Positions 1 through 48,223 of a stretch of 48,223 nucleotides of DNA are shown piece after piece. This DNA is from Rhodothermales bacterium (GTDB lineage: Bacteria; Bacteroidota; Rhodothermia; Rhodothermales; VXPQ01): positions 1 through 48,223 of the forward strand of contig JAJDWX010000014.1 of the NCBI GenBank assembly GCA_022825385.1, given 5' to 3'. How positions within the stretch are numbered: the first letter of the stretch is position 1; each line of letters opens with the position of its first letter. The notes beneath the pieces are model-generated. The model was given only the letters and a program-made list of their open reading frames with translations, had not been told where the DNA came from and searched no databases. Both the position numbers and the translations under genes were made by a program.

Positions 1-2447
1 GTAACCATTTGCGATACGCTCGCGTACGAATCGCTCGCGTGTATTCCCACGGACGAGGTCCCCGCCGTAACAGGAGCGATCGTAAGCGTATTCCCGGACA
101 AACTGGTCGTTACATGGCTGTTCGAACGAGTAATCGTCCACTTCAGATTGTCGCCGTCTGGATCCGAAAAGTACTCCGTCAGATTGATGGTTACCGACGA
201 GCCGCCCACCGTCACAGACTGAGCCGGTATTGTCTTGCTTGCGACAGGCCTTCTGTTCACCCGAACTTCGAATGACTGCGTGGCGCTTGCCTTGCCGTCG
301 CTCGCCGTCACCGTTAAGGTCGTCTTGCCCGCCTTCAGCGTGGAAAGCGTGAGCGTGCCGCCGTTCGAAGGAATGCTTGCGCTTACGACGCCCGCAGGAG
401 AAGACGCAACCGTATACCGCAGCCGGTCATTGTCCTTGTCCGTAAACCAGGACGATACGTTAAGTCGCGTCGGCGACGAGCCCAGCGTGAGCGTACGAGA
501 GGGAACCGTGCCGTTGGCTACGGGAGGGTTGTTCGGCTGATAGACTTCTATGCTATGCGTGTCCTCGGCGGTGTCAACCGGGCTTCCCGCGTCGCTTACG
601 GAAAGGCGAACGTGCGCGTAAGCCTCCGTCGTCGTAATCGTTTGCGTAAGGATAGTGCCCGAGCCTGCGCTGCTCCACTGAAGCGTACAGGGCTCGTCAT
701 CAGCCGCGCTAAGATGGTCAAGGATGGTGCACCGCGTCGAAACTTGCCAGCTGTATCTATAGGGAGGCGTACCCCCTTCAACCTTCGACCTCCACATATG
801 CGACGTGCCCGATTCGATGCGCGAAGGACCGCTGATCGCTACCGTGAGCGGGGGCGGAGGGGGCTTCTTAACCGTGACAACAACGTCCTGCGATACGGAA
901 AGGCCGCCCGGATCCGTCGCCGTCACTTTTACCGTGGCCTTGCCCGCACCCTTGGGCGTTATTCTCAAGGGGGAACCCGTCGGGTTTACGGTTGCTACGC
1001 TATTATTGCTTGATTCAGACTTGTATGTAAGCTTAGGCACATCCTCCGGGTCCGGGTCCGAAAAATACTTTTTCAGATCGCGCGAGTCTGCCGCGTCGCC
1101 CTCGGTGAATTCCTGGTCCGGGATGTTCTCCTTGACAGTGGGACGCTGATTGGTCTTGGCGTAAACCGTCACGTTGAAGGGTTGCGATGCCTTGGCCGAT
1201 GCGTCCTCCGCCGTCACGGTTACCGTGGATCTGCCCGCCTTAAGCGCCGTAAGCGTCAATGTGCTGTCGTTCGCAGGGATGCTCGCGCTCACGACGCCAC
1301 CCGACGAAGACGACGCCCGGTACGTAAGCGCCTCGTTATCGGCGTCCTCGAAGTACGACGACACCCCGAAACCAAGCATCTCCGAGGAACCCAAGGTAAA
1401 ACTGCGCGCAGGCATAGCGCCTTTGGCCACAGGCGGGCTGTTCGCTATCGTCACGTCGAAAGGCTGCGTAGCGACGAGGCCGCCCGGATCCGTTGCCGTC
1501 ACCGTTACCCGCCTCGTACCCTTCGCCGCCGCCGTAAGCGTCAGCGTACTGCCCGTAACGCTCGTGTTCACTACGCCCGCGCTCGACGGCGATGCCGTAT
1601 AAGTCAACCGGTCTTCCGGATCAGGATCGGAAAAAGAAGACGACAACGAGATACGAACGGGGGATGTCGCCCGCGTAAACGTCCTGTCCTCTATCGAACC
1701 CTGCGCCGCAGGCGGACTGTTCGCCACCGTCGCCACGAAAGACTGCGTGGCGACAAGATTACCCGGATCCCTCGCCGTCACCGTAATGCGCGTCGAGTCC
1801 CTCGACACCGCCCCGAGCGACAGCATATCGCCCGTAACGCTGGCGCTCGCTACGCCCGCCCTCAAGGCCGAAGCCGCGTAGGTCAATGCGTCCCCGTCGG
1901 CATCAGAGAAATAAGACGACACCGAAAAACGATCAGGAGACGTCGCTCGCGTAAACGTCCTGTCCGGTATCAAGCCATTGGCCACGGGGGCGCTATTCGA
2001 AGGCGACGACGGAAAAACGGCCTTCGGATCGACGATCACCGTCGCTTCCTGCGTCGCGCTGCCCCCGTTCGCCGTCGCCGTAATCGTGATCTTCGCCGTG
2101 CCCGCCTTCACCGCGCGTATCTCAATCATGCTCCCGCAGATGTCCCCTACGATCGCTATCCCCGGATGCGACGACGCCGCAGAGTAGGCAAGCGCGCTCC
2201 CCGTGGTCTCCTTGAAGTAGAAGCGGGCGCTGAAGCGGACGAACGAAGCGCCCGCCGCGATCTTTTTGTCGGGGATCGTCCCTACGGCTATCGGGGTCGA
2301 TCCCGAAAAAGACGCAGACAAGGAGAAACCATCCGCCTTGTCGCCGCCGCACGTCCCGGCGCGGGCAGAAGCCCCGCCGAAATGCAACAACACCAGACTG
2401 ATCGCCAAAACCAGGGCGTAACGAAATGCCGAAGAAAACAGGCCCAT
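1..2447 (-). CDS. Large secreted Ig/cadherin-like repeat protein (3' end beyond window)
   Basis: An open minus-strand frame runs without a stop from an ATG at 2447 to the window edge, so at least 815 residues are encoded and the C terminus is missing. The N terminus is a classical signal peptide: a hydrophobic stretch (about residues 8-24, YALVLAISLVLLHFGG) followed by an Ala-rich cleavage site (SARA). After it come roughly 90-residue modules that share the phrases 'NSPPVA.G', 'DRTFTR', 'YFSDPDGD', 'LTYTA', 'TLTLTALKAG' and 'TVTVTATDPGGL'. This is the pattern of cadherin-like or putative-Ig domains in surface adhesins. About seven modules are visible. The role is inferred to be extracellular adhesion or carbohydrate/matrix contact. 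A type-IX sorting domain could lie at the unseen C terminus. All plus-strand frames here are shadows. Confidence 0.85.
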   Translation of the reverse strand, partial: MGLFSSAFRYALVLAISLVLLHFGGASARAGTCGGDKADGFSLSASFSGSTPIAVGTIPDKKIAAGASFVRFSARFYFKETTGSALAYSAASSHPGIAIVGDICGSMIEIRAVKAGTAKITITATANGGSATQEATVIVDPKAVFPSSPSNSAPVANGLIPDRTFTRATSPDRFSVSSYFSDADGDALTYAASALRAGVASASVTGDMLSLGAVSRDSTRITVTARDPGNLVATQSFVATVANSPPAAQGSIEDRTFTRATSPVRISLSSSFSDPDPEDRLTYTASPSSAGVVNTSVTGSTLTLTAAAKGTRRVTVTATDPGGLVATQPFDVTIANSPPVAKGAMPARSFTLGSSEMLGFGVSSYFEDADNEALTYRASSSSGGVVSASIPANDSTLTLTALKAGRSTVTVTAEDASAKASQPFNVTVYAKTNQRPTVKENIPDQEFTEGDAADSRDLKKYFSDPDPEDVPKLTYKSESSNNSVATVNPTGSPLRITPKGAGKATVKVTATDPGGLSVSQDVVVTVKKPPPPPLTVAISGPSRIESGTSHMWRSKVEGGTPPYRYSWQVSTRCTILDHLSAADDEPCTLQWSSAGSGTILTQTITTTEAYAHVRLSVSDAGSPVDTAEDTHSIEVYQPNNPPVANGTVPSRTLTLGSSPTRLNVSSWFTDKDNDRLRYTVASSPAGVVSASIPSNGGTLTLSTLKAGKTTLTVTASDGKASATQSFEVRVNRRPVASKTIPAQSVTVGGSSVTINLTEYFSDPDGDNLKWTITRSNSHVTTSLSGNTLTIAPVTAGTSSVGIHASDSYASVSQMV

Positions 2448-2601
2448 ACGTCCAATAAGCGTAAACTGCACAGGATAACGCCGGGCGGAAAAAACCGCCC
2501 CGCACCCCCAGTATACTTCACGATTTCTTCAAAATCAAGCCCCCAAAAAAAATTATTACCGAAACGTAAAATCTGGCCACCGCGCGGCCCCTGGAAGAAC
2601 A

Positions 2602-2648
2602 CGCCTAATATTTTTAGGCGCGCATTTTTCGCTCCTTAAAAATTAAGG
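2602..2648. repeat. Two adjacent small hairpins between metB-like gene and adhesin gene
   Basis: CGCCTAA (2602-2608) pairs with TTAGGCG (2614-2620) across a 5-nt loop. CCTTAA (2634-2639) pairs with TTAAGG (2643-2648) across three A. They lie after the 3' end of the PLP enzyme gene and 155 nt upstream of the adhesin start, both transcribed leftward, so they may end the first transcript or structure the second's leader. The second hairpin and its flank (TTAAGG then a G-rich run, then TGAAT) resemble the right arm of the large inverted repeat at 19321-19339. The rest of 2448-2737 shows no gene. Confidence 0.45.
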
Positions 2649-2737
2649 CGGGGCATGAATAGCCGATAGAATTTGATCCCGCGGCCTGCCTGGAACCGGG
2701 GGTTCGCGGCCTCCAGCCTCGGGGTTGGAGCAAACAA

Positions 2738-3907
2738 CTACGCGGCGGCCAGCGCAGTCTCCAGATCGTGGATCAGGTCGGCCTCGTCCTCTACGCCCAC
2801 CGAAAGCCGCATCAGCGAATCGGTGATTCCGGCGTCTTCCCGCTCTTCCCGGGACAGAAACGCGTGCGTCATGGTGGCCGGGTGTTCGATAAGGCTTTCC
2901 ACGCCGCCAAGGCTTTCCGCCAGCGAAACGATGCGCAGGTTCGTCATGGCGCGCACGGCGTGCTCCATGCGATCATTCTTGAGCGAAAACGACACCATCC
3001 CCCCGAAATCCCGCATTTGCTTGCGGGCCGTCTCGTAGCCGGGGTCGTCCGGCAGGCCCGGATAATACACAGGCCCCACTTTCGGATGCTCCCGCAGGAA
3101 GGCGGCGATAGCCCGGGCGTTCCGGCAATGCCGCTCCATGCGAAGATGCAACGTCTTGGCGCTCCGCAGCGCCAGAAAACAATCCAGCGGAGCGGGGACG
3201 GCCCCCGAAGCTTTCGCCTGAAACCGGAGGCTCTCGGCCCAGGCGTCGTCGTTGGTCAGCACGGCGCCCCCCACCACGTCGGAATGGCCGCCAAAATACT
3301 TGGTCGTGGAGTGCAGCGACAGGTCCGCGCCGAGGGCCAGCGGTTGCTGAAGAAACGGCGAGGCAAAGGTATTGTCCACCGCCACGGCGACCCCCGACGC
3401 ATGGGCGATTTCGGATACGGCGGCGATATCCACGACCCGCAGCAGCGGATTCGTGGGCGTCTCGATCCAGAGCAGTTTCGTTTCCGGGCGCACGGCGGCT
3501 TCTACGGCCTCGAGGTCGGTCATGTCCACGAAACCGAACGTCAGGCCGTAGGGCTCGAACACTTCTCGAAAAAGGCGAATCGTGCCGGCGTAAATGTCCG
3601 CCATCCCCAGCACATGGTCGCCGGGGCGCAAGCGCTTCAGCATGGCGTCCAGGGCGGCCATGCCCGAAGCAAAGCAAATGCCGTGCGACGCGCCTTCCAG
3701 CGCGGCAAGGTTCTCTTCCAGCGCCGTGCGCGTCGGGTTCGATACGCGCGCATATTCGTATCCCCGGTGCGCCGCCGGGGCCTCCTGTACGAAGGTCGAG
3801 GTCTGGTACACGGGCGTCATGATCGCGCCCGTTACGGGGTCCGGCGTTTGTCCGGCGTGCACGGCCAGCGTGCCAAAGCCCCCGGACGGTCGAATGTCTT
3901 TCGCCAT
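2738..3907 (-). CDS. Cys/Met metabolism PLP enzyme (cystathionine gamma-synthase or gamma-lyase)
   Basis: The protein has 389 residues, normal for the family. It shows the PLP-contact motif YARVSNPTR (about 52-60), the aspartate that contacts the pyridine ring in VDNTFASPF (Asp178), and the PLP-forming lysine in STTKYFGGHSD (Lys203). The C terminus carries the conserved LRIVSLAESLGGVESL and LSVGVED segments. Members make cystathionine from activated homoserine plus cysteine, or cleave cystathionine or methionine; sequence alone does not separate MetB from MccB/MGL types. It is cytosolic. It lies downstream of the TPR lipoprotein gene, separated by a terminator, so it is probably transcribed independently. 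Confidence 0.9.
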   Translation of the reverse strand: MAKDIRPSGGFGTLAVHAGQTPDPVTGAIMTPVYQTSTFVQEAPAAHRGYEYARVSNPTRTALEENLAALEGASHGICFASGMAALDAMLKRLRPGDHVLGMADIYAGTIRLFREVFEPYGLTFGFVDMTDLEAVEAAVRPETKLLWIETPTNPLLRVVDIAAVSEIAHASGVAVAVDNTFASPFLQQPLALGADLSLHSTTKYFGGHSDVVGGAVLTNDDAWAESLRFQAKASGAVPAPLDCFLALRSAKTLHLRMERHCRNARAIAAFLREHPKVGPVYYPGLPDDPGYETARKQMRDFGGMVSFSLKNDRMEHAVRAMTNLRIVSLAESLGGVESLIEHPATMTHAFLSREEREDAGITDSLMRLSVGVEDEADLIHDLETALAAA

Positions 3908-3930
3908 AACGGTATTACTACGAAAAGGTA

Positions 3931-3973
3931 TTACAAAAACAAGAACCCGAACCTGATGAAACTCAGATTCGGG
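3931..3973 (-). terminator. Rho-independent terminator of the TPR lipoprotein gene
   Basis: The arms CCCGAACCTGA (3946-3956) and TCAGATTCGGG (3963-3973) form an 11-bp stem on the minus strand with a single U-G wobble and a 6-nt loop. A T-rich tract (TTCTTGTTTTTGT on the minus strand, about 3933-3945) follows. It begins about 35 nt after the stop codon of the TPR lipoprotein gene. Confidence 0.75.
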
Positions 3974-4006
3974 CTCCGTGCGTTTCGGGAAAATGCGGGG
4001 GAGAGG

Positions 4007-5212
4007 TCAGTTGCCGTAGCCCGCACAGTCGGCCACCGCTTCCACCCTATCCATCTGGTTCGTTTGCACATACGCGGTGTAGAGCGCCTGGCAAATGGCC
4101 GTCGCGTCGTCGCCGTTCGCGTCGATCAGGCCCCGGGCCTGGGTGAGCGGCGCAAGCGCCTCTTCGAACAAGCCGCGCCGTTCCTCGGCCAGCACATCCA
4201 TTTCCGCCTCGCGCGCAGCGATTTCGTCGGCTTCCAGGTCGGATCGTTCCTCGCGCAACGCATCGTCCATGGCGCTGATCCGGTCGTTCAGCGCGACCGC
4301 CTTGTTGATGTAGGCCGCCCCAAGGTTAAAATGCGCGTTCGCATAATCGGGGCCGGCCTCGGCGGCGCGGCCAAGATAATGAATCGCTTCGTCGAATTGC
4401 TCCGCTTCGAGCAGCAGCGAGCCGTAATTGTACAAGAGCGTCTCGTTATTCGGGTCTTGCTGCACCGCCGCCTCGTATTCCGCCATGGCCTGTTCGGCCT
4501 GGCCCGTCTGCACATACAGGTTCAGCAGCTGGGATTGGATATCGGCGTCCTCGGGGTACAGTTCCGCCGCCAGGCCAAACACTTCCATCGCCTTTTCCTG
4601 GTTTTCGCGGCGATTGTAGATGTCCCCAAGGAAAAGGAGCGTGTTTTTCTGCGTATCGCCTGTTTCGATGGCCATTTCGAGCGGCGCGATCGCATCGTCC
4701 TCCATGCCGCCGTTCAGAAAGGCGAACGCCTGGTTCACATAGGGGCCGGAGGAATCGGGCCGGATTTCCGACGCCAGGCCGAAATACGCCGCCGCCACGG
4801 GGAATTCGTCGGAATTGTCCGAGCCGCGGTTGAACGCCTGGACGCCCTTGCGAAACACATCGGCGTACGCCATGGTGAGCGCGTTGGAAACCGAATTGCC
4901 CAAGCCGGGATCGGCGGCCAGCGCCGCATCGTACGCCTCGAGCATTTCATGAATCACGCCCATATACTCGTCCGCGTCGGGTACCTCCGCCGCCTGCGCC
5001 TGCAGCACCTGGCCCTTCAATTCGTAGGCTTCCGCATTGGCGGGGTCGCGCGCAAGCGCTTCGGCGATGTTCTCGAGCGCCCGGTCGTAGTCCTTGTTGC
5101 GCAAGTCCAGTTTGGCGCCCTCTACGTTCGGGTCGCTGGAGCATCCGGGCGCCATCCACAGGAAAGCGCCGAGAATGCAGGTAAGAAGGACAGCTGTGTG
5201 TGTTCTTTTCAT
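4007..5212 (-). CDS. Tetratricopeptide-repeat lipoprotein
   Basis: The chosen ATG (5212) gives a 401-residue protein starting MKRTHTAVLLTCILG with a lipobox ending APGC, so a lipoprotein on the outer or inner membrane is expected. An upstream in-frame ATG at 5260 would bury this signal and is rejected. The rest is helical TPR-type repeats (AEAYELKGQVLQAQA, TLLYNYGSLLLEAEQFDEAI, ANAHFNLGAAYINKA). Near residues 305-350 lies a charged, probably coiled-coil segment rich in E, R and A. TPR proteins scaffold protein-protein contacts; no enzymatic motif is seen and no partner can be named. A terminator follows the gene, and the nucleoside hydrolase gene diverges from it. Confidence 0.85.
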   Translation of the reverse strand: MKRTHTAVLLTCILGAFLWMAPGCSSDPNVEGAKLDLRNKDYDRALENIAEALARDPANAEAYELKGQVLQAQAAEVPDADEYMGVIHEMLEAYDAALAADPGLGNSVSNALTMAYADVFRKGVQAFNRGSDNSDEFPVAAAYFGLASEIRPDSSGPYVNQAFAFLNGGMEDDAIAPLEMAIETGDTQKNTLLFLGDIYNRRENQEKAMEVFGLAAELYPEDADIQSQLLNLYVQTGQAEQAMAEYEAAVQQDPNNETLLYNYGSLLLEAEQFDEAIHYLGRAAEAGPDYANAHFNLGAAYINKAVALNDRISAMDDALREERSDLEADEIAAREAEMDVLAEERRGLFEEALAPLTQARGLIDANGDDATAICQALYTAYVQTNQMDRVEAVADCAGYGN

Positions 5213-5313
5213 GGCACCGTACAGTCGGTTCGAAACGCTGGTTTTGGGCAAGTACGACATGGAACGTGAAATGTACGATCTTTATTGACTTCATACAAAC
5301 CTTTTTCCGTGAA

Positions 5314-6273
5314 ATGCCTGATCCCAAACCCGTTCTTATAGACGCCGATCCTGGCTTGGACGATCTGCTCGCCCTCGTACTGGCGCTCCGCTCGTCCGCG
5401 CTGGACGTACGCGCCGTCAGCGTCGTGGCCGGGAATGTTTCCGTAGACGCCTGCGCGGCGAACGCCCTGCGCATACTCGAAGCGATGGATATCGACCCGC
5501 CGCCGGTGTTCAGGGGATGCGCCGAATCGCTTGCGCCCCCGGTGCGGCGAGCCGGGCATGTGCACGGGGCGGACGGCCTTGGCGGCGTGGCGCATGCCTG
5601 GCCGGTGCGGCGTTTGCGCGTCGAAAAAGCCCATGCCGCCGACGCGATCCCGGATCTGGCCCGGCGCCATGCGGGCGCGCTCACGCTCGTTGCGATTGGA
5701 CCGCTGACGAACGTGGCCGCGGCGCTGCAACGGGACCCGGAAGGCATGGCGAACCTCCGGGAGATCGTCGCGATGGGCGGCTCCGGGGACGGGCGGGGCA
5801 ACGTAACGCCGCGGGCCGAATTCAACTTTTACGCCGACCCGCAAGCGGCCCGCATCGTGATCCGGTCTGGGCTGCCCGTAACGTTGGTGGGGCTGAACGT
5901 TACGGAACAGGCGCTGCTCTCCCGCAAGCGATTCCATCGGCGGCTCGCCGCCATGCAGGAAGGGCCGCTGCGCCAGCTCCTCCTGGGCGCTACCGGCCCG
6001 TATTTCGATTTCGCCATGCAGCGACGCGGAAAGGACGCCTGCCCGTTGCACGATCCGCTTGCCGTGGCCGCCGCGATACAGCCGGACCTCGTCCAGACCC
6101 GACCCATGGTTTGCGACGTGGCGGACGAGCCGGGCGCGGCGCGCGGGATGATGACCGCGCAGCCGGCGGAGGGCGACCCGGACCGGGAGCCGGGCGCGTC
6201 CGTAGCGCAGGTGGCCATGGGGGTGGCGGTGGAACCGTTTCTGGACCTGTTCCTGAATACGGTGTGCGGATAG
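5314..6273 (+). CDS. Inosine-uridine preferring nucleoside hydrolase
   Basis: The 319-residue protein starts at ATG 5314, so that the family signature DADPGLDD falls at residues 9-16. These aspartates bind the catalytic Ca2+. Further family features are IGPLTNVAAAL, the sugar-contacting region EFNFYADPQAA, and the late histidine motif PLHDPLAVA. Members hydrolyse the N-glycosidic bond of ribonucleosides to base plus ribose in purine/pyrimidine salvage, usually in the cytosol; no signal peptide is visible. An ORF extension to 5200 overlaps the divergent TPR gene and is unlikely. It converges with the NSS transporter gene. Confidence 0.9.
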   Translation: MPDPKPVLIDADPGLDDLLALVLALRSSALDVRAVSVVAGNVSVDACAANALRILEAMDIDPPPVFRGCAESLAPPVRRAGHVHGADGLGGVAHAWPVRRLRVEKAHAADAIPDLARRHAGALTLVAIGPLTNVAAALQRDPEGMANLREIVAMGGSGDGRGNVTPRAEFNFYADPQAARIVIRSGLPVTLVGLNVTEQALLSRKRFHRRLAAMQEGPLRQLLLGATGPYFDFAMQRRGKDACPLHDPLAVAAAIQPDLVQTRPMVCDVADEPGAARGMMTAQPAEGDPDREPGASVAQVAMGVAVEPFLDLFLNTVCG

Positions 6274-6343
6274 ATCAAGCGCGATTTGGCGCGGTCCGGC
6301 AAAGGCCTTGCCGCCGAACCGGCGCCCGCCGCGGGCTTCGATT

Positions 6344-7729
6344 TTAACTGAAATCCTGCCCCAGCACGACCGCAAGAATGATCGCCAGCACGGCTGCCGG
6401 CGCCACGTAGCGAATGAAAAATCGCCACGCGCCGTAGCGAAACCATTCCGGCTGGTTTCCATCCATCAGTTCTTCCGCCGTGGCCTTGCGCGTCATGAAC
6501 CAGCCCGCCGCGATCGCGACGGCCAGGCCGCCCGTAGGCAACATCCAGTTCGAAACGAAGTGGTCCGCAATGCTGAACCAGCCCGTCTTGCCAAAAGCGA
6601 CGATCGTGGAGAGGACGGGCGTGGAGCCGAAAGACAAGGCCGCGAAAATCGTGAATACGAAAATGGCGCCCCCCGAGGCCATCACGGCCTTCTGGCGCTT
6701 CATCTCGCGCTCGTCTATCAGGTAACTGGTAACCACTTCAAGGAGCGAAATGGTAGACGTCAGCGCCGCCAGCGCCACCAGCACATAGAACAACGGCCCC
6801 AGCACAACCCCAAAGGGCATTTCCGTATAGAACAATTCGGGAAGCGAGATGAAAAGCATGCCCACCGTGGAGCGTCCCACCTCTTCGTTCAGCCCGGCCA
6901 CCGAGAAAATGACCGAAAACATGATGATCGTGGCGACCAGCGCAATCAGCGTGTCGAACGCAACGATGGCGCCCGCCGATTTTACGATGGATTGCTTGCG
7001 CGAAATGTAGGATCCATAGGTAATCATGGTCCCCATGCCCAGCGAAAGCGTGAAAAAGGAATGGCCCAGCGCTTCAAGCACGCCGCTCCATTCCAGTTCG
7101 GCGAAGCGGGGTTCGAAAATAAATTTCAGGGCCTCGCCCGAACCGCTCATGCCCAGCGCGCTCACGAGCAACAGGACAAGTATGACGAAAAGCACGGGCA
7201 AAAGAATCTTCGCCATCCGCTCGATGCCCTTCTGCACCCCGAAATACACCACGCCGATCGTGGCGACGCTGAACGCAAGCGAAAGCATGAGCTGAAGGCT
7301 TGCGTTGCCCACCTGTTCGCCGAAAAGGTCCCCGGCGGCAAGATCCGCCGGAAAACCGCCGAAGGTCCAGCCGAGGGATTTCCAGAAATAAAAAAGCGAC
7401 CAGCCGGCGATTACGGTGTAATAACTCAGCAAAATGAAGCCGCACAATACGCCCCAAAGACCCACCCATTTCCACGCCGGTCCCGCGACGTCCCTGAACG
7501 CCCCGACCACGCCCTTTTGACTCCGGCGGCCTATGAGCAACTCGGCCATCATAATGGGAAGGCCGACGGCGAGGATGCACGCAAGATACACGATGACAAA
7601 GGCGCCGCCGTCGTTCTCCCAGGTGATAAAGGGGAATTTCCACAGGTTGCCCAGTCCAATGGCGCTGCCGGTAGCCGCCAGCACCAGGCCGAAATTGGAA
7701 CTCCAGGCGTCGCGTTTTTGCATTTCCAT
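6344..7729 (-). CDS. Neurotransmitter:sodium symporter (NSS/SNF) family transporter
   Basis: The protein has 461 residues with about eleven to twelve membrane helices, the size of bacterial NSS members such as LeuT, MhsT and TnaT. The first helix carries the sodium/substrate motif GSAIGLGNLWKFPF followed by NDGGAF. Other family marks are LPIMMAELLIGR and LSLGMGTMITYGSY. These transporters import amino acids (often tryptophan, leucine or other hydrophobic ones) with Na+. The specificity here is unknown. A second ATG at 7723 (MQKRDAW) is a possible alternative start. The region 7730-7901 shows no gene. Confidence 0.92.
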   Translation of the reverse strand: MEMQKRDAWSSNFGLVLAATGSAIGLGNLWKFPFITWENDGGAFVIVYLACILAVGLPIMMAELLIGRRSQKGVVGAFRDVAGPAWKWVGLWGVLCGFILLSYYTVIAGWSLFYFWKSLGWTFGGFPADLAAGDLFGEQVGNASLQLMLSLAFSVATIGVVYFGVQKGIERMAKILLPVLFVILVLLLVSALGMSGSGEALKFIFEPRFAELEWSGVLEALGHSFFTLSLGMGTMITYGSYISRKQSIVKSAGAIVAFDTLIALVATIIMFSVIFSVAGLNEEVGRSTVGMLFISLPELFYTEMPFGVVLGPLFYVLVALAALTSTISLLEVVTSYLIDEREMKRQKAVMASGGAIFVFTIFAALSFGSTPVLSTIVAFGKTGWFSIADHFVSNWMLPTGGLAVAIAAGWFMTRKATAEELMDGNQPEWFRYGAWRFFIRYVAPAAVLAIILAVVLGQDFS

Positions 7730-7901
7730 GTGCGTTGGTCAGGGCTTGCGCGAAAAAAAAGGGGGGTTGGATAAATAATACGCTATCGCTTTGCGCTTCG
7801 CAAGCGCGCGGCGCGAAACAAAAGCGCGGCGGCCCTGGCCGAAACCATTCGAACGCAGCCCATCCGGACAAGGGACGCGCCGCCAGGGGCGCGCAAGGAA
7901 T

Positions 7902-8744
7902 CTATTCCTCGCCGAATTCCCGGATGCGGAGGTTCCGGAACCATACGTCGTCCCCATGATCCTGGAGTACGATATGTCCGGCGCGCCGGTCGGCGAATCC
8001 CTCGATATCGGCGTACTTGCTGGCGGCCAGAAGCGAATCGAAGCGCGGGCTGTCCAGGTCGTATTCGACCACGAGGGCGCCGTTCAGCCAATGTTCCCCA
8101 TGCATTCCCCGGAACACGATACGGCTCTCGTTCCATTCCCCCACGGGGTTGAGCGCCTTGGCGTCCCCCGCCGGAATCATGTCGTACAACGCCCCGGCCC
8201 GATGGGACGGCAATTCCGCGTCGGGATGCCGCTCGTCGTCCAGCACCTGATATTCGAATCCAAGCGCGGCGTACCGCGGCACATGCGACGTGGACAATTC
8301 CTCGGAGACGTTATACTTGACCCCGCTGTTCGCCCCTTCGGCCACTTTCCATTCGAAAGCGAACGCGAAATCCCCAAACGCGTCCGTGGTCATCAAATCG
8401 CCGCCCACAAGCGGCTGGCCGTCCGCAGCGACCGGAACGTTCCCGGAAGCCACCTTCCGGATGGTCCCCTCCTCGACTTGCCAATGGCCTTCGGGGACCG
8501 CGTCCTGGCCAAGCCCGGTCCATCCATCAAAGGTTTCTCCGTCGAAAAGCGGGCGCCAATCGTCCGGGGGCAGGTCTGTGGAAACACTTGCGTCCGACTG
8601 CGCCGGGGGAACCGGGGATTCGGCTTCCGCGCCGGAGCACGCAGAAAGGACAAGGGCGAGCCCGAGCGTCGTCGCCAGCATGGGAAGGCGTTGCGACGCA
8701 GCGGATTTGGAGACGGCGGCAAGGATCGAAAAGGCGCGGAGCAT
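7902..8744 (-). CDS. DUF1080 / 3-keto-disaccharide hydrolase-like lipoprotein
   Basis: The gene encodes about 280 residues from the ATG at 8744; a TTG at 8759 would add five. A hydrophobic segment with lipobox (LALVLSAC) lies some 40 residues in, so an ATG at 8681 (MLATTLGLALVLSAC) may be the real start. The mature part shows the DUF1080 hallmarks PLFDGETFDGWTG, FAFEWKVAEGANSGVKY, NESRIVFRGMHGEHWLNG and a C-terminal WFRNLRIREF. The fold is a concanavalin-like beta sandwich. Characterised relatives act on 3-keto-glycosides or bind glycans, consistent with an exported glycan-processing role, which is inferred here. Confidence 0.85.
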   Translation of the reverse strand: MLRAFSILAAVSKSAASQRLPMLATTLGLALVLSACSGAEAESPVPPAQSDASVSTDLPPDDWRPLFDGETFDGWTGLGQDAVPEGHWQVEEGTIRKVASGNVPVAADGQPLVGGDLMTTDAFGDFAFAFEWKVAEGANSGVKYNVSEELSTSHVPRYAALGFEYQVLDDERHPDAELPSHRAGALYDMIPAGDAKALNPVGEWNESRIVFRGMHGEHWLNGALVVEYDLDSPRFDSLLAASKYADIEGFADRRAGHIVLQDHGDDVWFRNLRIREFGEE

Positions 8745-9026
8745 AACGGAATTAGCCAAGGGTTACAGGACGGGTTTGCGGCGCGGCGGCCTGGGGAAGG
8801 TGAAATCTACTTTTTCCGGGGAGGATGTGCAAGGGGGGCTTGTCCTTGGAAAGAGCCGTGCGCTCATAGAACCGGGAGTTGATCTGCCGATCACGCTGAC
8901 GAACCGCCCCCCCAAGCAGTGCCTCGGTTTCATAGAACTCCCGGGCAGACAAGTTCTTGACAGGTAGCAACCGGACGCAGGCAGACCAAGGAAGCGGGAA
9001 ATGCGATCGTATGCTGATCAACGAGG

Positions 9027-9051
9027 ATTCTGCAGACGCCGCCTGCAGAAT
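9027..9051. repeat. Perfect 9-bp inverted repeat
   Basis: ATTCTGCAG (9027-9035) and CTGCAGAAT (9043-9051) are exact inverse complements around a 7-nt loop. No T tract follows on either side, so it is not a clear terminator. It sits just before the decayed repeat copy at 9124-9160. Confidence 0.4.
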
Positions 9052-9123
9052 TGGCCATGCAAGGAAGAAGACCCTTCTTTTGCGGAGCAAGGCGAAGCGA
9101 GAATCGCCGGTGTCCGTCCTTGG

Positions 9124-9160
9124 TTTATCGAGCACTGTCAAGGAAATACTGAAGATGTAC
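9124..9160 (+). repeat. 37-nt repeat, copy A (copy B at 46118-46154)
   Basis: Starting TTTATCGAG and centred on ACTGTCAAGGAAATAC, this matches 46118-46154 at 33 of 37 positions. In one frame both copies read S-TVKEI-K-Y. Upstream of it (about 9090-9123) a weaker match continues in a different frame, so this copy is probably a frameshifted remnant of the small coding segment seen at 46020-46181. Confidence 0.55.
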
Positions 9161-9185
9161 ATCAGGAAGGAAAGGGCGTCGGATT

Positions 9186-9809
9186 TTACTTTTTACGTCG
9201 GTCGCTACGATGAAGAGATTTCAAGCCGTTGCGCAAATCGTCCATAAAGGCTTTGAAGGATGCGTCGTTTTTGCTGGCGCGGTATAAATCCATTTTTTCT
9301 ACAATATCTCTTGCAAATTCGATGCCTCCCAGCGTCGGAATATGACTGCCTTCTTTTACGGCATTGGACAAGAGGCGCTTGTAGTATCCTCGTTCGCACT
9401 TTTCGGAAGCGACATCCGGACGGTAGCCCACGACTTGATAGAACGAATCCGGATCCGCGAGAAACCACCGCTCAATATGAGGATTCGGACATGCGGAAAC
9501 GAGCATGTGCCGAACGTTTTCCTTCGTTTCTTGCTTGATTGCAGACCTCTTCGCGTTGAATGTCGAGCAGTTCCCGTCCATGGCGACAACCAATAAATCG
9601 GGGTGTCTGCCCGAGGGCAAGCCGCGCCCCAATAACCGCTGATATGCCTGGAACTCCTGCATGGCGCGAGCAACCCCTCCTTGAGCGCTTCGAAATTGAA
9701 GAGAAGTTTCAAAGCCCTCTTCCTCGGCAACGCGGGCGAGGAGTGGTTTCAAAAATTCTTCATGCGCCCGATCTTCAACAAAAAGATCAACCATAACCCG
9801 GTTACTCAT
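9186..9809 (-). CDS. DUF4276 family protein (TOPRIM-like partner of the AAA15 ATPase)
   Basis: The 207-residue protein begins MSNRVMVDLFVED, with an acidic residue pattern (VEDRAHEEFL) typical of the start of a TOPRIM-like fold. A second acidic strand follows, LLVVAMDGNCSTF, and a conserved region PHIERWFLADPDSF. DUF4276 proteins are predicted nucleases or toprim-like effectors that sit beside AAA15/OLD-like ATPases, as in AbiL and RloAB-type loci. Its start overlaps the 3' end of the ATPase gene by 8 nt, so the two are translationally coupled. DNA is more AT-rich than the flanks. The function as a phage-defence effector is inference from pairing. Confidence 0.75.
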   Translation of the reverse strand: MSNRVMVDLFVEDRAHEEFLKPLLARVAEEEGFETSLQFRSAQGGVARAMQEFQAYQRLLGRGLPSGRHPDLLVVAMDGNCSTFNAKRSAIKQETKENVRHMLVSACPNPHIERWFLADPDSFYQVVGYRPDVASEKCERGYYKRLLSNAVKEGSHIPTLGGIEFARDIVEKMDLYRASKNDASFKAFMDDLRNGLKSLHRSDRRKK

Positions 9810-11043
9810 CGATAAACCCCCTCAATAACAAGCTTTGGAACAATCCGTCTTCTGTGCGGGCAGTCAGCGCCTCGGCAATCTCGGCATCCCTGAACAGAGA
9901 TCCCAGCGGCTCGAAGGGATCGATCACGGTTTCTTGTCCCTCGCGGCGCACATTGAACAGGCCGAAATCGCGAGAATCCGATATGCCCAGTTTAAGGATG
10001 GCGTCGCAGAACAGGGGCGAATGGGTCGTAACCACAATCTGGTTTTTGTGTTCTATGGCCAAATCGAACAACAGCTGAGCGATCAATTCGAGTCGGCGGG
10101 GATGTACGCCATTCTCTGGCTCTTCAAGCGCAATCAGGGATGGCCTCCATGGATTTACGGCGATGGCGCAAAGAGCCAGAATCCGGAGGGTTCCTTCGGA
10201 CAAAATACGGGACGAATAATCCACTCCGCCCTGACGGATCGACAAATCCAGCAAGCCTTGCTGCTCGTTCAGATCAATCCTTAGCATTTCGACGCTCGGC
10301 ACGATGGATCGCAGCGTACGAGAAATAGCTTCGAAATGCCTGGGATGCTCAGCCTGGAGTTTGTACAGAAACGGCGTAATGTATTCCCCATGCATACCTA
10401 TGTCGAACATATCCGCAGGCGCTTGCAGCGTACGCATAGCGGTCCGCGGCTCAAGATAATAGGTGCGCCAGTTCAATAACTCTGCACGGACTCGCTCCAG
10501 CCAGTAATACCGATCACCACCCAGACTCCGGTCGGAAAGCTTGGCGTGATTCAGTCCGATCGGCTCCTCGCGCGGATGAGCCGGTTTCCTTTTCTGACGA
10601 ATGTGTAATTTACGTTTTACGCGCTCAATAGCAGGGGCGCCTTTCGGATTACCCCGTGCTCCAAGTAAGGCAAGATATTCGTCGGCGATGCCAAGTTGTC
10701 CAGATTTAAAATCAATTTCGGGCGTTACCCGATATCGGTACTTCTCTTGTTCTGCAATCAATTCAGCTTCCAATGTGAATTGGGCCGTCTTTTTTCTGAA
10801 CAAAGCCGGTAGGCCCTCAGAGGGAAAACGAAAGGCCTCAAAGGCATAGCCACGGACCGGGAATGGATTCCCGATCGCATCGAACAAGGTTCGTGCATTC
10901 CCGATCCATCCAAGAGACTGGATGGCGTCCAGCAAATTGCTCTTGCCAGCCGAGTTGGGGCCGAAAAAGACGGCGAAACGCGGCAAATCGACCGTGATGT
11001 CGCGGAATGACTTAAAGTTGCGGATGGTCAGTTTCTTGAGCAT
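9802..11043 (-). CDS. AAA15 family (OLD/RecF-like) ATPase
   Basis: The ATG at 11043 gives 413 residues starting MLKKLTIRNFKSF, the standard beginning of RecF/SMC-like AAA15 ATPases; a further upstream ATG at 11103 adds 20 unlikely residues. The Walker A is GPNSAGKSN (about 28-36). The ABC-like signature region is SEGTLRILALCAI, the Walker B is LIALEEPENGVHPRR, and the switch histidine is in TTHSPLF. The middle of the protein carries a long insert, as in Abi-type ATPases. It probably couples ATP hydrolysis to control of the overlapping DUF4276 protein in a two-gene defence or DNA-processing module. Its base composition also differs from neighbouring genes. Confidence 0.85.
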   Translation of the reverse strand: MLKKLTIRNFKSFRDITVDLPRFAVFFGPNSAGKSNLLDAIQSLGWIGNARTLFDAIGNPFPVRGYAFEAFRFPSEGLPALFRKKTAQFTLEAELIAEQEKYRYRVTPEIDFKSGQLGIADEYLALLGARGNPKGAPAIERVKRKLHIRQKRKPAHPREEPIGLNHAKLSDRSLGGDRYYWLERVRAELLNWRTYYLEPRTAMRTLQAPADMFDIGMHGEYITPFLYKLQAEHPRHFEAISRTLRSIVPSVEMLRIDLNEQQGLLDLSIRQGGVDYSSRILSEGTLRILALCAIAVNPWRPSLIALEEPENGVHPRRLELIAQLLFDLAIEHKNQIVVTTHSPLFCDAILKLGISDSRDFGLFNVRREGQETVIDPFEPLGSLFRDAEIAEALTARTEDGLFQSLLLRGFIDE

Positions 11044-11163
11044 TACGATGTCCTGTTTGGGATCGCCAACAGCATGGCGTCGAGCAGGCGTTTTTCGTTG
11101 CATCCTGTAGGATAAAGCGCGGAGAGCGAGTTTGCAAGTCGCAAAAAATCAGCCCCCCACCCC

Positions 11164-12459
11164 TCAAAACCCGAAAACCTCCGGGAGCCACAAGCTGAGG
11201 CCCGGCACGTAGGTAACGATCATAAGCGCAAGAATCATGGCGACGTAAAGCGGCATAAGCGGCCGGATCGCCCGCGTAATGGGCACCCCTGCCACGCCGC
11301 ACCCTACGAACAGCACGGTCCCCACGGGCGGCGTACATATGCCTACGCAGAGATTCAGGACGATCACGACGCCGAAATGCACAGGGTCCATCCCAAGCGC
11401 CGTAACGATGGGCAGGAAAATGGGCGTGAAAATAAGCACGGCGGGCGTAATATCCATGAAGGTCCCCACGCACAACAGCACAAGATTGATGATCAGCAGG
11501 ATGACGATGGGACTGTCGCTGAGCGCAACGAGCGTCGAAGCCACATTCTGTGGAATATTCTCGTAGGACATGGCCCAGGAAAGCCCCATGGACGTGCCGA
11601 CCAGCAGCATCACGACGGCGGTCGTGGAGGCGGACTGAAGCAAAATGGACGGCAAATCCTTCAGGGAAATTTCGCGGTACGACAGGGCCAGCGCCAAGGC
11701 GTAGACCACCGCCACCGCGCTCGCTTCGGTGGCCGTGAAAACGCCCGCCACAATGCCCCCGATCACCACGAACAGCAGAAAAAGGCTTGGAAGCGCGTCC
11801 AGAAATTTCCGCGCGGCGACGCGGGCGCGCACGCGATCCGAACGAGCGTATTTTCTGCGCCAGGCAATGAAGCCCGCCACCGCCATCAGGGCGAGACCCG
11901 TCAGAATGCCGGGCAGATAGCCCGCCAAAAAGAGCGCGGCGATGGACGCCCCGCCGCTCGCCAGCGAATACACGATAAGAATATTGCTGGGCGGAATAAC
12001 CAGGCCGGTGGTGGCCGCCGCAATGTTCACCGCGGCGCCGTACCCCTTGTCGTACCCGTCTTCTTCCATGCGCGGCGCCATGACGCCCCCCACGGCGGAC
12101 GCCGCCGCCACTGCCGAGCCGGAAATCGCCCCGAAAAACATGGCGGCGACAATATTCACATGGGCCAGCGCGCCGGGCAACATGCCCACCAGGCTTTTGG
12201 CGAAATCGATCAGGCGGCGCGCAATGCCGCCCCGGTTCATGATCTGGCCCGCAAGAATAAAGAAGGGAATGGCCAGCAGCGCAAAACTGTCCAGCCCGGT
12301 GGCCATGCGCTGGGCGGCGGTCGTCAGGGCTGGGCCGGGCGGAATGCTCAGCAGCAACGTGCACGCCGTCGCGATGCCGATGCTGAACGCCACGGGCACG
12401 CCGACGAGGAGCAACGCCAGAAAAACGACCGCCAGTATGAATACGCCTGCCAGTTCCAT
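11164..12459 (-). CDS. dctM: TRAP transporter large permease DctM
   Basis: The 431-residue protein is highly hydrophobic with about twelve membrane segments, matching the DctM family. Landmarks include VPVAFSIGIA, FALLAIPFFILAGQIM, NRGGIARRLIDFA, the loop VIPPSNILIVYSL, and the C-terminal GICTPPVGTVLFVGC. It forms the ion-coupled channel of a TRAP uptake system for organic or sugar acids. It is the last gene of dctP-dctQ-dctM, three nucleotides after the dctQ stop. Confidence 0.93.
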   Translation of the reverse strand: MELAGVFILAVVFLALLLVGVPVAFSIGIATACTLLLSIPPGPALTTAAQRMATGLDSFALLAIPFFILAGQIMNRGGIARRLIDFAKSLVGMLPGALAHVNIVAAMFFGAISGSAVAAASAVGGVMAPRMEEDGYDKGYGAAVNIAAATTGLVIPPSNILIVYSLASGGASIAALFLAGYLPGILTGLALMAVAGFIAWRRKYARSDRVRARVAARKFLDALPSLFLLFVVIGGIVAGVFTATEASAVAVVYALALALSYREISLKDLPSILLQSASTTAVVMLLVGTSMGLSWAMSYENIPQNVASTLVALSDSPIVILLIINLVLLCVGTFMDITPAVLIFTPIFLPIVTALGMDPVHFGVVIVLNLCVGICTPPVGTVLFVGCGVAGVPITRAIRPLMPLYVAMILALMIVTYVPGLSLWLPEVFGF

Positions 12460-12462
12460 GTC

Positions 12463-12996
12463 TCAGTCGATGGCGTATTGGTCGGGAGGGCGTTCCGCGT
12501 CGGAATCGTCTTCGGAGGCCGTCCGGTTGCGCAAGCGATCCATGATCGACATCGCGGAATACAACGCGATCACCGCGCCGCTCAGCGGAATCGCCAGATA
12601 CACATAGCCCAGGCGGACGCCCAGCGCGGCGGACGTTTGATCCATAAGCAACGTCAAACTCATCAACCGAATCCCGCCGACCACCATGGCGAACACGGCG
12701 AAGAGCAGCGTCAGGCCATCGATCGCGCCCGCAAGGACGCGGCGGCGGCGCCCGGACAACGCGGACGGCAGCAGGTCGATGGCGAGGTGCAGGCGCTTGC
12801 CCGCGGCGTATCCGGCGCCGATCAACCCGATCCAGATAAGCAGATAGCGCGCCAGTTCTTCCGTCCATGCGCTGGGGTCGTTGAGCGCCCAGCGCGTAAA
12901 GACTTGCCATAGCACATTGACAAGCGCCAACGACATCAACCCCACCAGAAACCACGCCAGGCCTTTATCCATGGCGCGACGCAACGCGTCCATCAT
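12463..12996 (-). CDS. dctQ: TRAP transporter small permease DctQ
   Basis: The start ATG at 12996 overlaps the stop of dctP (ATGA, 4 nt), giving 177 residues. A much longer ORF in this frame is an artefact. Four membrane segments are visible, beginning WFLVGLMSLALVNVLWQVFTR, followed by the family motif WTEELARYLLIWIGLIGA. DctQ docks with DctM to form the membrane part of the TRAP transporter. The C terminus is short and acidic. Confidence 0.9.
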   Translation of the reverse strand: MMDALRRAMDKGLAWFLVGLMSLALVNVLWQVFTRWALNDPSAWTEELARYLLIWIGLIGAGYAAGKRLHLAIDLLPSALSGRRRRVLAGAIDGLTLLFAVFAMVVGGIRLMSLTLLMDQTSAALGVRLGYVYLAIPLSGAVIALYSAMSIMDRLRNRTASEDDSDAERPPDQYAID

Positions 12997-13970
12997 TTCA
13001 CCTCCCGAATGCGATCGACGAGCGACCGAATGACCGGATCCTCCCGATACGCCTCGTACATGGACGCGACCCCCTCCGCAAAGGGCGCGATATCGGGTTC
13101 GATGATTTCCACGCCCGCCTCGCGCACCGCCGCCAGCGAGGCGTTCACGGATTCGGCCCACAACGCGCGCTGACGCGCCGCAGATTCCAGGGCCGCCTCC
13201 CGGAGCCATGCGCGTTGCCGTTCCGTCAAGCTGTTCCAGAGCGTCATGCTGACCAGCACCACGTCGGGCACCGCCGTGTGCGCGTCCAGCGTGTAATATT
13301 TGCATACTTCGTAATGCCCGGAAAGATAGAACGACGGCGGATTATTCTCCGCGCCGTCCACCACCCCTTGCTGAAGCGCCGTGTACAACTCGCCCCAGGC
13401 TATCGGCGTGGGAGAACCGCCCAGCGCCTGCACCATGCGCATGGCCACCGGGCTTTCCTGCACCCGGATTTTCAGCCCTTGCAGATCGGCGGGCGCGCGC
13501 ACCGGGCGCGTTTTCGTGTAAAAACTGCGCGTACCGGCGTCGTAATACGTCAAGCCGCGCAAACCGAACTCCTGCCCGCTGGCCAGAATATCCCGGCCCA
13601 CCTCGCTATTCCAGAAAACCTCGAAACGGTGTTGTTCGTCCCGAAAAAGATACGGCAGCCCCAGCACCTGGTATTCCGGAACGAACCCTTCCAGCGCCGC
13701 CGACGACACCTTGGTCATGCCCACGCTCCCTATTTGCAAAAGCTCCAGCAATTCGCGCTCGGTGCCAAGTTGCTGGCTGGGATAAATGTCCACCCGCATC
13801 GCGCCGGCGGACTTCTCGGCAAGCCGTTCGCCAAGGTACTCCATGGCCTGATGGACAGAATGCGACGCATCCAGGCCGTGCCCCATTTTGATGACGACGA
13901 CGTCAGATCCGGAACCGCACGCCGAAAGGCATAGCGCCCCAGTCAACCACCAGGTTTTCGCAAATCGCAC
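12993..13970 (-). CDS. dctP: TRAP transporter substrate-binding lipoprotein DctP
   Basis: The 325-residue protein starts from a GTG at 13970. Its signal sequence ends in a lipobox (LCLSAC), so it is tethered to the membrane rather than free in the periplasm. DctP landmarks are KMGHGLDASHSVHQAM, FVPEYQVLGLPYLFRD, the ligand-binding arginine region LQGLKIRVQESPV, and GVVDGAENNPPSFY. The ligand is not deducible beyond an organic or sugar acid. The nearby deacetylase and oxidoreductase point to sugar-derived substrates. Confidence 0.92.
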   Translation of the reverse strand: MRFAKTWWLTGALCLSACGSGSDVVVIKMGHGLDASHSVHQAMEYLGERLAEKSAGAMRVDIYPSQQLGTERELLELLQIGSVGMTKVSSAALEGFVPEYQVLGLPYLFRDEQHRFEVFWNSEVGRDILASGQEFGLRGLTYYDAGTRSFYTKTRPVRAPADLQGLKIRVQESPVAMRMVQALGGSPTPIAWGELYTALQQGVVDGAENNPPSFYLSGHYEVCKYYTLDAHTAVPDVVLVSMTLWNSLTERQRAWLREAALESAARQRALWAESVNASLAAVREAGVEIIEPDIAPFAEGVASMYEAYREDPVIRSLVDRIREVK

Positions 13971-14038
13971 GAATTCGATTGTTTATACAAAATCTCGGCC
14001 CTGAAACAGGGCAAGGAACCCGCCGCCCGGAAAGTAAG

Positions 14039-14926
14039 CTACTCGTCGAAGGCAGGAAACAGCGCCATGAGCTCTTCCTCGCTGGGACGGCGTCCGTATT
14101 GGCAAATTTCGAACGCCTCGGCGTAGACGATCGCGCGTCCCTTCTCCTCGCCGTACAATTCGATAAGCCGGTCGCGATATTTGTCCGCCACGGCGGCGCT
14201 ACGGGTTTTCATATAGTCGAGAATGTATTCGGCGCGCTCCTCGGCGTCCTCCGGAACGTTGGGCAAATACCGCCCCTGCCAGGAATCGGCGTCGGCGAAC
14301 TGGGAAGGCATGGCGCGGATGCAATCCCACTTCGCTTCGGCCGCCTCGTCGATGCCTACGACCAGGTCCGGCTGGAACGGATAGGGCTTCTGGAAGCCGT
14401 CGTACAGATGCAGAAACACAGGATTGCTGTCCACGCCGGGCGTCAGCGCCTCGAAAAACGGCGCGACCACGGTCACCGCGGCGTCCTCCACGAGTTCGCC
14501 CGTATAGCGATGATCCGGATGATAATCGTATCGCCGGTGCGCCATCACAATATCCGCGTCCCATTCGCGAATGGATCGCACAACCTTCCTCCGGTTCTCC
14601 AGCGTGGGCATGAGCTCCCCGTCGTGGATATCGTAGACTTCTGTCGTAATGCCGAAAATATCCGCGCAGGCGGAGACCTCGGCTTCGCGCCGTTGCGCAA
14701 GCGGGCCGCCCGATTGTTCGAAATGGCCGATATCGCCGTTGGTCGTGGACACAAACTTCACGGCGACGCCCTCCTGCGACCACAGCGACGCCACGCCTCC
14801 CGCCTTCAACTCCGCATCGTCGGGATGCGCCCCGAAGACGATGACGCGCAAGGGATCGTCGGATTGCGCCCGGGCCGCGCCCGCAGCAAACAACAGCATG
14901 GACAAACAAACAAGAACGTAACGCAT
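14039..14926 (-). CDS. Secreted PIG-L family deacetylase
   Basis: The 295-residue protein starts at ATG 14926 with a signal peptide ending AAGAARA before QSDDP. The zinc-binding motif of the PIG-L/LmbE family, GAHPDDAELKAGG, follows at once. The third ligand region is YHPDHRYTGELV. Members remove N-acetyl groups from GlcNAc-type sugars or related amides. Export implies periplasmic or surface action. The gene is 90 nt downstream of the Gfo/Idh/MocA gene, on the same strand, and may be co-transcribed. Confidence 0.9.
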   Translation of the reverse strand: MRYVLVCLSMLLFAAGAARAQSDDPLRVIVFGAHPDDAELKAGGVASLWSQEGVAVKFVSTTNGDIGHFEQSGGPLAQRREAEVSACADIFGITTEVYDIHDGELMPTLENRRKVVRSIREWDADIVMAHRRYDYHPDHRYTGELVEDAAVTVVAPFFEALTPGVDSNPVFLHLYDGFQKPYPFQPDLVVGIDEAAEAKWDCIRAMPSQFADADSWQGRYLPNVPEDAEERAEYILDYMKTRSAAVADKYRDRLIELYGEEKGRAIVYAEAFEICQYGRRPSEEELMALFPAFDE

Positions 14927-15016
14927 GGACACAGGGGGTTAGAGAAAGAAACAGGTCGATGCAGGCCGGAACGATCGTTCCGCGCAAACGCAGCCGATGG
15001 CAAACGCTCGAGCGGA

Positions 15017-16513
15017 CTACAATTCCCAGCCTTCCTGGTACGTCCGGCGCGCCGGAACGTCGGCATTCGCAAACTTCATGTTCTCCGAATCCCATAGCAG
15101 GCGCGTCGCCGGATTGCGCACGGCGGCAATGCCCAGCGCCGTCGTTTCCGCAAGGCTGGCGGCTTCGGCGAACGACCCCCGCGAAGGCGTTTTCGCGCGC
15201 ACGGCCTCGATCCACTCGTCGTCCTGATCCATGTCGGGGACTTCCTCGTCCTCCATGGACGCCATCCGGCTTTCCGGAAGCAATCGCGGATTTTCTCCCC
15301 GAAAACCGCAAAGAATCTTGCCCTCCGCGCCAACGAACAACATGCCCTCGCCCGGCAGTTGCGCGCCGTCCGCCAACACTTCCTCCGGGGTTTGCGGCTT
15401 CATGGACCCGCTATACCAGTACACGCGCACCTCGGAGCGGTCCGCCGTGGCGGGATGCCGGAAAGCAATCTGGCTGGCGCTCGGAAAAGCGACCGGCGAA
15501 AAATGGCGCGTCCTGCACACCAGTTCGTCGTTCAGGATAACGCTCTTGCTGGTGTACGCCTCCACCATATCCGGCGCCCCGAGTTTCAGGAAACGATGCG
15601 GCTGCCACAAACTGTAATTGCCCATGTCGCCCAGGCATCCCGCTCCGTAGTTGTACCATCCCCGGTACAGCGTATGCGTCAGGAGCGGGTGATACGCCTG
15701 GCGACGGACCGGACCCTGCCACAGGTCCCAGTTAAATCCGTCGGGAATGGCGGCTTCGTCCCGGGGATACTCGGCCCATGCCTGGGGCCATACGGGCCGG
15801 TTCGTCCAGTTGTGCACTTCGCGAATCTCCCCAATGGCGCCCGTCTCCAGCCAGGACTTCAGGCGGCCGTGCGTTTCGGGCGCGCTGTAGGCCAGCAGGT
15901 GCGTCACCATGCCGGTTTCCTGCTCCGTCTCCAGTACGCGGCGCACCTCGTGCGGCGACAACCCCACCGGCTTGTGCATAATGACCGCCTTGCCCGCCTT
16001 CATCGCGGCAATGGAAATATGCGCATGGAGATGGTCCGGCACGATCACGACCACGGCGTCCGCATCGTCTTCGGCGGCAAGCATTTCCCGGTAATCCTCG
16101 TACGTCCGAACCCCGTCGGAGCCGCCCGTTTTGGCGTAGTACGCATCGATCACGCGCTTGGCGTAGTCGCGTCCGCCCCGGGTGCCCGTATCGCCCTCGC
16201 CCCAGGAGTCGTCCTCCAGCAACCGGCGGATGCTTCGCCGCGTGCCGAATCGGCCCCAATCCACATAATCCTGCGTATCCCGGTTGGGATCGGTCACGCT
16301 CGTAATCCGAACGTCGCTGCGACGCATGGTCCCGCCATTCAACTGGCGAAGCGCCTGGGTGCCTGCGCCGATCTGCGCAATGTTGATCTGATCGCTGGGG
16401 GCCACGAAACCGGGACCGCCCAGGACATGCCGGGGCACTACGGAGAGCGCCGAAGCCGCTGCCATGCCTCCGAGGAATTTTCTGCGTGAGATACCGTTTT
16501 TGGGTGCGTTCAT
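15017..16513 (-). CDS. Tat-exported Gfo/Idh/MocA family oxidoreductase
   Basis: The ATG at 16513 gives 498 residues starting MNAPKNGISRRKFLGG, a twin-arginine signal (RRKF) with a following hydrophobic stretch. The mature protein has the NAD(P)-binding start INIAQIGAGTQAL (a slightly altered GxGxxG) and the family motif VVIVPDHLHAHISIAAMKAG, then KAVIMHKPVG with the catalytic-type lysine. Secreted members of this family in Bacteroidota and Planctomycetota act on sugars or glycosides; the substrate here is unknown. A sigma70-like promoter lies about 125 nt upstream. The gene leads a likely unit with the PIG-L deacetylase. Confidence 0.9.
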   Translation of the reverse strand: MNAPKNGISRRKFLGGMAAASALSVVPRHVLGGPGFVAPSDQINIAQIGAGTQALRQLNGGTMRRSDVRITSVTDPNRDTQDYVDWGRFGTRRSIRRLLEDDSWGEGDTGTRGGRDYAKRVIDAYYAKTGGSDGVRTYEDYREMLAAEDDADAVVVIVPDHLHAHISIAAMKAGKAVIMHKPVGLSPHEVRRVLETEQETGMVTHLLAYSAPETHGRLKSWLETGAIGEIREVHNWTNRPVWPQAWAEYPRDEAAIPDGFNWDLWQGPVRRQAYHPLLTHTLYRGWYNYGAGCLGDMGNYSLWQPHRFLKLGAPDMVEAYTSKSVILNDELVCRTRHFSPVAFPSASQIAFRHPATADRSEVRVYWYSGSMKPQTPEEVLADGAQLPGEGMLFVGAEGKILCGFRGENPRLLPESRMASMEDEEVPDMDQDDEWIEAVRAKTPSRGSFAEAASLAETTALGIAAVRNPATRLLWDSENMKFANADVPARRTYQEGWEL

Positions 16514-16638
16514 GTAGCCTGTTTCGTCTGTATGTGCCAGGGCGCCGTCAAGATGGCGCCGCGATAAGGGTCTGCGCCGGTAAACCGGTTGCGGCGCGCA
16601 AGCGATACGCACAGCGCCGCAGCCATGAATTCCTTTTG

Positions 16639-16666
16639 AATGTACAAATTTTTTGCGTAGTGTCAA
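16639..16666 (-). promoter_or_regulatory. Sigma70-like promoter for the Gfo/Idh/MocA gene
   Basis: On the minus strand a perfect -35 TTGACA (16661-16666) is separated by 16 nt from TACATT (16639-16644). It reads toward the oxidoreductase start at 16513. The remaining intergenic sequence (16514-16822) shows no gene. Confidence 0.45.
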
Positions 16667-16822
16667 GCCCTGCGCGCGCCAGCCGGCAAACAGGCCCCGC
16701 CCGTCCCCGGCGCAACCTCCGCGATTCCGACGGCGAGCGCGGTGTTTCCGTCGTATATTTACGGATCGCCCGACTAAACCCGCCCTCGCTCAGCGCATCG
16801 CGTTCGCCCGTACGATATACGT

Positions 16823-17893
16823 ATGATTCCCTCCTTGAAATCAGCGAAAAACACAATGGATTCCGGGCGACGCATCCGGCTCGCGGGCGCGGCGTGGCTT
16901 CTGGCGACGGGCTGGCTGGCCTCGGGATGCTCGTCCGCGGACCCGGCGCCCGCCGCAGGCTGCGTCGAGGAAGGCCGTACGCTGAACCTTGCCTTCTACG
17001 CCTTCTTCGCTCCCGTTAGCGCCAGCGCCGACGAGGACCCGGCGGCCCCCGGCTTTAGCGAACACGTCGGCTACGAGGCCGACCTGATCGACGCGCTCGA
17101 AGCCATGGACGAAACCAGCCTGTTGTTCGACCGCCATCCCGTCGCCGAATGGGACGGCATCTGGCTGAAACCCGCTGCCATGGAATACGATATGGCAGGT
17201 GGCGGCATCACGATCCTCGATTCGCGTACGCAGGACGAGGACGGCAACAAGGTCGTCGAATTCACCAGTGGACACATCACGTTCCGGCAATCCCTGCTCG
17301 TGCGGACGGAAGACGCCGAACGCATCGCTTCCTACGAAGATTTGACCGAAGACGTCCGCGTCGGCGCGCTCCCGGCGACGACCGGCGAAGTCCGCCTGTT
17401 GCAAATCGTCGGCCTGGCGAACGCCGACGGCGTACTGGCCGAAGGGACGCGGATCGAAACGCCGGGCGGGGTCGTCGTCGCCGACGGGACGGCGGACTAC
17501 GTCATCTCGGCCGGCTATGTCTCGCCTGCGCTGCGCATGCGAAGCCATCTCTACCCGCCCGCGGCCTCCATGCCCCAAGTCGTCTATCTGGGACAATTGA
17601 CCGGAGAAGCCGAACTCCTGCAAGCGCTGCGCGACGGCGATATCGACGCGATGGCCCGCGGCGAAATCGGCAACCGCGACGCCAGCAGCGTTTCAGACGG
17701 CGCCTTCGCGGTTACGGCGCTGGACGACGCCATCGAACTGGGGGGATTCACGCTGAGCGCAGGCGACGCGACGCTGCGCGCATGCGTCAACGAACGCATC
17801 GACTGGCTGACCGACGACATGAACATCGGCTACGCCCAGTGGCGGGAAAACCCCTCCGTATTCATGGAACGCGCCCGGCTGTGGAACGAATGA
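16823..17893 (+). CDS. Family 3 extracellular solute-binding lipoprotein
   Basis: The protein has 356 residues from ATG 16823; the ATG at 16856 (MDSGRRIRLAG) gives a more usual lipoprotein signal. The lipobox is LASGC. The mature part has the type II periplasmic binding fold of amino-acid or PheC-like proteins: GYEADLIDALEAM, YDMAGGGITILDSRT, VRVGALPATTGE and a C-terminal NERIDWLTDDMNIG. No permease or ATPase genes are adjacent, so it may be an orphan binding protein or a cyclohexadienyl-dehydratase-like relative. It converges with the serine hydrolase gene, 10 nt apart. Confidence 0.8.
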   Translation: MIPSLKSAKNTMDSGRRIRLAGAAWLLATGWLASGCSSADPAPAAGCVEEGRTLNLAFYAFFAPVSASADEDPAAPGFSEHVGYEADLIDALEAMDETSLLFDRHPVAEWDGIWLKPAAMEYDMAGGGITILDSRTQDEDGNKVVEFTSGHITFRQSLLVRTEDAERIASYEDLTEDVRVGALPATTGEVRLLQIVGLANADGVLAEGTRIETPGGVVVADGTADYVISAGYVSPALRMRSHLYPPAASMPQVVYLGQLTGEAELLQALRDGDIDAMARGEIGNRDASSVSDGAFAVTALDDAIELGGFTLSAGDATLRACVNERIDWLTDDMNIGYAQWRENPSVFMERARLWNE

Positions 17894-17903
17894 CGCGGCG
17901 CCG

Positions 17904-19199
17904 TCAGTCCAGCAGCGCCTGATAGACCAGCGCGCGCAGGCGCTGATGATCGTCCAGGCCCTGGGCCGGAATCACCTGCGTCATGTACGAAACCACCAGT
18001 TCTTCCGCTGGATCGACCCAGAACGTGGAATGGTAGGCGCCTCCCCAGGTGTAGGCCCCCTCCGAATCCGGCAAGCCGTTCCAGCCTGTTTCTTCCGTTA
18101 CGCCGAATCCAAGGCCAAAACCGCGGCCCCCGCCCCAGCCGTCGTCCCAGGCGTCGCGGACATGATCTACCGTCATTAATTCCACTGTCTTGGGAGACAG
18201 GATGCGGGCGCCGTCCAGCGCGCCCCCTCGCCGCATCGCTTCCAGAAACCGGGCGTAATCCCCCGGCGTGGAAACAAGGCCCGCGCCGCCGGAAAAACTG
18301 GTTCGGGGACCTTCGACATACAGGCCCTGTCCGACCATGTGGCCCGGATCGGGCGCGCGCTCCAGCCCGTTATCTTCCGTCGCGGAGTAGACTACGGCGA
18401 GCCGGTCCGCTTTTTCCAGAGGCACGTAGAAATGCGTATCCGCCATGCCGAGCGGCTCGAAAATTTCGACCCGCAGGAATTCGTCCAGCGGCATGCCGGA
18501 AGCCACTTCGATCACCGCGCCCAGAATATCCGTAGCGTAGCCGTATACGAAGCGCTCGCCCGGCTGCGCGTCCATGGGCAAACGGCCCATGCGCCGGACC
18601 GTTTCGAGAATCGGCTCCTCCCGATCTGCAAAATACCACCCCTGAATGCCGGCCTCTACCCAGCGTTCGGCGGCAGTTCCCCAGCCATATCCAATGCCAG
18701 CGGTGTGCGTAAGCAAGTCGCGCACCGTAATCTTGCGGTCCGCAGGCGCCGTATCGTACCCTCCCTCCTCGTTTTCCACGGCCACCGTGGTGCTATCGAA
18801 TTCGGGGATAAAATCGCTCAGGTTCTGGTCGATTAACAAGTGTCCTTGCTCCTGCAAGATCATAACGCCCGCCGAAACGACCGCCTTCGTCTGCGAAGCG
18901 ATCCGAAAAAGGTCCGTGACCCGAAGCGGCGTTTCGGCTTCTCGGTCCCGGTACCCAAACGCCCGGGCGTAGACGATATGCCCGCGCCGACCGATCACAA
19001 GCGCCGCCCCCGGCAATTGTCCTTCCGCGACATATTTTTCCAGGGCGGCGTCAAGGCGGCCGAGCCGTTCCGAAGAAACGCCGACCTCCTCCGGGGCTAC
19101 CGGCGCAAAAGGCTGGGCAACGCTCCGGGGCGCAGCGACGACGCAGGCCAACCACGCCGCCAACAAAAGCAGCGCGGCGCCAGGGCGGGGCCTGCGCAT
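17904..19199 (-). CDS. Serine hydrolase, class C beta-lactamase / family VIII esterase type
   Basis: The ATG at 19199 (MRRPRPGAALLLLAAW) gives 431 residues with a signal peptide ending SVAQ; an ATG at 19268 adds 23 residues without benefit. The nucleophile motif SxxK is SQTKAV, within FRIASQTKAVVSAGV. The tyrosine motif is in VYGYATDILGAVIEVASG, and the third element is WGGAYHSTFWVDP, the W-G-G form typical of family VIII esterases rather than KTG. Family members hydrolyse esters, peptides or beta-lactams in the periplasm. A large inverted repeat lies just upstream. Confidence 0.9.
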   Translation of the reverse strand: MRRPRPGAALLLLAAWLACVVAAPRSVAQPFAPVAPEEVGVSSERLGRLDAALEKYVAEGQLPGAALVIGRRGHIVYARAFGYRDREAETPLRVTDLFRIASQTKAVVSAGVMILQEQGHLLIDQNLSDFIPEFDSTTVAVENEEGGYDTAPADRKITVRDLLTHTAGIGYGWGTAAERWVEAGIQGWYFADREEPILETVRRMGRLPMDAQPGERFVYGYATDILGAVIEVASGMPLDEFLRVEIFEPLGMADTHFYVPLEKADRLAVVYSATEDNGLERAPDPGHMVGQGLYVEGPRTSFSGGAGLVSTPGDYARFLEAMRRGGALDGARILSPKTVELMTVDHVRDAWDDGWGGGRGFGLGFGVTEETGWNGLPDSEGAYTWGGAYHSTFWVDPAEELVVSYMTQVIPAQGLDDHQRLRALVYQALLD

Positions 19200-19291
19200 C
19201 GTTTCGGGGATGCGACTGCGGCGCATGGGACGGGCGAAGACGGTTTCTGCAAGAGCGTACGGGTTCATGGCATAGGGGAATATTTTTGGGT

Positions 19292-19339
19292 AACCTTAAT
19301 TTTTTAAGTCAAAATTTTTGGACTTAAAAAATTAAGGTT
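19292..19339. repeat. 19-bp perfect inverted repeat (hairpin, likely sulfatase terminator)
   Basis: AACCTTAATTTTTTAAGTC (19292-19310) is the exact inverse complement of 19321-19339, around a 10-nt loop that is itself AT-palindromic. It lies 88 nt after the sulfatase stop and before the serine hydrolase gene, both read leftward. It could end the sulfatase transcript, although the stem is AT-rich with no GC-rich base. A partial relative is seen at 2634-2648. Confidence 0.6.
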
Positions 19340-19426
19340 GGGGTTTGAATGCAGGCGCGGGAGCCGAGGAATGCGCGCCGCGGAAAGTCCCGAAGCGCGC
19401 AGACCATCCAGCGCCTGTATGTTTCG

Positions 19427-20944
19427 TTAATCGGGCGAGGCGGACCCGGCCAGCGGGCGGCTGTACCCCTGTTCGCGGTACCGATCCAGCAAGGCGGACA
19501 ACCGTTCGACCACTTCCGGACGCATGGCGTACAGATTGTTCGTCTCGCCCGGATCGTCTCCAAGGTGGTATAACTGTCCTGACGGCTCTCCGGGACCCGG
19601 CTCCACGAATACGGGATGCGTAAAGCCGCCCGATCCCAGCCCTTCAATCAGTTTCCAGGGACCTTGCCGAATGGCGAAAACGCCGTTGATGGAGTGATGC
19701 ACGACCGCCTCGCGGATGGGTCCGTCAAGAAATTCGCCTTGCAGCGCGGGGGTCAGGTCGTAGCTGTCTTCGCCCGCGTCGTCGGGCAGCGCTTGCCCTG
19801 CAATGGCGGCGAACGTAGCCATCAGATCGACGAGCGAAATCAGTTCGTCGCTTGTGGAACCGGCGGGCGCCTTGCCCGGCCAGCGAACCACGAAGGGCAC
19901 GCGATGCCCGCCTTCGTGAATGTCCGCCTTCATCCCGCGCCAGTCTGCATTCGCCCGGTGATCGAACGCCTCCATATCTTCGGGGCCCCAGTAGGCTCCG
20001 TTATCGCTGGTGAACACGACCAGCGTATGCTCCGCAACGCCCGCCTCGTCCAGCGCGTCGAGAATATCGCCCACGCCGGCGTCCACTTGCGCCGTGAAAT
20101 CGCCGTACGTCCCGGCGCCGCTGCTTCCCAGAAACGGTTCGGTCGGCAACCAGGGCGTATGCGGCGCAGGCAAGGGCACGTACAGGAAGAAAGGCCGATC
20201 CCCGGCCTGCATCACATATTCCACGGATTTTTCGAAAATGCGGGGCAGCACGTCGATATGCCGAAAGCCCGGCGCAATGGCCCCGCCCCGGAAAAAGTCT
20301 TCCTTGCAACAGGGGAGGGAAGCCGCAATGGAATCCGTGGGCAACGCCAGCGCCCGATCGTTCTCGAACCATACGTACGGCTCGAAATCCAGCGAGGACG
20401 GAATGCCGAAATACGTATCGAACCCAAGGGAAACCGGGCCCGGGCGCAACGGTCGGGAATAATCCGTCCGCTCGGCGTCCCCCAGTCCCAGATGCCATTT
20501 GCCCACGCCTGCGGTAGCATACCCGGCTTGCCGCAATACCCCCGGCAACGTAAGGCGCGTCGTGTCGATCAGGTTCGGATCGTAGCCCTCCAGTACGCCG
20601 CGCTTCAGGCGGGTCCGCCAGGCGTACCGCCCCGTAAGCAACCCGTAGCGCGTGGGCGTACATACGGAGGACGGCGAATGCGCGTCCGTGAAACGCATGC
20701 CTTCCGCCGCCAGGCGGTCAATGTGCGGCGTCGGAATCTTCGAATCCGCATTCCAGGAACCCGGGTCGCCGTACCCCATATCGTCCGCAAGAATGACGAC
20801 GATGTTCGGCGGCGGCGCGGACGCTCCGCCGCACCCCGCCCAGCCGACGGCCAGCGCGCACAACGCCAGGGGCGCAAAAAAACACAGGGGAAAACGAAGA
20901 GGACGACATATGGGAAAACGTATGGGAAAAAGAAAAATCTTCAT
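19427..20944 (-). CDS. Arylsulfatase family lipoprotein
   Basis: The ATG at 20944 gives 505 residues with a signal sequence and lipobox (VGWAGC). The metal-site start NIVVILADDMGYGDPG and the sulfatase signature SSVCTPTRYGLLTGR (Cys in CxPxR, converted to formylglycine) are intact. GKWHLG, PAPHTPWLPTEPF and VVFTSDNGAYWG are further active-site segments. It hydrolyses sulfate esters, probably on sulfated polysaccharides typical of marine algae, at the cell surface or in the periplasm. No anaerobic sulfatase-maturating enzyme gene is in the window. Confidence 0.94.
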   Translation of the reverse strand: MKIFLFPIRFPICRPLRFPLCFFAPLALCALAVGWAGCGGASAPPPNIVVILADDMGYGDPGSWNADSKIPTPHIDRLAAEGMRFTDAHSPSSVCTPTRYGLLTGRYAWRTRLKRGVLEGYDPNLIDTTRLTLPGVLRQAGYATAGVGKWHLGLGDAERTDYSRPLRPGPVSLGFDTYFGIPSSLDFEPYVWFENDRALALPTDSIAASLPCCKEDFFRGGAIAPGFRHIDVLPRIFEKSVEYVMQAGDRPFFLYVPLPAPHTPWLPTEPFLGSSGAGTYGDFTAQVDAGVGDILDALDEAGVAEHTLVVFTSDNGAYWGPEDMEAFDHRANADWRGMKADIHEGGHRVPFVVRWPGKAPAGSTSDELISLVDLMATFAAIAGQALPDDAGEDSYDLTPALQGEFLDGPIREAVVHHSINGVFAIRQGPWKLIEGLGSGGFTHPVFVEPGPGEPSGQLYHLGDDPGETNNLYAMRPEVVERLSALLDRYREQGYSRPLAGSASPD

Positions 20945-21037
20945 GTCAGGATACACTACGCACGAGGAATGAAAATGAGGGACGAAAGAGGGGGAAGCCA
21001 GCGACAAAAGGACCCGCGCGCCGCGACCGCTGCCTTG

Positions 21038-22804
21038 CTACTTGAGCAGCGTCATCGTGCGCGTCTCTGTCTTTTCGCCGACTTGCAGGCGGTAAATATA
21101 CGACCCGCTCGGCAAATCGTGCCCGTCGAAACGTGCCGCATGCTCGCCCGCAGGCTGTACGCTATCTACAAGCACGGCTACTTCGCGGCCCGCAAGGTCG
21201 TACGCCGCAAGGCGAACGCGCGCGCTTTCGGGCAACGAATACCGTATCGTCGTTTCCGGGTTGAACGGATTGGGATAATTCCCCAAAAGCATGACTTCGG
21301 CGGGCAATTCCTCGACCTCCGCGCTCGTCGCCGCCTGGTTCCAGGTGGGTTCCAGCACGTACAACCCCGCATGCATGTCAGATACGATCACGATGCCGCT
21401 CTCGAAAAAGGGATAATTGCTCCAGGCTCCGTAAAGGCTCGGCTCGTCTGCATCAGGGTGCGTATCGAAGTACGCTATTTCCCGGACAGCGCCGGGCGAC
21501 AACGCATCGTCGTAGGCAATATCCATGACGCGCAGCCCGGCCGTATAGTTCGCTTCGTACAATTGGTCCTCGCGGATATACAAATTATGGTCTGCCGCGT
21601 TCGTGGGACCATAAAAATGGCCCGCGAAAACGGGGTCGTCCAGTTCCTGCATGTCGTAAATCAACGTACGGGTCCAGGGCGTGATCCTGCTGTTTTCGTC
21701 CAGTTCGTCGTTCACGAAAAGGTAGCGCTGGTCCTCCGTGAGCCACCCCTGGTGCGTATAATGCATGTTCGGATAGTGGAACACGCCGATTTCTTCGGGC
21801 GACGCGGGATTCGTCACGTCCGTAACCGCCCCCCCCCTTTCGTCAAAGCTAAAGCATACGTCTTTCCCGGCGTACCTTGCATCCGGCCCGCGGTACCGAA
21901 CGCATTGCGCATCGTGCGCGTACCCCCGGACCACAGAGGAATTGTAACAGCCTGCAAACACAGGCTGCGCCGGATCGCTCATATCCACGATATGCGGCCC
22001 GCCGCCGCAGGAAAATCCGAACGGCGCACGATGAAACCCTTGCGTACCCACGATATAGACGTGATCGTTTTCGGCATTGACCACCACGTTATGCGCCGAA
22101 CCGATCGCGTCGTACAGGACCGTAGGTTCGAAGGTCGCCGGCGTGTCCGCCACGTCCCGCAGTTGCGCAAGGTCGAACACCTGCATGCCGTGCGCGCCGA
22201 CCGCGTCGACCACGATCACCGCATGATCGTTCACAACCTTTATGTCTCGCCAAAGCCGGGGAGCGGTCCCGGGCGTCATCGGCAACATCCCGACGAAAAC
22301 AGGCTGGGTGGGATCGCGCAAGTCGAAGAACGCAACGCCGTCCACGCGCCCAAGCAGCGCATACTCGACCCCGGTCTGGGGGTCGGTCCAGCCCCATATG
22401 TCATTGAAGCACACGCCCGACGAAGAGGGGCAAGGAAATTCGGCCATGTCCTCGCGAGGAACGACCGCCAGCAAATCGATATCCTTGCAAGGATGCCCGG
22501 CGGCGACGCCGTCCTCGCAGGGTACGCGCCCCGCGACGCGCTGCGCGGCGACGTCCGCGCCTCGCGCATCCCCTGCGTCTTTTTCGCCCGCCGCCCTCGC
22601 CTTGCCGTCCGCGGCCTGTTGCTGAAAGAACACCCCGCCCGAAGCCGCCTCCGCCGCAAAAACGCCGGGCAAAAACGTCAGGACAAGCAGGACGCATCCC
22701 GCGAAGCGAACCGCCCGACGCGCCGGTTCCGAAAAAACGCCCGCGCGACAAGAAGCCCGAAAATGGGCCGAATACCTGTGAAAGAACCCTTGCGAGAAGG
22801 TCAT
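21038..22804 (-). CDS. Choice-of-anchor B family secreted protein with C-terminal sorting domain
   Basis: The ATG at 22804 gives 588 residues; the signal peptide core is GCVLLVLTFLPGVFA. The middle contains LVIVD-like repeats (YALLGRVDGVAFFDL, MQVFDLAQL, PHIVDMSDPAQPVFAGCYN, LRVMDIAYDD) typical of choice-of-anchor B proteins, a beta-propeller-like architecture. The last 80 residues are a Por/T9SS type A sorting domain: NYPNPFNPETTIRYSLPE, then LAAYDLAGREVAVL, ending SGSYIYRLQ and a basic tail. It is therefore expected on the surface via type IX secretion. Molecular function is unknown. It is divergent from infA. Confidence 0.88.
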   Translation of the reverse strand: MTFSQGFFHRYSAHFRASCRAGVFSEPARRAVRFAGCVLLVLTFLPGVFAAEAASGGVFFQQQAADGKARAAGEKDAGDARGADVAAQRVAGRVPCEDGVAAGHPCKDIDLLAVVPREDMAEFPCPSSSGVCFNDIWGWTDPQTGVEYALLGRVDGVAFFDLRDPTQPVFVGMLPMTPGTAPRLWRDIKVVNDHAVIVVDAVGAHGMQVFDLAQLRDVADTPATFEPTVLYDAIGSAHNVVVNAENDHVYIVGTQGFHRAPFGFSCGGGPHIVDMSDPAQPVFAGCYNSSVVRGYAHDAQCVRYRGPDARYAGKDVCFSFDERGGAVTDVTNPASPEEIGVFHYPNMHYTHQGWLTEDQRYLFVNDELDENSRITPWTRTLIYDMQELDDPVFAGHFYGPTNAADHNLYIREDQLYEANYTAGLRVMDIAYDDALSPGAVREIAYFDTHPDADEPSLYGAWSNYPFFESGIVIVSDMHAGLYVLEPTWNQAATSAEVEELPAEVMLLGNYPNPFNPETTIRYSLPESARVRLAAYDLAGREVAVLVDSVQPAGEHAARFDGHDLPSGSYIYRLQVGEKTETRTMTLLK

Positions 22805-23185
22805 GACATGCTGATTTCTTGCGATACACATTGCGCGCCTCCATATGTATGCTTTACAGAAAATAAAATCGCGAACGCAACCAGAATAACCCTGGACAGA
22901 ATAACCCCGAAACGCAGTCCGAACAAGGTACGGCGCCCGGTTCGTATTTTCAAGCAACATTCAGAATGTTCCGGCGGGCGTCAGGTTGTCTGAATAGGGA
23001 AAATAAGGGCCCCAGGTCCGATCAACCAGCAAGCGCGAACGACAAGCGCGCGCCGCAACGCCTTGAAATGTAACGAATTGTGACCGCAAGGCACTTTTCA
23101 AGCCGCCATGCCGTATTATCCCGAATACAACAGACCGCAAACGCACCACGCCACTGACTCCATCACATTCAGGAGCCTCGATTAT
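22805..23185. other. Divergent intergenic region before infA
   Basis: This 381-bp stretch holds the leaders of the divergent choice-of-anchor B gene and the infA-ggt operon. No ORF is credible. AGGAG at 23171-23175 is a plausible ribosome binding site, 10 nt before the infA ATG. Confidence 0.5.
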
Positions 23186-23407
23186 ATGGCCAAACAGGAA
23201 GCAATCAAACAGGAGGGCGTCGTGACCGAGGCGCTGCCGAACGCGCAGTTCCGCGTCCGGCTCAACAACGGGCACGAAATCCTCGGGCTGCTCTCGGGGA
23301 AGATGCGCAAACACTATATCCGCATCATTCCCGGGGACCGGGTAGACATCGAAATTTCTCCGTACGATCTTTCCAAGGGGCGGATCGTGTTCCGTTACAA
23401 GGGATGA
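23186..23407 (+). CDS. infA: Translation initiation factor IF-1
   Basis: The 73-residue protein matches the compact S1/OB fold of IF-1: [20 protein letters not shown], then [16 protein letters not shown], then [19 protein letters not shown] and the end VFRYKG. It binds the ribosomal A site of the 30S subunit during initiation. The ATG at 23186 is preceded by AGGAG and gives the family's usual length. It is unusual that infA stands away from the ribosomal protein operon and is followed 4 nt later by a gamma-glutamyltransferase gene. Confidence 0.95.
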
Positions 23408-23411
23408 AACC

Positions 23412-25169
23412 ATGCGCTCGACCTTTCGACTCATGCTCCTTATCCTTCCGGCGCTCCTGTGGCAAGCGGCTTGCCAGCCCGTTGCCGACCAAAGCGCGCC
23501 GCCCACGGGGCGGGGAGACCGCCTGACCGGAGCGCCCTTCGCCACGCGCAGTCCGGCGGTGGGCCAGCATGGCATGGCTTCGACCAGCCATCCGCTGGCT
23601 ACGCAAACCGCCATCGACATCCTGAAACAGGGCGGCTCGGCCGTGGACGCCGCCATCGCCGCCAACGCCGTGCTGGGCTTCGTCGAGGCGAACAACTGCG
23701 GAATCGGCGGAGACCTCTTCGCCATCGTATGGGACGAAGCGTCGGGCCGCCTGCATGGACTGAACGCCAGCGGACGAGCGCCCCTCGGACAATCGCGGGA
23801 AGACCTTGTGGCGCGCCTCAACGGAGCCGACCGGATTCCGCTGCATGGGCCGCTGGCCGTCTCTGTTCCGGGTGCCGTAGACGGGTGGTTTACGCTGCAC
23901 GAACGGTTTGGCGTACTTCCCATGGAGGACATTCTGGCCCCCGCAATCCGGCATGCCCGCGAAGGAACGCCTGTTACGCAAGTCGTCGGGTTCTCGTGGG
24001 CGCAGGCCCACCAGCGACTACAAGACCATATTCACGAAATCGGCGATCTCAGCAGCTTCGAAAACACCTGGTTCGTGGATGGGCGCACGCCTCCCGAAGG
24101 CGCGATATTCCGCAATCCCGACCTTGCCGCCACGTACGAACGCCTTGCCGCGGAAGGCCGCGACGCATTCTACCGGGGCGCCGTCGCAGACGCCATCGAC
24201 GCCTGGGCGCGCCGCACGAATACACCCATTCGGAAGGCCGATCTCGAAGCCCACGAAAGCGCCTGGGTAGACCCCGTATCCGTTCCCTATCGGGATGTCG
24301 AAGTGTACGAGCTGCCGCCCAACGGACAGGGCGTCGCCGTCTTGCAAATCCTGCGCATCCTCGAGGGTTTCGACCTGCAAGCGATGGGGCATAACAGCGC
24401 CGAGTATCTGCATGTCCTCGTGGAGGCGAAAAAACTGGCTTTTGCGGACCGGGCCCGGCATTACGCAGACCCGGACTTTGCGGACATTCCGCTGGAGCGC
24501 CTGCTTTCGGCGGATTACGCCGCCGAGCAGCGCAGCCGCATTGACAGGGCGCGGGCCATGGAACGCGTCGCCACCGGCAATCTCGAACACGGAGACACCG
24601 TGTACCTGACTGTGGCGGACGCAAACGGCAACATGGTATCGCTCATCCAGAGCAATTTTCTCGAATTCGGAAGCGGCATGACCCCGGATGGCCTGGGATT
24701 CGCGCTGCAAAGCCGAGGCTCCCAGTTCTCGCTTGATCCAGACCATCCGAATGCGTACGCGCCGGGCAAGCGCCCCTTCCATACCATCATTCCCGGCTTC
24801 GTGCTGCGCGACGGGCGACCGCTGCTGGCCTTCGGCGTCATGGGCGGCCCTTTCCAGCCGCAGGGTCAGGTTCAGGTCCTGCTAAATATGATCGAATTTG
24901 GCATGAACGTACAGGAAGCCGGAGACGCCGCCCGATTCAGTCATTCCAGCGCGCTTCAGCCTACGGGCGGAACCATGACGGACGGCGGGCGCCTCGCGCT
25001 CGAAAGCGGCATAGGCCCGGACGTCCGCGAAGAACTGGCCCGCCGAGGGCATATTCTGGCCGCCGAGGATTATTTCGGGGGGTATCAGGCCATCCTCCGG
25101 GACCACGAACGCGGCGTCTACCATGGCGGCGCCGACATGCGCAAGGACGGGAACGCGCTTGGATTCTAA
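23412..25169 (+). CDS. ggt: Gamma-glutamyltransferase (glutathione hydrolase)
   Basis: The protein has 585 residues with an N-terminal hydrophobic export signal. Conserved parts are GGSAVDAAIAANAVLGFVEA, GIGGDLFAIVWD, and the autoprocessing site in HGDTVYLTVAD, where the threonine becomes the new N terminus of the small subunit. GNMVSLIQSNFLEFGSGM and GKRPFHTIIPGF follow. It cleaves the gamma-glutamyl bond of glutathione and related peptides in the periplasm. It starts 4 nt after infA, so the two are probably co-transcribed. Confidence 0.93.
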   Translation: MRSTFRLMLLILPALLWQAACQPVADQSAPPTGRGDRLTGAPFATRSPAVGQHGMASTSHPLATQTAIDILKQGGSAVDAAIAANAVLGFVEANNCGIGGDLFAIVWDEASGRLHGLNASGRAPLGQSREDLVARLNGADRIPLHGPLAVSVPGAVDGWFTLHERFGVLPMEDILAPAIRHAREGTPVTQVVGFSWAQAHQRLQDHIHEIGDLSSFENTWFVDGRTPPEGAIFRNPDLAATYERLAAEGRDAFYRGAVADAIDAWARRTNTPIRKADLEAHESAWVDPVSVPYRDVEVYELPPNGQGVAVLQILRILEGFDLQAMGHNSAEYLHVLVEAKKLAFADRARHYADPDFADIPLERLLSADYAAEQRSRIDRARAMERVATGNLEHGDTVYLTVADANGNMVSLIQSNFLEFGSGMTPDGLGFALQSRGSQFSLDPDHPNAYAPGKRPFHTIIPGFVLRDGRPLLAFGVMGGPFQPQGQVQVLLNMIEFGMNVQEAGDAARFSHSSALQPTGGTMTDGGRLALESGIGPDVREELARRGHILAAEDYFGGYQAILRDHERGVYHGGADMRKDGNALGF

Positions 25170-25253
25170 GGATACGTCAGGAAATTCCGCAACCGAATGC
25201 TCCGCACGCCTCTTCGCGTCCTTCCCGAAAAGCCGCCTTGCCGCCCTGCCCCT

Positions 25254-26051
25254 ATGCCGCGCGCCCGCTCTCCCGTTTTTGCTTTCGCCTTCCTCGCCCT
25301 CCTGCTCGCGCAGGCTACGCTGCGTCCGACGTCGGCGCAGGACGTAGACCATTCGCTCTTCGCCGCGCTCCTCGAGGCCCACGTAACCGACGAAGGCCTG
25401 GTGGATTACGACGCCTTCGACGCCTCCGAAGCGTTCGACGAATACCTCGAACTGCTGAACCGGACCGACCCCGCGTCGCTATCCCGCAATAGCCAACTGG
25501 CGCTTTGGCTCAACGCCTACAACGCCTGGACCATCGAACTCATCAACCTGCACGACGAGCGCGAAAGCATCCGCAACATCAACAAAACGCTGGGCCTGGC
25601 CATCAAAGGCCCCTGGACGCAGCCCCTCGCCACGGTCGGCGGCGTTACCTACACGCTCGACGACATCGAGCATGGAATCATCCGCAAGGAATTCGACGAC
25701 CCGCGCATTCATTTCGCGCTGGTTTGCGCCGCCGTCTCGTGCCCGCCCCTGCGACGGGAAGCGTACGTCGGGCGGCGCCTCAACGACCAGTTAAACGACC
25801 AGTCGAAGCGATTTTTGCTGGAATTTCCGGAAAAAAACCGCGTGGACCTTGCCAAAAGCACGATCTACCTGACGAAGGTATTCGACTGGTACGCCCGGGA
25901 TTTCGGGAGAAACGACGAAGAAATCGTCCGGTACCTGGCCCGCTTTTTCCCGCCTGGCCCCGAACGTACGCTCCTCGCTTCCGGCAAGGCCCGCATCCGG
26001 TTCACCGACTACGACTGGGCGCTGAATATCTACTATTCCTCCAGCCTGTAG
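25254..26051 (+). CDS. DUF547 domain secreted protein
   Basis: The ATG at 25254 ([20 protein letters not shown]) gives 265 residues with a signal peptide. The DUF547 landmarks are [64 protein letters not shown] and a late VFDWYARDF. The family is common in marine bacteria and of unknown function; its conserved Cys/His/Asp pattern suggests hydrolase- or transglutaminase-like chemistry, which is inference. The gene follows ggt on the same strand and its last 19 nt overlap the convergent PD40 gene. Confidence 0.88.
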
Positions 26052-27016
26052 CTCACGAAAGCGAACCGCTTGCTGTCCGGCGCCCAGGACGGCACATTGA
26101 GCGTCCCCTGCCCCCCGAAAAGCTCCGTCAATACGCGGGGTTCGCCGCCTTCCGCCGGCATAATCCGCAGCATCACGTCCTTGTTGGCCGGATGCCCTTC
26201 CACGTCCGGCTCGTAGGACAGAAACGCAATCCATTTCCCGTCCGGCGACGGATGGGGAAACCAGTCGTTCCATTCGTCGAACGTAAGTTGCTCCACGTTG
26301 CCGCCCGCCGCGTCCATACGGTAAATCTGCATGGTCCCGGTGCGCACGGAATTGAAATAGATGTATTTCCCGTCCGGGGAATAATCCGGCCCGTCGTCCA
26401 GGCCCGGCGCCGTGGTCAGCCGGACTTCCTCGCCCCCTTCCGCAGGAATCGCGTAAATGTCGTAGTCGCCGTCGCGCAACCCCACGTAGGCAAGGGTTTT
26501 GCCGTCCGGGGACACGCCGTGCCAATAAGAAGGACCCAATTCCGTCACGCGATGCGGCGCGCCCCCTTCGATGGGTAGCGTGTAGATCAGCGACGTCCCC
26601 TCTTCCGTGGCGTCGCTGATAATGAGCGTCTTGCCGTCCGGGGAAATGCCGTGGTCGTTGTTGGCCATCACGGCGAATCCGGCGTCGATCAGTTCGGCGT
26701 CGCCCCCATCGACGGGCAGGCGAAATATCCTGCCGGCGGAATTGAACAGGAAATACGCGCCGTCGGGCGACCAGTTGGGCGCCTCGAAATGCGCGGGAAG
26801 CGCCAGGACGACGTTGCGTTCCCCGGTTTCGACGTCGATGGTTTCCAGCGAACTGTACAGCACGGGTTCGGACTCGGGTTCGGGGGACGGACTATCCGTA
26901 GCGTCCGAATCCGACCGGGAGACGCATCCGGCAAGAAACAGGAGCGAGGCGGCAAGCGCCGCGAAAGCAACGCGACGGTCGGCAAACGCCGCAGGAAATA
27001 CGGAAAAGATACGCAT
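26033..27016 (-). CDS. PD40/TolB-like beta-propeller lipoprotein
   Basis: The 327-residue protein has a signal ending in lipobox LFLAGC. The mature part repeats the PD40 phrase: [69 protein letters not shown] and [15 protein letters not shown], that is, a six-bladed propeller. Such proteins are scaffolds or periplasmic sensors; no enzyme motif is seen. It is the last gene of the SIS-ROK-amidohydrolase-lactonase run, 85 nt after the lactonase gene. Confidence 0.88.
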
Positions 27017-27101
27017 GGCGCAAGGGATTCAGGTGCATGGAGATACGAAACAGAAAAGATTACAGACATACAGACACATCGAACCCTGAAACATAACCTC
27101 T

Positions 27102-28145
27102 TCACGGAAAATAAATGCAAGCGGGGGAAGGAATATCCAGTCCCTCGTCCGTAGCGGACAACCGTCCGGTGGCCTCGTCGATCTCGAAAACGACAATGCG
27201 ATCCGTATGTCGGTTGCCCACGAGCAGGAACCGATCATGCAGGCAGAAATTGCGCGGCCAGCGCCCGCCGGTAGGCATATGCTGCACGGCCCGCAGTCCC
27301 TGAGGGCCGATTTCGAATGCGACGATACTGTCGTGCCCCCGGTTCGATCCGTACAGAAACCGCCCGTTCGGATGCGCATGCAGGTCCGCCGAATCGTTGC
27401 GCTCCGCGAACCCCTCTGGCAAGGTGGAAATCGTCTGCGTTTCCGTAAGCCGGCCCCGGACGGCGTCCCAATCGAACGCAGTAACCGTGGACCCCAATTC
27501 ATTGATTGCGAAGGCCCGCGCGCCATCGGGATGAAAAACGAAATGCCGGGGCCCGGCGCCCGGCGCGAGATCGACGAAAGCCGGATCTCCGGGATGCAAA
27601 CCGCCGCGCTCGTCCAGCCGGTATATCCGCACCCGATCCTGCCCCAGATCTGCCACGACCGCATAGCGACCCGCCCTGTCGGGCACGACGCAATGCGCGT
27701 GCGGACCTTCCTGCCGGGCGGGATTGACGCCCGAGGCGCCCTCGTGCTGCACAAGCGAAACCGCCTCGCTTACCCCGCCATCCTGGCGCACGGCGAACGA
27801 AGCAACGCTTCCGCTGGTGTAATTGGATACCAGCGCGAACCGCCCGTCCGGCGTAAGCGCCACATAGCACGGATCCGCCCCCTGCGTGGGAACCGCATTC
27901 ACCGGATGCAGGTCGTTCCCGTCGATGCGGAACGCATGCAGCCCGCCGCCGAACGCCCCCCCGAATTCCAGCGTCTCGCTAACGGCGTACAAAAATTGTC
28001 CGGCGGCGTCCGCCGCGAGGAACGAAGGATTGCGAATGCCCCCCGCATGGCCCGTAATCCGCATTGCGCCACTGCGCAGGTCGAACTGTCCGATATAGAT
28101 TCCCTTGCTCCCCCGCTCCGAATACGTCCCTGCGTAAAAAGTCAT
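27102..28145 (-). CDS. Lactonase family beta-propeller (6-phosphogluconolactonase type)
   Basis: The ATG at 28145 overlaps the stop of the amidohydrolase gene by 4 nt (ATGA) and gives 347 residues starting MTFYAGTYSERGSKGIY, the usual beginning of YkgB/Pgl-type lactonases. Repeats such as GADPCYVALTPDGRFALVSNY, HAHCVVPDRAGRYAVVADLG and GPRHFVFHPDGARAFAINE mark a seven-bladed propeller. Members open sugar lactones such as 6-phosphogluconolactone. Its coupling to an amidohydrolase and a ROK kinase suggests a sugar catabolic step. No signal peptide is seen. Confidence 0.9.
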   Translation of the reverse strand: MTFYAGTYSERGSKGIYIGQFDLRSGAMRITGHAGGIRNPSFLAADAAGQFLYAVSETLEFGGAFGGGLHAFRIDGNDLHPVNAVPTQGADPCYVALTPDGRFALVSNYTSGSVASFAVRQDGGVSEAVSLVQHEGASGVNPARQEGPHAHCVVPDRAGRYAVVADLGQDRVRIYRLDERGGLHPGDPAFVDLAPGAGPRHFVFHPDGARAFAINELGSTVTAFDWDAVRGRLTETQTISTLPEGFAERNDSADLHAHPNGRFLYGSNRGHDSIVAFEIGPQGLRAVQHMPTGGRWPRNFCLHDRFLLVGNRHTDRIVVFEIDEATGRLSATDEGLDIPSPACIYFP

Positions 28146-29545
28146 TCTGCCGTCCATGGCTCCTTGGAAATGCCGTTCAAATCCCATGCGACGCGACCCG
28201 CTCGCAGGGTAAGTTCCACCTCGATTTTGCGGTCGCCCTCCATTCGGTATCCTTCCACGTCCCAAAACCCGAAATCCCCTTCGCGGACCCGAAACACCGC
28301 TATGTCCGCCTCCGCCCCCACGTCCAGATGCCCCAGTTCTTCGCGCCGTATGACTTGCGCCGGAGACCAGGTGGACGCCCGTACGACCGCTTCGAGCGGC
28401 ATGCCGAGATTAAGGAATTTGGACATCACGTTCGCCATGTCCTTCATCCCGTGGTTCATGCTGCCCGTATGCAGGTCCGTACTAATCGTATGCGGCCACA
28501 AACCCGCTTCCGTAGCGGGAACGGCCACAGAATACATGAAGCTGCCGCCCCCATGCCCCACATCGAATACGATACCCCGTTCGGCGGCCTCCAGCGCAAA
28601 GGGCCGCAGCGCCCCATCCTCCACGATCGGTTCGCGGCGCGACACCGCAGCGTAGGCATGGGTGAAAATATCGCCGGGGCGAAGATAGTCCAGGAGCAGT
28701 TCGCGCAAGGGCAAGGGCGGATCTGAACGCCCGAAGTCGATCATCACGGGGATATCGGCCTGCCGCCCCGCCTCCACCGCCCGCTCTACCGGAGTCCAGT
28801 CGGGGCCCAGGTAATGCGCCAGTTTGACGCCCACGACCACGTCCGCATGCAGCCCGGCCGACATGGCGGCGAGTTTGGGGTCCATGTCGGCCACGTCCTG
28901 CTCGATGGGTTCTCCCTTCATCCCCTGCCCGACGATATTCAGAAACGCCAGTACGCGGGTTTCCGAATGCCGCACCGTTTGCTCTACGAACAGGCGGATG
29001 GTGCGCCAGCCCGGGCCGCCCGTATCCACGATCGTCGTTACGCCGGACCGGAACGTGAAGGCATCCGGGGGCAGGCTGCCATAACTGTTCGCCAGATACT
29101 GATCCGGGACCGTCCCGTGAAACACATGGGCGTGCATATCGATGAAACCCGGCGCCACATACAGCCCGGAAACGTCCACCACCTGCGCGGCGCGCGCCGG
29201 GTCGATCCGTTCGGCCACCTCCGCGATGCGTCCGTCGGCGACGCCCACGTCCCGGACGCCGTACACGCCGGTTTTCGGGTCGATCACATGCCCGCCCGCA
29301 AGGAGCAGGTCCAGATCGGGATCGGAAACGCGCTCGGGCATAGCGGGCAAGGTCGTCCTGGAAGCGGCGCGGGACATCGCAGAAGCAGGCGAAAACGGGG
29401 AGAAAGCAGCGCGGGCCAACATCCCGGAAGCATTCTCCCGAACCGGATTTTCCTGTCCGGCGACGCATTCCGGCATGCACGGCAACAGCATACAAGCAAT
29501 CAGGGACAACCGGCGCAGGAAACCTTTTCTTGCGGCTTTCTTCAT
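28142..29545 (-). CDS. Amidohydrolase/deacetylase family metallohydrolase, exported
   Basis: The protein has 467 residues with an N-terminal hydrophobic signal. Metal ligands expected for the amidohydrolase superfamily are present: HxH in FIDMHAHVFHG, the bridging lysine in VGVKLAHYLGPDW, a histidine in IFTHAYAA, another in FDVGHGGG and the aspartate in ISTDLHTGS. The pattern fits the dihydroorotase-like amidohydrolase/deacetylase branch, which acts on N-acyl amino compounds such as N-acetylated amino acids or amino sugars. It sits between a ROK kinase gene and a lactonase gene. Confidence 0.88.
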   Translation of the reverse strand: MKKAARKGFLRRLSLIACMLLPCMPECVAGQENPVRENASGMLARAAFSPFSPASAMSRAASRTTLPAMPERVSDPDLDLLLAGGHVIDPKTGVYGVRDVGVADGRIAEVAERIDPARAAQVVDVSGLYVAPGFIDMHAHVFHGTVPDQYLANSYGSLPPDAFTFRSGVTTIVDTGGPGWRTIRLFVEQTVRHSETRVLAFLNIVGQGMKGEPIEQDVADMDPKLAAMSAGLHADVVVGVKLAHYLGPDWTPVERAVEAGRQADIPVMIDFGRSDPPLPLRELLLDYLRPGDIFTHAYAAVSRREPIVEDGALRPFALEAAERGIVFDVGHGGGSFMYSVAVPATEAGLWPHTISTDLHTGSMNHGMKDMANVMSKFLNLGMPLEAVVRASTWSPAQVIRREELGHLDVGAEADIAVFRVREGDFGFWDVEGYRMEGDRKIEVELTLRAGRVAWDLNGISKEPWTAE

Positions 29546-29635
29546 GATTTTTTCACGATATTATGGTGTTTCCGGGTTGTTCGCGCGTTCCTTTTCGTTT
29601 CCAATTCGTCGCCGCGTCCCTTATCCGCAAGCCCG

Positions 29636-30619
29636 CTATGCGTCCGCCGCGCCGCGCTGCGCCCGCTCCCAGGCAAGCGCCGCCGCGCCCAGCACCCCCG
29701 CATGATTTCCCAGTTCCGAAAGCGCGACGGGCACCGAACTCCCCCGAGGATACCGAAAAACATGTTCGTCGATATGCGCCTGCACCCGATCCAGAAAATG
29801 TTCGGCGGCGTTCGCGCCTCCTCCCCCAAGGATAATGATTTCCGGGGCGTACATATGCGCCACGCTGACCAGAAACCATCCAAGGGCCGTCGTCCACCGA
29901 TCCAGCACGTCCAGGCACAGGGCGTCCCGCTCTTCGGCTCCGCGAATGACCGCCGCGAAATCTACGGCATGGGGATTCTCGAAATATACGTCGTTCAGCG
30001 CCGACGGCAAGCCGCGCTGAAGTCCGTCTCGCGCCATCATGGCCAGGCTCGCCGCCGCGCACAGGATATTGGCCGTGCCCATGCCCCGCGTAATGCAGCG
30101 GCGGTCGCTATGCGCATCCTGAATAATATGGCTTGCCTGGGTGCCGAACATGAGATGCGGATCGCGAAGCACCTTGCCGTCGAGCATCACGCCCGACCCC
30201 ACGCCGGTTCCCAGCGTAATCGCGACAACCCACTTGCGGCCCTGCGCCAATCCGTAGCGGGCTTCCGCAAGAATGCACAGGCGCCCGTCGTTGTCCGCAA
30301 TAACCGGAACGCCCGTGGCCTGCGCCAGCCGGGGCACGATGGGAAACCCTTCCACTTGCAATTTGCCGGGCAAGAGTACGCTCCCGAATTCCGGATCGAC
30401 GGCGCCGGGGAACCCCAACCCGATCGCGGCGGGCCGCCGTCCAAGCGCTTGCGCAATCCGATCCGTCTCGTCCGTCATGGCCTGGAGGATGTCTTCCGGC
30501 GGCAAGCCAAACCCCGAAGGCTGCACCCCCGGCTCCAGCAGGCTCCCGGAAGCCGACACGGCCCCGCTCTTGATGCGGGTGCCGCCCACGTCGAATCCTA
30601 TGACGTACTCCTCAGGCAT
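29636..30619 (-). CDS. ROK family sugar kinase
   Basis: The ATG at 30619 gives 327 residues starting MPEEYVIGFDVGGTRIKSG, the ROK phosphate-binding motif. It overlaps the SIS gene by 8 nt. Further marks are the catalytic GFPGAVDPEFGS, the sugar-binding ADNDGRL, GTGVGSGVML and ILGGGGANAAEHFL. The canonical ROK zinc-finger CxCGxxGC is not present in its usual place. ROK kinases phosphorylate glucose, ManNAc or GlcNAc; together with the SIS and amidohydrolase genes, an amino-sugar substrate is plausible. Confidence 0.9.
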   Translation of the reverse strand: MPEEYVIGFDVGGTRIKSGAVSASGSLLEPGVQPSGFGLPPEDILQAMTDETDRIAQALGRRPAAIGLGFPGAVDPEFGSVLLPGKLQVEGFPIVPRLAQATGVPVIADNDGRLCILAEARYGLAQGRKWVVAITLGTGVGSGVMLDGKVLRDPHLMFGTQASHIIQDAHSDRRCITRGMGTANILCAAASLAMMARDGLQRGLPSALNDVYFENPHAVDFAAVIRGAEERDALCLDVLDRWTTALGWFLVSVAHMYAPEIIILGGGGANAAEHFLDRVQAHIDEHVFRYPRGSSVPVALSELGNHAGVLGAAALAWERAQRGAADA

Positions 30620-31403
30620 GCTCGCCACCCTTTCCGGCGTACATATGGGCCAGGCTCTTGCGGTAGGCCTCGTAGAAACGGTCCAGTTGCTCCTCGGCGC
30701 TCGCATTCCCGACGAACTGATGGCTTGGAAGCACTTCCGGGCGGACGCCTCTGGCCAGAAGCCGCTCCGCCACCTCCACGCGCAGCATATTGATCAACAT
30801 GCCGCCGGTGACGGTGGACGCCGGTCCCGTGCGCCACTCCATGCCCTCCAGTTCCAGTACGCAATCTCCCGGAGGGCACTGGTTGTCCAGCACCACGTCG
30901 GCCACGTCCACCAGTTTCTTGCCGGAGGAATGGGTCGCCGGCGAGCGTTCGCAATGCTCCCGGGACACAATGCCGATCACGGGCAAGCCCCGGCGGCGGG
31001 CGCCCAACGCCATTTCCACGATAAGCGGACGAATCCCGGAGGTCGAAATCACAATGAACGCATCGTGCGGACCAAACCGGAATCCTTTCAGAATTTCCTC
31101 GGCGTAGCCCTCGTATTTTTCGAGGAACAGCGGGCCGCGCAAGCCATTGGTCCCTACAATGGAAGCATGGTTCGACACCGCATGTTCCACGAGCGCCACG
31201 AACCCCACGAAGCATCCCTGCCTCGGGGTCATTTCCTCGCACATCATGCGGGAATGCCCGGCGCCGAACAGAAAAACGAGTCCGCCTTGGGCAATGCGCT
31301 CGGCGCACAACTCGGCGGCCTGTTCGATCCCGGGTATCTGCGTATCCCGCAGACGCTCCAGCAATGCAATGGTTTTGTCGTAGTAGGCTTGCGCAGATCC
31401 CAT
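30612..31403 (-). CDS. SIS domain sugar-phosphate protein
   Basis: The 263-residue protein carries a SIS domain: VFLFGAGHSRMMCEEM (phosphosugar contact), FIVISTSGIRPLIVEMA, and GLPVIGIVS. It resembles the UPF0309/'sugar isomerase domain' family. These bind or isomerise phosphosugars. The gene leads the minus-strand operon and overlaps the ROK kinase gene. Confidence 0.85.
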   Translation of the reverse strand: MGSAQAYYDKTIALLERLRDTQIPGIEQAAELCAERIAQGGLVFLFGAGHSRMMCEEMTPRQGCFVGFVALVEHAVSNHASIVGTNGLRGPLFLEKYEGYAEEILKGFRFGPHDAFIVISTSGIRPLIVEMALGARRRGLPVIGIVSREHCERSPATHSSGKKLVDVADVVLDNQCPPGDCVLELEGMEWRTGPASTVTGGMLINMLRVEVAERLLARGVRPEVLPSHQFVGNASAEEQLDRFYEAYRKSLAHMYAGKGGEHA

Positions 31404-31499
31404 GGGGATTTTTCAGGGGTAAAGGTTGGCGGTTTTGGGGTGGCGACGGGATATCGACAGCCGTAAGGTACTGATTCTTTGCGCGAATCTCTTTATTTT

Positions 31500-31679
31500 G
31501 CCGACGCGCTCCCGTCCCTGATCCTGAACGGCGGCGAAAACAAATTGCGCCCCGAGCGCAGGTTCGACGCAACGGTGTTCTATACGCGCAAAACGTTGTT
31601 GCAACGGAATCCGGATGGATGAACTACGCAGCCGCATTATGCGCGCCGTCAAAAGCCGCGACACCCAGCCGGAAATGGC
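31500..31679 (+). repeat. 180-bp direct repeat, left copy
   Basis: Positions 31500-31679 align without gaps to 33505-33684, offset exactly 2005 bp, with five mismatches noted by eye. The repeat covers about 115 bp upstream of vsr plus its first 65 bp. The two copies flank exactly the methyltransferase/endonuclease pair. This is the structure of an insertion with a long target duplication. The preceding 31404-31499 shows no gene. Confidence 0.95.
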
Positions 31680-31686
31680 GCAATAA
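31615..31686 (+). pseudogene. Truncated 5' end of vsr (left repeat copy)
   Basis: The ATG and first 21 codons match the intact vsr at 33620 residue for residue (MDELRSRIMRAVKS...), then the match ends inside the next codon and the frame closes at a TAA two codons later. It encodes no functional nuclease and is a footprint of the insertion or duplication. Confidence 0.9.
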
Positions 31687-31719
31687 CGGTAATACTGACT
31701 GCCTTAGACCAAAAAAGTC

Positions 31720-31748
31720 TTGAACTTCTCGCTTCCGCCGCGTATTAT
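31720..31748 (+). promoter_or_regulatory. Sigma70-like promoter of the first R-M pair
   Basis: TTGAAC (31720-31725) and TATTAT (31743-31748) are spaced by 17 nt. It lies 25 nt before the ATG at 31774, so the leader would be only about 15-20 nt. Candidate starts at 31720 (TTG) and 31747 (ATG) fall inside the promoter and are rejected for that reason. Confidence 0.55.
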
Positions 31749-31773
31749 GGGGCATCACCGACCCGAATTCGCC

Positions 31774-32763
31774 ATGCCTGCCTCCAGCCGTACGGAACCG
31801 CTCCTGTCCACTTTCGCCGATCTGTTTTGCGGAATCGGTGGCTTCCACTACGCTGCCGAAGCGTTGGGGTTGCGTTGCGTCTTCGCCTCCGACATCGACA
31901 AGGCCGCCCAGGATCAATACGAGCACAACTTCGGGATGCGCCCAGACGGGGACATCACCAAAATCCACATCGAGAACATTCCGAGCCACGACATTCTGTT
32001 CGCCGGATTCCCATGCCAGCCGTTCTCAATCATCGGCAAGATGGAGGCCATGTCGGATAGCCGGGGTACGCTGATTTACGACGTGGCGCGCATCCTGTCG
32101 GTCAAATTCCCTAAAGCGTTTGTTCTGGAGAACGTGCGGCAACTCGCTTCGATCAACAAGGGCAAAACGCTTCGCCTGATTCTGGACGCGCTGGAAGAAA
32201 TAGGCTACGCCTGCTCCCATAAGATTCTGAACGCGCTCCATTTTGGATTGCCGCAAAAGCGCGAACGCCTGATCATTGTAGGCTTTCGAGACCGCGAAGC
32301 CCTGAAAACCTATGAATGGCCGAGAGAACGCAAGGCGTACAAACCCCTTTCGGGTATTCTGGAAAGAGACCCGCATGTCCGGCATTTTGCGAGCGAGCGA
32401 ATCCAGGCCAAACGCAAGGCGGCGCACACGCCCGCCGTCACTCCGTCCATTTGGCATGAGAACAAGGGAGGAAATATCAGCAGCCATCCGTTTTCTTGCG
32501 CCCTCCGGGCAGGCGCATCCTACAACTACTTGCTCGTGAACGGCGTAAGGCGATTGACTCCGCGAGAATTGCTGCGCTTGCAGGGTTTCCCGGAATCGTT
32601 CGAGGTGACAGGAACAGATTCGCAGATCAGAAAACAGGTCGGCAACGCCGTCCCTGTGCCTATGGTCAAAGCCGTCATTCAATCAGTGACCCATGCCGCC
32701 AACGCGACTTCGTTCAGGATACAGGAATCCCGAACCATACCCGCTGAACCAGTTCCCGCCTGA
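31774..32763 (+). CDS. DNA (cytosine-5) methyltransferase, first R-M system
   Basis: The 329-residue protein has all main C5 methyltransferase motifs in order: I FADLFCGIGGF, IV GFPCQPFS (catalytic Cys81), VI LENV (118-121), VIII QKRERLIIVGF, IX RLTPRELLRLQGFP and X QVGNAVPVPM. The target-recognition region is short, about residues 190-255. It methylates cytosine in DNA to protect host sites from the partner nuclease. Its 3' end overlaps the endonuclease gene by 71 nt. The DNA is more AT-rich than the flanking metabolic genes. The neighbouring vsr fits, because 5-methylcytosine deaminates to T. Confidence 0.95.
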   Translation: MPASSRTEPLLSTFADLFCGIGGFHYAAEALGLRCVFASDIDKAAQDQYEHNFGMRPDGDITKIHIENIPSHDILFAGFPCQPFSIIGKMEAMSDSRGTLIYDVARILSVKFPKAFVLENVRQLASINKGKTLRLILDALEEIGYACSHKILNALHFGLPQKRERLIIVGFRDREALKTYEWPRERKAYKPLSGILERDPHVRHFASERIQAKRKAAHTPAVTPSIWHENKGGNISSHPFSCALRAGASYNYLLVNGVRRLTPRELLRLQGFPESFEVTGTDSQIRKQVGNAVPVPMVKAVIQSVTHAANATSFRIQESRTIPAEPVPA

Positions 32764-33427
32764 CGTCATAGAGAAGATCGCGTATCATTTGGCGCATCTG
32801 CGCGCTATAGGACACACCGATATTCGGGGAGGGGAATTTGAACGCGTGTTTGCCGACGCCATCGGCGGAGAAGCGCGGGGCAAGCCTCTGGGCGTCGCCG
32901 ATCTTTATCTTGAAAATTTTGCATGGTCGGTCAAGACCGTCAAGACATTCCAACCGCATAAAGCGATTGGCAAACAGATTCGCCTGATCAGCGGGCGCAA
33001 TAGCCCCGTATACTCAAAGGGCATCGAAAACCCGTTCGACGATTTGCAAAAGACCGGAGAAGCCGTTATCGAGGTTTACAACAACCGTATAGCCGAAGCC
33101 CATGAAGAATACGATCATCTGCGGTTTCTCGTCCTGATCCGTAACTTTGCAAAAATGACGTTCACGCTCTACGAGCGTTCGTTGCATCCTTTTCCCGCCA
33201 ACGATTACCACTGGACCGAGAACAGGCGAGGCAATTTCGAGGCATACCGGAATAATCAGCACCGTTTTACATGGCAGCCCCACGGCAGTCAATTCACCAT
33301 CATCGAAACAGTGCCGAGAGGGGCTCTCCGCTTCCACATAACAAAGCGCGTTCCGGTACTTACCCGCGAAGACGTCATGCGCCACATCGGATGGGATTCC
33401 GACTGGGTAGAAACCGTTGAGGATTAA
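32693..33427 (+). CDS. Putative type II restriction endonuclease
   Basis: The 244-residue protein overlaps the methyltransferase gene and fills the rest of the inserted segment, so a restriction role is expected. The segment ADLYLENFAWSVKTVK looks like a PD-(D/E)XK core (acidic residue, then V-K at the end of the second strand). C-terminal beta-rich residues (HRFTWQPHGSQFTIIE) may contact DNA. I cannot name a family or recognition site. The start at 32693 could be later; no internal ATG is near. Confidence 0.7.
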   Translation: MPPTRLRSGYRNPEPYPLNQFPPDVIEKIAYHLAHLRAIGHTDIRGGEFERVFADAIGGEARGKPLGVADLYLENFAWSVKTVKTFQPHKAIGKQIRLISGRNSPVYSKGIENPFDDLQKTGEAVIEVYNNRIAEAHEEYDHLRFLVLIRNFAKMTFTLYERSLHPFPANDYHWTENRRGNFEAYRNNQHRFTWQPHGSQFTIIETVPRGALRFHITKRVPVLTREDVMRHIGWDSDWVETVED

Positions 33428-33471
33428 CTTCCGGTAATTCTAAAAATAACGGAAATAGAGCCTTCGAATAC

Positions 33472-33627
33472 ATGAATCACCGTTTAAGAAAGCCGCGCCT
33501 TTCCGCCAACGCGCTCCCGTCCCTGATCCTGAACGGCGGCGAAAACAAATTGCGCCCCGAACGCAGGTTCGACGCAACGGTATCCTATACGTGCAAAACG
33601 TTGTTGCAACGGAATCCGGATGGATGA
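33472..33627 (+). CDS. Small ORF overlapping vsr, remnant or leader peptide
   Basis: An ATG at 33472 opens 51 codons ending LLQRNPDG and overlapping the vsr start by 8 nt. Residues 12-51 lie in the 180-bp repeat. The left copy keeps the same reading frame without an ATG and with a few amino-acid changes, joined to a different N-terminal side (RESLYFADALPS). It is probably the C-terminal end of a gene that once preceded vsr, joined by the insertion to a new start. Expression is uncertain. Confidence 0.35.
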   Translation: MNHRLRKPRLSANALPSLILNGGENKLRPERRFDATVSYTCKTLLQRNPDG

Positions 33628-33684
33628 ACTACGCAGCCGCATTATGCGCGCCGTCAAAAGCCGCGACACCCAGCCGGAAATGGC
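33505..33684 (+). repeat. 180-bp direct repeat, right copy
   Basis: This is the copy of 31500-31679 that contains the functional start of vsr. Between the copies lie 1825 bp (31680-33504) that hold just the promoter, the methyltransferase and the endonuclease. Confidence 0.95.
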
Positions 33685-34009
33685 TGTGCGGCGGCTCGTC
33701 CACGCCATGGGCTATCGTTACCGGCTGCATCGCAAGGATTTGCCTGGAAAACCCGATCTCGCCTTTATTTCTCGGCGCAAGGCGATCTTTGTCCATGGAT
33801 GTTTCTGGCACGGTCACGACTGTCCGCACGGATCGCGGGAGCCGAAAACGAACCGGGATTACTGGATACCCAAGATTGCGAAGACCCGCGAGCGGGACAA
33901 AATCACCCTGGAGCGACTTTTGAAAATGGGCTGGGAATCGCTCGTGATCTGGGAATGCGAGATCGACCCTGCGTTGCCGGGAAGACTACGGACGTTCCTG
34001 GAAACGTAG
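33620..34009 (+). CDS. vsr: Very short patch repair endonuclease Vsr
   Basis: The 129-residue protein has the Vsr family order: MRAVKSRDTQPEMAVRRL, YRLHRKDLPGKPDLAF (catalytic Asp), IFVHGCFWHGHDC (catalytic and zinc-binding His/Cys) and the end GWESLVIWECEI. Vsr nicks next to T:G mismatches that arise when 5-methylcytosine deaminates, and starts repair to C:G. It therefore serves the cytosine methyltransferases nearby. Its 5' end is duplicated upstream of the R-M pair. It converges with a lipoprotein gene. Confidence 0.95.
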   Translation: MDELRSRIMRAVKSRDTQPEMAVRRLVHAMGYRYRLHRKDLPGKPDLAFISRRKAIFVHGCFWHGHDCPHGSREPKTNRDYWIPKIAKTRERDKITLERLLKMGWESLVIWECEIDPALPGRLRTFLET

Positions 34010-34029
34010 GCAATCGCCACGCAAGCCGT

Positions 34030-34638
34030 TTAAAGCGAGGCGATGGACTGAAGATGCGGTATGCTCGCGATAATCGCCGGGCGATCTTTCCCGTGGTAGC
34101 GCACCTCCTCGTCCGTGCGGCGGAGCCACTCCTCCGCATTCTGCATCGCTTCATGGGCAGCCGTTCGGATCTGTTCTTTTGTCCAATACCCATCCAGCAT
34201 GCGAAGCGACGCCAGAACCATGTCTGCGTGGGGGGATTCCATGTCCGTCAGCATGTCCGTGAAATAGCCGACGGCCTGCTGCGGGGCGTTATCGTCCTGG
34301 AGCAAGCTATTCAGAAGTTTGGGCGCCATGAGCGCCAGCACATTCGTCGCAATGGCTTCGTCCGTCGCCGCTTCTTCGACGATGGGCCGGGCGCCCCGGT
34401 ACAATTCCTCGCCAGAGATGACGCCATTCGCATGCTGGGTTGCCAGCATGTCCAGCTGGCTTGCCACCTGCATAAAACGCTCGATATGCGCTTCATTCGG
34501 CATGGCTGTTTGACTGTCCTGTTCCGCATTGGAGGCAGATGTGTCTGCGGGACCCTTGCTGCAACCTGACAGAAGCGCCAGCGCAAGAATCGGCAAGCCC
34601 ATGAATCGGGCAAAACGGCGAAAAAGATGTTTGGTCAT
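34030..34638 (-). CDS. Lipoprotein of unknown function
   Basis: The 202-residue protein starts MTKHLFRRFARFMG with a hydrophobic stretch and lipobox (ALLSGC). The mature part is helical and acidic with no recognised domain (IERFMQVASQLDMLATQHAN, LLNSLLQDDNAPQQAVGYF). It sits between vsr and the second methyltransferase, and nothing links it to either. Confidence 0.7.
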   Translation of the reverse strand: MTKHLFRRFARFMGLPILALALLSGCSKGPADTSASNAEQDSQTAMPNEAHIERFMQVASQLDMLATQHANGVISGEELYRGARPIVEEAATDEAIATNVLALMAPKLLNSLLQDDNAPQQAVGYFTDMLTDMESPHADMVLASLRMLDGYWTKEQIRTAAHEAMQNAEEWLRRTDEEVRYHGKDRPAIIASIPHLQSIASL

Positions 34639-34846
34639 GACTTTTCCCTCCCTTGGTCAAGATGGATATCCCTGCATGGGCTGAACGCACGGGCGAGCCG
34701 TTGGGTCAGATTCGGACCTCGGCTCAGGCGCATGCGACAAGTATTAAGGAAGTACGCTCTTTGTTTCCAAGCGCATCAAAAAATCATCTTTCTTTGATTT
34801 ATTGCAACGAAGTAACGCGATTCGGCACTTTCGTATATAAGTCCCA

Positions 34847-36154
34847 TCAGGCGTCAAGTCGTGAACGCGCCTTGGAACAACGCGGGTCGTCGGAGTCTAT
34901 AGCCAAGGACAAATCTCTACCTTTATGAATGGCCGCTAACACCCTGCCATGCAGTTCAGTGAAAAGCGGCGGGACGGCCTCACCAATCATTTGGCGAACA
35001 GGGGTATGCCCCCAGGAATCAATCGCCCCCCCCCAAGTAAAGTCGGGCGGAAAGGTTTGCAGGTGAGCACACTCGGCAGGGCTTAACACGCGATTCTCCC
35101 ACGGATGCAAGGTGCGATCACTGCCGACATGTCCGCTTGCAGTCGTTATCGTGGCAGCTGGTCGATCTGGAGCCATTCGACGATAACTTGAACTACGGAA
35201 GCCCTTGATCAAGCGCCAATATCCGTTTGATTCGCGAAGAATCGGACGAAGAAGCAGAGGATCCTTGCAATTTGGACAGATAGCGGTCTCCTTTCGTATA
35301 TCTTCCAGGCCGCACCCGGGACAAGTGTTGGATTCCCAGGCACTCGCCCCACTCCCAGGGGGAATCGCAGAAACCATCTCATACAACTTGCCAGGCCAGA
35401 CGGGAATTCGGTGCATCGGATGATCCCCAACTTGGGCTGAGTCAGCAGAACGGGCGTCCAGAGACGGCAAGCCAAGCTCCCCCAAAGATTGATCGATCGT
35501 TACTGCCGCCGGAAGCCCTTGCCCGCCGTGGGTGGGTACGGGAAACGGCGCACGGTCCGTACGCTCAATAATCTCCAACGCGGTCGTACCTTTTCTTACA
35601 AATGTCAGAAATGCACGGGTTCGATTTTGGGGGACCCCAAACTCACACAGGTTCACTAATAGCGGGTAGACACGGTAATCTCCTTGCAGGCGGCGACAAA
35701 GCAATTTGGCAGCTGATATCGGCTCGTTTCCCGAAGGGTCGCGCACCTTTCGCCGCAAGAATGCAGACACATTCTCGACAACAACAAAGATTGGTTTGAG
35801 TTCAGCCGCCACGCGGGCAATGGGCAAAACAAGCAAATTTCGTCCATCGCGCGAACCAGCGTCGGCGTCGGCCTCCCGGCCTCGCCCTCCCCTGGCGGTA
35901 CTCATCCCCTGGCAAGGTGGGCATCCAGAAAGCAACGTTGGGGGCTCGGAACCATGGGCCTCTCTATATGAATCGACCACGATAGGCCATGTTTTTCGCA
36001 GATCCCCCTGAACGGTTGCTGCCTCAGGGTGGTTGAGAGAAGCAACTGCAAGGCGCCGCTGCACGATCTCAGAAATCACCTTAAAATCGAAACCAGCCAC
36101 GGCGTAGCCAACATCGCCAGCGCCACAATTCGAAAACAGGCTCACGGCTTTCAC
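34847..36154 (-). CDS. DNA (cytosine-5) methyltransferase with zinc-binding insert, second system
   Basis: The 435-residue protein starts at a GTG that overlaps the upstream gene's stop (GTGA, 4 nt). Motif I is an unusual FSNCGAGDVGYAVAGF, motif IV GCPPCQG (catalytic Cys81), motif VI VVENVS, motif VIII PQNRTRAFLTF, motif IX LSPAECAHLQTFP and motif X QMIGEAVPPLF. The target-recognition region contains CPGC (278-281) and CPNC (293-296), a four-cysteine zinc-ribbon-like insert. It is the modification partner of the GHKL-nuclease protein. The DNA is AT-richer than the flanks. Confidence 0.92.
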   Translation of the reverse strand: MKAVSLFSNCGAGDVGYAVAGFDFKVISEIVQRRLAVASLNHPEAATVQGDLRKTWPIVVDSYREAHGSEPPTLLSGCPPCQGMSTARGGRGREADADAGSRDGRNLLVLPIARVAAELKPIFVVVENVSAFLRRKVRDPSGNEPISAAKLLCRRLQGDYRVYPLLVNLCEFGVPQNRTRAFLTFVRKGTTALEIIERTDRAPFPVPTHGGQGLPAAVTIDQSLGELGLPSLDARSADSAQVGDHPMHRIPVWPGKLYEMVSAIPPGSGASAWESNTCPGCGLEDIRKETAICPNCKDPLLLRPILRESNGYWRLIKGFRSSSYRRMAPDRPAATITTASGHVGSDRTLHPWENRVLSPAECAHLQTFPPDFTWGGAIDSWGHTPVRQMIGEAVPPLFTELHGRVLAAIHKGRDLSLAIDSDDPRCSKARSRLDA

Positions 36155-38202
36155 TGACCCGTACCTCCCGGAGATCGCCGCTCCGCCTCCATCTTGACAC
36201 GATCTTGAGCATTAAGAAACTCCTCGTTCGCCTTGATCGCCCTCCGAAGAAAGTCGTTCCACCCGATTTGCTTTATTTTCTCCCGACCCTTCCACAACTG
36301 GTAGGCCCCACGCTTATCTCTATCGGCGATTTGAACCTTGTCACATACAAGGTCGATTACCCATCCATCCGGGCATTCTTTCGCCATTTCCTGATTTTCT
36401 TTGAAGAATCCCTCAAAAGCCTCGATATAGTTGTAGAGACGGTCCCAATCTTTGTTTCCAAATGTACGCCCCACGGCCTTAATCTCGACTATGTGGAGTT
36501 TTTGACCCATTTGGACCAGGGTAAGGTCCGGTCGCTTTTTCTGGTGATCTATTACAAGAACCACATCCTGACCATGCATCTTGCGATAGTAATCCTCGAA
36601 ACGCCTTTTGAAGAATTTGAGACCCTGGTTGACAGTGATAGGCGTCCATGTGGCTTCAACCAGCCAAGGCGCCTCTGCAATAATTTCCTGGAGTGCAGAT
36701 TCGGACTCATTGCCACCGATCACCGTCTCAAGACGACGAATCGCCTGAACGCGTTCGTGGGCGATTTGGGCATACGAGGCCATCTCGGCAATCCGCGTCT
36801 TGGAAAAAAGGTCGATGAGCCGGTCAACGCCACCCTCATCGTCAAAAATCTCTTGGTTGAACGCCTCAAATGCCTCCATAAGTGCCTTGTGAGGAGCGAC
36901 AGAGAGGATTACATTTGCAAGACCGTCCACATATTCCTGGTCCGTCAATTCGTCTTCTGCAGCGAATCGCCCGATTTGCTTGCCCAACTCAATAGCCGTG
37001 GAAATCACTTCGGCGTCCGTAAAGCGGGCTTGCGCTTTCGCTTTCAGTTCAGCCGCATCCATGAAGAGGCTTTCGACACGGGCTCGGCGGGGACTCCGCG
37101 AAGCCGCGCCAATATGTTTGATCCACTCCGCCCCCCAACTCCGCAGAGCCCTACCGTGGTCTGATTCCCAAAGGATATCTTGTCGATCAGTCGTGATGAG
37201 GTCTTCGCCGTCATCCTCATCAAGCCAATCAGCATGAATTTCGCCAACCAGGTATGAGCGAAGCGTGAACTCTCCAGTGAAGCCCGCGGGCTGCTCAAAG
37301 TCCCTGGTCGTGGCCACGATCTTTCCCCTGGCGTATATCCGCACTCCAGCCATCTCTTCGTTTTTGTAGGCCTCTTTTGCAAGGGCCATCCATCCCGTGA
37401 CGGGGAGTTGCCTTCCGTCCCTCAGTTTCACCGGTTCGATAGAACAATCAATGCGCGTACCCTCCATGGTCGGGATATCGAACCTGCCGATCTCGAATGG
37501 CGGATTCTCGTTCGGATTCCGGGTATCCTCAACCACAATCTTGAAATCAGCTTGCTGGAGCCCAAACCGCCTTGCAAGTTGTCGATCAAAGGTTGTTTGA
37601 TCCGGCACGCGCTTGGGAAGAAAATTAAGAAGACGCACGGTCGTACCAGACTGGTCCCGGCAGGTCCGGTCCAACGCCCCTTTCTCCATCTCGACGGGAC
37701 CGTCCTTCTCGGAGAGTATCTTTCCGTAGTCCATTTTGAAATGGGAAACCGTGTAACCCTCATCTGTTGGATCGCCGCCAGCGGAAATGACTTCGATGAC
37801 CCTGCAAACCCCGAAGGGAGCGAGCTTGCCGATGCCCTTGCGTCCCATGACCGGACGTTTCTTCTGCCTCGACCGGGCTCCCTGATCTATATCCTTACGT
37901 CGATCCTTGCCCACCAGCAAGAAATGTTTGTTTGCATCTGAGGGAGTCATGCCGTGCCCATCGTCCTTTACTTCAATAACATGGTCATATCCTTCGATCA
38001 CGCCCGATTCAGGATTTCGCTTGGCCAGCAGCGTACTGAGCGGGACTCGAATTGTGACGTTCTCAGCATCTGCATCGTACGCGTTCGCTACGAGCTCGGC
38101 TACTACGGCGCTGACGCGGTCGTACAATCGAACGCCCAGTTTGTCCACCGTCATGCGGGATATCCGCATCCAATATTTTTCGTGTTCTTCTCTTGGCGCC
38201 AT
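36151..38202 (-). CDS. GHKL (MORC/MutL-like) ATPase fused to PD-(D/E)XK nuclease
   Basis: The 683-residue protein begins with a complete GHKL ATPase: N box ELVANAYDADA (about 36-46), G1 DDGHGM (80-85) and G2 GRKGIGKLA (120-128). The middle part (about 200-480) has the S5-like and helical regions of MORC-type ATPases. The C terminus has a nuclease core RPDLTLV...HIVEIKA with Asp559, Glu573 and Lys575, preceded by LQEIIAEAPWLVE, reminiscent of Shedu/DUF4263-type nucleases. GHKL-nuclease proteins coupled to C5 methyltransferases are known as predicted ATP-dependent R-M systems; this gene overlaps the methyltransferase by 4 nt. Cleavage specificity is unknown. Confidence 0.88.
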   Translation of the reverse strand: MAPREEHEKYWMRISRMTVDKLGVRLYDRVSAVVAELVANAYDADAENVTIRVPLSTLLAKRNPESGVIEGYDHVIEVKDDGHGMTPSDANKHFLLVGKDRRKDIDQGARSRQKKRPVMGRKGIGKLAPFGVCRVIEVISAGGDPTDEGYTVSHFKMDYGKILSEKDGPVEMEKGALDRTCRDQSGTTVRLLNFLPKRVPDQTTFDRQLARRFGLQQADFKIVVEDTRNPNENPPFEIGRFDIPTMEGTRIDCSIEPVKLRDGRQLPVTGWMALAKEAYKNEEMAGVRIYARGKIVATTRDFEQPAGFTGEFTLRSYLVGEIHADWLDEDDGEDLITTDRQDILWESDHGRALRSWGAEWIKHIGAASRSPRRARVESLFMDAAELKAKAQARFTDAEVISTAIELGKQIGRFAAEDELTDQEYVDGLANVILSVAPHKALMEAFEAFNQEIFDDEGGVDRLIDLFSKTRIAEMASYAQIAHERVQAIRRLETVIGGNESESALQEIIAEAPWLVEATWTPITVNQGLKFFKRRFEDYYRKMHGQDVVLVIDHQKKRPDLTLVQMGQKLHIVEIKAVGRTFGNKDWDRLYNYIEAFEGFFKENQEMAKECPDGWVIDLVCDKVQIADRDKRGAYQLWKGREKIKQIGWNDFLRRAIKANEEFLNAQDRVKMEAERRSPGGTGQ

Positions 38203-38320
38203 AGGTAATGCCCCATCGACAATGATGCTATCGCCTTAAAATACGACTCCCGCGATATTTATGGAACGGGAAACCATTTCCGTGCGGGAAAAATGTCCTA
38301 AAAACCGCCCACACCCCCCA

Positions 38321-39694
38321 TCACCCCCTTCCCATCCAGTACGCCTCGATTTCTTCCAGGCTGCGTCCCTTTGTTTCTGGCAATACTTTCCAGCCAAGCC
38401 AGATGGTCGGGGAACACAGCGCGGCGAACAGCCAGAACGTCCCGGCGGGCGACAGCGTATCCAGCAGCCAGGGCACCGTCTGCCCCACCAGCGCCGTCCC
38501 GCCCCACAACGCAAAGGTGGCGATGGACATGGCCCGCCCCCGCACCCGCGTCGGGTACATCTCCGAAAGCAACACCCAGATGACTGGCCCGAACGACGCC
38601 GCGAAGCAGGCGATGTAGATCAGGATGAAAACAAGCAGCCACGGGCCGTCCGTCACGCCGAACCAGAACAGCCCTCCGATGACCAGCAACGAAACGACCA
38701 ACCCGGATACGCCCCCAACGAGGAGCGGCCTTCTGCCGAGATCGTCTATTTTCCAGATGGCGACCAGCGTAAACAGTACATTCACCACGCCGATCACCAC
38801 CTGCCCGCCCAGCGCGTCGCCCAGCGTGAATCCGGCCTCTTCCAGAATCCTCGGACCATAATAAATAATGGCGTTGATGCCGCTCACCTGCGTCAGAAAA
38901 CCCAGCGCCACGCCCAGCAGGATCGAAAACCGGATGCCCCGATGCCCCAGAATACGCTTCCAGGACTCCGGCTCCTGGGCCAGCGCCGTCTCGATTTCCG
39001 CCACCTGGCCGTCGGCGGTTTCCGCGTCCGCCACCTGCGCCAGAATGTTTCGGGCTTCGCCGGAACGTTTCCGGGCCACCAGCCAGCGCGGGCTTTCCGG
39101 CACCAGCAAAAGCAACGCCAGGAAACACAGCGCAGGCACGGCTTCGCTGCCAAGCATCCCGCGCCACACCTCGTCGCCCGCGAAAATGCCGTCGGATACG
39201 CCCGGCGCCCGCCGCAACAGCCAGGCATTTACGAAATACGACGTCAGAATGCCGACCGTGATGGCGAGTTGATACATAGCCACCATGCGCCCTCGCACGC
39301 GCGAAGGGGATACCTCGGAGATGTACAGGGGCGACAGCATGGAAGCCACCCCGACGCCTACGCCGCCGACAAGCCGGTATACGATGAGCATGAAATGCCC
39401 GCCGGAATACGCGCATCCTACCGCAGAAAGCAAAAACAGCGCGGCGGACAACATCAGGACGCGCTTGCGCCCGAACCGGTCGCTCAGAAAGCCCGCCACG
39501 GAAACGCCCAGAATGCACCCTATCAGCGCCGAACTGACATACCACCCCTCCATCACCGGTCCCAGCGCGAACTTGTCCTTCACGAACCCGATGGTGCCGG
39601 AAATCACCGCCGTATCGTAGCCGAACAGGAATCCGCCAAGCGACGCGATCAGGGCGAGGCGCCACAAATAGCTGGACGAAGAACGAGGCGCCAT
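38321..39694 (-). CDS. Sugar porter family MFS transporter
   Basis: The ATG at 39694 (MAPRSSSSYLWRLALIAS) gives 457 residues with twelve membrane segments. Sugar porter signatures are GFLFGYDTAVISGTIGF, DRFGRKRVLML, PESPRWLVARKR, QVSGINAIIYYGP, DLGRRPLL and the end PETKGRSLEEIE. The family imports xylose, glucose, galactose or inositol, usually with H+. It follows a LysR regulator gene by 5 nt, so its expression is probably tied to that gene. Confidence 0.93.
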   Translation of the reverse strand: MAPRSSSSYLWRLALIASLGGFLFGYDTAVISGTIGFVKDKFALGPVMEGWYVSSALIGCILGVSVAGFLSDRFGRKRVLMLSAALFLLSAVGCAYSGGHFMLIVYRLVGGVGVGVASMLSPLYISEVSPSRVRGRMVAMYQLAITVGILTSYFVNAWLLRRAPGVSDGIFAGDEVWRGMLGSEAVPALCFLALLLLVPESPRWLVARKRSGEARNILAQVADAETADGQVAEIETALAQEPESWKRILGHRGIRFSILLGVALGFLTQVSGINAIIYYGPRILEEAGFTLGDALGGQVVIGVVNVLFTLVAIWKIDDLGRRPLLVGGVSGLVVSLLVIGGLFWFGVTDGPWLLVFILIYIACFAASFGPVIWVLLSEMYPTRVRGRAMSIATFALWGGTALVGQTVPWLLDTLSPAGTFWLFAALCSPTIWLGWKVLPETKGRSLEEIEAYWMGRG

Positions 39695-39699
39695 GGCGG

Positions 39700-40605
39700 T
39701 TACGTCACGGAAGACAAAGCGGGCGCGGCGGAGGATACGGAACGCGCCGCTTCCACCAGGCGCCGCAGTACCGGGTCCGGATCGTCGGCAAGCCATGCCA
39801 TTCTGAGCGCGAGACGGGGCGAAGGACCGGCAAACGGCACGAACCGCACGTCTTGCGCGCCGGGCCGATTCCGCAGGGAAGCTGGCGCAAACGCCACGCC
39901 CAGGCCCGCCGCCGCCATGCCGAGGGCTGCGCCAACCCGGTTCGCCCGCTGCGCAATGCGCGGCCCGAACCCCGCCTGCCGACACAGCGCTACAAGGTCA
40001 TCGAACAAGGCCGGCTCGAACGCCCGATCCACCAGCACAAACGATTCGTCGGCCAGGTCGGCCAGCGCGACTTCCGGGGCGGCGGCAAGCGGATGGCGGG
40101 CGGGAAACGCCAGCATCACTTCTTCGCGCGCCACGACTTCGGACGCAAACTCTTCGGGAAAAGCGCTGCCGAACGCAGCGGAAATGGTTCGCCGCCGGAG
40201 CGCGTACGGTTGTTCGTGCGACCGCATTTCGTGCAGGGAGATCGCAACCTGGGGACAGCGCTCCCGGAACCGGCGCAGGCAACGCGGCAGCGCGCCGTAC
40301 ATGGCGTACCCCGTAAACCCGATGGCAAGGCGGCCCTCCTCCCCCCGCGCGGCCCGCTGCACTGTCCGGCGGACCCATTCCACCTCGTCCAGCAAGCGGC
40401 GGGCTTCCTCCAGAAACGCCGCGCCCACTCCGGTCAACTCCACCGCGTGCCCGCTCCGGTCAAACAATTGCGCGTCCAGTTCCTCCTCGAGGCGCTGGAT
40501 ATGGCGACTCAGCGTAGGCTGGGTCAGAGACAGGCGGTCGGCGGCCCGGCTGAAGTTTTTTTCTTCGGCGGCCGCAACGAACGAAAGCATGTGCTGGGTA
40601 TCCAC
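39700..40605 (-). CDS. LysR family transcriptional regulator
   Basis: The N-terminal winged helix-turn-helix is clear: MLSFVAAAEEKNFSRAADRL then SLTQPTLSRHIQRLEEEL. A GTG at 40605 gives the typical start (V/M-DTQHMLSF); an in-frame ATG at 40650 lies inside a palindromic operator, so the GTG is preferred. The C-terminal effector domain has the usual LAIGFTGYAMYGALP and GLGVAFAPASL. LysR proteins activate or repress in response to a small ligand, binding T-N11-A boxes. Two such boxes lie just upstream and four more near the decayed dehalogenase genes. The downstream MFS gene is 5 nt away. Confidence 0.9.
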   Translation of the reverse strand: MDTQHMLSFVAAAEEKNFSRAADRLSLTQPTLSRHIQRLEEELDAQLFDRSGHAVELTGVGAAFLEEARRLLDEVEWVRRTVQRAARGEEGRLAIGFTGYAMYGALPRCLRRFRERCPQVAISLHEMRSHEQPYALRRRTISAAFGSAFPEEFASEVVAREEVMLAFPARHPLAAAPEVALADLADESFVLVDRAFEPALFDDLVALCRQAGFGPRIAQRANRVGAALGMAAAGLGVAFAPASLRNRPGAQDVRFVPFAGPSPRLALRMAWLADDPDPVLRRLVEAARSVSSAAPALSSVT

Positions 40606-40634
40606 GACCGGCGAGGCGGGCTGTCCAGAGGAAC

Positions 40635-40682
40635 TATGCAAGAATTGCATAAAGATAGGCACTTCTATGCATTTTTTCTATA
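40635..40682. promoter_or_regulatory. Two LysR-type boxes 31 bp apart upstream of the LysR gene
   Basis: TATGCAAGAATTGCATA (40635-40651) is a perfect 7-3-7 palindrome containing T-N11-A. TATGCATTTTTTCTATA (40666-40682) is a degraded copy. The distance, 31 bp, equals that of the four-site array at 41195-41304. This is probably the autoregulatory operator of the LysR gene. Confidence 0.7.
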
Positions 40683-40766
40683 GATGATTTTTTATTGAAC
40701 CTGAAAACGAAAAACGCAATGGCGTATAGCAGCGATACGGGTTAATCCCGCAACGTTTGCCCGCAT

Positions 40767-40985
40767 TCAGGCCATTATATCCGCGAGTTCCCCGAAATCC
40801 CTGACGACGATATCGACCGCAGGGTCCGGGGCCAGGTCCGTCGTTTGGGACGGGCCGTATTCCCGGGTTCGATAGACGAAGGCCGCGCGGAACCCCACTG
40901 CCTTCGCCGCCAGCAGATCGGCGTTATGGGCGGCCACCATCATAACCTGCTGCGGACGGAGGCCAGGGATCAAGCCGGAGTCAGT
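40767..40985 (-). pseudogene. C-terminal fragment of HAD-type 2-haloacid dehalogenase
   Basis: The reading frame gives GLRPQQVMMVAAHNADLLAA followed by GFRAAFVYRTREYGPSQTTD and a short tail. This is the third and fourth motif region of type II haloacid dehalogenases (MMVAAHN.DL, YGP.Q..DL). The N-terminal nucleophile half is missing, so the gene is broken. A longer ORF to 41072 is read through unrelated sequence. Confidence 0.75.
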
Positions 40986-41094
40986 GCGCAAGGTGCCGCC
41001 AAAGCGCGGCGGTTTCGCCCGTCGCCTCTGCCTCGGCAATCGCCGAAACCGGGTCGTGGGCGCGCGCTGCACGGATATTTTCCTGATCGTTCAT
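40981..41094 (-). pseudogene. Short N-terminal fragment, AhpD/DehI-like start
   Basis: An ATG at 41094 opens 37 codons with ARAHDPVSAIAEAEATGETA, which resembles the opening of carboxymuconolactone decarboxylase/AhpD or DehI-type dehalogenase proteins (P..EAEA.GE.A). It ends WRHLAH and stops. It probably lost an internal segment; it abuts the HAD fragment. The identification is tentative. Confidence 0.35.
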
Positions 41095-41194
41095 GCCAAG
41101 GGCTGCGCGGCGCATCGTTTCAAGGGCGCTGCACGGCGGAAAAAAGAAGGAAAAACCCGAAAAAACAAGCCGCCAAACAGGTTGAAAAACGAAT

Positions 41195-41304
41195 TATGCA
41201 AAAAATGCATAGAACAGGGGGTTATTATGCAAATTTTGCATAGACCCAGGGCCTGCTATGCAATTTTCGTATAGAACCGGGGCCTGTTATGCAAATTTTG
41301 CATA
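41195..41304. promoter_or_regulatory. Array of four LysR-type palindromes in 31-bp tandem repeat
   Basis: 17-bp sites start at 41195, 41226, 41257 and 41288, exactly 31 bp apart. Two are perfect (TATGCAAATTTTGCATA) and two are slightly degraded. The 14-bp spacers are alike (G-A-A/C-C-C-ggGGCCTG type), so the whole is a tandem repeat of a 31-bp unit. Each site contains the T-N11-A LysR box (TGCAAATTTTGCA). It lies upstream of the decayed genes at 40767-41094, read leftward. Confidence 0.8.
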
Positions 41305-41307
41305 ATA

Positions 41308-41351
41308 CAAAAACGCCCCGGTGTCACCGTGTTTAAGCGATGCCGGGGCGT
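41308..41351 (-). terminator. Rho-independent terminator of tRNA-Arg
   Basis: ACGCCCCGG (41313-41321) pairs perfectly with CCGGGGCGT (41343-41351). On the minus strand the stem is followed by TTTTTGTATT (from about 41313 down). It begins 4 nt after the mature tRNA 3' end. Confidence 0.8.
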
Positions 41352-41354
41352 GGG

Positions 41355-41428
<74 letters not shown>

Positions 41429-41489
41429 GTATTGCGGGGTACAACGCCATGCCGTCCCGTTTGTTCGCTATGGTTCGCGCTGAATTGGG

Positions 41490-42302
41490 TCATTCCTTGC
41501 CGGCGTCCTCTGGGTTCAGAAAATAAAAATGATCCACCGGGCCATGCCCCTTCCCTATGTCCGGGGCACAGCGGATCGCAGCCGTCACGTACCGCTTGGC
41601 GCGCCCCACGGATTCCACGAGGGAAAACCCGCGCGCCAGATTCGCCGCGATGGCGGACGCATACGTACAGCCTGTGCCGTGCGTATTCCTCGTTGCGATG
41701 CGGGGCGCGCGAAACGCATGCATCCGCTTGCCGTCGTACAGCACGTCCACGGCGTGATCGCCGGTTTCGTCCACATGCCCGCCCTTGACGAGCACGGCCT
41801 GTGGCCCCAGGGCATGGATGGCGGCGGCGGCTTCCTCCTGCTCCGCCTCCGAGTCCACGTCGAATCCGGCAAGGCGGCGGGCTTCGCGCGCATTGGGCGT
41901 AACCAGCGACGCCAGGGGCAGCAGCTGTTCGCAAAGCGTTTCCACCGCATCGTCGCGCAGCAGGGAATATCCGCCTTTGGAAATCATCACCGGATCGACG
42001 ACGAGCGGAGCAACCCGGCGCTGGCGCAATTTTTCCGCGACGGTTGCAATGATTGCAGCAGAGGACAACATGCCTGTTTTCGTGGCGCGTACGTCGAAAT
42101 CGTCGTACGCCGCAGCCATTTGCCGGGCAATCAGGTCGGGAGGCAGTTCAAAGGCGTCCAGCACGGCTTGCGTATTTTGCGCCGTAACCGCCGTGACGAC
42201 GCTCGCAGCGAATACGCCATGGGCCTGCATCGCTTTGATATCGGCCTGAATGCCGGCGCCGCCGCCGGAATCGCTGCCTGCAATGGTAAGGGCGACGTTC
42301 AT
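41490..42302 (-). CDS. thiD: Hydroxymethylpyrimidine/phosphomethylpyrimidine kinase
   Basis: The ATG at 42302 gives 270 residues starting MNVALTIAGSDSGGGAGIQA, the ThiD substrate site. The ATP-binding tail ATRNTHGTGCTYASAIAANL is intact. ThiD phosphorylates HMP and HMP-phosphate to HMP-PP, the pyrimidine precursor of thiamin. It is the last gene of the thiO-S-G-E-D cluster. A MITE-like element ends 2 nt upstream of the start codon and the TSD overlaps it, so thiD may need a promoter or ribosome binding site supplied by the element. Confidence 0.95.
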   Translation of the reverse strand: MNVALTIAGSDSGGGAGIQADIKAMQAHGVFAASVVTAVTAQNTQAVLDAFELPPDLIARQMAAAYDDFDVRATKTGMLSSAAIIATVAEKLRQRRVAPLVVDPVMISKGGYSLLRDDAVETLCEQLLPLASLVTPNAREARRLAGFDVDSEAEQEEAAAAIHALGPQAVLVKGGHVDETGDHAVDVLYDGKRMHAFRAPRIATRNTHGTGCTYASAIAANLARGFSLVESVGRAKRYVTAAIRCAPDIGKGHGPVDHFYFLNPEDAGKE

Positions 42303-42304
42303 AA

Positions 42305-42556
42305 GGATACTCTGATTAAATCCGCGAAGCTCAGAGGTTGCGAGGGGTGCGCTGGCAAGGAATGACGAAGCAGCATGGCAGGCCCCATGTAATGAGGAAT
42401 GACACAGCCAGCGTGCCCATCGCAGCCTCCCGAAGGGCGCGTCACGTGCGCACCGCACGGAATCTACGTATTTTCTACTGATCTCAACAATGCAAGCATC
42501 ACGGCCTGTACGGGCAAACGTGACGCGCTGACGAAGCGGCTTTAATCAGAGTATCC
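42305..42556. mobile_element. 252-bp MITE-like element with 16-bp terminal inverted repeats
   Basis: GGATACTCTGATTAAA (42305-42320) is the exact inverse complement of 42541-42556. Past one mismatch the match continues for CCGC. The element is flanked by ATAA on both sides (42301-42304 and 42557-42560), a 4-bp target duplication. It has no coding capacity. It separates thiE from thiD. A related end (22 of 25) is at 46621-46645. Confidence 0.75.
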
Positions 42557-42573
42557 ATAAAGCATAACGCTGA

Positions 42574-43308
42574 TTAAGCATCCGCTAAACAGGCGGACAA
42601 CGCATCGACGTAGGCGCGGACGGCTTCTCCCGGGCAGTCGGCCTGCAGGACGCCGGACAAAACCGCAACGCCGTAGCTTCCCGCCGCAAGGCACGGCCCG
42701 ACGCGGCCGGGCGTCACCCCGCCCAGCGCATAGACGGGAACGCGGCCCGCAACGCAGTGCGCCGCATCGCGCAGCCCATCCAGCCCGACGCCTGCGCATC
42801 CAGGCTTGCTTCCCGGATCGAAAACCGGACTGAAAACAATATACTGCGCGCCGCCTTTGCGTACGCTTAGCGCCTTCCGAATCTCTGGCTCGTTGTGCGC
42901 GGAGCAGCCGCAGGGTTGACCGGGGCCGCTCGGGAAGGTCGGCGCCGGATCGCGCGACCCGGCATGATAGCCGCACCGCAGGGCTTCGGCCGCCGCCGGA
43001 CGGCCATTGATTGAAAGCAGCAGGGAGGGACAAGCGTCCCGCAAGCGTCCAACCAACCGGGCGGCGCATTCCCGAAACAGCCCGTCGGGCGCGGCGCGAT
43101 CCCGCAAATGAACCCACAGCGCGCGCCCGGCTTGCAAGTCTCGCAGATTCTCCCCGCCCAAAGACGCATTCGCCGCGGCGTCCACAATCCGGTCTGCGCG
43201 TTCGGGGTCCGTGAATCCATCCCCTATCAGCATAAGGCGCGGCAAGCGCCAGGCGGACGTATTGCCGGCGCGGCGCTTTGCAAAAGCCTCCTGTAGGCTA
43301 CTTCCCAA
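42574..43308 (-). CDS. thiE: Thiamine phosphate synthase family protein (ThiE/TenI)
   Basis: The frame starts at a TTG (43308) overlapping the thiG end by 11 nt, 244 residues; an ATG at 43233 ([14 protein letters not shown]) would give the more usual length. The conserved late region is [23 protein letters not shown], followed by [14 protein letters not shown] and [10 protein letters not shown], as in ThiE/TenI barrels. ThiE joins HMP-PP with the thiazole phosphate; TenI is a thiazole tautomerase. The early VLVHLRDR/basic motif is [10 protein letters not shown]. Position in the operon supports ThiE, but TenI is not excluded. Confidence 0.85.
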
Positions 43309-44086
43309 TGCGTCCCTCCATCGGCGACGAAGCCTGCGCGTACGTGCGGCGCGGCATGCGACCGGACAGGAAGGCCAGCCGGCCCGCCTCTACGGCGCGG
43401 CGCATGGCGGCGGCCATCGCAACCGGATGCTGCGCGTCGGAAACGGCGGTATTCAGGAGGACCCCGTCGTACCCCAGTTCCATGACCCGCGCCGCATCGC
43501 TGGCCGTGCCGATCCCGGCGTCTACGATAAGCGGGGTATCCTGGATCATATCCCGTATAAGCGCCAGGTTGTAAGGATTCACCAGCCCCTGGCCGCTGCC
43601 TATCGGGGCCGCCAGCGGCATAATCGCCGCGCAGCCGAGGTCGGCCAGTTTGCGGCAGGTTATCGGGTCGTCGTTGGCGTAAACCATCACGGAAAACCCG
43701 TCGTCCACCAGTTCCTTCGCCGCCCGGAGCAATTGCTCGACGTCCGGGAGCAGGGTTTCGTCGTCCCCGATCACTTCCAGTTTGATGAGCCGGGTTTCCA
43801 GGGCTTCGCGGGCCAGTTGCGCCACCAGCACCGCCTCTTTCGCCGTATAGCACCCGGCGGTGTTGGGCAGGCAGCGATACGGCTTGAGCAGGTCCAGAAA
43901 CCGCTCCCCGGAGGCGTCCTGCAAATTCACGCGGCGGATGGCTACGGTAACGAGTTCCGCGCCGGACGCCTCCAGCGCATCCAGCATGACCCGGGGGTTC
44001 GGATACCGGCTCGTGCCCATGATCAACCGGGACGACAGGGCCATATCGCCGATGCGCAGCGTATCCGGGCGTCCGTTCGTCGTCAT
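43298..44086 (-). CDS. thiG: Thiazole synthase
   Basis: The ATG at 44086 follows the thiS stop by one nucleotide and gives 262 residues. ThiG landmarks are [40 protein letters not shown] (the catalytic lysine region), [20 protein letters not shown]-like [20 protein letters not shown] and [19 protein letters not shown]. It builds the thiazole phosphate from DXP, dehydroglycine and ThiS thiocarboxylate. An extended ORF to 44110 is not needed. Confidence 0.96.
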
Positions 44087-44087
44087 G

Positions 44088-44315
44088 CTATCCTCCCTGT
44101 TGCGCCGCAATCACTTCGATGCGGTCGCCAAAACGAACCGCATGGCTGTCCCATGTCCCTTTCGGCGCCACCGCGTCGTTCACCGCCACCGCAATGCCCT
44201 TGGCGCGGGCCGGGTCGAACCCCATCTCCCGAACCAGCGCAGACACGGTGGCCTGCGCCGGCACGGAACGCGTTTCCCCGTTGATCGACACGTCAATGCG
44301 CGTTTCCGAAGCCAT
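44088..44315 (-). CDS. thiS: Sulfur carrier protein ThiS
   Basis: The 75-residue protein has a ubiquitin-like beta-grasp pattern and ends in the obligatory diglycine ([10 protein letters not shown]), which is adenylated and thiocarboxylated to give sulfur to Thi[17 protein letters not shown] is the typical middle. It directly precedes thiG. Confidence 0.93.
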
Positions 44316-44316
44316 G

Positions 44317-44332
44317 GGATATGCTGATTAAA
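44317..44332 (+). repeat. MITE-end-like motif against the thiS start
   Basis: GGATATGCTGATTAAA matches the 16-bp end of the thiD-side element at 14 of 16 positions and likewise lies directly upstream of a thi start codon (thiS, ATG at 44315). It may be a relic of an element or a shared leader motif. Confidence 0.4.
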
Positions 44333-44401
44333 TTTGCCTGTTTGCAGCGGCGTACGCGCGCGGCGGACGCAGCGAGACGGGTCCGCGTCGCAAACCATTT
44401 T

Positions 44402-45562
44402 TTACGCAAGAGCCGCCTCGAAACGTTCCGGTAAAAACGGGGCGATCCATGCAGAGGTTTCGCCGGTCAGTACGTACCGGGCCACTTCTTCGGAGGCGAC
44501 CGGAGCAAGCAACATGCCGTGCCGGAAAAAACCGGTCGCCATGACCACGCCGGGCGCGGAAGAAGGCCCCAGGATGGGCAGATGATCCCGGCTTGCCGGA
44601 CGAAGCCCCGCCCATAGGTCGCGGACGGGCAAATCGTCGACGCCCGGCACGATCTTGCGGATTTCCTCCAGCATAGCGTACAGCCCGCCCGCCGTAACGC
44701 GGGCGTCGAATCCCATTTCTTCCATGGTGGCGCCGACCAGTACGCGCCCGCCGGGCTTGGGGGCCGCGTACGTATGCGCGCTCCGGACGACATGCTGCAA
44801 ACCGAACGGGGGTTCCACCTGCAATTCGATCATTTGCCCTCGCACCGGGCGGACGGGAGGCTGCCGATCCGGCGCCAGTCCCTGCAGGCCGTGCGACCAG
44901 GCCCCCATGGCGAGCGCCACGCACGACCCCGCGACGCGCTCGCCGTCTTCCGTAACGACCGCAGGCGCCTCGGCGTCCGGTTCCACGGCGCGGACGGGCG
45001 TTCCTTCGCGCAGGACGCCCCCGGCTTGCAGAAACGCCGCCCGCAACGCCTTGACGAGCGCCCGGGCGTCTACCTGGCTATCCGTCGGGGAATACAGGAC
45101 CGCCGCCGGGCGAGACGTAATGAACGGTTCTATATCCAGCGCCTCCGCCGTGGAAAGCCACTGGACGTTCAGCCCCTGCGCTTTCATGAAATCGTAGCGG
45201 CGGCGCAGCGCCTCCGCCGCATCCCGATCAGGAGCCACATGCAGGGCGCCCCCTTCCCGGAACCCCGTCTCGACATCGCTTTCCGCCTTGAGCGCCGCCG
45301 CAAAAGACGGCCATCTGCGCAAACTTTCCCGGTTGAGCCGGTAGAGTTCCGGGTCCTCGAATCCGATTTCTGCGTCTGGCGCCAGCATACCCGCCGCAGC
45401 CCAGGAGGCTCCGCGTCCGGCGCGATCCCGCTCGAAAAGATGCACGCCCCGCCCGGCGCAGAGCAACCGCCAGCCCAGCGCAAGGCCCGCCACGCCGCCG
45501 CCCACAATGAGCGCGGGCCTTTCGGCGCGGGATTCGGTTGCGCGAGGCAGGGTGCGAGACAT
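44402..45562 (-). CDS. thiO: Glycine oxidase ThiO
   Basis: The ATG at 45562 gives 386 residues. The FAD-binding Rossmann motif is ALIVGGGVAGLALGWRL with the following acidic LFERD. GASWAAAGMLAPDAE is typical of ThiO. C-terminal marks are VRGQMIELQ, LWAGLRPASRDHLPILG and ATGFFRHGMLLAP. It oxidises glycine to dehydroglycine (iminoacetate) for ThiG under aerobic conditions, replacing the radical enzyme ThiH. It is the first gene of the operon. No TPP riboswitch is recognised upstream. Confidence 0.94.
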   Translation of the reverse strand: MSRTLPRATESRAERPALIVGGGVAGLALGWRLLCAGRGVHLFERDRAGRGASWAAAGMLAPDAEIGFEDPELYRLNRESLRRWPSFAAALKAESDVETGFREGGALHVAPDRDAAEALRRRYDFMKAQGLNVQWLSTAEALDIEPFITSRPAAVLYSPTDSQVDARALVKALRAAFLQAGGVLREGTPVRAVEPDAEAPAVVTEDGERVAGSCVALAMGAWSHGLQGLAPDRQPPVRPVRGQMIELQVEPPFGLQHVVRSAHTYAAPKPGGRVLVGATMEEMGFDARVTAGGLYAMLEEIRKIVPGVDDLPVRDLWAGLRPASRDHLPILGPSSAPGVVMATGFFRHGMLLAPVASEEVARYVLTGETSAWIAPFLPERFEAALA

Positions 45563-45766
45563 AAAACGAGACGGCGGAAAAAATTTCGGAGTGGAACGCA
45601 ATCTTCGGGAAATTAGGGGGCAGGGGGGCGGTATGCAAGGATGCCCCTGCGGTTGACTTCAGCCCCGACGCTCGGTATCTTCTGGTAGCGATGAAAGCAG
45701 CCTGCTTGCGACGCGCTCCCAACTTCGGCGCAGGAAAGCGCGCTCCCCTTCGGTTGCATCCACCCG

Positions 45767-46036
45767 ATGCAGGCGGCGCCCGTTTTGTTTTTTTGCACGA
45801 AGTCAATAGCGATACGCGACGACGACCACCGCGCGCTTGCCGACCTGCTGCATCGCGTCCAGGGACGCGCAGTATTGTCCGGATACCGTTCGGCGCTATA
45901 CGACGAACTGTTCGCTGACTGGCATCGCGTCGATGCGCCAGAGAAGCTATGCAATTCGTCCAAGGGAAAACGGAGAGAATCCCTCTGGATGAACTTCGAA
46001 CCGCTGACAGGGAACGAAAATGGCCACGCCCGATAG
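45767..46036 (+). pseudogene. C-terminal remnant of D12-class DNA adenine methyltransferase
   Basis: From about 45821 the frame reads DDHRALADLLHRVQGRAVLS, then GYRSALYDELFADWHRVD and KRRESLWMNF. This is the end of D12/Dam-type adenine methyltransferases (H..L...L....G..LSGY.S.LYDELF..W.R). The AdoMet site and DPPY motif are not found upstream, so the gene is truncated. It overlaps the next open segment (46020) by 17 nt. Interval 45563-45766 shows no gene. Confidence 0.8.
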
Positions 46037-46181
46037 AGAGAAAGCGAAACAGTTGCTGGCGCAATGCTGGGATGAAGCCCTTCAAAAGGATCAAGCGAAC
46101 ATTGATCCGTCCCCCGTTTTATCGAGGACTGTCAAGGAAATACGGAAACTGTACCCTCCGAACAACGCCTGTGCAGAAAAC
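46020..46181 (+). other. Coding-like segment in frame upstream of DUF393 gene
   Basis: An ATG at 46020 opens a frame that runs, without a stop, into the DUF393 gene: MATPDREKAKQLLAQCWDEA then DPSPVLSRTVKEIRKLYPP. It does not look like DUF393. The part at 46118-46154 is nearly repeated at 9124-9160. It may be the start of a gene that once followed the adenine methyltransferase and is now fused in frame. Confidence 0.4.
46118..46154 (+). repeat. 37-nt repeat, copy B (copy A at 9124-9160)
   Basis: 33 of 37 positions equal those at 9124-9160; see the entry there. In this copy the reading frame is intact (VLSRTVKEIRKLY). Confidence 0.55.
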
Positions 46182-46631
46182 ATGACGGATCCGCTCATGC
46201 CGCACCGCCCCGTTATCCTGTTCGACGGCGATTGCAACTTCTGTAACGCGGCCGTTCGCTGGACCGTAAAGCGAGACAAGCGCAAGACGCTCCGCTTCGC
46301 GCGGCTGCAATCCCCTGCGGCCCGCCGCATCGTCGCTTTCGCCGACCCCGAAATCGATTTTGAAGCGCTTCCAGACAGTATGGCCTTCGTGGACAAAGGC
46401 GGCGTTTACACATCTTCTTCCGCCGCCCTTCGCGTCGCGCGATATCTGCGCTTTCCCTGGCCGGTCCTTGTCGTTGCGCTGGCTATCCCGCGATTCCTGC
46501 GGGATTCCGTCTACCGTTTTATCGCCCGCAACCGCTATCGCTGGTTTGGAGCAAGCGCCGCGTGTCCGACGCCTCCGCCGGATTTCGCTTCCCGCCTCCT
46601 CGCAACAGAAGAGGACCTCGGGATACTCTGA
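46182..46631 (+). CDS. DUF393 (DCC) thiol-disulfide oxidoreductase-like protein
   Basis: The ATG at 46182 gives 149 residues. The DCC family motif VILFDGDCNFCNAAVRW, with a thioredoxin-like CxxC, starts at about residue 10. FARLQSPAARRIV and ALRVARYLRFPWPVL follow, then RFLRDSVYRFIARNRYRWFG, all usual for the family. It is a small redox protein of unknown partner. Its last codons and stop fall in a copy of the MITE end, so the tail (EEDLGIL) may be altered. Confidence 0.88.
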   Translation: MTDPLMPHRPVILFDGDCNFCNAAVRWTVKRDKRKTLRFARLQSPAARRIVAFADPEIDFEALPDSMAFVDKGGVYTSSSAALRVARYLRFPWPVLVVALAIPRFLRDSVYRFIARNRYRWFGASAACPTPPPDFASRLLATEEDLGIL

Positions 46632-46645
46632 TCAAGACCGCTTCG
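46621..46645 (+). repeat. Solitary MITE-end-like repeat at the DUF393 stop codon
   Basis: GGATACTCTGATCAAG followed by ACCGCTTCG agrees with the right end of the thiD-side element (inverse strand) at 22 of 25 positions. No opposite end is found in the next 200 bp. The interval 46632-46799 shows no credible gene. Confidence 0.55.
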
Positions 46646-46799
46646 CGCAACGCTTTCGCCCGTAAAGAACGCCATGCCTGCGTCGTTGACATCAGCAGCA
46701 AACAGGGCGGATTCGTTGCGTTGCAATCGGGACGGATCCTCCGGGAGGTTACAAGACTGCGCAGCCCCGTAAACCGGCGATTCGCGGCATTCCGCGACG

Positions 46800-47792
46800 C
46801 TACGCCAGCGTCCGCTCCGTGGCAATCAGGTGGTCCACATGATGCGCTTCGCGACAGCGGTTCGCGCTGGTTTCCAGTTGCACCGTAATGTGCTGGATGT
46901 CGAACTCGTCGTATGCGATATCCCGGACCTTGTCCAGCAGGGATTCGTGGCCGCCGTCGGTTTCGTAGCCCGGCTCCACCAGCAAATGCGCGGTCAGGGC
47001 CACGTACCCGGGCGCAAGCGTCCAGCAATGCACGTCGTGGATAACAGTCACGCCTTCGAGTTCCTCGATCTTGTAGCAAAGCGCGTAGAGATCAATGTGC
47101 TCCGGCGTACCTTCGAGCAGGACATCGACTACCCTGGACAACAGGCGCCATGTGCTCATCAGGATTAGCGCGCCGACGAGAACGGCCACCACGAGATCGG
47201 CTCCATGCCAGCCGAATGCCCAGACCAGCACCGCGGCGACGACCACGGCCACAGACCCCGTCAGGTCGGTGATCATGTGCTGGAAGACGCTTTCCAGACC
47301 GGCGTTCTGCTGGGCCGAACCGTGCAGCGTCCATACCGCCGCAATATTCACAACCACCCCGACGAGGCCCACGATCAGGAAAAGCTGGCTGTCCACTTCC
47401 GGCGTTACCGCAAAGCGGCGGTACGCCTCGATGAATACCCAGACGGAAATGCCCCAAAGCGCCAGCGCATTGACAAGCGCCGCGATGACCTCCGTTCGGT
47501 GAAAGCCGTATGTGTGCTCCGCCGTAGATCGACCCGAAAAACGCATGGCGACCAGGGCGAGCACAAGGAATGCCGCATCCGTGAACATGTGGCCGGCGTG
47601 GGCAAGCAAAGCCAGGCTGCCGGCGAAAAAACCGGCGACCGCCTCGACGATCATGTAACCCCCGATCAGAACCAGGGCTGCTACGATGCCGGACCGGCCG
47701 GCCGAACGGGAATCGGACGCGCCGCCGGAAGCGCTTCCATGGTCTTTCTCCGAATCTACGGTGTTTTCTGCCGATTTCAATGGTTCAAGCAT
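46800..47792 (-). CDS. Cation diffusion facilitator (CDF) metal exporter
   Basis: The ATG at 47792 gives 330 residues with six membrane segments. The metal sites are HAGHMFTDAAF in helix 2 and HMITDLTGSVAVV in helix 5, the HxxxD pattern of zinc-type CDF proteins (ZitB/CzcD/ZnT). YGFHRTEVIAALVNAL is the second hallmark. A cytosolic C-terminal domain with HDVHCWTLAPGYVALTAHL follows. It exports Zn2+, Co2+ or Cd2+ by proton antiport. The His-rich loop is absent. The longer ORF to 47918 is not supported. Confidence 0.94.
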   Translation of the reverse strand: MLEPLKSAENTVDSEKDHGSASGGASDSRSAGRSGIVAALVLIGGYMIVEAVAGFFAGSLALLAHAGHMFTDAAFLVLALVAMRFSGRSTAEHTYGFHRTEVIAALVNALALWGISVWVFIEAYRRFAVTPEVDSQLFLIVGLVGVVVNIAAVWTLHGSAQQNAGLESVFQHMITDLTGSVAVVVAAVLVWAFGWHGADLVVAVLVGALILMSTWRLLSRVVDVLLEGTPEHIDLYALCYKIEELEGVTVIHDVHCWTLAPGYVALTAHLLVEPGYETDGGHESLLDKVRDIAYDEFDIQHITVQLETSANRCREAHHVDHLIATERTLA

Positions 47793-48082
47793 GACGTTCT
47801 TGCGTGGCGAACGCAACGCGTTGGGCAAAATGGTTTCGATCAAAGTACTCCTGAATAATACGAACTCCCCTGTAAAATGAAAAATACGCTGTCGCTGTCC
47901 GCCGCGCTTCCTTGACATTGCCCGATTTTCATCGTATCGTGAACCATCGCAAGGGGACCGCCTTCCGAAAAAAGATTACGGCGACAACGGCGCGCCTGTA
48001 ACGGATACAAGCCTTGACGAGTTCTCAAGTTGTTTCCGCGCATCCCTGACGAAAAGGCCGCAAAATAAAAAATATTATATCC
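47793..48082. other. Intergenic stretch between CDF gene and IS end
   Basis: No gene is credible here. The last 25 bp (48061-48082) are an AT-rich stretch (AAAATAAAAAATATTATAT), a likely preferred insertion target next to the transposase end. Confidence 0.5.
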
Positions 48083-48223
48083 CTAACTGTGTAAACCCAC
48101 TACATTATTCATTGGCAATTTGAGGGACTCGATGGGGGTTTGGTATTTGAGGCTGGCGTGCGGTCGATGCCAATTGTATCGGTGCAGCCACTGGGGCAGG
48201 TATTCTCCTCGCTGTTTGGAACT
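48083..48223 (-). mobile_element. IS481-like transposase, C-terminal 46 residues (element cut by window edge)
   Basis: The minus strand reads YLPQWLHRYNWHRPHASLKY, then QTPIESLKLPMNNVVGLHS and a TAG at 48083-48085. The W..RYN..RPH.SL...TP.. pattern is the end of the DDE domain of IS481/IS3-type transposases. The sequence TGTGTAAACCCACTAC (48088-48103) is a plausible terminal inverted repeat start overlapping the gene end. The rest of the element is outside the window. Confidence 0.85.

Follow-up and report, generated by a model that had tools for sequence, protein, structure and literature searches.

The window, that is, the whole 48,223-nucleotide stretch of Rhodothermales DNA that was analysed, contains two overlapping genes whose joint function is the question addressed here. 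The upstream gene, R, encodes a GHKL ATPase and a predicted nuclease in a single chain, and the downstream gene, M, encodes a C5-cytosine DNA methyltransferase (Table 1). Taken together, the evidence makes it probable that the pair is a two-gene restriction-modification (R-M) system, consisting of an ATP-gated, Type II-like restriction enzyme and its cognate 5mC methyltransferase.

Table 1. Features of the R-M locus, in coordinates of the window.
Feature	Position	Strand	Basis
R, paraMORC3-type restriction enzyme (predicted), GHKL-S5 ATPase and PD-(D/E)XK nuclease, 683 aa, ATG start	36151..38202	-	HATPase_c_3 and NF050001 matches, close orthologues
GHKL-S5 ATPase module of R, residues 14-372; E36, N40, D43, D80-G82-G84, G120-RKGIGK126, S5 lysine K294	37087..38163	-	fully or almost fully conserved in 45 relatives
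Predicted C-terminal nuclease domain of R, residues 499-683	36154..36708	-	AlphaFold2 secondary structure, conservation, SduA_C/DUF4263 in 11/45 relatives
GTGA overlap, R stop TGA / M start GTG	36151..36154	-	4-nt overlap also in close orthologues
M, C5-cytosine DNA methyltransferase, 435 aa, GTG start, probable cognate modification enzyme	34847..36154	-	PF00145, AlphaFold2, catalytic residues
Four-cysteine insert, putative zinc ribbon, C278xxC281-x11-C293xxC296, between motifs VIII and IX, the target-recognition region of M	35267..35323	-	conservation
Exchangeable cassette	34277..38314		comparison with a congener whose matching flanks enclose a different pair
Vsr mismatch endonuclease, likely accessory to 5mC systems at the site	33620..34009	+	TIGR00632, E 8e-45

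The open reading frames, their coordinates, the GTGA overlap, residues D559, E573 and K575 and the CxxC-x11-CxxC pattern are all present as the original prediction gave them. A GGGAGG sequence lies about 9 nt upstream of the GTG start of M. Both genes are conserved over their full length in six genomes (the window included), at 66-72% identity and with gene order and overlap retained. In comparisons with two relatives, codon position 3 takes 56-63% of the nucleotide differences, versus 14-20% at position 2, a distribution which indicates that R and M are under selection as proteins. Linkage of the endonuclease and methyltransferase genes, a feature of Type II R-M systems, is evident from the 4-nt overlap and its conservation. 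In a set made up of the window genome and 98 relatives, an overlapping M accompanies each of the six intact close R genes (the window included), and the sole genome with a broken R also has a broken M. In the decayed copy of genome G082 (L038 / L108) R is split over three open reading frames and the match to M is limited to the first 48 codons.

R matches the Pfam profile HATPase_c_3 (E 2e-17) and aligns with NCBIfam model NF050001, which describes the BbrUII/HgiDII restriction enzymes, over residues 10-671 (model positions 1-650 of 659, E 8e-77), with a score of 259 bits that lies below the curated cut-off of 550. The same model is matched by all 45 R relatives in the conserved-residue set, and two PADLOC models for Type II restriction enzymes also match R. 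Residues E36, N40, D80, G82, G84, K122, K126 and K294 are conserved in 45/45 of these relatives. A structure search with the model of the whole R protein, in which the ATPase module dominates the matches, superimposes 283 residues, spanning 22-371, on MORC3 (5ix2; Z 19.9, rmsd 3.8); Hsp90 (Z 18.7) and MORC2 are also among the matches of the module, which is thus predicted to adopt a GHKL-type fold. An assignment of R to the MORC proteins sensu stricto was considered and rejected: the S5 motif GhXhhpXXRhl is replaced by G286-VRIYARG-K294-IV, with a lysine for the arginine, and the lysine is kept in 45/45 relatives. Since this MORC-specific motif is lacking, R is classified on its sequence as a paraMORC, not a MORC. 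In a phylogenetic tree R falls within a clade of 36 members (100/100), separate from the BbrUII/HgiDII clade (100/100).

The C-terminal PD-(D/E)XK fold of R is predicted from its motif, its secondary structure and weak profile matches in relatives. In the AlphaFold2 model a helix carrying E501 precedes a strand opened by D559, E573-x-K575 is located on the next strand, and a further helix and strand follow. D559 and E573 are conserved in all 45 relatives, K575 in 42 and E501 in 38; by its position in the helix before D559, E501 completes the E-D-ExK signature of paraMORC3. The nuclease part of R has no match in a sequence search of the PDB, where the matches listed for R comprise only Hsp90-type and MutL ATPases. 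The profile SduA_C (PF14082, DUF4263) matches 11 of the 45 relatives (best E 4.5e-6), and two PADLOC SduA models match 5 and 2 of them, whereas the Pfam search finds no SduA_C in R itself at E up to 1. The Shedu-like flavour proposed earlier for the nuclease is supported by these matches in relatives, though not by a match in the window protein.

M matches PF00145 (E 3e-30), and its confident AlphaFold2 model (pLDDT 91) has the C5 methyltransferase fold and matches M.HaeIII, M.HhaI and DNMT1. The catalytic residues C81, E127-N128, Q176, R178 and R180 (in PCQ, ENV and QxRxR) are intact and present in 52/52 M relatives. Motif I reads F-S-N-C-G instead of the usual F-x-G-x-G; the asparagine is common to 40 of the 52 relatives and is G or S in the other 12, which points to a family trait rather than damage. 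In the four-cysteine insert C278 and C293 are conserved in 52/52 relatives, C296 in 51/52 and C281 in 50/52, and the cysteine pattern suggests that the insert binds zinc. Both oddities had been noticed before; the insert is nearly invariant among the 52 relatives, and the asparagine of motif I occurs in most of them. With M included, the profiles, the structure model and the conserved residues bear out the original prediction of a MORC/MutL-like ATPase and a PD-(D/E)XK nuclease in one chain, partnered with a C5 methyltransferase.

The insert is absent from the methyltransferases of the BbrUII-type pairs that were compared. It is not unique to GHKL-linked methyltransferases, because a four-cysteine methyltransferase on Escherichia coli plasmid p12579_5 (L196:3931-5845) lies beside a convergent gene for a non-GHKL protein of 221 aa. 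The latter has no Pfam, NCBIfam or PDB match and may be a small restriction enzyme of Type II. A sensing role, as had been suggested for M, finds no support: the catalytic motifs are intact, the nearest equivalents are protective modification enzymes, and the insert-bearing relative on p12579_5 accompanies an unrelated protein.

The architecture of R is already known, both from its end-to-end alignment with the BbrUII/HgiDII family and from the paraMORC3 proteins. Iyer, Abhiman and Aravind (2008, PMC2292703) predicted that paraMORC3 proteins belong to R-M systems, and described their C-terminal E-D-ExK nuclease and the DNA methylase and Vsr genes found beside them. The window pair resembles paraMORC3 in its GHKL, S5 and E-D-ExK nuclease parts and in its cytosine methylase and Vsr neighbours; zinc is not mentioned in the text of that paper, which hence does not describe an insert of the window type. 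With the BbrUII/HgiDII systems the pair shares a GHKL ATPase with a C-terminal nuclease and a neighbouring C5 methyltransferase, and M.HgiDII is an experimentally characterised 5mC enzyme for GTCGAC (PMC5867850). However, the window R lies far below the cut-off and in another clade, with about 25% identity in R, its gene precedes that of M whereas the bacterial BbrUII-type pairs examined have M then R, and M differs in its insert and its motif I. In Escherichia phage PhiR44_1 (PV340563) a ParaMORC3 gene and a Dcm gene likewise place a GHKL-nuclease next to a C5 methyltransferase, but the R proteins are 24% identical, the phage protein is a true BbrUII-type member (751 bits), the gene order is convergent and the insert is lacking. 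VcSduA, of Shedu type I-D, also has a GHKL ATPase followed by a PD-(D/E)xK nuclease, and mutation of either one abolishes phage defence (PMC12137116); unlike R, it is the product of a single-gene system. With M.HgiDII characterised and VcSduA mutants tested, the earlier remark that little experimental work exists is out of date. What seems new here is not the fused design, but the branch with a four-cysteine insert in the target-recognition region. The literature searched contains no description of this branch or of its modular pairing of one methyltransferase family with varied GHKL proteins, which is not proof of novelty.

The resemblance to VcSduA in domain order and motif raises the alternative that R is a Shedu type I-D enzyme, which would act on DNA structure or ends rather than on sequence, with M as a bystander or a limiter of self-damage. 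This is consistent with the SduA_C matches in relatives and with a Shedu enzyme that nicks DNA at a fixed distance from its ends (PMC12904381). It is nevertheless unlikely in view of the missing SduA_C match in R, the overlap and close linkage with M, which single-gene Shedu systems do not have and which all six intact close orthologues retain, and the best full-length model for R, which is that of a restriction enzyme. An R-M system remains the preferred reading.

Comparison with congeners shows that the locus is a site of exchange. In congener G001 the flanks (window positions 27028-31679, 33505-34276 and 38315-40965) are 93-95% identical, while the intervening cassette is replaced by an open reading frame with a SIR2-like N-terminus and, arranged M then R, a true pair of the BbrUII/HgiDII type (L042, 797 bits). 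The SIR2-like N-terminus (ILLGAGSSIPAGYPST) of this 406-aa frame (L042:5395-6615(-)), which adjoins the pair, was recognised by eye from a GAGSS motif. Congener G005 (L210:1383-3363) carries at the same site, beside Vsr, a different C5 methyltransferase of 333 aa and a 338-aa frame with an EVKF motif, and congener G004 has about 250 bp between its left and right flanks, where neither Vsr nor R-M genes are present. Given these other pairs, and their absence from G004, the pair is an accessory, exchangeable cassette at an R-M hotspot within the genus. Vsr repairs T:G mismatches arising from deaminated 5mC. A 180-bp direct repeat, 97% identical (31500-31679 and 33505-33684), flanks a second R-M-like insertion, absent from G001, which contains a C5 methyltransferase (31720-32763(+)) and an overlapping 244-aa frame (32693-33427(+)); the latter has no Pfam, NCBIfam, PADLOC or PDB match.

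When 84,980 species genomes are scanned, 54 loci with the four-cysteine methyltransferase family are obtained. They are distributed over Rhodothermota, Gemmatimonadota, Actinomycetota, Chloroflexota, Planctomycetota, Pseudomonadota and other taxa, among them named strains of Pseudomonas, Lysobacter and Vandammella. IMG/VR contains five distant relatives in a search with the methyltransferase alignment and no match in a search with R. A GHKL gene adjoins the methyltransferase in 48/54 loci, incomplete or split in L064 and L077; of the remainder, L087, L103, L106 and L109 are contig ends or marginal matches, and L066 and L108 have a decayed R. The order is nearly always R then M, often with overlaps of 1-4 nt, and 26/54 loci contain a Vsr gene. 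In five proteobacterial loci (L070, L078, L082, L089 and L102) a second GHKL-nuclease gene, encoding 698-764 aa, is convergent with the R-M pair, in some cases with Vsr in between.

The nuclease attached to the GHKL partner varies in these loci and may be SduA-like, Mrr-like (L069, L088 and L093) or NucS-like (L110 and L195). The GHKL proteins paired with four-cysteine methyltransferases at L069, L088, L093 and L076 comprise 833-855 aa, and three of them have a C-terminal Mrr_cat match. Some R genes in other parts of the tree share just 24-26% identity with the window R, and their partner methyltransferases are 39-55% identical to M. The association of one M family with divergent R proteins and with GHKL-Mrr and GHKL-NucS-like partners argues that the R-M partnership is modular.

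This variation bears on a second alternative, in which M docks with R and supplies the site recognition, so that both would act in a joint restriction complex resembling those of Type I or Type ISP enzymes. The M family stays paired with GHKL proteins across the different nucleases, and at L068, L072, L083 and L084 M is still 52-55% identical where R has fallen to 24-26%. On the other hand, relatives in the BbrUII/HgiDII family count as restriction enzymes of the ordinary kind, and the methyltransferase of p12579_5 carries the insert next to a non-GHKL protein; a shared complex is accordingly considered improbable. It is similarly doubtful that the system has a fixed core, made up of the four-cysteine methyltransferase and the GHKL ATPase, to which a swappable nuclease is added. 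If it did, either the methyltransferase or the ATPase clamp, and not the nuclease, would recognise the site, and the ATP-gated restriction complex would be unlike ordinary Type II enzymes. Mrr-type nucleases belong to a superfamily with methyl-dependent members, and their presence in some pairings is the one indirect point in favour of a modification-dependent system, in which R would recognise the mark written by M; this is very improbable, since the host chromosome would itself be cut by such a pair and an intact R always occurs with M among the relatives searched.

Under-representation of 80 palindromes was compared between six carriers of the pair and five non-carriers, each represented by a sample of 67-237 kb; none separates the two groups, and no site can be inferred by avoidance. 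TCCGGA was considered as a candidate and rejected: its ratio is low in every carrier (0.27-0.78), but two non-carriers show low values as well. The observed/expected ratio of GTCGAC, the M.HgiDII site, is 0.24 in the sample of the window's own genome, 0.97 in another carrier, G088, and 0.36-0.59 in members of the genus that lack the pair.

By analogy with characterised relatives, the R-M pair would function as follows. M would methylate cytosine (5mC) at its site in the host DNA, with the four-cysteine insert probably helping to form the DNA-reading surface. R would bind DNA as a dimer, in which the ATPase modules close upon ATP binding; such an ATP-driven clamp is plausible from the predicted fold. 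The C-terminal PD-(D/E)XK domains would then cut DNA with an unmethylated site, for example entering phage or plasmid DNA, while methylation by M would protect the host. This assignment of a restriction enzyme and a protecting methyltransferase draws on the tested relatives M.HgiDII and VcSduA, and the association with Vsr and the joint decay of the two genes in G082 are consistent with an active 5mC system. It is further backed by the NF050001 alignment, the linkage in 48/54 loci and the different C5 pairs at the same site, and weakened by the low NF050001 score, the position of R outside the BbrUII/HgiDII clade and the failure of palindrome avoidance to point to a site.

GHKL-nuclease fusions lie where three subjects meet, namely restriction enzymes of Type II, defence by the Shedu family, and the MORC silencing ATPases of eukaryotes with their origin. 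The branch described here constitutes a compact and widespread set of pairs for asking what a restriction enzyme uses ATP for and where DNA recognition resides, and within the same genus a natural comparison is provided at one chromosomal site.
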